Source: Cladophialophora immunda
Taxonomy: Eukaryota > Ascomycota > Eurotiomycetes > Chaetothyriales > Herpotrichiellaceae
Reading direction: 5' to 3'
Length of the DNA: 64,000 nt
Assembly: GCF_000835495.1 (NCBI RefSeq)
Contig: NW_015622546.1
Coordinates: forward strand, 1,862,883-1,926,882
Shown here: one piece after another, positions 1 to 64,000 of the stretch
How positions within the stretch are numbered: the stretch's first letter is position 1
Layout of the letters: every line of letters begins with the position of its first letter
Notes under the pieces: model-generated
What the model was told of the DNA's origin: nothing
The model's input: only the letters and a program-made list of their open reading frames with translations
Database searches by the model: none
Translations under genes and position numbers: made by a program

Positions 1-1524
1 CCCGATCTCAAAGGTCCAGGAACGCCGGGGTGTGTATGTTAGATCTCATGATGCTTCTAATCACTCCTTCTCCCCAATAGTTTTCGTAACGATGCTTGGT
101 ACACACACTCCAGCATAACCCATTCTGCGGGAGGTTGATCTAATGAGCTAGCTATGCTTGCGGGGAGAATCTGCATATAGGCGAATCTGTTGCTTCTGTG
201 GATCCAGCGGGCGATATTGGGAAGGAGAAGTGTGGTCGGGCTTGCTGAGTGCTCGATAATGTATGTGAACCCATCCATTGGGCCGAACGACCACAACCAC
301 GACCACGGGCCGTCACCCGTCGCCCTTGTGATATACGCAGAAGGGCTTTATCGATCCAAACACCAAGTAAGAGCTGGTCAGGCTGCACGCTAACAGACCA
401 CGGATCATTGGCCCCCTTACGAGTTTCCTACACAGTACAGGCCCGTGTTGGGCGGGGTCTCGGCCGCCGCCACAAGACGCAAGACACAAAAGTGCACACA
501 CACCCCCGCCCTTGGGGGGGCCAACGGCCTCAACGCCGTCTCCTAGTCACTAGTCTCACTAGCCGAGTCCTTTGGCTGCAACGCTGCAAACCAAACGCAC
601 AAGTGTTAGGAACCCCATCTCAGCCTCACCAGCCTCGTGCACAGCCTCGAGCGCCACATCAGGCCCAGCGGGCGGGGGCCAAATCCCGCCTTTTTGCTTA
701 CCCCCTTCGCGGCCCACAATCGATTGTTCCAAGAGTAATCCCACCGCTGCCAACGTCACTCCACGAGGTAGTCATATGCACGTCTTTCGGGAATGAGAAA
801 CAGCTTTGGGGATTGGCCGCCACCAAGGCGGGAAAGGTATTATTCATGTTCACAACATTGACTTGACTTGAATACTATCTACCGTTCCAAAGTCCCTCCC
901 CTGAGGCCCCCCTCCAAAAGTCAGCCTTGCCCCTCAGCAATTGTCGCATCGTTCGTCGACAAATGCCATAATGCCGCTGCCTGTTCGTGTCATGTGCATC
1001 ATCTGTCCACAATTCAGCCCCCTCACTGTTGGAGGCATCAGAGTTTGGTCACCTCGAGTGAGATGACAGCCACAATAGATGAGTAATCTCAACCCAAAAC
1101 AATTGCGCACTCCTTTTTTTTTGTGAATTGTTGATAGTTGCTTGCCGCAATGATGTAACGAGACAATCATGAAAGTGCAAAAACCCCGGCGGCGTTTTGT
1201 TCAAGGTGACAAAAACATGACAACCAACTTGACCCCAGTTGCCATACCAATCCTGCTGACGGCAGTGCTGGCGAGCCTGAGCCCGGCTGGACTGCTGCAA
1301 GTCGTGCTCCCCTTTCGTATCGGTTCATCGCTGGACCATCCAGTTGTGTGGTGCTTGTCGCTCACGGCGTGTTCTGGATTCCTTCCGCCCAACCATCTCG
1401 CGTGATGCAGGGTCATCCTCGCTGTGGTCGATGCCCTCATGTTGGTGTCATTGTTGATACATTCCATTAGATCCATAGTCCCATATCCAGTAAATTCAGA
1501 ACTCCCCTAAAACGCCCGAGTCCT
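1..1524. other. Intergenic, no supported gene
   Basis: Several short open frames occur here, but none has a recognisable motif or a convincing intron structure. The sequence is of mixed composition with a few homopolymer runs, such as an A/T run near 1114-1122. I see nothing I can name. Part of it is presumably the 3' flank of the reverse-strand gene that ends at 1525. Confidence 0.5.
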
Positions 1525-2274
1525 TCACCGCCGGGTGGTAAACCGCTGGCCAGGCGCAGCGACAATGACAACAGGTTGTCGCTCATACCGTTCCCGCCGT
1601 CTCCTCTCCTCTTCATCTCGGACATACAAGCTGCCCTTTCCTCCAGTGTAAGCGACCGACTGGGGCCTCTCTCGGTGCTCATACCGAGTTCGGTCAGCGG
1701 CACGGTCATCATGGTAGACGATCCTCTCCCGTCTGTCCCTCCGGCTGGAGTGAGGGATGATCTCAACCACATCGTAGTCGTCACAGACATAGCTGTTGCG
1801 GACATAGCGTCTTTCCCGCGGTCGGTCTTCGGCGGGGTGCTCTCTCCGTCTCGTGGACGAGGAAGGAGGAGACGACTTCTCAACAGCGTCGTGTCTCCTC
1901 GTGTTCTCGACGACGACAACCCTCGTCGAGTCCAGCTTCATCCCCTTGTCAAAGGCCTTGATGAGAAGGTTGATGACCTCACAGTCGGCGGGGACACGGA
2001 CTTGAACCCGTTGGTCATTGGTTTTATCGATGAGGGAAAAGGGCTTTCCGCCTTTGGCGTAAAGATATTTAGCGACATCCTTTGCATACGCCAGGCCCTT
2101 GCTGCATAAGGGTCTGTCCTCTCGGTAGGCGGTGTAGGGGTCGCGACAGTATTGACAGTGGGCCGAGTGCCTGGCGAAATGCTCCATGACGGAGAGCTCG
2201 TCGTCGCGTGGCTCCCGACAGGAGACCACCTCGGTCGCAAAGCCGACGTTGCGGGTGCTCGCTCCTCTCGCCAT
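1525..2274 (-). CDS. Conserved fungal protein of unknown function with His/Cys motif and Arg-rich tail
   Basis: A 249-residue protein read from the ATG at 2274; the frame stays open upstream, but that part is low-complexity Ser/Thr/Pro and looks like leader. Residues about 25-60 hold a compact HxxxHxxCxxC arrangement (HFARHSAHCQYC) followed by a further Cys, which could bind a metal. Residues 60-115 look like a small folded domain. The second half is a charged Arg/Glu/Asp/Tyr-rich tail (RRDRRER, EERRRRERYERQP) ending in TTRR, reminiscent of RNA-associated disordered tails. I recognise the N-terminal part as a type common in Pezizomycotina but know no function for it. The RNA link is inference. 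The opposite-strand frame at 1576-2109 is a shadow of the Arg-rich region. Confidence 0.75.
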   Translation of the reverse strand: MARGASTRNVGFATEVVSCREPRDDELSVMEHFARHSAHCQYCRDPYTAYREDRPLCSKGLAYAKDVAKYLYAKGGKPFSLIDKTNDQRVQVRVPADCEVINLLIKAFDKGMKLDSTRVVVVENTRRHDAVEKSSPPSSSTRRREHPAEDRPRERRYVRNSYVCDDYDVVEIIPHSSRRDRRERIVYHDDRAADRTRYEHRERPQSVAYTGGKGSLYVRDEEERRRRERYERQPVVIVAAPGQRFTTRR

Positions 2275-3380
2275 CTTGTCGAGCGGAGTTGAGGGTGACT
2301 TAAGAATGGGCGACGGGGTGGGAGAGAAACTCAATGGAGGTGTCGACGGGGGTGTTTGGATGTGAGTGTGAGCCCTTTTCGGAGCACGAGTGACGGTGAT
2401 GTACTCGTAGGCGGGAGTTAATATATCTGAAGCATGGGACCGCTTGGGGTAATAGTAGTAGGTGACTGAGCGTGGAGACGACAGCGTGACGACGTATGGG
2501 TGGGTGCAAGTGTGGTGTACCGGCAGCCTGGTCGACTGCGACGAGGTAGAGGGCAACGCGCCTGTGGAAGACTGGATGGGTGTTTGAGTAAGTCGAGTCA
2601 ATGTGGAATGTGTTGATGGAAGGAGAGAATTTCAATGAGACCAAGAGTGGGAAGCATGAGGAGATATAGCCTCGAGGTGGGCGTGAGCCAATTGAGGTGA
2701 GGACACATTGGTGCAATGTCGAGCATATCGAAGGATGGCCTTTCGCAGGGACTTTGGTTGGAAGCCTGGTGACGCGTTAAACCCCAACAGGAAACAGGTG
2801 GAGCGGGAGGGGACCAAATCGCCAGGCTGCCGCCACGGCCAAGACAGGCATCAGATGGAGGGCAGCGCACCCCCGGCGTGACTCATGATAGGCCACAGGA
2901 GCCACAAGGCCAGGGAGCGCAGGGAGCGCAGGGAGCGCATCGGGCCAGGACCAGGAGGGCCAGGAGGGCCCGCCGGGGCTCTGCTTCAGTGCCCCCCGAG
3001 AACACCCTGGTTGACCCGAGGCCGACGTGGGCGAGAAACAGGCATGAACCATAGTTTTGGGGCCAAAGAGGAGGTTGACAGGATGGCGGGTGGAGTGATG
3101 ATGAAAGAGGCATGTAGTACCTGAGAGAGAGGGAGGCACAGTGAAACAAACATGTTTGATAGAGGGTGTCCTCGTCGAGGCCACATCCCCCGTGGGCATG
3201 GGCGAGGCGGTGTTCCGTGGGTAAGTAAGTAAGAAAGAAGGTCGCTTAGTGACTTGGAAGGTTTGGTGGCCGGCTGCCTGCTTCGCCTCCCTCAACGGCT
3301 GGCGGGGAGTCGCCAGGCCTGACAAACCCGCCCGTCATTGGTGGTTATGGGCTTGCCGCTTGTCACACCGGTCAACACCC

Positions 3381-3421
3381 CTCCTCTGGTGTCTCTCTGG
3401 TGTCTCTCTGGTGTCTCTGTC
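3381..3421. repeat. Tandem repeat, about 12-bp unit GTGTCTCTCTG
   Basis: Three near-perfect copies of a unit close to CTGGTGTCTCT lie head to tail. Strand slippage explains this; no coding role is visible. Confidence 0.8.
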
Positions 3422-3960
3422 GCTGCTGAGTGCTCCCAAGCGGCGGCACCTGGCACCTGCAGCATCTCATGCACGTTGCAGTCATCATCATCCTCCTCCC
3501 CCTTCTCCTCGCCCAGCCGCCGCCTGTGATGCTTGCGTGCAGCTCAATCGAATTACTCAAGCCCAGTCATAACCCAAGGTTCCATGCGTGGCCCAGACCC
3601 AGACAGTGCAGCACCCATGCCCCTCGTGTTCCGGGAAATTATCATCACCACCCCCTCACTGAGAAGGTATCATCATGATCATCCATTGACGCCGTCCTCC
3701 ACGGTCAGGTGGTCGGTGATCAAGTGCGCCTTGCCAGAATGTGGCCGGCGACAAAGAAAGGAGATTGAGAAGAAAGTCGGACTCGGCACTGCCATAGACA
3801 ACACGATCGCCATTCCCGAACCCCTCATTGTCACTGGTCCCCATTGGTGCTTGGCCTCAGCCCTTTGATCTAACGGCGTCACAGCCGGGGGAAACTGTCT
3901 TTTCCAACGCTCCTCTCCTCACTCGATCCTCACTCTACCTTCACTACCCTCACTACTCTC

Positions 3961-3992
3961 CTCCTCCACCACCCTCCACCACCCTCCACCAG
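3961..3992. repeat. Tandem repeat, CCACCCTCCA-type unit
   Basis: Three consecutive copies of a 10-bp unit (CCACCCTCCA) sit inside a pyrimidine-rich tract. The tract resembles a fungal promoter or 5' leader, but no gene starts immediately downstream. Confidence 0.75.
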
Positions 3993-6849
3993 CTTATTCC
4001 TCATCCGTGTCCCGTCCTCGTCCTAAACCTATTCTGTCTAGCAAGACAAAGTCCTCCAAAAGTCCCCCGGGCATATCCGGTGTTTCGGACTCGTGCTCAG
4101 CTCTGCATGGCACATGCATGAAGGATGCATTACGAGTACTCTCTGCTTCCCATCAGCAAATGCCCATTGATCAAGATTTGGACGTCGCTGATTGCATCAT
4201 TGGCTAGATTCCTCCGTACCTGTGCATCCAACACAGTCACCCTCTATGCGAGTCACTACCATGTCGATGTACCGAGGATTCACGAACCAGATGCCTTTGC
4301 TCCTAATTGACTGTGGGTGGAAGTCAATATGTCCTGCGCTGGTACCAGCTGGTAGTCGATGAAGGGGCGATTGTCTACCAGTTGTCGAGATAACAACCAA
4401 GCCTCACTCCTGACATGTCAAAAGTTGCTTCTCTGTATCACTCCAAGATTGGTATCAGTGGCCCGTGGATCGTTGCCTTTCATTACGCGCATGGGTCAAA
4501 CCCCCGGTGTTTGTGCAAGGACTGGTATACTGCTGATCAAGGCTCTCTTGCTGCCGTCCATCTTCTGGAAGAAGTACAGCGCATATCCCTTGTTAGGTCC
4601 AAGCTGGAAGCAGGACGCGTACACAGCCACCGTCAACTGCCAAGCACCCCTGCCTTCTCGGCACGTACTCAATTCTCTACACTCCTCCCCCTTCTGGCCC
4701 CCAGTGTTGGTTGCTGTTCTCTCCGTGAGCAGAGACTGAGCACAGTGCAGCACCAGTCTCTTCCCTCGACAAGGTGCGTCACGACCAGGTTTCCACTTGC
4801 CGGGACAAAAGTCGCGACACGGATCATGTCCTTGTGACACCTCTAACGGCCAGCTTCATCCTCACTTTCGCTTCTCTCTGTTCGGCTCCACCATCCGTCA
4901 CCCGGGCGCCCGATTTCTTATGCCTTGACTATACTTTCCCCTTTCACTCTGGGACTCTTGTTTCTTCTAGAACGTACCTAGGTATGGTGTCAACCTAGGA
5001 CTCCGTACGCAAACTTGACCTGTCGACCTGCATGAACACCGCAACGCCCTAATGTGCAACACCGCCCCGTTCTATCCACTCCGGTCAGGTCCCGTTTGTT
5101 CGTTTATCCTACAGGTATACTGGTTCCACTTCATCTCAGAGCCTCATACCTTCTGAAATACGAGTGGTTGCATACAACAAGCTGGGTGACTTTCCGTTGT
5201 TACCCGTCGAGGTTGTAACCTCACCTGGCGCCCTTTGGGTCTGCCCGTATTCAAGCTCGAACTATCCAGTTCAGCTCCCAGACCAAAATACCCTCCGCTT
5301 CATCCGGCTGTGACTGCCGGAGCAATCCTCGGACTTTCTTCTACGCTTCCGCTATATCCTCGTACTTGACGCCTCGAGTCGTTTACCAGCGGCATTGTCG
5401 GTCTTTCGCACATTGTATCCCCGTCACGGGTCCAAGATGCAGTCTCTCAAGGCTCTACACCGTCTTAGCACTAACATCGAAGATACCTCGTGTAAAGACA
5501 ACCCTTTTCAATAGTCTACGCCACCCACGCCATCTCCCACCAGTCTGGCACCGGTCGGGAATCCTTGCTGGTCAAGAAAGCCTCACATCATACTTTACAC
5601 CGAGTTTGTCACGGGTTGACGCTGCATGCACTTGTGAAACCTCGAGGTTTACGTTCAGTGTCCATGGAATGGGCAACCTTCGAAAGGCGTCCCTGCGACA
5701 AAAAAAAAAACACGAGGGTTACCTTTGAGGCTCGGAAGTTGCGTCCCCGGGTTCATGAGTAAGCGAACTTTCACTGAACGAGCTGGAAGAGAGACTTTTT
5801 GCTAGGTTTGTCGAATCTCATAACCAGCCCGTGTGTTGCCCTCCCCCCTGGGAAGTACAGGGGACGCCTTCTTGCTCGAGAAATGATGATGTATCCACTT
5901 GGCGAGGATTGCGAAGCTGCGGCTCAAGCGGGACTGACTCTGGTCTGGCGACCAGACTCTGAGGCTCAATCTTTGGTAAGTTGGCTGATCGCTGACAACT
6001 CGACCGGTCTGCCCAAGAGCCCGTACGGTTCCATCGGACCTCATCCAAGCTAGGCTACAGTGCAGCCACGGAGTTCCCCAGCTCCCCATTTGGACTACAC
6101 ACATGTCGCGTTGGAAGATGATCGTCTGTCAAGAACCGGTGAGGCCACGAGGCTGAAACCGTAGTCTGAGGCACGAAGCCTGTGGCGTCTTGCCACCAGA
6201 GATTCCAAGGTCATTCGCAAGACAACCCCAGGGTGCCATGGCAAAAGAATCGAGACTCGCTCGTGGCATCTCCCGGGGCCGCCTCCCTTCCGATGTCGCA
6301 TGCTTGAAGTGGCGTGCTGATCAACACGTCGAAATGGCACAGAAGGATCTGGGCAGGGAACACGAGCACAGGTCGGTCGCAAAACAACTCGTTTGTCTTG
6401 CGCCTTGATGATGGCGAGGGACAGGCGGTCAGGGGGACGGAGGGACAGAGAGCACCAAGGAGACAAACGCCCGACGGAACTGCGCCGCGGTTTACTCTGT
6501 TTTTTTTTTTCTCGCATGCTTTTGGCGTGATTTTGCTCTTCATTTCCATACTCGAATATGGCCATCTCGCCTGGGGGCAGAGATCAGAGATCAGAGATCA
6601 ATTCTACACCGCTAGTCTCCAGAGACAGAACGCCCATGAGCACCTGATGTGTTCCCTCATTTCCTTGGCCCGCCGTTCCTTGAAACATGTAGCAAACACT
6701 TGATTACACCCACCCATCCACGCGCACCCAAACACACCACGCGAGAGAAAAGGGCCACCCAGCAGACCACATCTGTTGCCTACAACCCGTTTGTTTGCCT
6801 GGTCTCCTTCCCCCTTTCTCCGTCTGCTTACTCTTGCATCCCAAGAAGA

Positions 6850-6894
6850 ACGTCGTCATCGTCATCGTCATCGTCATCATCATCGTCATCATCA
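6850..6894. repeat. CATCGT/CATCAT microsatellite running into a stop codon
   Basis: A run of trinucleotides (CATCGT and CAT) directly abuts the 3' end of the MDR gene on the reverse strand. Read from that gene it is TGA TGA TGA CGA TGA and so on, so the microsatellite itself supplies the stop codon and several back-up in-frame stops. Confidence 0.85.
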
Positions 6895-8136
6895 TTCGCT
6901 GACGGCCACCACAATCTTGCCTCTCGCATGACCGGTCTTGAGCTTCTCAAACGCCCTGGGGGCGTCTTCCATGGGCACGACCTCGTCCACCACGGCCTTG
7001 ACCTTGCCCTGGACCATCCACTGGGCGATCTGCGCCAGCTGCGCCGGGTCGCTCGACACCATCATCATGTGGAACTTGCGCTTCCCGCCGCCCAGGAAGC
7101 CGGGCCAGAGCGCCTTCAGGGCCAGCTGCAGCACCGCGCGCGCGGACATGCCGGCGCCGACCTGGACGTACTTGGCGCCCGGGGAGGTGTAGTGGTGGCA
7201 CTGCCAGTAGAGGCTGTCGGCGGTGCCCACGTTGTCGACCACGAGGTCGAACTTTTGGTCGTCGTCGGCGTCCGGTGAGCCGGCCGTACCACCTGTAGCA
7301 CCTGTAGCCGTAGCGGTAGGAGGCGTACCTGTCGAAGAGGCCATCTTCTTCAACGCGCCCAGGACGTCCTCCTTCGTGTAGTCCAGCACCTCGTCCGCGC
7401 CCAGGCTCCTGCACAGCTCGGCGTTCTTGCCCGAGCAGCTCGCTACGACGCGGCACCCGAGGGCCTTTGCGATCTGGATGCCCCAGACGCCCGTACCGCC
7501 GCTGCCCCCGTTGATGAACACGCGGGGCTGCCGTGCGCTGCCGCTGTCGGCTCTCTTGACGTTGGGCGCGATGGCCTGGTACGCCGTCAGGCCCGCGGTG
7601 CCGACGCACGCGGCGTCTCGCGCGGCGACGCCCTCGGGGACGACCGCCAGCCCGGCCCTGCGCGCGACGGTGTACTCAGCCAGCGCGCCGAAGCGGGTCG
7701 GCTGGTCCAGGCGCCCAAACACCATCTGGCCGACCTTGACCTGGACGCTATCCTCCTGCTCTGCGGACGGCGCACCACCACCACCACCACCACCATCAAC
7801 CCCGACCGCCACGACGCGCCCGGCAAAGTCCAGCCCCGGCGAACTCGGCGTCCGGATCGCCAGCCGGCCCACCACGGGCAGCTCCGCGATCTTGTAGTCG
7901 ACCGGGTTCAGCGCCGCCGCGACCACCTTGACCAGCACCCTGTCGCGGCCCAGCGCCTTGGCGTCGTGCGGCGGCAGCGCCGCCGTGCCGTTGAGCTTCA
8001 GGTTCTTCTCCAGCCCGCCGTGCGTGGACGTGAATTGCCACGCGCGCATCGTCGGGGGGAGCGCCGGGGCCGGAGGGGTGGAGGTCGTTGTTGTTGGTGG
8101 TGATCCCGGAGATGGTTGAGGAGGTGAAGACGCCAT
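6892..8136 (-). CDS. MDR-superfamily NAD(P)-dependent oxidoreductase (quinone-oxidoreductase-like)
   Basis: A 414-residue intronless protein. It starts with a Pro/Thr-rich extension; MRAWQF at about residue 30 begins the homologous part and is an alternative start. Next come a GroES-like domain (LVKVVAAALNPVDYK, GLDFAGRV) and a Rossmann domain with the nucleotide motif GGSGGTGVWG, followed by SLGADEVLDYTKED. The zinc-liganding residues of classical alcohol dehydrogenases are not seen, so it belongs with the zinc-free quinone oxidoreductase/zeta-crystallin-like branch, which reduces quinones or enones with NADPH. The substrate is unknown. Gly-rich and Ala/Thr-rich inserts interrupt the domains. 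Coding sequence is visibly GC-rich compared with neighbouring genes. The stop codon lies inside a microsatellite. Confidence 0.88.
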   Translation of the reverse strand: MASSPPQPSPGSPPTTTTSTPPAPALPPTMRAWQFTSTHGGLEKNLKLNGTAALPPHDAKALGRDRVLVKVVAAALNPVDYKIAELPVVGRLAIRTPSSPGLDFAGRVVAVGVDGGGGGGGAPSAEQEDSVQVKVGQMVFGRLDQPTRFGALAEYTVARRAGLAVVPEGVAARDAACVGTAGLTAYQAIAPNVKRADSGSARQPRVFINGGSGGTGVWGIQIAKALGCRVVASCSGKNAELCRSLGADEVLDYTKEDVLGALKKMASSTGTPPTATATGATGGTAGSPDADDDQKFDLVVDNVGTADSLYWQCHHYTSPGAKYVQVGAGMSARAVLQLALKALWPGFLGGGKRKFHMMMVSSDPAQLAQIAQWMVQGKVKAVVDEVVPMEDAPRAFEKLKTGHARGKIVVAVSE

Positions 8137-8972
8137 TTTTCTTCTTTCTTTCTTGATTTGTGTTCTTGCTGTTCTTTTTGGTCACTGTCCCTTTTCCTTA
8201 TCGAGTTCGAGGACCAAGCGGTCAAATGTCGATGAGACCTCAATACTCTCTCAGGTCCCTGTCACGTCACCTACTTGTGGCGGGTCTAACAAAGGTATAG
8301 GGTGAGGCTGGAGAGGCGCAAGTTTCGTTTGGATTGCCTTGCTGGTGATCTCGTCACTTCATACCACCAAATTGGAGCTACAGGTACTTGTATATTGCTG
8401 TGCACTTACCGGAAGATCTTGATCAACCTGCAGTGTCCAAATACTTGTGTGCTTGTAGGAATTTGCATTGGCGGTCGGTGGTGTGATGATGGTGCGAGAA
8501 CTGCTCGGCACTGCAATGTCCAACCATCAGGTGGTGGTTGACATCATCTCGCCTGACTGGCTGGCGCTGCTTCACTACCACCAGCGCCCTGTGCTTGTCC
8601 TTCTTGTTTCCAGGCCCAAGTCCTTGCACACCACGCTGGAAGTGATTCTATTACGTTGATACTGCTGATCTACTTTGATTCGAGGATAAATCCTGGTCCC
8701 GTAGCCCTCCCTCCGATGAAGCGAATCCTTGTAACACCATCGCTCCATGGCTACGATACAAATACACCTCCGCAGACAAAACAAGAATGTCCCAGTAATC
8801 TAGAGCCTTCACCTCTCGACTTAGGATCCATCGCCTTGGGCCGACGTGATGCTCGCATAATGGCTTTCACCCTGCACAAGGTTGATCCGAGCACGGCGAC
8901 TGCGCCCAGGTATTGGCATCGTTGAGCGGCCATGCGCATGTCACATCAATCCCTGTAGAGAAATCCAGTGTC
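8137..8972. other. Intergenic: upstream region of the MDR gene
   Basis: Lies between the start of the MDR gene and the end of the patatin-like gene, both on the reverse strand. Adjacent to the MDR start there is a reverse-strand purine-rich leader (TTTCTTTCTTTC on the forward strand at 8141-8155). No gene is supported. Confidence 0.5.
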
Positions 8973-10340
8973 TCATGACTGGTTGGTCTTTGCGAGCAAG
9001 ACTGCACACTCATTGATCCATTCATCCACTTCCGGTCTCTTCAAGTACGCCTCGGTGTACTCCATCAACTTTGGCATCTTCAGATAGTCACCTAGGTCGA
9101 TATCATCGCTTCCTGTCGACGCATTGAATCGATAGTACGAAGTCTTCTTGGTAGGTGCTCGCTCGTTGCGCTGGCGCATGTTCCGATCAAAGTCACGATG
9201 CTTGGCTTCGGTATTGGTCACAAAGGCCACCGTCTTCGTGATGGTGTTGAAGAACCTCATTAGGCCAGATCCAGGTCGTTTGTTGTCGTCATACTCGGGG
9301 TGGGTGGTTCCTAAGCTCACAATACATTTGATTTGAGGAGATGGAGCATCGCGCAGGACAAGGTCAAATCGATTGTCCCACGCCTGTACGATAGGGTTGT
9401 TGTTTAGAAGCCCGCCGTCCCAGAAATTCAATCCCTGGATACTAGCCTCCTTGAGATAAGTCGGTGCGGCAGAAGTTGCACGCGCTGCCTCTTTGATGGT
9501 AACAGTATTGAAGTTGAGGGTGCTAGCCCCAGTGGAGACTGGAAGCGGCGCGAATGGAGGGTCATAGTTGCGCAGAAGAATGCTCTCTCCCCTGTCGGCT
9601 AGTGTAGCGCACATGAACCTTGCTCAACTTAGTTCCCAGCACGTTCCGGTGTGACGAGTCAGACAAAGGAACTTACATCTGGCCTTTGCTCGGTTTGACG
9701 AGCGCAGCATCTCCTTTTCTAACCCGGTCCTCATCGTCGAGAGGGAAATTCCCAACCACCGTATCAATCGCCTTCTCGAGCGGCTTGTGGGAGAATTGCG
9801 ACCGTCCAGCAAGGGCCTTGAGCTTCAGCCAGATGTCTCCAATCCATTTCCCGAAAGACCCAAGGCTGTTGAGACGAATGGATCCCAGCATTGGGCTGAA
9901 GACCTCCTTGGCCAAGTCCTGGTATTGTGCAATCACATCGGTGCAGTTCATCTCGAGGCGGAATAACATAAGGGCGATGAGTCCGCCGGTACTCGTTCCT
10001 GCGGCAAGGTCGAAATAATCGACGGGTTTTCTTTCGCCTGGGTCGGTTGGTTTGCCTTTCAGGAGGTTGGCCTCATTCTCAACGTCGCGGATCCGGTTCA
10101 TCTAGATGCCAGATCGAGTCAGTGTTCTTGTTCCGAGAATAGGTTCCCAAAACAGCGCCGTAGGCATCTGCCTGTGGACTTGAAATGAACAATATAACGA
10201 GACTGACTTACAATTCCCTGGAGAATCATCGTTGATGAAATTCCCTTCACACCGCCGCCGTCCAGGGCCAAGATGTTGTAAGCCTCGGTCGATCCGGACT
10301 TTGGGGGAGGAATCTTTGAAGGGTCACCGGTGAATGACAT
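8973..10340 (-). CDS. Patatin-like phospholipase / acyl hydrolase, three exons
   Basis: Exons are 10212-10340, 9677-10101 and 8973-9618, giving 399 residues. Both introns have GTAAGT donors, and the joins read LQGI-MNRIRDVE and KGQ-MFMCATLADR. The protein has the patatin set: glycine-rich oxyanion motif DGGGVKG (about residues 27-33), nucleophile elbow GTSTGG, and the catalytic-dyad Asp in FWDGGLLNNNP. Patatin-like enzymes cleave acyl groups from glycerolipids using a Ser-Asp dyad. There is no signal peptide, so it is probably intracellular. No C-terminal NB-ARC/NACHT or TPR/ankyrin part follows, so this is a stand-alone lipase rather than a fungal NLR effector fusion. The physiological substrate is not known. 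Confidence 0.93.
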
Positions 10341-11264
10341 GCTGGCTGAATTTTGATGAGGTTGTTTTAACTTGATACTGATGCGTGGGCGTGTGACAGA
10401 AGTCTGTCTCTCGACAAGAGGCTCGCGGGGTCGACGACTGAGCTTATATAGGCGAGCTGACCCGATGAGTTCAGGAGGAAAAAAATTAAAATCAGGCTGA
10501 GTCCTTCAAGTGAACAATTTGTTGCCTGGAAGGACGGTGGTCCAAGCACCATTCACCAGTCGGAAGTGGTGCACAGGCTGTTGCTCATGGCAGAGGATTT
10601 TGGCACGCCCAGGAAAAACCATACGAGAATGATGGTGGCAAGTGAACACTTGGAGGAGAAATGTGTGCCAGGGCTGGGGATGATGGTGCCTAGGACTGTC
10701 TGAAGATGCCATTCTACCTGCAAGATGAAGAGTGTGATTGGGACGAGGCCAGAACAGAGGGTGGGTGGCCACTTCCATTCCGGTCGCAAGGTGTGTGGTT
10801 TCTCGTAACAGTGCCACCACGTCCCAACAGACAACCAAAAGTCTGGGGAGGAGCGACGTCGCTGCCTGGTGGCCTCGTCACATTTTTCAGCTCTCAGCCT
10901 CACGCACCTCGTGTATGCACAGAAAGGCGTTCTAGACAGCCAGGGCCAGGAGCGCCATAGGATAGATCAATGGGAAGATTTCCTGTCACGAGGACGCGCT
11001 TGTCTTCTAGATTTTCCCCCTACACAGGACAGGGCTACGTCTTGGATGCGAGAAGGAGGTTGCCCTGTCGGCGTAACTGACCCTCGTCAGACATCCTGTA
11101 CATTTCACCTGAGTTCACGTGAAGTCATATGCTGTACACTACGATCTTGTAGTTGGTCTGGGGTTATTCTATGCCTAAGCCACGTCGCTGTCGTTATTCC
11201 GCACACAATATATTGCAATTCTATCCCACTTGTGTTCCAAGGGTTCAAAGCCTGTTGGTCCACC
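10341..11264. other. Intergenic, no supported gene
   Basis: Contains the upstream region of the patatin-like gene and the 3' flank of the DUF6536 gene. I see no conserved frame, repeat or RNA gene. Confidence 0.5.
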
Positions 11265-13667
11265 TCAAGCATATATGCGACCGTCGGTGGGCGCCGTAAC
11301 CCTACGATTCGAGAGAGAACAGTGACCGGTTTCGCTGCCACTGTCATAACTGACCTCACCCCACATCAATGCCCTCTGGGCGGCATCTTTGTCGCCGTTG
11401 CCGTTATGACAGGCAGCACTTATAGCCCACGAGTTAGTACCCACAACTGGCATACCAGGCGGAAGTGGCGTGCATGCAAATCCAACGAGCACCAGAAGCA
11501 TGATGATAAGGACGACAGCCACTAGCAGAATGGCCAAAGTGCTGAAGCCACAAGCCGAAATATTTCTATCGGGCTGAGGGTGGCCGGTCCAGTCGAGAAC
11601 TTCTATCTCTACCTGGAACAGACTCCGAGACGTCAACCAGTGCAATGCCACGGAGAGCAAGAGCGAAGGCAAGCTGATCTTCCAGGGCAAAGAGAGCCAA
11701 TAAGTCGACCGCTGGTCACCAGAGGGGATACTGACGCGTAACGTCGTCGGCTGCTTGTAGAACTTGCTAAACTCCAACGCACACATCATGCGCGTGAGGA
11801 GCCCGTTGTACATGAAGTAGAGCATGGACAAGAACAGCTGTGGTGCGTTGACCATGAGAATCGTTCGCAAGGTCGCAGCTGAATTGCTCACACCGAAGAC
11901 CTTGGGCGTAAACGTCGAGTTAGGATCGACCGAGTCGAATCCCTGCGTGAAAAGCTTCGATACACCAAGGCGCTTCAAGTGCACAAGACTAAAGCTGAGG
12001 ACAAGAAGCGTGACAATGACTAGCAGGGCGAAGATACCGCCAAAAATCCCCCACCGTGTTGGTGAGGCGGCCGCAGCTTGCCACTTTCTCATCTGCCCCT
12101 CAAATGCCAAAGGTTGTGGACCAAACACCCTTGGACACTCCGAAGCTCGTTGTTCGCGGGGTATTTTCTCAAAGCAGTCTTCATCATATATCCAATTTAG
12201 GACGGGCCCTTGAAGGGACCGGACATGCTTCTGGTCGACCAAACACCTTGCCGCACTTGTCTCATCAGGATAGACGAGGAAAGATTCGATGGCATCGCCC
12301 AGGGTAGCAAGTTCCATGTCCTGTCGAGATGTACAGTGTCTTGGGCAGACGAGCAAGACGTAGACGATACAACAGACTTTGACAAAATCGCAGCCCATCA
12401 CAACAGAGAGGAAGATGACGTTGTAGTGGACCTTGCAATCTTGGTTTTGTTTCGTGTCGATAAGGCAGTAATCGACTTCCACTGAACTTGGGGTCACCCT
12501 CCATTGGTCCGGATCTTTCAGCGCAGTGGCAGCATCGCAGTTTTTGAACGCAGTATATCGACCAGTGTCGCAGAGCCAGGCTCCAGGGTCCCATCGATTT
12601 GGGCTCTCCACCCTGCTATCCGCAGTGTTGAAATGTGTGTACTGGGTAGTGGTCAAGTAGCCGTAATCCAAAGAACTCCATAATCCTAGAAGTGTGCTCG
12701 CATTCCATAATGTGTCCGTGGGCTCCAGGAGAAGGCTGTGTTGGAGCGGGCTGGAGATGTGGTGGAGACAAGTGGCATTGCATATGGAGAATGTGTTTGG
12801 GTCTGTTGCTGGTTTCGTGAACAGGCTCCAGCGCTTCTGCTCAGTAGTATTCTTTGCCACCAACAGCACGTTAGACGCCGCGGTCTCAATGGCACCGGAG
12901 TAATGTTGTATACATTCCCTGGGCTGTTTTCGGCTTAAACCCGAATTGCTCCTTTTCGCAGCATGATACATGCTGCAGGCAAAATTTGCGGTGATGCTCA
13001 AGGTGTCGGAAGAGCACAAACTCCATGCCGAGTCATCCAGGAAGTCCGAGCTCACTAGCATCACCCCGTAATTGTTGGACTGTAAAGAGGCAAATACCAC
13101 AGAGTTCAGCAGCAAATGTATGGGGATCGATGAAAAGAGCAACATCGACCACATGAAGAACTTTGTGAGGCCGAGGAACCGAAAGTTGTTGACTGATGGT
13201 GCGCCAATGTTTAGGTATCGGCCGTTGGCGTGTGCTTTATCAACTTCTCGGCGGCTAGGTGCGTTCAGAAATTGCATGACATAGTTGCTTGTCCCGAGCA
13301 GAGTGGTGCCGATGATGTTGAGCGACGTCACCATTGCTAGAGTGATCGATTTGGCCTTTTGACAATCACCGGCAAAGATGACACTGTGACCAAGAACACT
13401 TCGGTCAAGTTTGAGGAAAACAGTCAATAGTACAGCCTCAAGCACCAGACAAGTCAACGCCCCGGCCAAACATAGGCGAGCGCCTTTTTGCCATCCGGCG
13501 GTCTTGACAGAGTCGAAGTCATTCTTTTGATGAACATTGTTGTAGCCTTGCGCTGGGCCAGACCGCAAAACGTACCGCTTTGCTCTCCGAACAAAGTTGG
13601 CGACGGAAAGCCTAAGGCTCCCAGATTTATCGTATCCTCCGATTGCGTGGCGTTCTGAAGAATTCAT
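11265..13667 (-). CDS. DUF6536-type polytopic membrane protein
   Basis: An 800-residue intronless protein from the ATG at 13667 (MNSSERHA). The frame is open further upstream but without another ATG. After a basic N-terminus comes the block GWQKGARLCLAGALTCLVLEA, then a Cys in FAGDCQKA, STL/LLGTSNYVMQFLNAPSRREVDKAH and YLNIGAPSVNN, which is the signature of the fungal DUF6536 family. Several further hydrophobic segments follow in the second half (around IFALLVIVTLLVLSFSLVHL, ISLPSLLLSVALHWL and LAILLVAVVLIIMLLVLVGF), with a large soluble Cys-containing loop between. Members are multi-pass membrane proteins without an assigned reaction, so no function is claimed. Confidence 0.88.
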   Translation of the reverse strand: MNSSERHAIGGYDKSGSLRLSVANFVRRAKRYVLRSGPAQGYNNVHQKNDFDSVKTAGWQKGARLCLAGALTCLVLEAVLLTVFLKLDRSVLGHSVIFAGDCQKAKSITLAMVTSLNIIGTTLLGTSNYVMQFLNAPSRREVDKAHANGRYLNIGAPSVNNFRFLGLTKFFMWSMLLFSSIPIHLLLNSVVFASLQSNNYGVMLVSSDFLDDSAWSLCSSDTLSITANFACSMYHAAKRSNSGLSRKQPRECIQHYSGAIETAASNVLLVAKNTTEQKRWSLFTKPATDPNTFSICNATCLHHISSPLQHSLLLEPTDTLWNASTLLGLWSSLDYGYLTTTQYTHFNTADSRVESPNRWDPGAWLCDTGRYTAFKNCDAATALKDPDQWRVTPSSVEVDYCLIDTKQNQDCKVHYNVIFLSVVMGCDFVKVCCIVYVLLVCPRHCTSRQDMELATLGDAIESFLVYPDETSAARCLVDQKHVRSLQGPVLNWIYDEDCFEKIPREQRASECPRVFGPQPLAFEGQMRKWQAAAASPTRWGIFGGIFALLVIVTLLVLSFSLVHLKRLGVSKLFTQGFDSVDPNSTFTPKVFGVSNSAATLRTILMVNAPQLFLSMLYFMYNGLLTRMMCALEFSKFYKQPTTLRVSIPSGDQRSTYWLSLPWKISLPSLLLSVALHWLTSRSLFQVEIEVLDWTGHPQPDRNISACGFSTLAILLVAVVLIIMLLVLVGFACTPLPPGMPVVGTNSWAISAACHNGNGDKDAAQRALMWGEVSYDSGSETGHCSLSNRRVTAPTDGRIYA

Positions 13668-14771
13668 AACAATTCTTTGCGAATGTCGCAAATAAAGCGG
13701 ATCAAGATTCAAGAATGGTGATCCTGACTTCAACTGGAGGTGAATATGAGGTCCAAACAGAAACGAGCCTGGCTCTCGGCCAAGCAGGGAAGGGACGCAA
13801 AGATGGATTTTAACCTGCTGGGGTTTTTGTCTGTGGAGGAGCCATTCGAGTGTGCGTAGAGAAGAACGACTTGACTGTCAAGCGAGGATCGGGTTCGTAC
13901 ATCTCGTAGATTTAATGGTGCCGAGGCCAATGCATCTTAACCTAGTCCCCTAAATTCAAGGCCATCTTCAAGGTGGCTTAGGCCAATAGTCTTGACAGGC
14001 ATCGCCCCCTGCATCGAGAACAGGGCTGGTGAGGAATTTGGGAAAGTGTCCAAAGCATGGCGCAATGATTGAGCTCCAACGACGTTAGCCCCCTGGAATA
14101 GCGCAGAGCCGCACCCTGGCCACAAATCGTCGATTGGCTTCGCAGCAAGCCAGCGGCACCCCAGGACCATCGCACGGCACTTGTCCAGGCGATGTACTCT
14201 CAGCCTCATCTGCACAGATTGTGGAAACGTCTCCCTAGATTGGTGGAATGAGTGCGAGTTCAGGTGAGACCAAAAGGTAGCGCGGCAATGCAACTGCCAT
14301 CCTAGCATTTTCTGTCAGCGCAACAGCACCAGGGGATTAATAACCAGAGTAACGATTGTTCATTGAAGGCCGGACATACTGTGTAGACAGTTGGCGTCGC
14401 ACCAAGAACCAGGATCCATCAAGGATCACCGGGGTTCCGCGAGCCGAAGCCGAATACAAAGCGAAGTCTGTTCTCGCCAACGGGGTGAGTCGACGTCGCT
14501 GTGCTCCTTACCGAGTATATTGCTCTTGGTAGAGCCTGAGTGGCTTCTAAGGCGCCTGGACCAGGCACACTGAGAGAGTACAGACGCAGAAGGAAACTTT
14601 AGGCAAGCAACCGACTAGGGTCATTGAGGCTTAGCTGAGACAAACGTCTTGGTGAAAGGAGGGGGCCAGCCGACAGGTGGGGGGCCATATATGTATCCAG
14701 GGTGCATCTGCGTGATACTCAAGCGTCAATGAACCGCTCCTTACGAAACAGGTGAGAACTTGGAGGGTTTC
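13668..14771. other. Intergenic, no supported gene
   Basis: Upstream region of the DUF6536 gene and 3' flank of MAK5. Short open frames occur on both strands but show no motif or splice pattern. I see nothing else. Confidence 0.5.
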
Positions 14772-16991
14772 TCAGCGGCCTTCCAGAAATGCTCCATCCA
14801 TTCGTCCCTGGAGCAGTGCCTCAACATCGATCCGACCACCGGCAAGATATCTCTCGCTGACCCCCAGGTTAATCCTCTTCTTCAGCAATGCGTCCAACTC
14901 AGATCGCCATTGAGAAAGCTGGTCTTTGCTAATTGCAGCGTGGTCCTTTTCTTTCTTTGCTCTTCCACCGCCTCTCCCCCTTTTGCCTCTCTGGCCCTGA
15001 CTTTCGAACTCTTCGCTGTCATAGTCCACCCCCAACTCTTCCGCGGCAGATCGCAGCCAATCTTCTTTACTGGATGTTTTCTCCTTGGCCTGGGTTGCTT
15101 CGGTGATCTTCTGAGCGAGCGACACATGCGGATCCAGGCTTTGCATGAGTCGCCCTTCTAACTGAACTGTTTCTGGAGCCTCACCACCCTTGTGCACTTC
15201 GGCAATCAGTCTTCGTACGCCAGCCACCTCGTCGGGCGAGCAAAGCAAAATCGACTGCCCTGACGTCTCTGCACGAGCAGTCCTTCCGGAACGGTGGACA
15301 TACATGTCTGCAGTACGGGGTACATGGTAATGAATAATGAGTTCGATTCCCTTAATGTCAAGTCCTCGAGCGGCAACATCTGTGGCTACCAGGACGTTGC
15401 TCTGTGCGGCAAATCTTTCCAAGGATCGTAGTCGTGACTTCTGCGGCATCGTCGAATGTAAGCCGACTGCAGGTTGCTTCAGAGTCTGAAGCAATGCGGT
15501 AACTCGCTTAACGGCGGAAATGCTGTTCGTGAAAACCAACGTCTTTTTGGTTGGATGCTGCATTAGCAGGGTATAGAGAAACAGATCCTTCTTCATTGCA
15601 GGACATTCCACGATTGATTCGGCGAGCGCAGCAGCCATCTGCGAACTGGGATTCACATCAACGAAGGTTGGCTTCTGTTCGCGGAATGAGAGCTTCCGCA
15701 GGAGATACTCCATCGACTGTTGGTTGGTGAGGAGGTTGTTATTCATCGGATCCGCTGACTTGAGCTTGCCTGTGAGTTTTTGATGCAAGCCCTTATGGAA
15801 AGTAGCTGAGAATACAAGGGTTTGCCTTGCCGAATTTGGCGACTCCTGTGCTGTGTTCTGCTCTTCGTCCTCGTCCACAATCTGCCGGTCAAGGGCATCA
15901 AGAATATTTTCGACTTCTTTGAAGTGGCCTTCGCTCAACAATCGATCAGCTTCATCCACAACTAAGAATTGAATCCTCTTCAAGCGGTCCACCAACCCAT
16001 CAACATTGTAGTCGGTCGAAGCATCATTCATGACCTCCCACAATCGCCCCGGAGTCGCTACCACAATATCGGCATATTCCAGTTGCCGGTGTTGCTTATA
16101 GATGGAGAGTCCTCCCGTGACAGCGACGATCTTGGGATGGTCTTCTAGGCCTATACACAGCTGGTTAAGGTGCCTGTTGAGCTGTAATGCGAGTTCTCTG
16201 GTTGGGGCGAGAATGAGAGCGAGGATAGAGTCCTTGCTCTTCGTGGAAGCAGATGCCGCGTTCTCGCTCGAAAGCCAATGCTCGAAAATCGGAATGCCAA
16301 ATGCCAAAGTCTTCCCGGAACCAGTAACAGCCTTGCCAATCACATCGTGTCCTTGTATGATGGGTGGAATGCTGGCCGACTGTATAGGCGTAGGCCTAGC
16401 AAAGCCGAGTCGGGAGAGCTGCGAAAGACTTGTCGGAGATAGCTCAAGACTCTTCCATGCTGACACGTCAGTCTTGGGATCTGCCAGGCTCTCTAGCAGA
16501 ACATCGAACTTGACATTGGGCACAACTTCGTCTTCTTGCGTGGGCTTGCTCTTTAGTTTCCGCTTGTCAAGGTCTTTAGGCTTTTTAGAAGATTGCGCAG
16601 CATCCTTGGAAGAGTCTGGCGACGTGGTCGGCTTTGCTCTTTCTTCCTCAACTTCTCCCCTTTCGTCGTCGAAACCCTCCCATTCTTCGTCGAGCTGTTT
16701 ATGGCTGACGGCGTCATCCACAGCTGCTACAGATTTTGGTCGAAACATCACATGGTGAGTGGTTTCGTCTCGGACAACGTCGACATCCTCGATCTCTTCG
16801 AGTCCGAAGAACCCTTCGGCGTCCTCCAGTCGCTTCGGTAGTGGGACTGTTTTCCATTTCAACGCATCACCACGAATCGCCGGCCCCTGGTACACTTGAC
16901 CCTTGGTCGACTGCGACACCTTCCGCCTCTTTGCGCCATGCTGGACATGCTGAGACGCCGATGGATCTTTTCTCTTTGCTGCCTTGGACAT
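14772..16991 (-). CDS. MAK5: ATP-dependent DEAD-box RNA helicase MAK5 (60S ribosome biogenesis)
   Basis: A 739-residue intronless protein. The N-terminal KRxK-rich segment and the block DALKWKTVPLP...EGFFGLEEIEDVDV are typical of MAK5/DDX24. Helicase motifs in order: Q-motif region with FARPTPIQ, Walker A AVTGSGKT, PTRELALQ, TPGR, VDEAD, SAT, TNSISAVKR, ATDVAARGLD and HRSGRTAR. The C-terminus has the lysine-rich stretch GQRGKRGRGGGRAKKEKDH. MAK5 acts in the nucleolus in pre-rRNA processing for the large ribosomal subunit. The gene is divergent from ADE13 across 334 bp. Confidence 0.96.
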   Translation of the reverse strand: MSKAAKRKDPSASQHVQHGAKRRKVSQSTKGQVYQGPAIRGDALKWKTVPLPKRLEDAEGFFGLEEIEDVDVVRDETTHHVMFRPKSVAAVDDAVSHKQLDEEWEGFDDERGEVEEERAKPTTSPDSSKDAAQSSKKPKDLDKRKLKSKPTQEDEVVPNVKFDVLLESLADPKTDVSAWKSLELSPTSLSQLSRLGFARPTPIQSASIPPIIQGHDVIGKAVTGSGKTLAFGIPIFEHWLSSENAASASTKSKDSILALILAPTRELALQLNRHLNQLCIGLEDHPKIVAVTGGLSIYKQHRQLEYADIVVATPGRLWEVMNDASTDYNVDGLVDRLKRIQFLVVDEADRLLSEGHFKEVENILDALDRQIVDEDEEQNTAQESPNSARQTLVFSATFHKGLHQKLTGKLKSADPMNNNLLTNQQSMEYLLRKLSFREQKPTFVDVNPSSQMAAALAESIVECPAMKKDLFLYTLLMQHPTKKTLVFTNSISAVKRVTALLQTLKQPAVGLHSTMPQKSRLRSLERFAAQSNVLVATDVAARGLDIKGIELIIHYHVPRTADMYVHRSGRTARAETSGQSILLCSPDEVAGVRRLIAEVHKGGEAPETVQLEGRLMQSLDPHVSLAQKITEATQAKEKTSSKEDWLRSAAEELGVDYDSEEFESQGQRGKRGRGGGRAKKEKDHAAISKDQLSQWRSELDALLKKRINLGVSERYLAGGRIDVEALLQGRMDGAFLEGR

Positions 16992-17325
16992 TGGGCTCCG
17001 CTGATCCGGGTTGGTCGAGGTCTGGGGAAGAATGGAGAATTCAAGTGTCAGTGAAAAAAAGTTTGGATCGGAGAATTAGGTTTTGCCTGACGACACATAT
17101 TGCCACGTGCAGACTAGTCGGCACACGCAGGCAACTACCACAATCGCCCGTCAGACAGAAATATTCCCTTTGTGCGATGCCTTGGCGTGACCGATTTTAC
17201 CCGAAGCATCGAACCAGCATGCAAGACTTTTCAAACATCCGTTTTTATTGTCGCCGCTGGGACAGGTACATTCAACTATCCTCGCAATACCCGTCGAACA
17301 TCCACTGTAAACAAACGCTCTCAGA
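16992..17325. promoter_or_regulatory. Bidirectional promoter between MAK5 and ADE13
   Basis: A 334-bp interval separates the start codons of two divergent housekeeping genes. It is the only space for both promoters. No individual binding site is identified with confidence. Confidence 0.6.
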
Positions 17326-18777
17326 ATGGCTCACGATACGTGGCAGAGCCCGCTGGCGGCTCGCTACGCCAGCAAAGAAATGCTCACCTTATTCTCACCT
17401 CGAACTCGAGCTACAACCTGGCGCCAACTCTGGATCTGGCTTGCTGAAGCGGAGAAGGAGTTGGGGCTCGATATCCCGGACGAGGCCATTACGCAGATGG
17501 AGGCGGCTAAAGTCATGACGGACGATGATTTCCAGGTTGCGGCTATAGAGGAAAAGCGACGACGGCACGACGTTATGGCCCATGTTCACGCCTTTGGCCA
17601 GCGGGCACCTGCAGCCGCTGGCAAGATACACCTGGGCGCCACTTCCTGCTACGTGACGGACAATGCCGACTTGATATTTTTGAGGGACGGACTGTCAATC
17701 CTATTGCCGAAAGTCGCCAAGTGCATCAAGAAGTTGTCAGATTTTGCACTGCAATACAAGGCCATGCCTTGCCTGGGATTTACCCATGGACAGCCCGCTC
17801 AGCCCATTACTGTTGGTCGTCGGGCTACGCAATGGATTGAGTCGCTACTCATGGATTTGAGGAACTTCGAACGTGCTCGTGCAGACCTCGTCTTCCGTGG
17901 CGTCAAAGGCACCACTGGGACCCAAGCCTCTTTCCTGGAGCTATTCCATGGCGACCACGCAAAAGTCAAGCAGCTCGACCAACTGGTCACCAAGAAAGCC
18001 GGTTTCAGTAAACGCTCTATTGTGTCGGTGCAGACCTATAACCGCAAGATTGATTTTGACATCGCCAACGTGTTGGCTTCATTCGGTACCACCTGTGAGC
18101 ACATTGGTACCGACCTGCGGCATTTGGCTATGTTGAAAGAAGTCGAAGAACCTTTTGAGAAGGACCAAATTGGCTCATCAGCCATGGCTTACAAACGCAA
18201 CCCCATGCGCTCGGAACGTATGTGTTCTCTGGCTCGGAAGCTGGTTTCGCTCGCCTCCGGATTCGGGCAAACGTACGCCCACCAATGGTTTGAAAGATCG
18301 CTGGACGACTCTGCAATCCGACGTATTGATATTCCCGAGATGTTTCTAATCGCCGACGCATTATGCATTCTGCTCGAAAACGTGTCTTCGGGTCTGGTCG
18401 TGTATCCACAAGTCATCAGCGCCCGCCTGCAGCAAGAGCTTCCCTTTATGGCCACCGAGACAATGATTATGCGTATGGCTGAAAAGGGCGCCAGCCGTCA
18501 AGAAACTCACGAGCATATCCGAGTGTTGTCTCATCAAGCCGCTGCGGTGGTCAAATTGGAAGGCCAAGCGAACGATCTTGTTGACCGTATCAAGAAGGAG
18601 AAGTTTTTCGAGCCTATCTGGAGCGAGTTGACGCCAGAGGACTTGCTTAACCCATCGAAGTTCGTTGGCAGGTCGGCGGAACAGGTTGATGAATTCGTGG
18701 AAGAAGCGGTGGATCCAGCTTTGGAGCCTTACAAGGACCAGATTTTGAGCAGTGGGGCTGCAGAAATCAATGTTTAA
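17326..18777 (+). CDS. ADE13: Adenylosuccinate lyase
   Basis: A 483-residue intronless protein from the ATG at 17326. The family signature [15 protein letters not shown] (the catalytic Ser loop of the fumarase/aspartase superfamily) is present, as are [12 protein letters not shown] and TQASFLELF, and the length matches the fungal enzyme. It cleaves adenylosuccinate to AMP and SAICAR to AICAR, each releasing fumarate, in cytosolic purine synthesis. The start is fixed by the conserved beginning ([14 protein letters not shown]). It is convergent with MED7. Confidence 0.97.
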
Positions 18778-18980
18778 GTCTTCGAGAGGGATGAGTTTAG
18801 TAAAATGCCGTTACATGGCTTTGTTCCTGGAGAGCTCCCCTGTCAAGATGCGGCCCACATGACGGTCGACACTTCCGGTTGTTTGAGGACATAAGTTGGT
18901 AACAATCGTGATACCCAACAGTTCTGTGACGGAATGATTCCAGAGCGTGGTCTCTGTCCGAGTTCGGGGGATGGATTTCA

Positions 18981-19685
18981 TCAAGTCATTTCTTGTATCA
19001 TTTGCCACAGCCTCCGCTGCTTCTCCATCATCTGGTCGCGAGACGCCTCGGTCGTGGAAGATTCCTCCTGAGTGGCGTCTGGAGCACCCGATATCCTAAT
19101 CTTGCCCACATCTGCTAAAAATTCGTCGATTCTCTGCTTCACTTTGTCGCACTCGTCAATCTCTCTCTGTCCGTCTTCCAGGATGCCTTCCAGCATTTCC
19201 TTGACGCTCTCTCGTGCCTGATGAGGCCGGTAAATGTTAATTACCACGTGGATGTTCAACAAAAGCTGCCGTATGTCTTCCATCTTTTCTTCGTGCTTTG
19301 TTGGGTCAAGGGACAAGACACTCGTGAGTTCGAGGAAGTTCAGCAGCAGGGATTTCGTGAGGCGACTGAGCAGGACAGCGTGATTGAGATTTGGGTCGTC
19401 TGGATTGAAGAGAAGTTGTTCAGTAGGCAAGGATGAGGGCTTGGTCGGATCGGTGACCTGTTTCTGGCCAAAGGCCGTGTAGTACTCTGCTGAAGCCGGT
19501 GGAGGAGGGGGAGGTCGCAGGTATGCCAGGTGAAGGGACAGCTTTGGCTTCGGTTGGTCGTCCGTGGAAGACGATTCGATCTTTCTCAGCTCCTCCTCGT
19601 TGGCGACTGTGAAATACCTCCAGAATGGTGGAGGTGCTGGGAAAGGTGCCTCCGGCAATTGTTGTGCTTGTTCTTGTTCTGCCAT
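18981..19685 (-). CDS. MED7: Mediator complex subunit 7
   Basis: A 234-residue protein beginning MAEQEQAQQLPEAPFPAPPPFWRYF, the MED7 N-terminal hallmark (a proline-rich stretch followed by PPFWRYFT). It continues with the conserved L-R-P-P-P-P segment, the LNFLELTSVLS helix and KHEEKMEDIRQLLLNIHVVINIYRPHQARE. MED7 is a middle-module subunit of Mediator that pairs with MED21 and links activators to RNA polymerase II. The open frame extends upstream, but the ATG at 19685 gives the family start. It is divergent from the PAP2 gene across 267 bp. Confidence 0.95.
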   Translation of the reverse strand: MAEQEQAQQLPEAPFPAPPPFWRYFTVANEEELRKIESSSTDDQPKPKLSLHLAYLRPPPPPPASAEYYTAFGQKQVTDPTKPSSLPTEQLLFNPDDPNLNHAVLLSRLTKSLLLNFLELTSVLSLDPTKHEEKMEDIRQLLLNIHVVINIYRPHQARESVKEMLEGILEDGQREIDECDKVKQRIDEFLADVGKIRISGAPDATQEESSTTEASRDQMMEKQRRLWQMIQEMT

Positions 19686-19952
19686 GATAATCGAGGTGCG
19701 TGGTGCAAGAAAGAAAGAGTTGATGAGGCAGAGCCGCGAAGAGAAGATCAACCGTGGTTTGTGACTGGCCAATGAGGGCGGCCAATTTGCGGGGATCGCG
19801 TACTGCGCTAGTGTCCCTGCATCTTCCAACTCCAGTCGTTCTCCTGTCGGATTCTTGACCTCGTGCCTCTTTCCTCCCTATCTCACTTTCATCCAAATTT
19901 GCATCGACATGGCCTGTCGCTAATTCTCGGACAACCTGTTACTCAAACCATC

Positions 19953-20973
19953 ATGAGGCAGGGAAATATCGATGCACCTGGGGTGGTAGCAGCCATTCGG
20001 CGCTTCTGGCAACGGTCATATGCGTCTGACTATGTTGGATTTGCCCTACTCTTGACAGGATATGCTTTGGTGAGTATCGGCCTTCCGATCAAATATCTCC
20101 TGCTTAGACATCTAGGCGCAAGTCTTTTTCGAACCAGTCCATCAACTGTTCCGCCTAGACAACCGAGCGAAACAGTATCCCCACGCTCTCGTCGAACGGG
20201 TTTCTCCCGGAGAAAACATCTTGCTTGCTGGAGTTGGTCCGCTGGTCCTTCTCGTTATCTGGGCCGTTGTCATGCGCCCAGGACTCCATCATGCCCACGT
20301 TACAATCCTCGGACTTCTCATTAGTCTCTTCTTAACCGCACTGCTGACGGATATCATCAAGAACGCCATCGGCCGGCCACGTCCAGATCTGATTGCTCGC
20401 TGTAAGCCAGAGGCTGGAACACCTGAGCATGAGCTTGTCACAGTTGCGGTGTGCACCGAAACCAATCCGCATACTCTCCACGACGGGTGGCGGAGTTTTC
20501 CAAGCGGCCACAGCAGCTGGGCGTTCGCAGGACTTGGATACTTGGCTTTGTTCCTGGCGGGCCAGCTGCATGTCTTTCGACCGCATGCAGATCTCGCCAG
20601 AATTCTGGTTTTTCTGGCTCCGTTGACTGGGGCTGCACTGGTCGCAATGTCGCGATTGGCCGATTACAGACACGATATCTATGATGTTACTTGCGGCAGT
20701 CTCCTGGGCATAGCAGTGGCCTATCTTACATATCGGCGATACTTTCGTCCTTTGCGACATCCCAAATGTGACGAGCCCTATCCGAACAGAGCAGATTATG
20801 CCATGGCAAGAGCGGCAAGAGCAGCCAAAGCTAGTCCCAGAGATTTGGAACAGCAATTGGCCGACGAGTTTTCGTTGAGTGACCAGTCTGAGGATGAGTC
20901 CCAAGCATATCTTTTGACAGAGTCCACACCTGGTAGGACAAGGGACCATGCTGGTACGGCGGAGCCACCATAG
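19953..20973 (+). CDS. PAP2-family lipid phosphate phosphatase (LPP1/DPP1-like)
   Basis: Two exons, 19953-20069 and 20116-20973, with a 46-nt intron (GTGAGT...CTAG), giving 324 residues. The join reads TGYAL-AQVFFEPVHQLFRLDN. The three phosphatase motifs are clear: KNAIGRPRPD (KxxxxxxRP), PSGHSSWAF and SRLADYRHDIYDV (SRxxxxxHxxxD). Membrane segments lie around FALLLTGYAL, LLVIWAVVM, ILGLLISLFLTALL, LGYLALFLAG and LVFLAPLTGAALVAM. Such enzymes dephosphorylate phosphatidate, diacylglycerol pyrophosphate or related lipids at the ER or vacuole membrane. The exact substrate is not readable. The acidic C-terminal tail (DQSEDESQ) is probably cytosolic. Confidence 0.94.
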
Positions 20974-21253
20974 TATGGTGCTTGTGAAGAATTACATATT
21001 GTCATCTGCAGCTAATCCAAATTGCTCTGTGTCATGTCGGGTTCATAAATCGTAGCTGATCTTTCTTCCGTTGCCGCCAAGACAAGCCAGCTCACTTAAC
21101 GCGCAGCTTGCTGCCGAGTATCTTTTGCCTGTCTGCAGTCTCGCTATCGAGTCCCCCGTTTCCTTATCGCTCTTCCGCCTTGCCCCTTCCCAATGTTTCC
21201 TGCCCAAAGTCTGTATGCTTTCTGCTGCTCCCAGGTGCTTTTGAAGGCCCTCT

Positions 21254-21382
21254 TCATTGGATGGTGCACGGGATGATGCAACATTCACATTCGAAGTCGC
21301 CACAGTCGCAGGGAATGCACGGTTTCGTGGGTCCTTTGACACCTTTCTTGATGCTGGAGGTTGAGGAGGTGGATGGAGGCAT
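21254..21382 (-). CDS. Cysteine-rich microprotein, 42 residues, with 5' UTR intron
   Basis: A very short reverse-strand frame from the ATG at 21382 to the TGA at 21254. Its N-terminus is Ser/Thr-rich, followed by KKGVKGPTKP and then seven cysteines in the last 21 residues at positions 22, 25, 27, 32, 34, 35 and 39 (CxxCxC-x4-CxCC-x3-C). The leader carries what looks like a normal fungal intron, 21409-21454 (GTATGC donor, CTTAAC branch, TTTACCCAG acceptor), and further upstream a pyrimidine-rich region and a GACGTCA element (21597-21603). The Cys pattern could bind metal (metallothionein-like) or form a tight domain. There is no signal peptide. I do not recognise the family for certain. The leader intron argues that the gene is transcribed. 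Confidence 0.65.
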   Translation of the reverse strand: MPPSTSSTSSIKKGVKGPTKPCIPCDCGDFECECCIIPCTIQ

Positions 21383-22253
21383 TATGGCGGCGCAGGAATG
21401 GGCTTGAGCTGGGTAAATGTCAACTAGGAAGGTTAAGCGACACGAGATGCATACCTGTAGTTGATTTGAGACGTCTGAAAAGGAGAACTAGGTTGCGAGG
21501 TTCGAAAACAGTTGGGAATAGTTTGAGGCTCGTGGTGGTTGTGAAAGTGATGCGAGTTGAACGGCGAAAGATGAACTTGAGCTGAGTTGAGTTGATGTGA
21601 CGTCTTGAGCCTTCTTATGGGGGCATGAGCGAGTCTCCCCAATTAGCTAGGTACTGAACCAGTGCATTCAAGCCTGAAACACGCAAGACTGGGCTGTGCT
21701 AAGCCAAGCTGCGGGTACCTGGACGCGCACCCATTGGGCTTAGCGATGCCTAAATTGCTCCAGATTATCGAAACACCTGGTTTGGTCTGCCCGCAAACAA
21801 AACCTGCTTTCAATCTTCAATCATGTCTTTCGACAGCACAGCCACTCTCCACACACTCTGACCTGACGTTAAAGTACGAATGACTCTCAAAATGATCCCT
21901 TCAGCAGCTGCGGCCGCCAAGTTTACTAACCCAGTGCGGCTCTCGATAGAGACAGGTTCAAAACAGCGGCGCCCGTGCTCTCTTCCAGGAGAACCAGCGA
22001 CAAGCAATTTGTTCCTTTCGCTCTGCAGCCCTTGCAAACGACCTTTACAGGATACCAACCGCACAGGGCAGCATACCCCCCCCCCCCCCCGAGGTCTGTG
22101 CTCATACTTGTGGATTGGGCTGCTCAGCCAACAGGTCCTACGATTCAACGGTATGCAAGTCCCCTTGTGACTTCGACTGAACAACACTATTGTGTGTCTG
22201 ATCGAACCGCTTCTTTCGTTCATCCGACAAAACAGGCTCGAAATCTCAATTCC
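21383..22253. other. Leader and promoter of the microprotein gene; otherwise no gene
   Basis: 21383-21600 looks like the spliced leader and core promoter of the microprotein on the reverse strand. Beyond it I see only short frames without motifs and a 15-C homopolymer at 22076-22090. Confidence 0.5.
22076..22090. repeat. Poly-C homopolymer, 15 nt
   Basis: Fifteen consecutive C residues. This is prone to length variation and sequencing error, so any frame crossing it should be distrusted. Confidence 0.9.
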
Positions 22254-22493
22254 ATGGGAACGATGCACCTTTCACTTCGCCTAGGTTTTCTGGCTGCCAT
22301 TGCTTCGTGCACCACAACATGCCTCCCCAGCCCAAGGGTCGCAATACCCGAAAAGACCACGATTCCAGACGCTTCTCCTACACAAACTACTTTCAATGGC
22401 CCGTGGATGCCATCAAACCGTAACTATGGGCTGTTCGACCGCCCATTGCCTCCTCCGCTTTTCGATGGCAATGTCCTTCAGATGGTGCTTTGA
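22254..22493 (+). CDS. Possible small secreted protein, 79 residues
   Basis: From the ATG at 22254 the frame gives a hydrophobic N-terminus (MHLSLRLGFLAAIASC) that resembles a signal peptide with a plausible cleavage near Ser/Cys, then a Pro-rich remainder (NRNYGLFDRPLPPPLFDGN). No family is recognised, and an additional 3' exon is possible. It may be a chance frame. It is recorded because signal-like starts with a non-random tail are the usual look of small fungal secreted proteins. Confidence 0.3.
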   Translation: MGTMHLSLRLGFLAAIASCTTTCLPSPRVAIPEKTTIPDASPTQTTFNGPWMPSNRNYGLFDRPLPPPLFDGNVLQMVL

Positions 22494-23203
22494 AAATGCA
22501 GGGAGTAGATTCTTAGAGCAGTGGCCACAGCACCTGAAACCCAGAGTACATCGATTCGCTGTCTCGGGGAGCTCTTGCAGCACTTTCTGGAAGGCACAGG
22601 CCAGAGTCCTCTGGCAGGTTAACAGGAATAGTTGGCAGGCCGCTGAGCCTATGTCAAACCCGGTTCTCCACTTGTCAAACTGCATGGTTATGCTGCTCGG
22701 CGTGCTACGGAGTCTCCAGTTTGCATCATAAAACCGCGGTGACCGCCATTCGTCCGTGGCCCTAGATGTCGTTTTCATTGAGAATGCTGCCTATACAGGC
22801 TGTTCTCGCGTTCGACAGTTAATGCGAGGCAGGCAGAACAGCGACTTCAAGGTGGTCCTGCAGCATAAGCCTCGCAATCACGACCTACCACGCATCAGAT
22901 TTCGACCATCAAGCACGACTCCAGCTCAGCCTTGTCCATTATCCATGATGGGCGCGCAAGTTGAGCAGCATGATTTTCACATGCTTCGACCTTGCTGGAG
23001 GAGCCACCAATGACATATTCCAGTGGGTCTGGCCCCCAGAACAGAGAAAGAAATGCACCCTACCTTGAACGGTACCTGCATAATGACGTCCGCAGTTGTA
23101 ATATCTTCTCATTTCTGCAGAGTAGGATTCGAATTATTATTTCGAGCAGCCGACTCTCATCTTGTTGTCGGCCTGGTCCCATCCCTGTGACAAGCTACAA
23201 GAC
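22494..23203. other. Intergenic: upstream of the monooxygenase
   Basis: No supported gene. This is the presumed promoter and leader of the flavin monooxygenase starting at 23204. Confidence 0.45.
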
Positions 23204-24763
23204 ATGGCCTTCAGTCCTTTTTTCTGGCTCTACACCATTCTCCAATGGGTCCTCGACAAGATATTTTCACCCTACCCACCACCTCCTAACGCACACCTTC
23301 GACGTCCTAAAATTGCGGTAATTGGTGCCGGACTCACCGGTGTCTCCGCGGCAGCTCACTGCGTTGGCCATGGCTTCGAGGTAACTATTTTTGAAGCCGA
23401 AGATGAAAAGCACGTCGGCGGGATATGGACACACGTGAACACGACATCTGGTCTCCAAATTCACAGTGTCATGTATCGATTCCACCCTTCTGTTCAATGG
23501 ACTGGAGGATACCCGCAGCAACACCAGATCGTCGATCAAGTTCAGCAATTGTGGCACAGGTACGAACTCGACCAGAGAACCATCTTTAATACAAAGGTCG
23601 AGAAAGTCTACAAGGACAAGCAAGGCAGGTGGATCATCAACAATCCCTCGAACGGCCGGTTTGATGGGATCATACCGGCTATTGGGACCTGCGGGGCTCC
23701 AAAGATGGCTCACTTACCTGGCCAAGAGACCTTCAAGGGAGACATTTTCCATTCTTCGGCCTTGGACGGCAAAGATGCGCACGGGAAGAGGATCCTCATT
23801 GTTGGAGGCGGCGCAAGTGCGGTCGAAGCATTGGAGTGGGCGGTTAACACAGGAGCTGCAGAAATCAAGGTGCTGGCAAGATCTGACAAGTGGATTATTC
23901 CACGAAACGCACTTGTGGATGCACTCCTTGCCTTCAACATTTTTGGTCAAGAAACTCTGCTCTCATGGATCCCCGAGAACCTCCTGCGCATATTCTTCTA
24001 CCGCGACCTCAGAGACGTAGCGCCGGCAGATCAAGGCCTGTTCACTGAGACTCCCATGGTCAATTCGGAGATCTTCAAGCAAATACGGGCCGGCAAAGCA
24101 GCTTGGGTACGAGGGGACATTGAAGAGGTCCGTGAGAACGGCATCTTCTTCAATCAACGGGCAAAGGGTGTACCTAAAGGAGGACCCGGACGGCATAAGC
24201 TGGTCGAGGGAGATATGATCATCATGGCGACAGGTTACAAACGTCCAAGCCTTGACTTTTTGCCCGACGAGGTCTTCGCTGACGGCTACCAACCTCCACG
24301 ATGGTTTATACAATGCTTTCCTCCGGCTGCGCCTTCAATTTGTGCGATCAATTCGACCTATGTATCTGCTATTGGGTAAGTGAGGTATGGCCTATTGGGG
24401 TGGCGATGACAGCTAACTCATCATCCCAGAACTGTTGGCAATTATCACATTGGGATCTACACGCGAATGCTCCTGATGTTCCTCGTTGATCCTTTGACGA
24501 CTCCTCGGACTTGGTGGATGAAGCGATGGGTGGACTTTACCAGTACGATCAAGTCGTTGGCTCCGACGAAAGCATTCGACTTCTTCACTTACTCGGAGCT
24601 GCTCTACTGGTTCTGCTTCATCACGCTGATCAACCCGTTTCGATGGAAGTGGGCGCTTTTTGTGTTCTTCGGCATTGGGAAAAACTTGCCCGCCAGCATT
24701 GTGGAGCAAGAAGACAAGCTGAGGAACGGACTGGGATTCAGCAAAGATAACCATTATGATTAG
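23204..24763 (+). CDS. Flavin-containing monooxygenase with N-terminal membrane anchor
   Basis: Exons 23204-24375 and 24430-24763, intron 54 nt (GTAAGT...GCTAAC...CCCAG), 501 residues. The join reads YVSAIG-TVGNYHIGIYTRM. FAD-binding GAGLTG (about residue 44), FMO-type FKGDIFHSS, NADPH-binding VGGGASAVE and the late motif IMATGYKRP define a class B flavin monooxygenase, which uses NADPH, FAD and O2 to oxygenate a heteroatom or carbonyl compound. The first 20 residues (FFWLYTILQWVLDKIF) are hydrophobic, and there is a C-terminal hydrophobic patch (ELLYWFCFITLINPF), so membrane association is likely. No biosynthetic partner genes are adjacent, and the substrate is unknown. Confidence 0.92.
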
Positions 24764-25377
24764 TCCCTAGATAGTTACGTAGTTCGACAGCTTAAAGCGA
24801 ATCTGCGCGCGTACTGCGTACCCGAAAGACTTGAAGGTGTTCTACTATAGTGCTCATCTGCGGGAGAACTTTCTCACATCTTCTATCCTCTGAAAAGCGC
24901 GGTCCTAGGTTAGGACGGAGCAGCAATAATGGTGGGCTCCAAATGGAGGTTTCAAATGAAGTAACCCGTCACCGCCAGTGGATAGAGTACTACTAGCACT
25001 GAGCAGAGGCGGTTGAGCCGCATGGCGAAGAATGACGTCAGGTCTTGTCGGAACTCCAACCGACTCGGAGCGTTGCTAAACTTCACATGTTCATTCTTGA
25101 ATCATATATGATCATGCATGATACAGCAAGAAACCCGCGGAATCTCGAGCCTAAAATCCTTGAGCTTTTCGTCCACCACAATCAAGCGTCCTCGATCTCA
25201 ATCAAGCCAAGAGTCTCTTTACTCTCCTGCCAATCTGATCTCCTCCCGGTGAACCATAGTGGCACCAATTTCACCTAGTACAAAACGACAATACCGAGAC
25301 GTTCAGCTGCCACAAAAGCCTCCTTTTCTGCCTTTCCAATCCTCAAATTGTACTACTAGCCAAAGCCGTCGTCTATC
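24764..25377. other. Intergenic, no supported gene
   Basis: 3' flank of the monooxygenase and promoter of the NTF2-like gene. No recognisable feature. Confidence 0.5.
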
Positions 25378-26305
25378 ATGGATGATCCGGGTATGGTAGT
25401 CTGATTACCGGCCACTTCACTCCTCAAGGCTATCAAGCTCTGGCTAACCAAATGTTCGTGAGTGCAGTGGCCGATATCCCTCAGATCATCGAGACACTTT
25501 GTACAGCTCCACCAGCTATCCAGAGGGCGGCAATTGAAGCCTACTTCACACCGACTGCATCCTTCACGCATCCGTTTTGTCGGACAGGGAGCTTTCCTGG
25601 CTCAATATGGCTCATCATCATGATTTACCGCTGGTACAAAATCCTCAGTCCTCATATTGATGTTGCAGTTGACGGAGTTGGTACGTAATGCACCACAGTA
25701 GGAATGCGTCAAAGTATTAACGAGGAGCAGCATTCGACGAAAGAAACCTGCGCCTCTACGTCTCCATTCACCAGAACTTCAAGCTCTGGGTGGTCCCCTT
25801 CTACAATGCTCCTGTCAAACTCGTCACTGTCCTCCAGTTGACCACCGACCCGACCCCCATGCCTCCTGAACCCCAAGAGACTCTTCAGCTCATGACCACC
25901 ACTGAACTCGACAATCGGAAGGTCAGCGACACGGGGGTTAATATCACGCCCGATTCGTCTCAAAGTGGCGCTAGTGGAGGCAAGCACTGGACGCTGAGAA
26001 ATACGGCCGGTTCCACTAGTATCACATTCCGCAAAGACGCCGCGGACGGTGATAGCGACAAGGTTAAGTACTACATTCAATCACAGAACGACCTGTACCA
26101 GACCACCGAGTTCATCAAGTTCCTTGTCCCTTGGGGCATCGGGGCCTTCCTAGTGATAACCTGGCAATTCTGCGCAACAATGTTCTGTGTTATTGGCACC
26201 AAGATCTATGATCTCCTGATGTGGCTACCACAGAAGCTGTATCGTCAACACTTTGAAGTTTTCGACAACAGAGAGAAAGCACACCCACATCTCGGTGCCG
26301 ATTAA
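25378..26305 (+). CDS. Fungal NTF2-like (SigF-like) domain protein with C-terminal membrane segment
   Basis: Three exons: a 13-nt first exon 25378-25390 (ATG GAT GAT CCG G), then 25468-25680 and 25731-26305; 266 residues. The joins give MDDPVADIPQIIETL and DGVAFDERNLRLYV. Intron 1 has a CTAAC branch (25443-25447). The fold region TPTASFTHPFCRTGSFPGS, RWYKILSPHIDVAV, HQNFKLWVVPFYNAPVKLVTVL and KVKYYIQSQNDLYQTTEFIKFL matches a widespread fungal NTF2-like family with a hydrophobic C-terminus (IGAFLVITWQFCATMFCVIG). An insert of about 60 polar residues sits before the KVKYY block and may be an unspliced intron or a real loop. No reaction is known. The tiny first exon was chosen because it restores the family start MDDP. 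Confidence 0.82.
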
Positions 26306-28643
26306 ACGTGTCCAGACCACGAAAGGCAGGGTACCCAACACCTGACATACTATTCATCCATCGCCTTCGAGGGGCATGTAGTAACTGATAGACGGAGGTA
26401 AGAACGTCGGAATCCAACAGACCGCTCGGGCTGCCGAGTACTATTGATCAAGTCCAGCTGTACATAGACGGACATACGCATTATAAAAGCTGATGTTGTA
26501 GGGGTGCAATGCCATCGTGCTCAAGGTCATGCCGTAAATGGGTGAGAGGATAGAGACTGATCAACTCTATGATAGTATCTAGGGTAGGATACTACTAGTG
26601 TCGGAGGCACGGGACAAGGAACTGTAAAGAATACTATAGCTAGGACATACATAGTAACTTAAGTTGTGACAATGTTGAATGGTACTACTATTCATTAGTA
26701 GAATGCGTTACTTTTCTCGACCGTTCTCTATGATTCAGACCAGAGACGAGGTGAGACCAACTTGAAATCAAACTGGATCAGGGTCCCTCAAAGCGACTCA
26801 GGCTGAGCTAGAGTCGGGCAAGAGTCGAGCTGGAATCAGGCCGGGACTGTGTTTGCTTCAAGGTAGGATCCTACCGGGACGGCGGGGAGTACACTTTGGA
26901 TTGTTAGCACCATGTCCTGTCGAACTGACCTTCGGTACTCAAAGTGAATTCAAAGCGTTGTGAGATCCTCATGGTGATCAAGTGTGGCACAACTTGACGT
27001 CTTGAAACGAGTCACCATTTTCGCCCAAAGCGGTAATCTGGCTGACCGAATCCAGTAGCTTTCCAGCATTCGCATCACGTGACTAGATAAATATGGACGT
27101 TGCTGGTGAGTCGATGTCAAAGACAAGTTGCACTTTCGGACCAGGAAGACTCCTTGTGGAATTATCTCAATGGGTTTACGCGCCTTGCGCAGCTATATGT
27201 GATCATCGGAGGCTGGAGTTTGTCCCTTGACGAGCTTTGGAAGAGTGCGCTTGTCAGAGTTGGAGGCTGCCGGCGCCCTTGCTCATCCTTTTGGCTTTTG
27301 GCTTTCCCGGCTGCGGAGAAGACATACTATCTCACTCAGTCTGACTTGTTAGCTGAAAGGTGGTAGTTATCATTCATTCATGACGGTTTTCTGTCGTACC
27401 CTAGACACAGTGGTATCCTTTCCGTGCTGACAATATTGGCTGCATCTGAGCTGCCTGCTACCTCGTCGCTATCGAATAAGCTGTGGCGACATTGTTGGAT
27501 GGCATCTGCTCTCCGTCAGATTGTGCCACTTGTGTCTAAAAAAGGCCTCAGGCGCTGGAGCTATAGCACGACAGTAGTAGTAGACTATAAGTATCTTGTC
27601 CACATGCCTATGCAGCAGCGGCTTTCATACATGCTATTTGGGACGGCGAAAGACTACTGCTACTCCTGCTGCTACCTTTACTGTGCAGTACTGCTGTTCG
27701 TGGGTGGTTCCGCCCGTTCAGGACCATTGCGAATTCGACTCGATTTCATTCTCAGATCGAATTGAATCAAGCATTTGGTTCGTCAGCCTAGGGCGCTTTC
27801 GTATTTCGGGAACGAGGTATATAATAGGCGACATGGCTCACACGAGAAGAGCATGTAGCTGTAGTCGTGGTCATCAGACTCGGATTCCCTGCAGCCACTT
27901 AGACTGGAAATGCTAATGATTATGCCGCAGTACGAAGTATATCTTCTGGGCTTCACAATGAGGAAGATTTCAATAAGGTGCTGATGTCACTAGTTGAAGT
28001 GGCCCTGCGCTAGCTAGTGCCTTAAGGGGTTTAGCTGCCGCGGCCCAGAAAAGTTAACCCCGCAAAGCTTGGCGTGGGCGATGGACATTCACGGCCCTGG
28101 AAAAGGAGGCGATGCGAGATTAGATATCCAGAAAAGCTTGTGCGAGCTCCACCACAACAGCCGCCCAGCTGTACGAGGACTAGCTACAACGGCCACGATG
28201 ACGCGAATGCCTTAATCGGGTGCATAGCTCTCGTGGAATCGCTTGCGATCGCCAAACAGCAGACGAACCGAGATTACCTGTGCCCGCGGCGTTGATGGTC
28301 AGGCTCTACCTCGTACTCTGCTGAGACAAGTATTTTAGCAGCCTACAAAGGAGCAATAATCACACCGGGCGACGCAAGCAGTGGTGCTTGCCGTTGATCC
28401 TTCAAGCACGATCACGTTGCGGGCCAGGAGGACAATAATATAACGGATGTGAGCCCATTCTATCCCCCTTCGCCACTACGTCTCTCCCGTCCTTTCTCTT
28501 CACACGCTCCTTCCTGCCCTGCTTTTGCCTTTTGTTTTGCTCTTCCGTGGTGGTGTCGCTCGTTGAACTCCTCATTCCCCACCAGTTCCATTCGTACCTA
28601 CTCTGGTTTGCTCTTTTGAGATCTTGCCCACGAAAGTGACAAC
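26306..28643. other. Gene-poor stretch of 2.3 kb
   Basis: Short frames without motifs. The first half is visibly richer in TA-containing runs (around 26560-26710) than the flanking coding DNA. From about 28440 the sequence becomes pyrimidine-rich with a TA-rich box (AATAATATAA near 28434-28443), which looks like the promoter and leader of the secreted protein gene at 28644. No transposon ends or transposase fragments are recognised. Confidence 0.45.
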
Positions 28644-30031
28644 ATGGTTACCTCCAAGGTTCTGTCGCTTTCGCTGTTTGCTCTTGGTATTCAGGGCCTT
28701 GCCCTCCCTGGCTTTTTGGGAGGTCCCCCCGGGTTTCCTGATCAAGGAGGTCCCCCAAGCGGACCACCAGGCCGAGGAGGTCCAGGAGAAGGTCCTCCTG
28801 GAGGCAACTCTCCAGGCTGGCCGGGATCTCCTGGATTCCCGCAGCCTGGTCCTCCGGGTGGAGGACAGCCAGGATGGCCTCAACCCAGCTTTCCAAGCTG
28901 GCCGAGCATCCCAGTCACTACCACTACGTCCGAGACAACAAAGCTACAGTATGTTCACCCCTTGCCTGTCCGGCGCAGCATCAAGTTGCAGGATCTGCAC
29001 ATCGCCACATCCTTTTACGAGTCTGTCTTGGATAAGGTTCTTGCTGGCGACGTATAGATTCTTTGCAGAATCCTGCTGACTCGGATTATGCATAGCCCGA
29101 CGACGTCTAGCACGAAATCTCCGACCTCTGAAAGCACCACTTCCTCAATCTCAACGTCCTCGTCAACGACTACTTCGACGGTGCCAACGACAACACCTAC
29201 AACTCTGTCAACCACAAGCACAGCAACAACACCCAGCACCACAACCACAACCACAACCACAACCACTACCACAGCCACTCCTACCACCACAACTACAACG
29301 ACGAGCACAACAACAACAACCACTACCACAACAACCACAACAACGACCACGACTACCACGACGACTACTACTACCACCACTACCACCACCACTCCTCCTC
29401 CGAACTGCCCGACCCCGACGCTGCAAAACGGTGGATTCGAGTCGAGCACTACGGACATAGACCCTTGGGTCTACTCCGCCTTTACTCCCGACCTTGTGGA
29501 GACGGTTGCCCAAGCAGACACTGGCATTTTCCAACCACATTCCGGCAACAATTACTTGTACGTCGACCCTTCCTTATTCTCCAACTTTCGCTCTCCCCTT
29601 TCTTCCCTCATAACTCGTCTGTACTATATCCCCGTACTGGCACCATGGCGCTAACTAAGGCCCTTCTTTTTCTTTTCCGTCTCTCTAGCCAGGTGACCAA
29701 CGACAATACCTCGCCCTCGGAAGCGCGCATCGCGCAGTCCCCGTCCTTCTGCAACGGCGTTGAGTACACCATCTCGCTCTGGGTCATTGGAGACTGCGAC
29801 GGCACGGGCTCGTGCGCCGCGTCTGGGCCCGTCCGTATCCAGATCGTCACCGACATCGGCTTCAGCACGGACATGACGCTCACCAATAGCGGTCCCGACG
29901 ACTGGCAGGAACTTACGTACACATTCACGTGGACCGGGGGTGACGGCCTCTCCCCCGTCATGATCGATGTCTTTATGGACAACGAGAACAATTCAATCGG
30001 TCTGGACGACATCACAATCTCGTTTGCTTGA
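28644..30031 (+). CDS. Secreted modular protein: collagen-like, Thr-rich and CBM-like domains
   Basis: Exons 28644-28948, 29096-29557 and 29689-30031 give 369 residues. Donors are GTATGT and GTACGT; both joins keep phase, and the alternative acceptor four bases on at the second intron would create a stop. The order is a signal peptide (MVTSKVLSLSLFALGIQGLA), a Gly-Pro-Pro-rich collagen-like segment to about residue 85, a mucin-like Thr tract of roughly 100 residues (expected O-mannosylation), then CPTPTLQNGGFE...DPWVYSAF and a beta-sandwich C-terminus (SLWVIGDCDGTGSC, WQELTYTFTW, IGLDDITISFA) resembling carbohydrate-binding CBM4/9-type modules. It ends without a GPI signal. It is probably a wall-associated or extracellular binding protein; the ligand is unknown. 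Confidence 0.85.
29120..29400 (+). repeat. ACN trinucleotide low-complexity tract coding for Thr
   Basis: Dense ACA/ACC/ACG/ACT codons, mostly synonymous, code for a long Thr run. On the opposite strand the same DNA reads as poly-Val, which is not a gene. The mixture of synonymous codons suggests selection on the protein rather than simple repeat expansion. Confidence 0.85.
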
Positions 30032-30671
30032 TCTAGGCTATCCTATCAGTAATGTTGTGTGTAGGGGGCCTTTTTGTTGCTTGTTCTGGAGGATACCGTA
30101 CTCTAGATAGACATGTTTTGTTTACTGCTCAGGTATATTGCCTGAGAGGATCGATGGTTACTACTAATGAGCTGGATTTTCTTTCCCTCAGATGAATTTG
30201 ACAAATGTTCAGGGGACCACCCTATAGCTGTCTGTTCGTGTCTTGCGGTTTTATTCCAACTTCTAGCTAGACGTTCTGTTGTACTACTGGGGGTGAGTGA
30301 AAGCTGTCGGCATGCTCGCCCACAACAAAAGTTAAGCTTACTCCCAAACAACAACCACGCCCGGCATCAATACTATCATTCAATCATAAGAGGCTGTCAT
30401 TTAACCGCCGCATTCGATTGCATATTTGGTAGTCATTGAGCACGAACGAACTATCTGGGATCGTACTGTGTTCCAAGGCTCTTACAACGGCGGGCAATTT
30501 CGCTTCGTAATATCGACAAACCCTGGGTCAGAAACAGGTAGACTACCGATCAAAACGCCCGGGAATACATACACCACGGAGCACCTTCCACGATGATGCC
30601 GCGGTTCGATTCAGTCGTGGGTGATCGAGAAAGGATATCCGTTTGGCGTAGACTAGACAGATAGCTGTGCA
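30032..30671. other. Intergenic, convergent 3' flanks
   Basis: Lies between the ends of two convergent genes. Nothing recognisable. Confidence 0.5.
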
Positions 30672-31951
30672 TCAAGACCTTTGTCGTCCTATCGCCTTCA
30701 CAGCGGCCCATGTTTGCACCATCGTCGCGACACAGGATACGATGGTAAGGCCCAGGATGAAAAGTGCAATCCAGAACGTCCAGAATTGCTGAGGGTTCCG
30801 CCTGTCGCGCCACAGCTGCGCCCAGCTCACCGGCGGGGACTGAAAGACTTCTTCGTACAACTCGAGGACGCGGTCTCGCCAATGCACAAAATCCCACAGG
30901 TTGAGCGTCCGATGGGCGTCGAATTCTCCAATTTGATGGAACGCCTGTCCCTGCGCCTCGAGGAAGACTTCCGTGTCTCGATCCCACGGTGGAAACAACA
31001 GGTCGAGCGTCAAGATTGTCTCTGCCAGCATGGAATGCGGAAGAGGGCTGGGCCAGTTCAGTAGACGCTCTTATGCACTGCGAGGGCTTGGAGAGAAAAC
31101 GTACACTGGGTGTTGTTTGCTACCGGAGCCAATCCCAAGCATGGCTTGCAGGACGAACTTGTGCGGGAAGATGGAAAGCGTCTTCGTCCTTCTGTCCAGA
31201 GACAAATGGTCTTCTAGGCTGGTCGTCCATCGAATCCGCAATCCGCAAATTCTCACCATGTTGGTCGCGGTGAACTTGGGATCTAGTCTACTCTCCTTTG
31301 CGGTGAGTCTCGTGTAGCGTGGGACCGGGAATAGGCTGGTCAGAAACTGTTTCAACGGGACGTCCGCCGCCCAGACCACACAAGGGGTGCTAGACCGCAG
31401 TGATGAGAGGCTCTTGTCCCGTACATTCACCAAAAGGCACAAGCGGATGCCGAGATTTATCGCATTCTCAATCTCATTCTCGCTCTTGTCGGCGAAGTTG
31501 CCTCGAAGCACTCGTTGCAAATCTTGCCTGGTGCCGTCGGCGTGAACTCGGATCGCCCTTGCAATTTGCATGATGTCTTCATGCGTCGTGGCAGCAACTC
31601 GAGCGGCTTGCCGTGCCTGAGTTCCGATTCCGATGCCCAGAAGTCCAATCTCTTCGACATAGAACGCAAAATAGTCTCCGAGATAACGAAGATTGCTTGG
31701 AGAGACCTGTGTCCCAAAGAGCGCCTCGAAGATCTGTAGCTTCAACCCAGGCATGGGCCTGTGTCTGAGAGGTGTTTTGTCGCTGCACATGTTATGTTTT
31801 TGTCCCGATGAAGAGAAACTAGTCCTGGGAGGGTCGAACATGACAACCAGCGACATGGACAAGCGGCACGAAAGATAGAGCAGGATACAGCCATACACGT
31901 ACGTCAGTGCGCCGTCTGGCGAATCTCGAATGTCGAATAGGGGCTGGGCGG
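30672..31951 (-). CDS. Fungal membrane-anchored protein of unknown function; 5' end unresolved
   Basis: The last two exons are clear: 31105-about 31951 and 30672-31047, with a 57-nt intron (GTACGT donor, CTGAAC branch, GCCCAG acceptor) and matching phase (HPV-PLPHSMLAETIL). The frame runs upstream through DIRDSPDGALTYVYGCILLYL to an acceptor region near 31951. One or two upstream exons probably lie in 31960-32280, where a good GTAAGT donor is seen at about 32166-32171. Conserved features are FFGTQ-type start of a domain (FEALFGTQVSPSNLRYLGDYF), an ADVPLKQFL segment, DPKFTATNMVRICGL and a C-terminal transmembrane helix (FWTFWIALFILGLTIVSCVATMVQ). I recognise the type as frequent in fungi, usually as lineage-variable paralogues, but it has no function assigned. 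Confidence 0.7.
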
Positions 31952-32451
31952 CTGGGGAGTCTTGGGCACGTCAAAGGTTTCTCAGTGAGGATGGGATTGC
32001 TTCAGAACTAGTCACTTCGCTGACAAGACTGACCATTGCAGCTTTTGGGCGGCCTGATGGATTCTTGCCTCAGCCTGTTGCCTGCGCACTGTTCTGGTCT
32101 GGTCACAGCGTGTCTTGTAATCGGTGAGGCTGAGCAGTACTCGGTACTGGTCAGGTTGTTGCGCCACTTACCAAGTCTTTGCATTAGCCGCCGCCTGTGG
32201 ACGTTTCCGATGTCCAATGATGTTCTCAGGTCTATCAACCGGCAGAACATGTCCAATTTCACCTACTCCTTGGTCTTGCATAAAACTTTCTTGTCCGCGA
32301 TTCTTGACCACTATCTCGGAAAATCAGGCTCCGGCTCGCCGACAGGATGAATTGATGTTTGACGGGGTTGAAATGGGTATCCCAATGTCCTGAAGCTGTG
32401 TCGCTGACTTCGCGCGACTTGTATCCTAGATCGATATCTCAATTCACGGAC

Positions 32452-34524
32452 ATGGAGGCCTGTGCATTCAAAAATCCCACAGTCGACCTCGACCAGCCTC
32501 ACGAGGTATTTCACCACCAGGACGATGTTAGAGGTGCTTTTGATACGCTGCCGGAGACACCTGCAGCTCCACCGAAACACCTACACCCATTGGAGACATA
32601 CCAGCCTACCGCTGATGGACGAAACTTGAACGTTGTTCAAAAGTCTGGAGAATTGCGAGGAGGGGCGGATCGTCATTTGCCGACGGTCGAACACAGCTTT
32701 CCATCGTCTTCTGCGCTAACGATAGGCCTCGCGGCTTCTCTCAATGATCAATCAGCGCCGACTGTCTTGAGGCAAGGCATCACTTCGTCATTTCGACGAC
32801 TATTCGGCTCATTCAAGTCATCTGTTGGAGGAACGTCAAGTGAGGGAAGCTTGCTGAGCCGGCAACAGTCACGATATGCTAGCACCACCGACACCAACGC
32901 CACTACACCTACCTCTCTTGTCACAACCTCCAATCTCATGTCAATACAGAGGCTCGTTGCCGATCCAGATATGCCTATAGAGACATCAATCGCAGAATTG
33001 TGGACATCGAGGATACAAAACCGGCTGTATTGTGAACTCGAGAAGCATGTTGTCGAAGCGTCGTGGATATTAGAACTGTTGATGGTTGGTGAAAACCAGA
33101 ACAAGCTCAAACCGACAATAGTCATCACATGCCGAACAGACCGAGCTCGAAAAGAAATTAAAAAGGTTTGCAAAGAGCTAAAATGGCTCAAGCGACTATG
33201 CAGCGAGAATGACCTGCGAGTAGTTGCACATGTTCAGCAATTTGTGTTGAACGGAAGAGTCATAAATGGCAACACTGCATGTTCCGTGAAAAGGTCATGC
33301 GTAGTCGAAATCCCGCAGGGAGCCAGGACGTTTTGCGGTCAAAGGGTTCAGGTTTTCTCCGAAGCTGGGAATGAGGTTGGCTCTTGCACATTCGGGGGTC
33401 TGGTGACGATCGGACACATCGTGTACGGAATTACCGCAGGCCACCCGTTCATCACGGGCGGTGGCGATGACTCAGATGCTGCTGAAATCATGGGTGGAGA
33501 GGATGTCGACAATGAGAGCTCATTCGAGTCGGAGGATCCATTCATCTCTTTTGACAGCGACGATGAAGAGGATACATCTTCAATATCTGCAGGCGACAAC
33601 GGCAACCCCAACCCGACAGGGACAAAAGTAATAGCCAGAGATTCGGTCGAAGCGGACAGTGCAAATGTGCAGCAGCTAGCTCCAGCCTCAAGGCCACGCA
33701 TGCCTCCAGAGTGTCTTGACCGGTTCCACCACATCAACACTGAAAGCGGATCGGAGCCTACATTGATAGCTTCTTCGGTCAACAGACGCCCCATGACCCC
33801 GGATATTTGGCCCACGGCACACACCTCGATTCCAGGTCTTCAGCTTCAACAACCATGCCAACACCGTGAGCACGAGATGGACGATCCGCACAGAGAACTT
33901 CGAGCAGCTACCGTCTCAGTAGCAGGTGATTTCAACCAGTTCCCACTTCAAGAGTTAAAGATGGAGGCAGACTGTGCTCTTATTGATGTTTCGAGCTGGC
34001 CTGACCTCCTGCCAAATGCGATATGTTTCAGAGATCCTCGTCGGGATATCCTCATTGAGGGAGCTGTGGAGCAGACAGACAATGTGAATGGCGAAGTGAC
34101 CGTTATCGCAGCCGAAATTGGGCCACAATATGGTGTCCTTTCAGCCTTGAGGTCCATCCTGAAGATAGGGAAATCGGTATTTGAGGTGCGCCGTGTCAGC
34201 CTCGAACGCAACCTGCCGCGCGGTGTCTCGGGCGCCTGGGTCGTCAATGACAAACTCGTTTGTGGCCACATCATCGCCTCGCGATCTGACGCACCATGGG
34301 CGTATATGGTATCTATCGACTCCCTTCTAGACAGTATCAAGGGAGTTAAAGCTGCCGGAAGCGTTCAAATACCTCGTCCGGAAATCGTGCAAAGAGCCCA
34401 CAAGACGACGTCTCGGTGTGTGAAGCAAACAGTGACGGCTGAGAGGCAGAGATGTGGACCTTCAAGCAGCGCTCTTCACACTGTCCACGAGGAAGATTTT
34501 ATGCGGCAACCGCGCCATTTTTGA
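32452..34524 (+). CDS. Protein with C-terminal trypsin-like serine protease fold
   Basis: A 690-residue protein from the first in-frame ATG (32452). Residues 1-170 are polar and low in order. Residues about 170-310 form a folded Arg/Lys-rich domain (IAELWTSRIQNRLYCELEKHV, CRTDRARKEIKKVCKELKWL). From about 315 a chymotrypsin-fold pattern appears: GGLVTIGHIVYGITAGH (candidate catalytic His331), DCALIDV (candidate Asp507) and LPRGVSGAWVVNDKLVCGHIIAS (candidate Ser593 in GxSG). A long acidic, disordered insert (about 345-490) separates His from Asp. There is no signal peptide, so it is presumably intracellular. Fungal proteases of this shape occur as stand-alone proteins and as effector domains of NLR-like receptors. 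Activity is inference; Val replaces the usual Asp in GDSG. Confidence 0.72.
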   Translation: MEACAFKNPTVDLDQPHEVFHHQDDVRGAFDTLPETPAAPPKHLHPLETYQPTADGRNLNVVQKSGELRGGADRHLPTVEHSFPSSSALTIGLAASLNDQSAPTVLRQGITSSFRRLFGSFKSSVGGTSSEGSLLSRQQSRYASTTDTNATTPTSLVTTSNLMSIQRLVADPDMPIETSIAELWTSRIQNRLYCELEKHVVEASWILELLMVGENQNKLKPTIVITCRTDRARKEIKKVCKELKWLKRLCSENDLRVVAHVQQFVLNGRVINGNTACSVKRSCVVEIPQGARTFCGQRVQVFSEAGNEVGSCTFGGLVTIGHIVYGITAGHPFITGGGDDSDAAEIMGGEDVDNESSFESEDPFISFDSDDEEDTSSISAGDNGNPNPTGTKVIARDSVEADSANVQQLAPASRPRMPPECLDRFHHINTESGSEPTLIASSVNRRPMTPDIWPTAHTSIPGLQLQQPCQHREHEMDDPHRELRAATVSVAGDFNQFPLQELKMEADCALIDVSSWPDLLPNAICFRDPRRDILIEGAVEQTDNVNGEVTVIAAEIGPQYGVLSALRSILKIGKSVFEVRRVSLERNLPRGVSGAWVVNDKLVCGHIIASRSDAPWAYMVSIDSLLDSIKGVKAAGSVQIPRPEIVQRAHKTTSRCVKQTVTAERQRCGPSSSALHTVHEEDFMRQPRHF

Positions 34525-35349
34525 GCTGAAAAGATGAGGAGAGTGCCATGCAACCAGGCCTCACAGCAGTCGATTTCGGTCTCGAAGTTTGAGATGCGAA
34601 ACCAAGGACCGTCCCATGCTTTAGAGAAACGCACAGGATTGTCGGCAGCAAGGGTCCCATCTCACCAGGGAAAGATTTGGAGTGCTACGGTAGCCAGAAA
34701 GTCACCCCTTTCGAATATGCTGTGATTGCGTAGTTGTCTGAAGTCGCTTGTTTACCGTACAATGTTCTTTCCGCCATGGTATAGTTTGTCAGCCAACATA
34801 GGGCTCCTTGAGAACGAGGAGACGAAGGTAGATACAGGAAGCAGGCAAAAGCGACCCCGTCCCACTGGAACCAAAGGTAGATTGGTGTTCCGAAGAAGCC
34901 TTTCTGAAGACTCTGGTGTGTCTGGCTAGGTCCTTGGTTGTCGGGGTCATGGTCTGGGGATAATATCGTGGCTGTTCAAGTAAGACAACGGTAGCGGAGT
35001 GAACTCAGTCTTGTATGCCGCAAGACTGATGCTGTATAGATATCGCAGGAGGAGGCAGATCACCACTTGGGCCTCGTGATCATTACGGGAAGGCTGCTGA
35101 ATGCTAGGGATCAACGGGGTCGTTGTTGGAGTTGGAGTAAGAAAGTGACTTTCCGACCAAATCACGGCACGATCCGTACAAGCGCATTTTCTCGCAGGTC
35201 GCAGGGCATTGCAGGGCTAGTTTCAACTTCCTGCACTCTGACCTCAACTCCCTGATGTCAGAATGCGCTCCCTCTCATCTCGAGAGGCCCATTCTTCTCT
35301 ATCATTAGCGAGACCACTCGGACACCTGGACTGATCACGTTTCAGTGTC
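34525..35349. other. Intergenic, no supported gene
   Basis: 3' flank of the protease-like gene and promoter of the acyltransferase. Only short frames without motifs. Confidence 0.5.
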
Positions 35350-37023
35350 ATGGATGACGAGCCTAGACATGCCATTCAGAGAACACAAGCTCAAAGGTGA
35401 CTCCAAGTGAGATAGAATGGTCGACTAACGCGCTCCTCTTTCAGCTTGCAAGCCGCCGTACTGCAGGGAATGGCTTTCGAACCACTGCAGTGGCTTCGAT
35501 CACTGCACGACTCGATTTTAGACCCGACTCCTCGAGCTGGTCTTCACCCAATTCCCGGCACCAAATCGCTGACCTTTACAAGCGCTATCCTTCCGCCTCT
35601 GATCTACTACCTGGCGCTCCTCCTTCTCGCCCCTCCGCCGCCGCCGGCGGTCGATAGCCTTGTTGTGAAGACTTTCCGGAACTGTCTCGCCCTGGTTGCT
35701 GGAGTGCTATTCTTTCGCCTGCCCCTCGAATACCATGTCCCGCAGAGCATTGGTTTGACCTACCAGCTGGGCCTTGTTGGTCTGTACGGTGGATGCAGGG
35801 TCCTTGACGCATTCTTCATAAGCCCATACTTGTTTGGACACATTCCGCGGAGGGTCAAATATCATCACCGTCGTCGAATGGACGCTGTTGGGCCAGTGGC
35901 ACAAGTCGAAGAGAAGGAATGGACAAATGGAGGAGTCGTCGATCCTTTCCATCATAATGGTGATTCTCAAGAGGATATCTCTCAGAGGGCAAGTAACGGT
36001 GGTATTTCAGGAGTCACAGAACAAAATCCATACCCTGCCAGCCCTCGTGCTTCTGCTATGCGGTCTGCTCTTCGCAGATCCATCTCCGGACCTGACCCGG
36101 TACCTGTCTTAGAGACAGCAACCACAGAAATTGGGTGGCCAACGACTCTTCTGGACCGCGCGGCATGGGCTCTTGAACTTGAACTCTCCATGCGTGGCAT
36201 TGGCTTCACTTGGACTACTGCAGATGTGCGGCACACTCGCAAAACCTGGCTCCCCACCGTCCGCAACCGGGTTCACAGCGTATTTGTCCATGTCATGCCC
36301 GTTCTCCTCGTCAGCTGGGCCATTATCAGAACTGTGTATGTACGTCACCTCATGCCAATACAAGATGCGCCCTGGGACATGTATTCTGCATATGACCTGT
36401 TCGACCACCGTATACCGATGGGGTGTCAACTGCTTTTGACGGCTGCACTCGGAGCATTCCTTATGGCCGCGTTCTCCTTCGGGCATTCTCTGTTCGCGAT
36501 CATGCTTAATCCGCTTGCACCAAACCCACTCGCCTTCTTTCCTCCGCTGTACACGACAAGGCCATGGCAAATTACGAGTGTACGGAAGTTCTGGAGTTTC
36601 GGTTGGCACCGACTGTTTGCGAGGCTGTTCCTGGTCTATGGAATATGGCCAGGGGAGTGGTTGGAACGAAAACTCTTGAGAAAAGGCCCGGATCAACCAG
36701 CCGACGTTGGCAAGGTCATTGGCGCTTTCTTGATTTCTGGATTCGTCCACAGCTTCTCTGTCCGCGGCGTCCTCGCAGGCGACTGGAGAATGGCAACTGG
36801 GGAGGCTCAGTTCTTCGCCTTGAACGGTGTCGCAGTCGTGCTGGAGGGCGTAGTTATTGAAGTTGTGCGTAGAGCTAGGAAGAGAAAAGGCCGGCCACGT
36901 CAAATGTGGTACGATCTCATTGTGGGAAGGATCTGGTGGATCGCGGTTCTGCTGTGGACAGGGAGGAATTTCGCGCGGGGTTGGGTCAAGTCAGGCCTCG
37001 TACGCGAGATGGCCTTTCTGTGA
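35350..37023 (+). CDS. Wax-synthase-domain membrane acyltransferase (MBOAT-like)
   Basis: A 47-nt first exon 35350-35396 (MDDEPRHAIQRTQAQ) is joined in phase to 35445-37023 through a 48-nt intron (GTGACT donor, GACTAAC branch, TTTCAG acceptor); 541 residues. The alternative start is the ATG at 35470. It has multiple membrane segments (LPPLIYYLALLLLAPPPPP, NCLALVAGVLFF, VHVMPVLLVSWAII, LLLTAALGAFLMAAF). The wax-synthase block is PWQITSVRKFWSFGWHRLFARLFLVYG followed by the candidate catalytic His in SGFVHSFSV. The family moves acyl groups from acyl-CoA onto an alcohol or hydroxyl (wax esters, or acetylation in some fungal metabolite pathways). A polar insert (about 145-235) sits between the membrane parts. 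The acceptor is not known. Confidence 0.87.
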
Positions 37024-38582
37024 GAGTACGTTGCGGGCGATATAGATCTATATGTATGTCACGCCGATAGAATCTCTACGCGAAGGAGCAAGAGAACATT
37101 AAACGAATGAAGATTTCCGCTGAAACGGGTCCTTGAAAGGGTGTCCCAATCCAGGAGCCCAGCAGCCCGAAGGCAGTCTAGGTATGAGTAGCCCACAATG
37201 GAAGAAGGTAAACACGGACTACAACAATGAAGGGAGGTGTAGAGAATATTTTGACTGCGCATAGGGCTACCGTATCCTGCACACTGCATCCGATTTGCGG
37301 GCGAAGGTTTCGGTTGGCCCTCACAAAGCCTATTGTGTCGTCGACCCCCATGCCTCCGATTGTTTGCCTCTAGCATCGATTCTTACTTCGATGACATCGA
37401 ACACCATCTACCCAACAATTACTCTGAGAAGTATATCCAAGCAAAAACAATCAACAGCTAGGATTCCCACCTGGTCACCCACGGTAGTACTAACTGGCCG
37501 GCATCAGGCTTAAGTACGGCTGAGCGAACGGGAAGCCCTGTTTTCCTGATCCTATGGTCGATTGCGAAGGAATATCTTCAACTACGATAGATAACCTTCG
37601 GCCGGCCTGGCGTTTGATTTCATTGAGACAGGTGTGGGACGAGGAGAGGTCAGAAAGGGACCTCAGGGCATTCCAAAAGGTGGAAGATACCGCGCTCTAG
37701 GCTCTCGTATCAAAGGAGGAAAAGGCCCTTCCAACAAGGCGCGGAATGAATCGACAGCTACAAGTACGTCTGCAGTCCCAGACCGGCTGGTCGGCATTGA
37801 ATGTCACCCCACGAGCGACTGCTGGGATCCATCTATGGTCACGAACATCGAAGCTGGCGGTGGCCCTTTGCTAATGACGCCGCCCGACTGCCAGAACTGG
37901 CTGCGAAGCCTCGTCGCGCCAGGCAAACAGGTCTGGGGATGTCGATGTGGGAGCACCAGCCAGCCAGTTTTAAGCGGTACCTGGTCCATCTGGGCCGGCT
38001 CGTGGGCCGTGTAGTTGTATGTCAATCTGAGTCCCCCAGGCGACGAGGCTCTCGACCTCCGCATTAAGCTCATCGCTCTAGAACCGAATCCTGCTCTGGT
38101 GTTGGCTTGAGGCCATGTGCATTTGCCTGTTGCGCCCCCGATAGTGAGAAGGCAACAACACACGTGGATTCTGGGGATGCACATTTCCGCTTCCCCAACC
38201 ACCCTCTGCCACGTTGCAACCTAGATGCCCCTCAGCTGCCTAAGCGCCATGGGGCTGAAATGCTCGGGCTGTAAGATTTACTGAGGCGTCTCGTTACAAT
38301 TCACCGTCCGTCCATCTACTCAGTACCTTTGTTGTAGTCGTTGATTCCGATATTGCCGCGACACGATTTCTCTTGACTTCTGGATACTGGATATCGAATA
38401 CTAAATACTACGGGTACCCTACTTGTTCATTATTTCTCCGTGTGGCACAGTCCACTGCGCACCCCCCAGCGAGGTCGCCCGCCCAATGAGAGAGTCTTCA
38501 CGCTTGCTGTCTCTGCGCTCCGTTCCAGCTGTTGGTCCTCGATTTGAAATAGCACTCTCTCCCTCCTCGATTGGCTTTCAAC
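37024..38582. other. Intergenic, 1.5 kb without a supported gene
   Basis: Short frames on both strands without motifs. The last 150 bp is pyrimidine-rich and likely the leader of the NACHT-ankyrin gene. Confidence 0.45.
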
Positions 38583-41500
38583 ATGAGCAACAAACTCCCT
38601 GATTCTGACCAGCAAAAGGGTATTTCGAAACCGGGTACACGCCAGACTAAGAAAGGTTTCAGGGACCGTTTTCTCAAAGCGATTCGGCCCGACTCGCCAC
38701 CTCCAGCTTCCCGGGTCAAAAGTATCCCCCGATCCTCACACCGTAAGGTGCTGCAAGGTCAAGGTGACAAGCACGCAGAAGATGCCCAGATCGCTAGTTC
38801 CTCTGCTTCGGCCGCGCCCGCAGAGGCAGAGCTGATCAATGTTCAAGATAGACAGAGGATGACAGTGGATTCATACAAAGACAAAGACATGTGGGCAAGA
38901 GCTGAAGAAGAATTGCGGAGAGACGCCCAGAAGCGCGAGAAAATGGAAAAATACGACCGTATCCTTGAAGATTATTTCGCATCTAAACTAAAGCCCATTG
39001 GGACCTTGGAGAGACGGGAACAATTTTTAGGCTTCCTCAGCTTGGAAATCGAAAAACTCAACAGGGCTGATAGCGAGATTCTGCCTACGAACAAGGCCAA
39101 ACGATTCTTCAGAAGTGCTGTCGAATCCATCATTGCCTCCAAGGGCATCATCACCGCAGCAACAGCTCCCTGTCTTCCTGCTTCAGTGGCATGTGCGGGT
39201 GTGGTGGTTCTTTTGTCGGTAAGTCTGCGACCAGGTCGAGTGGTGGATACTGAATTATTCCCAGTTCTGTGTTCAAGCTGCAGATCAGCGACACGTTCTT
39301 TTGGATGGCTTAAATGCCATCTCTGGCTCAATCCGTCGTCTTGCCGAGTACGAGGCTCTCCTCTCAAAGGACGACAATCAGCAAGTTGAAGAAGTCCAGA
39401 TCTTGATTACCGTTGCCTGCCGCAATATTATTGAATTTCAAACCCGGGCAGTCTGTTTTCTGCAGCTCAACCCAGTCGAGAGCAAAATCCGCAACATGTT
39501 TAAGTGGGATAGATGGGATGAGTTGCTGTTGGCAATCAAAGACGCCGAAGCCAAGATTCAAGGTTGCGCAGAGAGAAAGAGCCTGAACGTCATTTGCAAT
39601 ATCTTTAACAAGCTTGACGAAGTCAAGACTGAGCTTAGAGGTACAATAGACGAAGGTTTCTCGAAGGTGGCAGCGACACAGGAGGCAATCGCTCGGAAAA
39701 AAAGTGCGAGTACTTTCCTCCGGCTCTTGTACAACAAGGCATGTCCCTATGAGGGCAGCAAAAACAGAAACCGTGAGCGAGTCACAGGTACATGCGATTG
39801 GTTCACCGATCACGACTTGTTCAAGGGGTGGAATTCGCCAACAGAGAATATTCACAAGACGTCAGGTGTTCTCTACGTCACAGCAGATCCGGGCTGTGGC
39901 AAGTCTGTTCTATCCAGGTATCTTGTCGACCAGATCCTTCCTGACGACGGGCGAACGGTGTGCTACTTCTTCTTCAAGGATGACTTTGAGGACCAGAAGA
40001 GCTCCCTTAACGCCGTCTGCACTCTCCTCCATCAGCTTTTTGATCTGAATCCCCACCTTCTGACGGACACCGTTCTTTCCAGGCATGATGGCCGAGGGGA
40101 AAAGTTTGTCGAGTCGTTTCCTGAGCTATGGAATACATTTGTCGATGCAGCTAGCTGCCGAGAGACTGTTTGTGTAATCGATGCTCTTGACGAATGCCGA
40201 GACTCCGACAGGAGAGAGCTTATTGACGCCATCACTGGAACTCAGGTCCCCAATTTGAAGTTCTTGGTAACCAGTCGACCATACGAGCACATACGCCGTG
40301 AAGTCTGTCGCAAAAGGAATACTCAAATCCCATTGATTCACCTACAGGGGGATCGTGGACCCACAGCAGACGCGATTGTACAGGAGATTAGGCTGGTTGT
40401 GGAAAGCCGGGTTGATGAAACCGCGGACCTTTTCAACCTAGAACCTGATGAGCGGGAACTAATGAAAACCCAACTGGAGTCTGTTCCAAACAGAACTTAT
40501 CTGTGGATCACTCTCGTTTTCGATGGCTTGATGGACAGCAAACGTGGCCTCGACAAAAGCGACATTATGGATTTAACAAGGAAGCTCCCACAGTCCGCTA
40601 ACGATGCTTATGAGAAGATCTTGATGAAATCCCTGGATCCTGGAGAGGCAAGGAGACTTTTGCATGTCATCTTAGCCGCAAAAAGACCGTTGTCTCTAAC
40701 GGAGATGTCGATTGCAATGGCATTCAAAGGTGTAGACTGCGAACGACAGCGTACCTCTGCCGAAGGCAGGATCATACCAGAGAGCAGAATGAGGGGACAT
40801 CTTCGAGATATTTGTGGTCTTTTCGTCGCCGTCGTCGATAACAAAGTCTACTTGCTCCACCAGACGGCAAGAGAATTCTTAATCCGAGATACAACAAAAG
40901 ATACGGCTGAGGAGTGGGAAGCTCTCGAGCTTTCCGGAGACGCCCGCACGGAAGATGGTCCTGGATCATACCTCTGGAAGCATTCCATAGATCCGGCAGA
41001 CTGCAACTCGGTTCTAGCAGAAACATGTATCCAGTACCTGCTGTCGGAATTAGTGAAGAAAAATGCTTCAATGCTCGAATACTCAGCCACCTACTGGGCA
41101 GATCACTACCGCCAGTCAAAGGAAGGTTATCAGGAGGCAGCAAAAGGACTGACACGGAATCTCTGTCTGCCATCCGAAACACGCACAACGTGGACTGAAC
41201 TGCATAACAAGCACCACCCCAACAATATTACCATTCCTATGACCGGGTCCCCACTATGTCTGGTATCCGCTCTGGGACTCGAGAAAACTGTAAAGATGTT
41301 TTTGGATGATCAGGACTCTGCTAGCGGCCATCTTCAAAACGGAATTGACTCGAAGGACCGTGAGAAGGGTCGGACACCACTCATGTGGGCGGCTGCAAGT
41401 GGGTTTGTGGCTGTGGTCAAGCTACTACTCGAGAAGGAGGCTAATCTAGAGGTTAAGGATTATAATAGCCGGACGCCTCTCTCAAATGCTGCCTACTACG

Positions 41501-42453
41501 GACATGAGACGGTGGTCAAGCTACTACTCGAGAAGGGGGCTGACCTAGAGGTCCAGGATAAAATTGGCCGGACACCTCTCTCATGGGCCGCCTGTGACGG
41601 AAATGAGGTAGTGGTCAAGCTGCTACTCGAGAAGGGGGCTGACCTAGAGGTTAAGGATGATATTGGCCGGACGCCTCTCTCAAATGCCGCCTTCTACGGA
41701 AATGAGACGGTGGTCAAGCTGCTACTCGAGAAGGGGGCTAACCTAGAGGTTAAGGATGATAGTTGCCGGACNNNNNNNNNNNNNNNNNNNNNNNNNNNNN
41801 NNNNNNNNNNNNNNNNNNNNNNNNNNNNNNNNNNNNNNNNNNNNNNNNNNNNNNNNNNNNNNNNNNNNNNNNNNNNNNNNNNNNNNNNNNNNNNNNNNNN
41901 NNNNNNNNNNNNNNNNNNNNNNNNNNNNNNNNNNNNNNNNNNNNNNNNNNNNNNNNNNNNNNNNNNNNNNNNNNNNNNNNNNNNNNNNNNNNNNNNNNNN
42001 NNNNNNNNNNNNNNNNNNNNNNNNNNNNNNNNNNNNNNNNNNNNNNNNNNNNNNNNNNNNNNNNNNNNNNNNNNNNNNNNNNNNNNNNNNNNNNNNNNNN
42101 NNNNNNNNNNNNNNNNNNNNNNNNNNNNNNNNNNNNNNNNNNNNNNNNNNNNNNTTAAGGACGATAATGGCCGGACGCCTCTCTTATGGGCCGCCTACTT
42201 CGGACATAAGGCGGTGGTTAAGTTACTACTCGAGAAGGGGGCTGACCTAGAGGTTAAGGATAATGATGGCGAGACGCCGCTATCAATAGCTGTAAAGGAG
42301 AGGGAGGAAGCGACAGCTACGCTACTACTCGAGAAGGGGGCTGACCTAGAGGTTAAGGATGATAATGGCCGGACGCTGCTATCAATAGCTCGAGAGGAGG
42401 GGTACGAAGCGATGGTCAAGCTGCTACTCGAGAAGGGAGCCAATGTAGTTTAA
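38583..42453 (+). CDS. NLR-type receptor: helical N-terminal domain, NACHT NTPase, ankyrin repeats (assembly gap inside)
   Basis: Exons 38583-39218 and 39265-42453, intron 46 nt (GTAAGT...TTCCCAG); about 1274 residues if the gap length is right. An N-terminal polar stretch is followed by an alpha-helical domain (about 80-320) like the fungal STAND N-terminal domains that carry the effector or partner function. NACHT: Walker A ADPGCGKSVLSRYL (Lys425), Walker B VCVIDALDEC (Asp518) and the sensor-like TSRPY. Then comes a winged-helix/linker region (LLHQTAREFLIRDT). From about residue 910 there are ankyrin repeats of 33 residues (GRTPLSWAA..G.E.VVKLLLEKGADLEVKD), at least seven visible plus those lost in the gap. 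Such STAND proteins sense non-self or damage and trigger incompatibility-type cell death in fungi. The repeats are nearly identical at DNA level. Confidence 0.92.
41361..42447 (+). repeat. Near-identical 99-bp tandem repeats coding ankyrin units
   Basis: The unit is 99 bp (33 residues). The consensus core LLEKGADLEVKD recurs with almost no DNA change, while differences cluster at the residues between LS and VVKLL (NAAYYGHET, WAACDGNEV, NAAFYGNET, WAAYFGHKA), the exposed face of ankyrin repeats. The last two units (SIAVKEREEATATL, SIAREEGYEAMV) are more diverged. The pattern fits repeat homogenisation with selection on surface positions. Confidence 0.88.
41772..42154. other. Assembly gap (383 N)
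   Basis: 383 unknown bases inside the ankyrin repeat array. The spacing from the matching TTAAGG landmark before the gap (41750) to the one after it (42155) is 405 bp, which keeps the frame and would hold four 99-bp units plus 9 bp. The true number of repeats is not known, because near-identical repeats collapse in short-read assembly. Confidence 0.97.
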
Positions 42454-42933
42454 TAGTCGCAGCTCGGCTTCGGGAATCAGGTCGATGAGGTTTCGTCAGG
42501 GCCGGAACGAGAGGCGAGGCTCGATCTCATCCCGCCTTGATACGTGCCCGCACTTTGGTGGGGGCCCATTATGTTAAGGTGGGTGGGTGGGTACGAGGTA
42601 CATATGTCATTCAGTTCTCCACACAAGCTCAGACCTAGGCAGTTCGGTAGTTGCATCTGGGGTTAGCTGACTCGCGAACCGTGACTCCCAGCGAGCTGAC
42701 GGCCGTGCACCCCGTACCCGTACCATGGTCCTCCTTATCTTTGGACCAGGCGAGGAGCGACCTGCGCTGTTGTAGGCGTCCGCTGACGTGAATCGCACAC
42801 AGGCCCCAAGCAGCGTTCACTCATCGTCAAGAGCTAAGCCGCTGGTGGAAACTGCAGGCTATCCGGCGGTTCTCCTCGAGATCGGCACTGATAGAGGTCC
42901 AGAATCGAGAAGACAAAACTCCAAGAAAGCATC
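42454..42933. other. Intergenic, no supported gene
   Basis: 3' flank of the receptor and promoter of the SDR gene; a GGTGGGTGGGTGGGT run sits near 42580-42594. No gene. Confidence 0.5.
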
Positions 42934-43988
42934 ATGGCGTTTGAGTTCCCCGACCACTATGGCCAGCGATTCACGCCGACACTCCACCACCAGGCGGAGG
43001 GGCCGACATTGCCAGAGAACAATCGCCGTTCGCCGTTCGTCGTGGTCGTTACTGGCGCGGGCAAGGGCCTAGGTGTCTACGTAAGTCACTCCCAGCATCG
43101 AGACTTGTTCTGCTTGTCTTCTTATATCTGCCCATCTCCGACTTCTGGCTGGACCCGATCAGGTTTTGACGTTCCTGGAAGATATCGCTCGCGTACGCGC
43201 GCGCCGGGGCGACCGGCATCTGCATCTCGAGTCGGACGCAGAGTGACCTCGACGCGCTGGAGAAGCGGTTGAAGGAGGTCAACCCGAAGCTGGAGGTCCT
43301 CTCGGTGATCTGTGACACGGCGAAACCCGAGGCGGTCAAGGCGCTCGCGGACCAGGTGCGCGGGAGGTGGAACGGGAGGTTGGACGTGGCCATTGCGAAC
43401 GCCGGGGTCATTTCCCAGTACCTCTACGACACGGACCCCCGGACCGGGGAAAAGACCAACCGGCGCCTGCCCCGGGGCATCATCGAGGACGACGACTTCC
43501 AGCGCGTCATCGACATCAACGTGCTGGGCAGCTACTACGTGGCCAAGTACTTCACGCCGCTGCTCGTCGCGCCGGAGAACCCGAGCACGGTCCGGGGCTA
43601 CGTCGTCCTCACCAGCCTGGCGTGCCAGCTGACCGAGAGCAGCTTCGTGCCCACGGCGTACAACGTGGCGAAGCTCGCCAACGTCCGCATGGTCGAACAC
43701 ATGGCCACGGACCACCGGGCCGAGGGCCTGTTGGCCTTTGCGGTGCACCCGGGCGCGGTCCTGACGCCGCAGACCGAGAACCATTCGACGCAGAAGGGCG
43801 ACGCCTGGGACACGCGCTTGACCGAGGACATCGGGCTGTGCGGCGGCTGGCTGACGTGGTTGACCCGCGAGAGGAGGGAGTGGTTGAGCGGGCGGTACCT
43901 CGCCGTGACGTGGGACGTGGACGAGCTGGAGGCCATGAAGGACGACATTGTACGCGAGGACAAGTTGAAGTTCAAGATGGCGGTTTAG
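42934..43988 (+). CDS. Short-chain dehydrogenase/reductase
   Basis: Exons 42934-43080 and 43182-43988, intron 101 nt (GTAAGT donor, GGAAG acceptor), 317 residues. The join falls inside the cofactor motif: VVVVTGAGKGLGVY-ISLAYARAGAT. TGAGKGLG (NAD(P) binding), the NAG motif in AIANAGVIS, a Ser in VLTSLACQ and the catalytic YNVAK (YxxxK) define a classical SDR. The substrate is unknown. The second exon is strongly GC-rich, so both strands and all frames look open here; the reverse frame at 43122-44045 is an artefact of that composition. The C-terminal RYLAVTWDVDELE is typical of a fungal subgroup of these enzymes. Confidence 0.9.
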
Positions 43989-44614
43989 GGGGTGGTCCAG
44001 GCAGGGGAGAATTGTCCGTGATAGAGCAGTGCGCGTTAATGTCATAACAGGGCTCGAGGTGTAGCCGGGAAAAGCACTCGGGGAGGACGCCCCTTTCTAG
44101 ACCCAGCCTTGTCCATCGATTAGATGACTAGATGGAAAATTAGAGAGGACTGGAGACCGTTCCATCGGGAAATGCTTGAATCGAGAGCTTTGCCAATGCC
44201 ATACTCTCTGATGGATCGTCCAAAGTGACGTTCGATGTCCCCAGCGCGTGGGGATCATTGGATATTATTTTTGGCAGCGGCCTTGATAGGTGATAGGCAA
44301 GTGAGGGTAAGCGAGGTCGAGCTCGCTTAGCTGGGGGGAGCACTTGCGGGCACTCCATCATCTGATGGCTCGTCTAAAAAAATACGGATACGAGGGGGAG
44401 ATGAAGTATTGGCTAGCACGCTGGCCAAAAGCTTGAAGCCGCTCATTCGCATGGCGTTGATCTTGGAAAAATGCCTCAGAGCGTGATATAGCGGGCAACA
44501 GATGGGAACCGACTCGCCCAAAAGCGCTGTGCAATCTATACGATCAAATACTCCCTCTCCCCTCTTGATCGCTGAGACTGAATCACTATCTTTGAGTAAC
44601 TCAGGCACAACAAC
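43989..44614. other. Intergenic, no supported gene
   Basis: 3' flank of the SDR and upstream region of the SUR7-like gene. Nothing recognised. Confidence 0.5.
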
Positions 44615-45664
44615 ATGGCGCGATTCCTGACTTCTCACGTGGGACTCCTCATCGGCTGCGAGCTCTTGACCTGCGTCGCTCTAATCCTGTTCGTCATTGC
44701 TCTGTGTGCAGGCATGTCACGGGGTCCGTTGGAAGGACTGGCTATATTGACGGTATGTTTCTCTCCCTTGCGCCTTTGGGGAAGTGAGTTGGAAGATGGT
44801 GGGCAACGGGCGACGGCTCGATAGTTGAAGGTGGCTTTTATGTCGAGCATGAGATGTGCTACTTCTCCAGTCTTGTCCTACAATGGATTGAACTTTCCTC
44901 CACTTCAGCATGCGATTCTACACTCAGTGGCGCCGGAGTTCTTTGGACTGCCTTCTCGGACAAGTGGCTGACGGCAGAAACCCACACAGGTCGACGCCAG
45001 CTCTCTGACCAGCTCTACCTCGGGCAGCGCCCTGGGCATCACAGACTGGTACGAGGCGCACTACCTCTCCATCTGCTCGGGGATGTGGAACCGCCACATC
45101 GCCAGCGCGGGCAAGAACCACAGCACAATCACCTGCACGTCGCAGAGTGCCGGGTACACGTTCTCCCTGGCCCGGATCGTCGTCGGCGGCGACGCCGCAC
45201 AGCAGACGCTCCTCGCCAACCACCGCACGCTGAACACCAAAGCCCCGTTCGTCCTCCTCGTGGTGGCGATCGCCAGCATGAGCCTCGCCATCCTCAGCTT
45301 CCTCTACGGCATTGCCGCGTTGCCTTCCACCGCCGCGGGGAGACGGCTCAGCAAGAAAGAGATACCGCTGGTGGTTTTGCGCATCGGCTTCTTCGCGTGC
45401 GTCACGTCGACGGTGCTACTGTCCATCTCGTCGGCCAAGATCACGGCGAACGCAGCGAAGACGGCGGGCAGGGTCCAGCTTGGTGGAGGCAAGGACGTCC
45501 ACGCGTGGATGGACGGCGGGTTCTACGCGGTCACCTGGGTGGGCGCGGCGTGTGTCTGGGTGGCCTTGGGACTGGTGGTCGCGGCGGCCTTCAAGCTTGC
45601 TGACGTGCTGGAGAGGAAGGTGGTGATGGGTCCAGCATGGGCCCAGAAGGGGCTTCACGGATAG
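44615..45664 (+). CDS. SUR7/PalI-type four-helix membrane protein
   Basis: Exons 44615-44752 and 44990-45664 with an unusually long 237-nt intron (GTATGT...CCCACACAG); 270 residues. The join is AILT-VDASSLTSSTS. TM1 lies at about residues 8-32, then an extracellular loop with WYEAHYLSICSGMWN and a Cys pair (ICSG...TCTSQS), followed by three more helices (FVLLVVAIASMSLAILSFLYG, VVLRIGFFACVTSTVLLSIS, YAVTWVGAACVWVALGLVVAAAF). Topology and the YxSxCSGxW-like loop fit the SUR7/PalI group, found in eisosome-linked plasma membrane domains or in ambient-pH sensing. The assignment is by fold pattern, not by a known orthologue. The second exon is GC-rich. Confidence 0.75.
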
Positions 45665-46823
45665 ACAGGCTGGAATGGGTGTGCCCTTGGATAGTAGTTT
45701 TTCATCCCTATCGAACACGGGACGCTATGCCAAGGATTGTCGACACCAGACAGGCTGGAGCGTGGCGTTCTTGCCGACTTCTAATGGTTGGCAATGCTGT
45801 TTGTCCAAGGCAACTTTGTTACTTGTACGCATATTGATCCTATTGATCCTATTGATCCTCTTGATCCTCAGGAAATAGACATACCGTGGGCATTCCATGT
45901 CCGAACATACACCGTCCGCCCTACTTGGTTGACTGTCCGCCTCGAGGCACCCTAGAAGTCTGGCGAGTGAAGCTCTCCCTCTGCACCTCGCATACAACAA
46001 CTAAATCACCCCGTGTACGACATGTAGCGACAACGAGACCAGAATCGCGGCTATCAGGATCAAGATCGCTGCACCCGAGCTTTCTCCATGAGCCACAAAC
46101 ACACATGCTCGGCTATTGAACCAACAAATCCAACTCGATCTCGCGCACGGCCGAAACGGCCCAATTTGTCATTTTGCTAGGCCCAGCTCTCCCCCTCCGA
46201 CGCCCGAGTTCAGAGCGAGGGAGCCATAGCTTGTTAGCTGGTTGCTCAGTGGCCAGTACTACCCCTCCCCCACAACTCCTTGGAGCTTTTCTTTGCAAGA
46301 TCGCGGTGGAGAGCTCACTACACCAATGCTAGCCAGGGCAGTCCGGGAGTTTGGCGGCGCCTGGTTAATTCCATATCTTGTCCACTCTCTCATGGACTAC
46401 ACCGACCTCATCGTCGCCCACAACCTCCTGCTTGCTGTCCAGACAGCCATTGCGAATCGAATGCCGATCCTTCTCCGTGTCTTTATTCCATGAAGGGGAC
46501 AGGATGGATGTCAAATTCGACACAAGAGAGGCAGAATTTGTCACATACACAAATGCTTCATGGACAAGCGAGGCCAGGACAGCACCGCACGATGCAAATC
46601 CTTGGCTCGACGGTCTAGCTTGAGGCCACAGCCCGACCAGAGTTCAAAGATGCAGGGAGTGCAAGAAATGTATAAGTAGGATGGAAATTCACCTCCTCCA
46701 GTTCGAGCGTTCGTCTACATCGCATTCGACCAGATACACCGAAGACACAGCAATCGACCACCACCAAGCCGGGCTGAAGCTACTACAAGCTCCGCTCACC
46801 AGAAGTCGCCCGCACTCGACAAA
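45665..46823. other. Intergenic with a 9-bp tandem repeat
   Basis: 3' flank of the SUR7-like gene and promoter of the hydrolase at 46824. Apart from the TATTGATCC repeat (listed separately) no feature is recognised. A TATA-like TGTATAAGTA lies at about 46668-46677, roughly 150 bp before the start codon. Confidence 0.5.
45833..45870. repeat. Tandem repeat TATTGATCC, four copies
   Basis: Three exact copies of a 9-bp unit and one with a single change (TCTTGATCC) lie head to tail. Likely slippage. Confidence 0.85.
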
Positions 46824-47770
46824 ATGCCTTTCATCACCGTGAAGGACGGCACCGAGATCTACTACAAGGACTGGGGCAACAGAGATGGGCCGACGGTGGT
46901 CTTCTCCCACGGGTGGCCCTTGAACGCCGACAACTGGGAAGCGCAGATGTTCTTTCTGGCCAACCAGGGCTACCGCGTGATTGCGCACGACCGTCGCGGC
47001 CATGGTCGGTCCAGCCAGCCATGGGACGGGAACGACATGGACACATACACCGACGACTTGCTCGCCCTCTTCGAGCACCTGGACCTCAAGGACGTCATGA
47101 GTGAGTACTACTTCTCATTCACCTCATTCAATCCCAAGCTGACGGGTGACAATTCGCAGTGGTCGGCCACTCCACCGGCGGCGGAGAAGTGACTCGCTTC
47201 CTGGGCCGGCACGGCAGCAGCAGAGTCCGCAAGGCCGTCCTCGTCGCCGCGATCCCGCCGCTGATGCTCAAGACCGAGACCAACCCGCTGGGCCTGCCCA
47301 TGGGCGTCTTCGACGGCTTCAGGGCGGCCATGGAGAAGGACCGCGCGCAGTTCTTCCTCGACGTGCCCTCGGGCCCGTTCTTCGGGTACAACCGCGACGG
47401 CGCGCGCGTCAGCCAGGGCCAGATCTGGAGCTGGTGGCAGCAAGGGATGATGTGCGGGTTCAAGAACGCGTACGAGTGCATCCGCGTCTTCTCCGAGACC
47501 GACATGCGGGAGGACATGAAGAAGATTGACATTCCGGTCTTGGTCATCCACGGGTAAATATCAATACACCCTCTCCCAGATCGTCCTCCGTGCTGACAGC
47601 CAAACCGCAGTGACGACGACCAGATCGTCCCCATCGCGGCCAGTGCCCACGAATCGATCAAGTTGCTGAAGAACGGAAAGTTGAAGATCTACCCCGGCGG
47701 GGCGCACGCGCTGCCCAACACCGTCCCAGACGACATCAACAAGGACTTGCTCGAGTTCTTCCGGGCTTAA
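46824..47770 (+). CDS. Alpha/beta hydrolase of the cofactor-free haloperoxidase/esterase group
   Basis: Exons 46824-47100, 47160-47553 and 47611-47770; donors GTGAGT and GTAAAT; 276 residues, the usual size for the family. The joins read [15 protein letters not shown] and [12 protein letters not shown]. The oxyanion segment [12 protein letters not shown], the block [21 protein letters not shown], nucleophile GHSTGG, Asp in GDDDQIVP and His in GGAHALP complete the triad. The closest character is the bacterial non-haem chloroperoxidase (perhydrolase) group, whose physiological reaction is usually ester hydrolysis. The sequence is far more bacterial in style than the neighbours and GC-rich, suggesting an old transfer followed by intron gain (inference). 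Confidence 0.92.
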
Positions 47771-48583
47771 ATTGCCGAGAAAAGACGCCGGATTGGTGTG
47801 GCTTTCGTCCACACTTTGCCGGGGCAAACATTCATGCAGGAAATGGTGCAAAGAGGAAAGAAAACACTCGTTTATATACTTGGGCTTTGAAGCCAACAAC
47901 AAACCCCCCCTCCAACCCGGGCGGTGGCATCAGATAGTTTGCAGACACTCGTTACGAAATGACAGCACAGTCTGAACACCGCGGAAAGCCTTTTGCTGCA
48001 TCGAAGTGATTTCGGGTCTCCTCCCCGTGGCCTTCCTCCCTCCAGTGAACGAGAGATCCCACACCACCCACCCGACACCCTCGTAAGTGCCTATCACAAG
48101 GGACGAAAGTTTCCTCGAACAAACCAATTGCGAGCTCTGAACGTAGGCGGCAAGGTGCTGGCTGCTGACTCTCTCCTCTCCACAAGCAACTGCCTGGATG
48201 GGTTTAGACTCAGGAACGACTCCAGGCCCGTCTCTCAACACCACCCCAGGGCGTGTTCGAGATGTTTGGGGGTTCTCGGTCCTTCTCGCGCCCTGACTGG
48301 CCATGATGCATGAATAATCAATGCACACACCACAATGGACGCGAGGGACTAGACTAGTTCAGACGGGCGGTGGACAAACGGCCACGAATGGGCCCAAAAG
48401 ACCGGGACTTTGCAGCTCGAGAGGCTGAAGCTGAAGTAATCGTGGAGCGTGGAGGCGCTGGCTCGCCTTCGACGGGGTGAAAAAGACCAAAGAGTGTCGA
48501 CTCTATAAGACTCAGACGAGGGTTTCTCGTTCCGTACAACGTTCGAACAATCAGTATCCCTCTCGCAAGTGTCACGGAGCGAA
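47771..48583. other. Intergenic, no supported gene
   Basis: Lies between two tandem forward-strand hydrolase genes. A TATA-like CTATAAG sits near 48502-48508, about 80 bp before the next start codon. Nothing else recognised. Confidence 0.5.
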
Positions 48584-49567
48584 ATGGCGAATTCAGACTA
48601 TGCCACTGCTCCAGTTCAAATTCTCAGAGTCAACAACAGTACGTTTGCCTACAGACTCTTCGGCACCAGCAAGCAAGAAGACGACGTCCCTCTACTTCTA
48701 CCAACGCACTTCCGCAGCCGCCTGGACTTCTGGGATCCGGCCCTGATCGACGCCCTCGCATCTCAGCGGAGACTTCTTTTGCTAGACAACCACGGCAGTG
48801 CGGATCCTCAGTCCCTCAAAGGCAGCAAAAGAACTGCAAGACTGGATCCACGACGCACACAGACGTCCTCGCACTCGACGGCCTTGTCTTTCAAGTTCTG
48901 GGCAAGCGAAATCAGTGCGTTGATCATGGCCCTCGGTTTTAAGCAAGTCGATGTATTGGGATTCAGCATGGGCGGCTTCATCGGACAGATGTTAGCCCTT
49001 GACGCGCCCCCAGGGTTGGTCAGAAAACTCATCCTTGCGGGCACCGCCCCGAGTCAGGGACCAGGTGTAGAAAGCGGCGACATGCACTGTTTCCAGAATC
49101 TGACGAATGCGACGACGGATGGCGACGTCAAGGCTGGCTTCCTCGCCGGCTTCTTTGGACTTGGTGAAGAGAGACAGAAAACCGGGGAGAAATGGTGGAA
49201 CCGGATCACGAGCTGCTCTTCGATGTGGCCGTTCGTGTCGACCAACGACCTCGACGGACAAATTACAGCGATGATGAGGTGGTACGGTCTCAACCACCGC
49301 GATGAAGGCTCTTATGACCGACTGGGCGAGATCCGGTGTCCTGTCCTGATCTTGTGCGGTCAGAGGGACAAACTTGTGCCGGAACAGAACAGCATTCTGC
49401 TGTGGCAGAAGATCAGCCAGACCAATCCCAACGTACATATCCATATGTACCCGGAGTCGGGCCATGGTTTTATGTTCGAATATCATCACCATTGTGCGAG
49501 ACTTGTCAATGAATTTTTGGATGAAGAGGTAAAAGTGCAGTGTACATGCGAGTACTGCCAATATTGA
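48584..49567 (+). CDS. Alpha/beta hydrolase fold protein
   Basis: A 327-residue protein in one frame from the ATG at 48584. The nucleophile elbow is GFSMGGF, the candidate acid Asp is in LCGQRDKLVP and the His is in PESGHGFM. The oxyanion region is THFRSRLDFWDP, as in fungal relatives of lactone or ester hydrolases. A basic insert (SLKGSKRTARLDPRRTQTS, about residues 80-98) follows DNHGS, where relatives have a short DNxGxGxS turn. It may be a genuine loop or a misread intron; no good GT-AG pair is evident. No signal peptide. The tail KVQCTCEYCQY has three Cys and looks unrelated to the fold. Substrate unknown. Confidence 0.85.
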   Translation: MANSDYATAPVQILRVNNSTFAYRLFGTSKQEDDVPLLLPTHFRSRLDFWDPALIDALASQRRLLLLDNHGSADPQSLKGSKRTARLDPRRTQTSSHSTALSFKFWASEISALIMALGFKQVDVLGFSMGGFIGQMLALDAPPGLVRKLILAGTAPSQGPGVESGDMHCFQNLTNATTDGDVKAGFLAGFFGLGEERQKTGEKWWNRITSCSSMWPFVSTNDLDGQITAMMRWYGLNHRDEGSYDRLGEIRCPVLILCGQRDKLVPEQNSILLWQKISQTNPNVHIHMYPESGHGFMFEYHHHCARLVNEFLDEEVKVQCTCEYCQY

Positions 49568-49691
49568 ACAGGAGCCCACTGATATTATACAGTTCCAGGA
49601 CAGTTATCTTGCTAAGGCACAAGCCATGAATGTCAAAGGCGGCATCCTTGTAGGAATGCAAAGTTTCTCGTTTCTTTCGAAAGTTGTCTGG

Positions 49692-51232
49692 CTATCTGTA
49701 TTTGTCCATGAATTCTCGGTGGAATTTGGTCCAGCGGCCGACCCAATCTGTCCCTGGGGCGAGGAAGGTTGTTCGAAGATGTAATGTACCAGGTTTCTGC
49801 CCGAACCCGGAGCCTGGGACGACACAGATGCCGGTCGCGTCGAGGAGACGGAGGCAATAGAATTCGTCGGGAGTACGGTCTGCTTCTTTCGCAGCTTCTA
49901 CTGCTTTGTCCGACACGTTGATGGTGGGGAAAAGATACATCGAGCCCTGTGATGACAAAGTAAGCAAAATGCCAGACTGGTGATTATGTGGCAACAAGGT
50001 CAACGTACCTGTGGCTCTCCCACGTCGACGCCCTCCATCTCCTTGAACGCTTGGTAAAGAGCCCAGGCCCGCTCTTTCAGCCCGTTTCTGACACCATGGT
50101 ATTCCTCATCGTAGAGCTCGAAGCTGGGATCCCCTGGCTTCGGAGGGTCTACCACAAGGTCCAGCAGACATTGACCAATGACAGGAGGGCACAGCATGAT
50201 GCTGATGAACTTGTAGATTTCGGCCTGGACCTCATCGTCAAAGCCCACCAGCTCAAAGTAACCGGCACGGTGCCCACACTCGCCCACCATACCTTTGGAG
50301 ACGGAGTTCAACGATGCAAGTTCGACTGTGTCATACCGGCCCGGTTCCCTTTGCTGCATCCTCCGCAAGGCGCCCTTGAAAGAGTGGAATTGGCCAACGA
50401 AGACGTTGGTTTGGTAGACCTCGTCAGCCATGATAACAAGATTCTTCTCCGCAGCGAACTTTATCGTGTCCTCAACATCCTTTTCAGACAACGAGGCACC
50501 GGTTGGGTTTCCAGGGTTGATGACCACAATGGCACGCACGTCAGTGCCTTCACTGACGGCCTTGTCATAAGCGTCATGGATGATGGAAAGCTCGGTGCTC
50601 CAAGCCTGAGACTCGTCCAAATAGTAAGGCACACAGCGGGCATTGAGAATCGAGAGAGTCGCGGTGTAAAGTGGATATTGTGGTATAGGGACGAGCACGC
50701 CGGTCTCAGGTTTGCCACAAATGATGTGAAGCAGGGTGTTGACCCCTGACGAAGCGCCAGCGGAGAGGTAGATGTCGTCCTTGTTCGAGGGGAAGCCGTC
50801 CCGGCGCTCGATGAAGTTGGCGACGGACTGACGAATGCCGGGAGCGCCAGCAGACTGTGAATATGCTCCCACCGAGTGGATTTCCTTCAACAGCCGGCGA
50901 GCACGGTCGATAGCATCTTGTTTGTAGCCAAAACTCGACTTGAGTGCTTCCTCATTGTTCAACAGTGCCGGGTACTCTAGCAGAGCAAGTACTTGCCGGA
51001 AGAATGTGATGGGTTTCTGGTCGAGTTGCTGCGGGTTGCCAATGTTGGCGGAGATGACTGTGTCAAAGGGCAGAGGGTTCTCGGGCGGTGTAGGAGGGTC
51101 TTCTCTCTTCAACTTGGAACGGTATTCTTCTGACTTGATAGCAAGTTCGCCTCGCACGGCGTACTTGGCTGCCTTCACATGGGGGTTGATATTATGGATG
51201 CTCAAACTGCGCAGAGGACGTGTTGACGACAT
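49692..51232 (-). CDS. Class I/II aminotransferase, alanine transaminase type
   Basis: Exons 50009-51232 and 49692-49946, intron 62 nt (GTACGT...CACAG), 492 residues, the length of eukaryotic alanine aminotransferases. The PLP Lys is K313 in SLNSVSKGMVGECGHRAGY. Other family blocks are INPGNPTGASLS, ADEVYQTNVF and the C-terminal VVPGSGFGQKPGTLHLRTTFL. The family transfers the amino group between alanine and 2-oxoglutarate, giving pyruvate and glutamate. The N-terminus (STRPLRSLSIHNINPHVKAAKYAVRG) aligns with the family start, and a strong mitochondrial presequence is not obvious. The 3' exon is tail-to-tail with the hydrolase at 48584. Confidence 0.93.
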
Positions 51233-52325
51233 GTTGCGACGACAGGAAGGAGGTTGAGGTCTGATACAAGGACGAGGACGAGGATCTGTAGCATTGAATA
51301 TGTCAGTTTTAAGCTGGTCACCGGATACAAGGAGAGGCAAGAAAATTGGTCGGGTGCACAGAAGCAACTATGCTCGGTTGAGTCACCAGGTGGTGTGCAA
51401 AAAAGAAATCGACCAGGGCAGCTGCGACTTCGCTGTTCTCACCTCGTGATAGGCTTGGCTGCTGTGCTGGAGGGCAAAGAGGTGTTGAACTCGCGGTTGT
51501 CAGTGCCCTACAGGTGACGGCAAGTTCACTGGATAAACGTTGAGCTCGCAGCAACACAGATGACGCTCTCGACGTGGTGATTGTGGGTGACGGCATTTTC
51601 TGGTACATATATACTTGTAGGGCACAACCTGGAGACCACGGGTGGGGGGTGGCTCCTGGGGAAGGAGATTTGGCCTGTCAGATTTGGAGCAGGCAAAGCG
51701 ATATCGGGAGCTGGAACCCAGATATCCAAATTTTGCAAAAGGCTTTGAAGCTGTGAGGCTATTGAGGTATTATTCGAGATGGGGTGGGCAGACCATCGGA
51801 AGAGGACAAGGGCGGCGGCACACGATCGACCCAGCGAGACCAGCAACCTGCCAGCCAGGATCTGGCTCAAGGGCTCCCTGGCTGCGTCAATCTCGTCTCG
51901 TCATGGGGCGCGCGGGAGCTTTACCTCCACGTCTATCTTATCGCTGAGTGTGGGGGACGCCACCGCGTGCTGCAGGTCTTCTCGGCGTCCAGCAAGGGGT
52001 TTCGAGAGCCGACAAGAATTAATTGGAGAAGAGAGAGACAGAGTTTTTGGGAGCTGCAAACTGCGCAACGCTGGGCCAGGATGGTGGCGGCCTTCCACCC
52101 AGAGTCCGGCTAATCTGTCCGACTCTCTGAAATTTTATCGCCAATGGCATGCTCCGAGTCCTCTGCACCCCTCTGTTGTCCCCTTTCCTCTCTCTGAAAG
52201 ATCCTGATCCTCCTGGCCATCACACTATGGTGATGGTATGGTACATGACACAATCCATGCAGTGGGATGTCTACCCGCCGTCCGCTCGAAAACGCCTGGG
52301 CCTTCCAACAGATGGAGGTTGGCTC
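51233..52325. other. Intergenic, no supported gene
   Basis: Promoter and leader of the aminotransferase (reverse strand) and 3' flank of RPN7. Overlapping frames of 60-140 residues are present, but none has a motif or codon pattern I trust. Confidence 0.5.
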
Positions 52326-53825
52326 TCACGCCCGCTCACTACCCCTCAGCCTCACAGCCTGGCCGTACTTCTGCAGCTTGGTGATCAGGGCATCGCCTTG
52401 TTTCACAACGTCTGCATATTGCTTGTTCTTGTCATCCGGCCGGGTTGTCTCGATTGTCCCCTGCACTCGGTCGATTGTGCAACTCACCCGACCACCCGCA
52501 ATGAATTTGGCCAGATCTCGGTCCAAGAAATCCACGCTGACCCCAAATGCCTGTGCCATCGTTGCCAGGCCCACCACGCGGTAAGATTGGAGAAGCTGTT
52601 GATATCCGCGCAGCCGCATCTCTCGCACAAACCACGCTCGGTGCTCGTATAGGTATCGATCCTGCGTCAAGAAGTTCTCTTCGACAGCCGCCAATGCCAG
52701 GAAGAAATTGCGATAGTTGCCACTGTAGAGGCTGTTGACCAACCCGGCCAACGAGGAAACATCCATCGGGGCTTCGTTCTGCGACTGGACTGCGCTGCTA
52801 GTCCCCAGCGTATTGACGTTGACGAGGCCGGCGGCACGTTCCGCAGTTGCAGCAGACGCGTCCTTCATCTCTTCATCTGCGCTGGGCGCCTTGTCCTCGC
52901 TATCTCCCAAGATCGCCTTTATCTCGGGCGCATCGACCACTTTGGCTTTGAAATCGACCCGCTTAAGGGAAAGCGATCCTGCAAGCACAGCGTATACGAC
53001 GAGGGAGGAATAGCTGCAAAGCTCATAGCTGGTAAAGGTAGAAAGGCTGTCGAGGAGTAAAGGAGCGGCCAGATTATAGGATCGGACAGTGAGCAGGTGT
53101 AGGCCCTTGTAAGCTTTTAACCGATTTCTTCGATCCCAGTCTCCGCCACTCTCCACCAGAATATTTGCGCGTTCGATTTGTTTCTTGGTGAAAGCTTTGT
53201 CGTTGAAGAAGATGCCGACCCGGATGATGGCGAGGACAATATCAATCTTGGTGCCCAACGGACCAGTCTTGTCAAAGACTTTCTCATATGCAGCAATAGC
53301 TTTGTCCTAGTACCTGGTCAGAGAGGTGTAGCTTCGCGATATAAGCTCCTTGCTTACCTTGTCGCCAACCCGGGCCCAGAATTCGGCACGCTTGCTGCGA
53401 GCCGCCTGCACCTCTGTTTCTCCAGCCTTCTCTTCAGCTTCTTCTTCCTCTTTCTGGAACTGCTCCAGCTCCTTTGCATTGTCGGCCTTGAGTTCCTCAT
53501 ATAGCGATTCGTCCCATGGCAGAATGCCGGAGGGCACGGGCTTCTTCGGCGGTAACAGGTTACTTGACACGAGCGATGCACGTCGGGCAGAAGGCTTAGT
53601 CGGTGGTTGTAATGGTTGAGCTGTGCTTTCTCCCACGGTATTTAGCACACCTTCAGTAGGATGGGCCAAATGCCGATATAGCGGCGCCATCTTCTGGTCT
53701 TTGATTGCATTTTGAAGGTAATTCAAGGACGCTGGCTGGACAGTCCGGGGCGCATTTGCAAGGGAAAAGATGTGCTGGGCGAGGGTAAGGTCTGGATATT
53801 TGGCGAACTGAGGATCTGAACCCAT
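52326..53825 (-). CDS. RPN7: 26S proteasome regulatory particle lid subunit RPN7 (PSMD6)
   Basis: Exons 53358-53825 and 52326-53306, intron 51 nt (GTAAGC...GTACTAG), 482 residues. The protein starts MGSDPQFAKYPDLTLAQHIFSL; helical repeats ELEQFQKEEEEAEEK and KAIAAYEKVFDKTGPLGTKIDIVLAIIRVGIFF follow, then a C-terminal PCI domain (LYEHRAWFVREMRLRGYQQLLQSY...MAQAFGVSVDFLDRDLAKFIAGGRVSCTIDRVQG). RPN7 is a PCI-domain scaffold subunit of the proteasome lid. Fungal members have about this length. An acidic linker (SEDKAPSADEEMKDAS) interrupts the middle. The neighbouring gene at 54816 is also a ubiquitin-system protein, which may be coincidence. Confidence 0.95.
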
Positions 53826-54815
53826 TGTACTGGACGGCTGAGCTGAGAGGTATTAGTTGCAGACACAGGAAAGAGAGGGAGCAAGAGCAAGCGACTTAGT
53901 GTTGGCTTTGGGTAAATATCACGACAACGTCGGAGAACGCGCAGCACAAGCCAGCCTAGTGTGCATCTGGCATATATGGGTCACCGTAATTGATACGGAC
54001 GATCATAGGAGTTTACACAGCAAGGTCAACGTCGTCTGTCCAACTGCGTCTTTGTTCAACTTTCTCCATCACTTTTCCATCTTTTGAAAGACATGAATTT
54101 GAAATAAAATCTATCTCGTGCTACAGCATAGATCACCACTGTCCAACTAGCAATGGCGGCCTCGATAACGGCTGACAAGGCTGCGCTGACCTGTCGCGTT
54201 CAAATCCTACCCCGCGCCTTTCCATGTGAACAGGATCAGTTGTGCCTGGCTTCACTTAAAGGCTCCTTGCTGATGCCCGCCCGTGGGTGTCTGGATGTGC
54301 TGAATCCAGCTGTCGGAATGATGCATTACCATTGCTTACCGCGGGGGTCAGTACCTTGACAGGCTGCTCAGATGAGAGGCAGCCTTGCCCCTGCCTTGTC
54401 GCAGTTCCCAAGACGCTCCCACCTTGTATTGTTTCCGCTGGGATTGCGTTCTAAAATACTATATCTGTGGATTTCCTCTTTTGAAACCGATGGTTTTTCC
54501 AAGGACACGAAAACAAAATCCGGTGAAATTCTGCTAGTTTACCCCCTTTGTTTCCAGGCAGCGCTGAGTCTTGCCCTACCACAATCCAAATCCTCACTTC
54601 AAACGTTCCTCAGTCTCGTCCTCTTCGCTTTCACATTGCCTTAAGACTGCCCCAGGATCACTGCCTCACAGCGTGCCTTTCCCATCAGCAGCTCTTCTTC
54701 CTACTCATCGTTTCTCTTTACATCACCCTCTTTTCTTTTCTTCGGTCTTCATCTCCCTATCTTGCACCAATCCATCTCAACCGCATATGTTGTCCTTTCG
54801 GCCTTGATTGTCGCA
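53826..54815. other. Divergent intergenic region between RPN7 and the ubiquitin fusion gene
   Basis: About 990 bp containing both promoters. 54690-54780 is strongly pyrimidine-rich and is a likely leader of the gene at 54816. A stretch near 54195-54218 resembles a tRNA T-arm but does not fold (see rejected items). Confidence 0.55.
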
Positions 54816-57800
54816 ATGGCCCCGTACAAGGTCGCCTTGGTACCACCAAAAGGTGGTAGGCTTGACCTTGTTGTACCGTTCGATGGCAGTCGTACGTTCT
54901 CGGACCTTACCTCTGCTGTCATACAACGTGCCTCGAAGTACCGCTCCTTGCCTTCCTGTGTCCGACAAGATTGTTTGAAACTCTGCCTAGGCTCGGATGA
55001 TGGCTACCTGGTCGAGGCGGATGATATTATCCAGGATGTAATCGGCGCCATGGACGTGCTTTTCATCATCTTTCTTGACGGCCCGCTATCTGACGCTCAG
55101 GTTGGTGGCAATCAACCTTCTGCTAACGGTGCACGTCAAATTCGAATCATCACTCCAATATCGGCACAGCGAAATCCCGATGCCCGGAAAATCCCTCTCC
55201 TGAAAGACGGCCGCTATTACATCCAAGGCGCCAATTTCAGAGTCATATCAAGATGTTTTCAATACCAGGTTCGATCTTCACACCATTGAAGGCCCTATCA
55301 ACACCCCCAACCTCAGCTTGACACTTCAAGATGCTAGACTGGCTGATATTGCCGTCGAAGGCGTGCTTACGATATACGCCGTCGAATGGACATCTGATGG
55401 GAGTGGAAAGAAAGGGAGTGGGAAAGATGCCATTTTCACAGCTGCCAGCCACTGGAGGCTGCCTTCGGTCCAATCACATCGTGGCATGGCTGCTGTTTTA
55501 GCATCGCTTCGTGTATTCTCACACCTCACAGGGTCTGAAGAATTTGATGACCACCGTCAAAATGAAGTTCTCGGAGTACTCCATGTACTCACCCGTTTCC
55601 CGCCGGCAGTGAGAGCTGCCCACATTCTGATGGATGGAAAGAGCCTCAAACCAAACGAGAGTGCCGCCCTGGTGCAGAGCATTGCCGGGGTGGCAGAGGA
55701 GCTGATACCTCGGGAGCTCATATCGCATGATCTGAGTCGCAGTCTGGAAGGTGCGAGACTCGTCCTTGGACTGGTACTCCACAAAGCTCTCGGCCGACAG
55801 GCACAGGAAAATGAAGGTTGGGACACAGCAACGGCATCGAGACGCAGCCTGCCTTACATCACAGGATATCAGACTGTTGATTTGAAGGACGTCAAGACAC
55901 TAGAAGTGGTCACCGAGCCAATTTTGACGAATGTGGGCTTAGTCAACATGAGCGTCTTCGAAGCGTTCTCCATCTCTGGGCCCTTGAAACATAGCCCTTC
56001 GTGCTACCTTACAGACCGCAGTCAGGAAGATTTGGCACGGATTCGAGTGGCACTCCTGTACGGCGGCGTGGCTTCGGAGGCAACGTACTATGATGCAAAT
56101 GTCCTGAGGGCAGCAATCAGTCGGTCCACAGGTACGGAATCGCGGTCTATTGACATCCAGAGTCTATCCCGTTACCTTGCCTTGCTCGCTTTTTGGTGCG
56201 AGAAGACCAAACTTGTGGTTGTTGCACCTACTCGGCTGTCGGATGCAACCGCACCCTGTCTGACCCTCGACGGACATGGCAATATGGCGGTTTACACCGG
56301 AAGGCCTGCTTGCGCTGCACCAGGCCACGATCATGCATTGTTTCACCCGTTGACTGGAATCGAGGAGAATGTCGATGTTACGATCGTCGCTCAAATGCTA
56401 GAACCAATTCTGCTGGCTCGAAAGAAGGATGGCACCCACGTGTTGGATCTCTTCAGCTCGAGTTTCCGCCACAAAGAGTCTCTTCCAACTGAACTAGTTG
56501 TCTTCTGTGTTGACTGCAGCAACAGTATGAAGCAGTCCTCGGATTTTCCGGAGCTAGATGAAAGCGACGACGATGAGATCCTCCCACCCTTTCCCCGGTT
56601 TTATTCCAAGGCCGATTTTGATATTGTCGTGGATGACGAGGACAATACAGATGTTCCGTTGGATGTGATCAAGTCTTGGCTACGTGGCCACGAATCCTAT
56701 GAGGACATCCTTCATATCGTTCGTCACTGTCTTCTCGATTCCCAGGAAGTCTTGTCGAAGATTCTCGAGTTCTTGAGAGACTTGATACATCGAGAGCTAA
56801 CTCACTTAACGAAAAAGTGGCGGATTCACCCACAATGCGCCATGACTGCGGCTGCCAGGCGCCAATTTCGGTCCCTGATATGCATCCTTTCAGGGCTCAA
56901 CGTTCACGAAAGAGCCTTGTCCGATTATTTGCTCTTCAATGCCGAAGACCCGTCATTTGAATTAAAAGAATTCGCGTGGTCATATGGTGATGAAATACCT
57001 TGTCCCCCGCCCTCCGCCTCGACTGAGGAGACCATAGGACTGGATGATTTTTGTGTCGTCCCTAAGGAGTACCTCTGTCCAATCAGCCAAGTCCTTTTCG
57101 AAGATCCGGTGTCAACATCCGATGGATTTATGTTTGACAGACAGTCAATCGAGAGATGGTACTGTATCCGCAACAGCTCCCCATTGACGGGACTTCCTAT
57201 CACGGACACAACCTTGAGGCGTGACGAAGTTATGGCGAATCAGATCAAGTCCTGGGTCAAAGCGGAAGATATCATCGATTCTTTGCCGCCGACGCCTGAA
57301 CGCATCCGAGTCTTCATGCCCCAGTCAGGTTTTGTCATAGACTTCGTTGGCCCCTCAATCTTCTTCAGCAGAGAACTGCCAGGATCCTCACGTCTGTTGG
57401 ATTTACACAAGGTTGCATTTCGCGGGATGCGAGGTCTTTACTCCAGATTCTCGCTGTACATGGGAGGTGTCTATCTACCTTGCTCTGAAGAGAAGATGAT
57501 TCAAAAAGGAGTGGTAGGCGACCAGACTATTACCATCAGTCCCAACCACATCCCACACGGTGAATCCGGCCGAGGTTCGACAAGTCAAGAGCAAATGTGT
57601 CTCATTCGAGTATATGATATGTTTGATAATTCACTGGGGGTCCTCAACTACTGGGTACCATTGAACTCCGAACTTACATTCGGTTCTATTGTTTTCCGCA
57701 ATTGGAGATATCACGTCCAGCACAGCGGCTTTCACGACTGTGAACACGATATGTCTCCATTCACTGATATGCAAGACGGCGGCGATGGCGCAGTGTGTGC

Positions 57801-59371
57801 CCTAGAACATAAGTTGTGGACGCCACTGTCCGACTCTTTGAGGTTCCTTCCTCTAACCAAGATCCAAGAACATGAACCGATGTACGAACGCATGCGCGAC
57901 GCGGCGAAGAAGTCAGCCACAGCCCATGGCGATGGCACAGATCCGGCAGTCAATCAATCAAGCACGACCGCGGGAGAAGCCCGTTGCTATGGCCATTATC
58001 GAGTTCTGAAAGTGCGATTGGACCAATACGAGAGTCCAGAAGAGCAGGAGCAACAAAGACTGTACAGGCAGAGAGTGCCATCAAGGATGGCTGTGACCGA
58101 ACAGATCTTCTCGCAATTCATCAACAGACTAATTGCGTACAATTACCACACAAGCGTGGGCCTGGTCACCTTCGGGACAGAGGCGATGATCAGCCAGAAA
58201 GTGACGGACGTCATTGAAAACGTCCGACAGGCCGTGGAGGGTATGGAAGAAAAAGGCGACACTGCTCTATGGGACGCGCTTGCATTGGCGGCGGATCATC
58301 TAGTCGAAACGAGTCGTCGTTACCCTTGGGTCAAGAAGAGAATCATATGTCTTTCTGACGGCGAAGATACCAGTTCGGTCAAACAGGCGGAGGACGTTTG
58401 TCGAACCTTGATGCAGCATGGGATTGTGGTGGACTCGGTCTGCATTGGGCATGCGAGCAATCGTGCCTTGCAGACGATCTCTTATTTTACCGGAGGATAC
58501 AAATTTGTGCCCAACTCAGTGGAAGAGGCCTCTACCTTGTGCGAACTAGAGCCGGTGCTGTCGATCCATGAACGACCACCAGTAATTCGACCCACATCGG
58601 AGTACACTTTCAACTATGTGCGCGAGACTATGAGCTCAGACCCGGATCCCGTCACCAGTGATCATTTTCCTGCTCGCAAGACACATGAGAATCTACATGA
58701 CACATTCTTTCAACTCGGCCCTTTTGAAAGAACGACGAGTGCAAGATTCCCAACGCTTACTTCAGCTTCGTCGCTCCGAGAACCGAGAGTGCTGGAAGAA
58801 ATCCGCGACCTTATCAAGCGGCCTCATCCCTCGTACGACGTGTTCATTTCTGATAGCAACATGGCATTCTGGAAGATCGTGCTGCAAGGTCCCACCGGAT
58901 CGGCGTACGCAAGCGGAGCCTTTGTCCTATATCTGGACATGGGAGAGGACTACCCGCGAAAAGCTCCAAGTGGGCGATTTGTCACTCCTATCTTCCACCC
59001 CAATGTAAACAGACACGGGAGGATCTGGTAAGTTGTCCCCCTCCATCCCGCGCTGACTCTTGTCTTTTGGCTTAACATGGACTGAGACTGACGGCGTTTT
59101 GTGTTTCGCACTAAATAGTCATTCTATCTTCGACCGGAACTGGACGGTCGACACCACCAACAAGCAGATCCTCGACACCGTCTTCGGCCTCCTCCTCGTC
59201 CCCGAGTTCACCGACCCCATCAACACCGTGGTGACTTTGAATTACTACTGGGACGAAGTCGCCTTCAAGGACGAGGTGCAGAAGCACATCCAGAAACACG
59301 CGTCTAAGTCGAGAGCCGAGCTGGGCCGAGAGATTGTCGAGGGACCCGAAGGTGCGTTGCGCAACTTGTAG
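54816..59371 (+). CDS. U-box E3 / vWA / E2 (UBC) ubiquitin-system fusion protein
   Basis: About 1,470 residues. An N-terminal part (54816 to about 55200) is followed by one long frame (about 55240-59027) and a last exon 59119-59371 after a 91-nt intron (GTAAGT...AAATAG). The frame changes once between about 55100 and 55260; TTTCAG at 55235-55240 is a good acceptor but the donor is unclear. Domains by position: vWA metal motif DCSNS at 56512-56526; U-box 57061-57270 (EYLCPISQVLFEDPVSTSDG, IERW, SPLTGLP); the rest of vWA 58075-58480 (VGLVTFG, GDTALWDAL, LSDGED); E2 domain about 58790-59340 with HPN (58996-59004) and catalytic Cys encoded by TG at 59026-59027 plus T at 59119. The U-box would dock an E2 and the UBC domain carries ubiquitin, so E2 and E3 functions sit on one chain. 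Substrate unknown. Confidence 0.9.
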
Positions 59372-60048
59372 CACCTGCGGTCCTGGGTCCTGGCTAGCGC
59401 TTGCGGCGCCGGCGATCCTGTGGCGTGGAACTCAGAGAGAAGAAGAAAAAATATGGTGAAAAGCAACAAAGGGAAATGGATTTTGGGACACACCACGGCA
59501 ACAACGGCTGGCGGGCATCCTCAAAAAGAAAGGGTGTGAGAACTGATGGTGGGCGAGTGCAGTGGTGAAAACAAGCTCCTGGTTGACGAGGCGATGCGGC
59601 CAATCACAGGCTGCTGCTGGCTGGGCTGGGCTCGGCTCCGACATGGCTCGTCTTGGAGTGTGTCAGAGTACCTAATAATTACGGAGTAATGGTGGACTAA
59701 ACCAACAAAAAGCAAGTGCGACTTTCTAATACCCGGAGTGAAGGAATCGAAATTGAAATGAAAATGCAACGGAATGGCGATCAAACTGAGAACGTGCTGG
59801 GAAGGAAGGAACAGAGCGAGGCACAGAAGATCTGTAACAAGCTGATTAGGCGAACAAAATGTATTTCTGCTCTCTGTTGGGCTCTCGTCACCATGGCTTC
59901 TTGTCTATCTTCATACTCGTACTCGCACGAGGCACTCGCTCACGGCGGACGCATACATACGACGCTTCAAGACCAGCTCCTAGTTCCAATCCCAGCGCTT
60001 CATAACTCGCTAACAGAAAGATTTCACGTGCGAAGCGTGAACTTTGCT
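59372..60048. other. Intergenic, convergent 3' flanks
   Basis: Lies between the fusion gene and the end of the transporter gene. No supported feature. Confidence 0.5.
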
Positions 60049-61615
60049 TTACAGCTCCTGTGCCCTCTCGACGGCCACGACCTTCTCTTCGTGATACTTC
60101 TTGGTGCCGAGAGAGGCAACATCGTAGCCGTGCTTGATCAGGTAGTCCCGGAAGCGCTCGTCCTCCTTGGTGATGGTGTCTTGGCCGATATTGGGCAGGC
60201 AGAACAGGGCAACGAGGCCGGAGAAGATGCACAGGGCGCTGGAGACGTAGAAGGGATATTGACCCTGCTTGATGACGTTGTCGCCGGCGGCCTTGATGAT
60301 GTCCGGGAAGATGTAATTGCCGACGAAGGCGCCGATCTTGCCGCAGGCCGCAGCCAAACCGTAGTACATGCCACGGACCGAGGTGGCCGAGGTCTTGGAG
60401 GCGACTAGGCCGATGTTGTCACCAGGGCCGATCTCGCCGAGGGCAAGAAAGATGCCATAGATGACAACAAAGCCGCCGACATGGGAGGCCTGGTCGAGGT
60501 GCTTATAGATGGCGGTCATGATGAAGCCGACAATGCCCTGCAGTAAGACACCGGTGACGAGGCAGTACTTGGGGCCGATCCAGTCGGAAAGGAAAGCGCC
60601 GATGATGGCACCGGGAACGTAGAACAGGTTAATGACGGTGTTCCAGCCAAAGGATTTCCAGAGGGGTGCATCGGCAGGGAGCAGGAAGGCCAGCCATGAG
60701 GAAGAGTAGATGCCGAAGGAATAAGTGGAGAAGTCGTAGATGAACCAGATCAGGGAGACGATGATCAGACGCCACCAGTAGAACTTGAGGATCAGCCAGT
60801 ATGGGTAGTGGTTCATCTTGTTGCGGTGGTATTCCTCGGGTTCTTGCAGCTTGATCCGCAGCCAGAGGAGCGACAAGGGGGGAATGACGCCCAAGCCCAA
60901 TGCGATACGCCAGGCAGCGCGGAGGTGTTTATCGGTAAAGATCAGGGCCAGGATCATGGGCACGAAGGCTGCCACGACGAAACCAACGTCAATGGCCAGA
61001 TTGGTGAAGCAGATGAACCATCGGTTGCGGTGGCCGTGCTTGAGTTCACCGGTGCTCTCCGCGCACGCGACTGAGCCGGCTGGGTATTCTCCTCCGATAC
61101 CAACACCAAGAAGGAAGCGGTAGGCTGCCAATGCGGCGAAGAGGCCTTGGATGCTGCCGCCAGCGCCGTATGAACCTGCACCCAGTGCAGCGAAGACGAT
61201 CAGGATGATGGTGGAAATCAGGAGTGAGTGTCGGCGAGACCAATGGTCAGACAGATAACCGAAGACCAGCTGGCCCAATACTGTGCCAGCGAAGGCAATC
61301 GAGGCCACGTTGTTCTGGGCATCGGATTTGGTGTACTCGTCCTTGTAAATCGTCTTGAGCATGGTGTTGACCGATCCGATGACCTATACCTCAGTCGTCA
61401 GTCTCGTCCAACTTGATGTTTTGGTTCTTGGAGGCACCTACGCCATTGAGATAGCCATCAGAGAATAGTCCTGCACCGCAGGCCATGACAGGCCATGTTC
61501 GTTCCCATCTTGACTTTGGAGTGGCGTCAAGGGGAGCTTCGTGAACCGAGTACGAGCGTGCAGCCTCAGGGCCAAGTCTTTCTTCGATGATCTGCTTCTC
61601 AGGAGGAGTATCCAT
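60049..61615 (-). CDS. GIT1-like MFS transporter (phosphate / glycerophosphodiester type)
   Basis: Exons 61442-61615 and 60049-61383, intron 58 nt (GTAGGT...GGTATAG), 502 residues. The join reads SDGYLNG-VIGSVNTML. It has twelve predicted helices. MFS signatures are GYLSDHWSRRHSL (loop 2-3) and the family block RFLLGVGIGGEYPAGSVACAES, and the second half holds FLSDWIGPKYCL. The DGYLNGVIGSVN start and GGEYPAGS belong to the proton-coupled phosphate:H+ symporter branch that includes yeast Git1 (uptake of glycerophosphoinositol and glycerophosphocholine). The substrate is inferred from resemblance only. It sits at the plasma membrane. Confidence 0.9.
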
Positions 61616-62955
61616 TGTCACTGCAGAGGGGGTTTTGGCTTTGGGAGTTGGCTCTGGGACAAGATGTTGACAGATGAAGGGACAGACGGAGGGTGGATAT
61701 ATAACTTTTTTCGCAGAGCGACTGGCGAGCTGGGTCCGAGGCGAGGATCGACCATGTGCTGCTGGTGGTATCTAAGCGTGCATCAAGAGATCGAAGGGCG
61801 AGGCCGAAAGAAGAAACTGTATGCAGATGAACAGGCATATTGACGGCATGGAGTGGGGTGCGAGATACAAGGAACTGGCTGTAAAGCAGGTGGATGGAGG
61901 GGGGTGCAGGAGGACGTCAGAATCGAGGCCGAGGAGGGTGACGATGGGAGGAGAGAAGCAAAGGACGTCACAGTTGCCAGAACCACTAAGGTAGCTAGCC
62001 AGTTAGGTGGCCACTAACGAGTAAGGAAAGGGCACCTAGGGTAAGAGTTAGTTAGTGGGTTAGTTACACTGCTAGGTGGCTAGGTGTTCCTTGCCGGGCA
62101 TGGCGCCTGATAAAGGCCCCTGCCAAGTGCCAACACCCCCCAGAGATCATGCCCCAATGCAGCCTGGGGCCCGTTGCGAAGGATCACGCCCGCAAAAGGT
62201 GGCACTCGACACTTTGCCCATTGCAGCGGCCGAGGTCAAGACTGCGGGCTGCGTGAGTGGCTGGATTTCCCACAAGCGAACCTCCGACGGTAACATCGAG
62301 CCATCGACGGACTTCTCTCTTGTGCTGCAGATTCGGGATCGCCGCTGCGTGCAGTCTTCCACGCTCAGTTAGCGGGGCCCTCTGCTTCTCAGGAGAGTGC
62401 CCGTCCTCAGTAATCTTTGGCATAGCTCACCTGTCTACGACCACGGAGGACCTTCCCATCTCAGGGCCCTGGGGCCGCGTGGCCGTGGAGGTTCGCCGTC
62501 TTGTGTGCGCCGTCCCCTCTGACAGCGACCACACGTGCCTGCGCTCTGTCGAATGTATTGGCTGCGGAACGGAAGAACTATTGTGCCCACCAACTCCATT
62601 CTTCTTGAGGCGAGTGGGTGGCCCAGCGAGCAAGGTACGTTCTTTTTCATCTACACAGCATCTAACAGAAAAGAGATGCCCAGCCCGCTGTTCAGAGGCT
62701 TAATCGGCACAGAACTCCCGAATCAGGTCCTGTCGCGAAAAAGCTTGTCACTCGTATTCGCCTTGGCCATCAGCCGCATCGAACTACATCCCAACTCGTA
62801 TACACTCCGCGTCCGCCACATCTGGTACTCCCCTGTAGGTACATGAGAGAAATCTTGCCACAGAAAGAAAAAAAAAAGAGGCGGAAGATGGAAAACATAT
62901 GGACACATACCCCTCGCTCGACCCGTCCAGACCTCCTCCGAACCCCCGACCAACC
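61616..62955. other. Intergenic, 1.3 kb without a supported gene
   Basis: Promoter of the transporter and 3' flank of the ligase. Imperfect repeats of GTTAG/GCTAGGTGG occur at 61985-62085. Short frames lack motifs. Confidence 0.45.
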
Positions 62956-64000
62956 CTAGAGTTTCGCCTTGACCTTGTTCCCTCCATCTTCCTCCTTAGC
63001 CTTATCCTTGAGCAATCTCCGCAGGATCTTACCCGCAGCACTCTTTGGAATCTCGTCAATGAACCTCACGCCGCCTCGCAGTCTTTTGTGATTGGCCACT
63101 TTGCCTGCCAGCCATTGCACGATCTCTTCTGCGTCCTTCTCACTGGTCTTGCTGCGATCGCTGGCCACCACGTAAGCCCGAGGCACTTCGGTGTGCTGGA
63201 ATTCGTCGTACACCCCAATCACCGCGACGTCGTTGATCCCAGGGTGATCCATCAGTTTGCCCTCGAGCTCGGCTGGGGGTACCTGGAACCCCTTGTACTT
63301 GATCAGCTCCTTGACTCGGTCCGTGATGTAGAAATTGTGGTCTTTGTCTTGGAAGCCCACGTCCCCGGTCTTGAAATAGCCGTCTTCCGTGATGGCGTCC
63401 TTGGTCGCTTGCTCGTTCTTCCAATACCCCTTGAAAACGTTCGGTCCAGACAGCCATAGCTCTCCGGCCTCGCCGGGCCCAAGTTCTTTCCCGTCGGGCG
63501 ATATATACTTGGCCGTCATACTCGGGAACATCTTGCCCACACTTCCCACGGACGAGTACCATTCATCCCAGGGCTAGAATCGCCGTGTCAGCGGAGAAAA
63601 GAAACACCCTTCCGAAGCTCGATTGGGGTGTGGCACGCTTACCTGTGTGTGCGTCATGGGGGAAGTTTCGCTCAATCCATAGGCCTGGTTGATCTTGATC
63701 TTCAGTCTCTTGTGGACGGCATCGACCAGTTCTCGAGTCAAAGGAGCTGCACCGCTCGTGATCATCCTCACGCTGCTCAGGTCGTACTTGTCGACAATTT
63801 CGTCCCGAGACAGCCGCACAATGACCGGGGGCGCAACGTAAATGAACGTGATCTTGTGCTCCTGGACGGCCTTCAAAAACACCTCGAGATTGAACGCGGG
63901 CATCACCACAAGCTCAATGCCGCGATGCAGAGGCTGATGGATCAGTCCCGTGAGGCCGTAAATGTGGTAGAATGGTAACACCCCGAGGATCTTGTCGTTC
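62956..64000 (-). CDS. Acyl/aryl-CoA ligase (4-coumarate-CoA-ligase-like), partial, C-terminal part
   Basis: Only the 3' two thirds are present; the gene continues beyond 64000. Exons in the window are 63643-64000 and 62956-63573, intron 69 nt (GTAAGC...GCTAG), with the join TMTHTQ-type end MTHTQ-PWDEWYSS in phase. AMP-binding enzyme motifs: LPFYHIYGL, SGAAPL, QAYGLSETSP, GELWLSGPNVFKGYW, TGDVG, ITDRVKELIKYKGFQV and the catalytic Lys in KSAAGKILRR. The family activates a carboxylic acid with ATP to an acyl-AMP and then forms the CoA thioester. The C-terminus KVKAKL ends in AKL, an acceptable type 1 peroxisomal signal, so a peroxisomal location is likely. Acid specificity is not readable. Confidence 0.93.

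Follow-up and report, generated by a model that had tools for sequence, protein, structure and literature searches.

An E2 is charged by E1 and not by a U-box, and RING and U-box ligases typically, if not universally, bind E2s via a Ser-Pro-Ala motif that follows the active site. UBE2O is not known to carry a U-box or a vWA domain, nor is BIRC6 known to have a U-box. Ube2O, UBE2Z, and BIRC6 are listed in PMC11354881 as E2s embedded in larger multidomain proteins. According to PMC2964712, BIRC6 is a very large protein with BIR repeats and a C-terminal UBC domain, and the fungal clade 6A PARP is a multidomain protein that ends in a UBC domain. The gene studied here lies in a window of 64,000 nucleotides of the Cladophialophora immunda genome (contig NW_015622546.1, positions 1,862,883 to 1,926,882; all coordinates below are those of the window unless another locus is named). 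It resembles BIRC6 in carrying a UBC at the C-terminus of a large protein and differs from it by the BIR repeats of the latter; clade 6A PARPs differ from it in having PARP in place of the vWA and the U-box. With UBE2O it has in common the large size and a UBC in the C-terminal half that lacks the docking proline.

Database relatives with the same domain content belong to the same family and are named 'bifunctional E2 E3 enzyme' (Lecanosticta acicola, P0105), the same with the prefix 'putative' (Cercospora beticola, P0116), and 'ubiquitin-conjugating enzyme E2, von Willebrand factor, type A, U-box' (Septoria, P0118). From some of these source names it is evident that annotators already recognise the architecture. 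Other relatives are called hypothetical or 'peptidylprolyl isomerase' (the UniRef name of many entries); no peptidylprolyl isomerase domain was found in the Pfam scans run here on family proteins. Among the papers listed in searches of an open-access library (titles and abstract beginnings), none dealt with the combined E2, U-box, and vWA architecture. We regard the E2/E3 hybrid family as genuine and conserved and, within the scope of these searches, as unstudied.

The main frame of the window gene comprises 1275 codons without a stop (55204-59031, + strand, as for all parts of the gene given below). The part of it upstream of the UBC intron (55204..59027), in which the coding sequence may start at or after 55204, contains the middle region, the vWA, the U-box, and the first half of the UBC, with 70% identity to residues 346-1607 of P0001 from Cladophialophora bantiana, the closest relative. 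A Pfam profile search matched all three domains in one spliced gene: the U-box at 57058..57273 (PF04564, E 4.7e-13, 49.5 bits versus a curated cut-off of 21.4), which also matches solved U-boxes, the vWA (PF00092, E 1.8e-12, profile positions 21-152), and the UBC at 58774..59326 (PF00179, E 7.7e-30, profile positions 1-139 of 140). The initial annotation had placed the U-box at 57061-57270, almost identical to the profile boundaries, and the vWA that it had assigned to the same gene was likewise recovered. It had also described a complete UBC with HPN motif and Cys in the same reading frame; the domain is indeed complete and has both motifs, but its second half is read in another frame than the first. 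The halves are separated by a 91-nt intron with GTAAGT...TAG borders within the catalytic Cys codon (59028..59118), and homology was restored after its removal. The last exon (59119..59371) encodes the second UBC half up to the stop codon and is 92% identical to P0001 residues 1609-1683. Seven database relatives whose sequence stops at the same point read ...HGRIW, like the unspliced reading, which suggests that they share the intron position. Over the main and last exons, identity to P0001 was 71% (1349 aligned columns), with 86% in the UBC, 82% in the U-box, and 77-84% in the vWA; outside the domains, it was 57-61% for linkers and other parts of the insert described below and 73% for a ubiquitin-like segment.

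The window gene stands head to head with RPN7, encoding a 26S proteasome lid subunit (52329-53852, − strand; PF10602, E 1.4e-45, PCI). This single observation is suggestive, in that a common promoter region might serve both genes of the ubiquitin system. The neighboring gene downstream (60052-61383, − strand) encodes a transporter of the major-facilitator type (PF00083, E 1.3e-37).

A whole-length search yielded 57 proteins at E 1e-151 or better among the 7994 best candidates scored, with both U-box and UBC listed in 54 of them. With the vWA-UBC end of P0027 as query, 149 matches were obtained, the best 120 of which all have a U-box and a UBC. The UBC end of P0079 retrieved 88 matches, 68 with a listed U-box; the remaining 20 are all shorter than 1000 residues and may represent incompletely modelled genes or forms that have no U-box. 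The same architecture was found in six Pezizomycotina classes, namely Eurotiomycetes, Dothideomycetes, Leotiomycetes, Sordariomycetes, Orbiliomycetes, and Pezizomycetes (class assignment checked for one species each). A scan of 132 proteins identified all motif patterns in 54, and in 52 of these the order was MIDAS DxSxS, U-box, MIDAS Thr, UBC; as a regular-expression scan misses real motifs, the residue counts given below were taken from an alignment. The window gene shows the same order, with the U-box between DxSxS and the MIDAS Thr, followed by the UBC. Judged from these sequence comparisons, it is a member of a conserved Pezizomycotina vWA/U-box/UBC family of E2/E3 hybrids.

The vWA domain of the window gene is discontinuous. 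Its first strand with the DxSxS loop of the MIDAS was located by alignment at 56488..56532, and the remainder with the MIDAS Thr and Asp at 58081..58563. An insert of approximately 510 residues (56533..58062) starts directly after the metal-binding loop and contains helices, the U-box, and beta-grasp-like segments, the latter judged by eye from the secondary structure of the predicted model. The initial proposal of a single polypeptide with E2, U-box, and vWA is backed by the relatives, whereas the nesting of the U-box within the vWA had been overlooked. The MIDAS of the window vWA is complete (DxSxS, Thr, Asp); D, S, and S of the first motif hardly vary among 57 relatives (90% or more), and both Thr and Asp are present in 132/132 aligned proteins. 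A role of the vWA in picking substrates would fit this conserved metal site. In the U-box, the E2-facing Ile is found in 118/132 and the Pro in 131/132 aligned proteins, both of which we take to be E2 contact residues. At the site usually taken by the linchpin, 128 of 131 proteins have Gly or Asn and no linchpin Arg. The U-box may hence be a weak ligase, and a strong classical one becomes less likely. By eye, fungal and fish members seemed to have a second, degenerate U-box ahead of the vWA; this reading was dropped, as profile comparison with the fungal U-box gave probabilities of 13% and 1% and Pfam analysis of the two fish pieces in question gave no U-box match. A 154-base copy of the insert region (57527-57680, 94.8% identical) is found alone on another contig of the same genome (L012 1511-1664, G000:C5) and, by its sequence, is probably a fairly recent fragment duplication.

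The UBC has the hallmarks of an active E2. In the alignment of 132 proteins, the catalytic Cys and the following His are each present in 118/119, and the HPN Asn in 127/128, the denominators being those proteins that have the respective column. The nearest solved structures are those of yeast Ubc13. At the Ser-Pro-Ala site the window UBC reads T-V-D. No relative with the column has Pro at the docking site (0/120), Asp occupies the Ala site in 116/120, and the T-x-D loop that replaces the motif is itself conserved. Among the fetched E2 loci of the same genome, nine other distinct E2s were readable; seven of them keep the Pro, and the two others read SAV (L003) and WSNK (L038). With the docking Pro absent, the sequences do not support a U-box that works its own E2 by ordinary docking, and the initial suggestion that the protein 'charges its own E2' finds no support in a UBC that lacks the Ser-Pro-Ala motif. 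The absent Pro favors, as the more likely option, a UBE2O-like UBC that would function independently of a ligase, leaving the U-box free for another E2. The conserved T-x-D loop may in turn form a special docking site or an interface in cis.

By eye, L038 (1344-4715; G000:C6:787843-791214) is a UBE2O-like E2/E3 hybrid with a frame of 1124 codons on the same contig. Also by eye, L039 (3402-7001, − strand; G000:C7) resembles the clade 6A PARPs with C-terminal UBC described in PMC2964712.

The reading that we prefer, with a probability of roughly 0.45, is that the UBC acts alone in a UBE2O-like manner on a client held by the vWA, while the nested U-box separately recruits an ordinary E2. The parts on which it draws, as judged from alignments and the predicted model, are a C-terminal UBC of the active type, a vWA with an intact metal site, and a U-box placed within the vWA beside that site. 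In the proposed sequence of events, the vWA, perhaps together with the ubiquitin-like segments, would hold the client at its metal-dependent face, and E1 would charge the UBC. The UBC would then hand ubiquitin to the client without a RING or U-box, like UBE2O. Separately, the U-box would bring in an E2 of the ordinary Ubc13/Ubc4 type, with which the chain could be begun or lengthened.

The N-terminal part of the window gene deviates from this picture of conservation. The stretch 54816..55212 lies in another frame than the rest and resembles P0001 residues 1-144 with 74% identity, the last few residues being weak; it is beta-grasp-like and weakly similar to Par3_HAL_N_term in Pfam (E 0.016, below the cut-off). 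The next part of the window aligns with P0001 only from residue 343-346 onward. Thus, approximately 200 codons of P0001 are missing from the window copy at a junction around 55213-55240, and the missing part comprises a Cys/His-rich RING-like stretch (residues 168-270). We refer to it as RING-like rather than RING because all Pfam RING matches of the P0001 stretch were below threshold. By pattern, such a stretch was found in 10 of the 62 proteins with a readable N-terminus (164 scanned), including the Pezizomycete P0117 (residues 222-272). As the flanks lie in different frames, 54816 is only a putative start codon. The initial annotation had missed the UBC intron, the shortening or breakage of the N-terminus, and the related fish proteins presented below. 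The window N-terminus may be explained by splicing via a poor donor, by a downstream start, by a broken gene, or by misassembly. As far as the sequence tells, the window copy has kept the catalytic part but not the RING-like stretch, and its frame is interrupted close to the N-terminus; in this region it differs from its closest relatives and is atypical.

One possible, though rather less probable, explanation is decay or shortening of the allele present in the window: with its N-terminal part out of frame, the protein would begin further downstream or not be produced at all. It concerns this copy and not the family and is compatible with the other readings. In favor of this explanation, apart from the frame change and the missing codons, no splice donor of the type GT[A/G/C]NG is present within 55050-55320, and a six-frame search of the assembly with P0001 gave no other match (E 1e-3) that covers the missing part. 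These findings are opposed by the 1275 stop-free codons with 71% identity over the rest, by the better conservation of domains than of linkers, and by 21 GT-AG pairs that could join the N-terminal and main frames. In addition, the gene models of two other Chaetothyriales members, P0013 and P0031, likewise lack the RING-like stretch.

The P0079 search also identified two teleost proteins, P0153 from Aulostomus maculatus and P0154 from Centropristis striata, encoded on contigs of 26 and 39 Mb. Their vWA-UBC block is 27-34% identical to those of five fungal members (pairwise BLASTP, E 3e-57 to 3e-68), the middle region is weakly alike (22% for P0154 versus P0001, E 1e-5), and the Cys-His signature after GRI is common to fish and fungal UBCs. 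P0154 has an ordinary RING at the N-terminus. In both fish proteins the vWA is contiguous and the U-box is located behind the UBC, whereas the fungal U-box resides inside the vWA. The three domains thus occur together, although the U-box has either been relocated or been acquired on two occasions. A tree was calculated from 50 vWA-UBC segments (59 picked of 164, nine of which were dropped by the segment finder) and rooted on the fish proteins, so that the grouping of the fungi is given by construction. The fish branch joins between Chaetothyriales/Verrucariales and the rest, and the fish relatives may derive from common descent with losses or from an old transfer, both of which fit the tree. 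Dothideomycetes and Sordariomycetes interleave, and transfer within fungi may therefore have occurred.

That in fish, too, one protein holds both U-box and UBC hints at joint working of the two, which speaks against UBE2O-like action of the UBC. We also considered, as a corrected form of the initial proposal, whether the nested U-box might bind and activate its own UBC via a changed interface, giving a unit that would need only E1 and ubiquitin. The coexistence of both domains in one polypeptide in fungi and fish despite the different order, the conserved T-x-D loop, and the retained Ile and Pro of the U-box, assumed to face the E2, are in line with such a pairing. Set against the lack of the docking Pro in 120/120 proteins and of the linchpin Arg at its usual site in 128/131, it appears unlikely.

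When the predicted fungal and fish models were compared with viral folds (BFVD), the best match to both was A0A1V0SEK3 of Hokovirus HKV1 (E 1.1e-46 and 1.7e-36, respectively), a protein of 1329 aa named 'E2 ubiquitin-conjugating enzyme'. The next viral matches were far behind (E 4.3e-8 for the fungal and 1.4e-12 for the fish model). The TM-scores of the Hokovirus matches were 0.28-0.36, and the fish model has a mean pLDDT of 55.8, the match resting mainly on its better part at about residues 640-1020. With such scores and a weak fish model, the putative viral link is only a lead from fold comparison. Three protein-based scans of IMG/VR matched 28, 49, and 46 stretches, none of which was confirmed by tblastn. 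Two DNA patterns searched on viral contigs gave 17 and 0 stretches, and tblastn with six members plus the family profile found nothing in the 17; nor did tblastn of P0153 match any phage record. Mimivirus R795 carries the name 'putative bifunctional E2/E3 enzyme'. No paper on R795 was among those listed by an open-access literature search, and it is not named in the accessible part of PMC11915834, which covers ubiquitin and other genes of giant viruses. It is conceivable, though doubtful, that fungi, fish, and a giant virus have in common an old ubiquitination machine with vWA and UBC as inherited core, in which the U-box would have shifted position, or been acquired on two occasions, without leaving the polypeptide, and in which U-box and UBC would act on each other via an interface unlike Ser-Pro-Ala docking.

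The loss of both the docking motif and the linchpin could also mean that the UBC or the U-box is a non-catalytic scaffold in a protein that binds ubiquitin conjugates; the nearly invariant catalytic Cys (118/119) and HPN Asn (127/128) of the UBC make this improbable. That two separate genes were read as one, as the intron within the UBC and the N-terminal part in another frame might suggest, can practically be dismissed because the U-box, the vWA, and half of the UBC lie in one stop-free frame and U-box and UBC are listed together in 54/57 whole-length matches.

There are few E2/E3 hybrids, and natural proteins seldom allow a test of whether an E2 can work in cis with a ligase domain. Here, one gene, conserved over much of a fungal subphylum, combines an E2 with a U-box and with a vWA that probably binds clients. 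The family offers a built-in comparison between a U-box inside the vWA, as in fungi, and a U-box behind the UBC, as in the two fish. Should the UBC act independently of the U-box, the family would represent an E2 that shed RING control; should it depend on the U-box, the family would represent a new E2-E3 interface.
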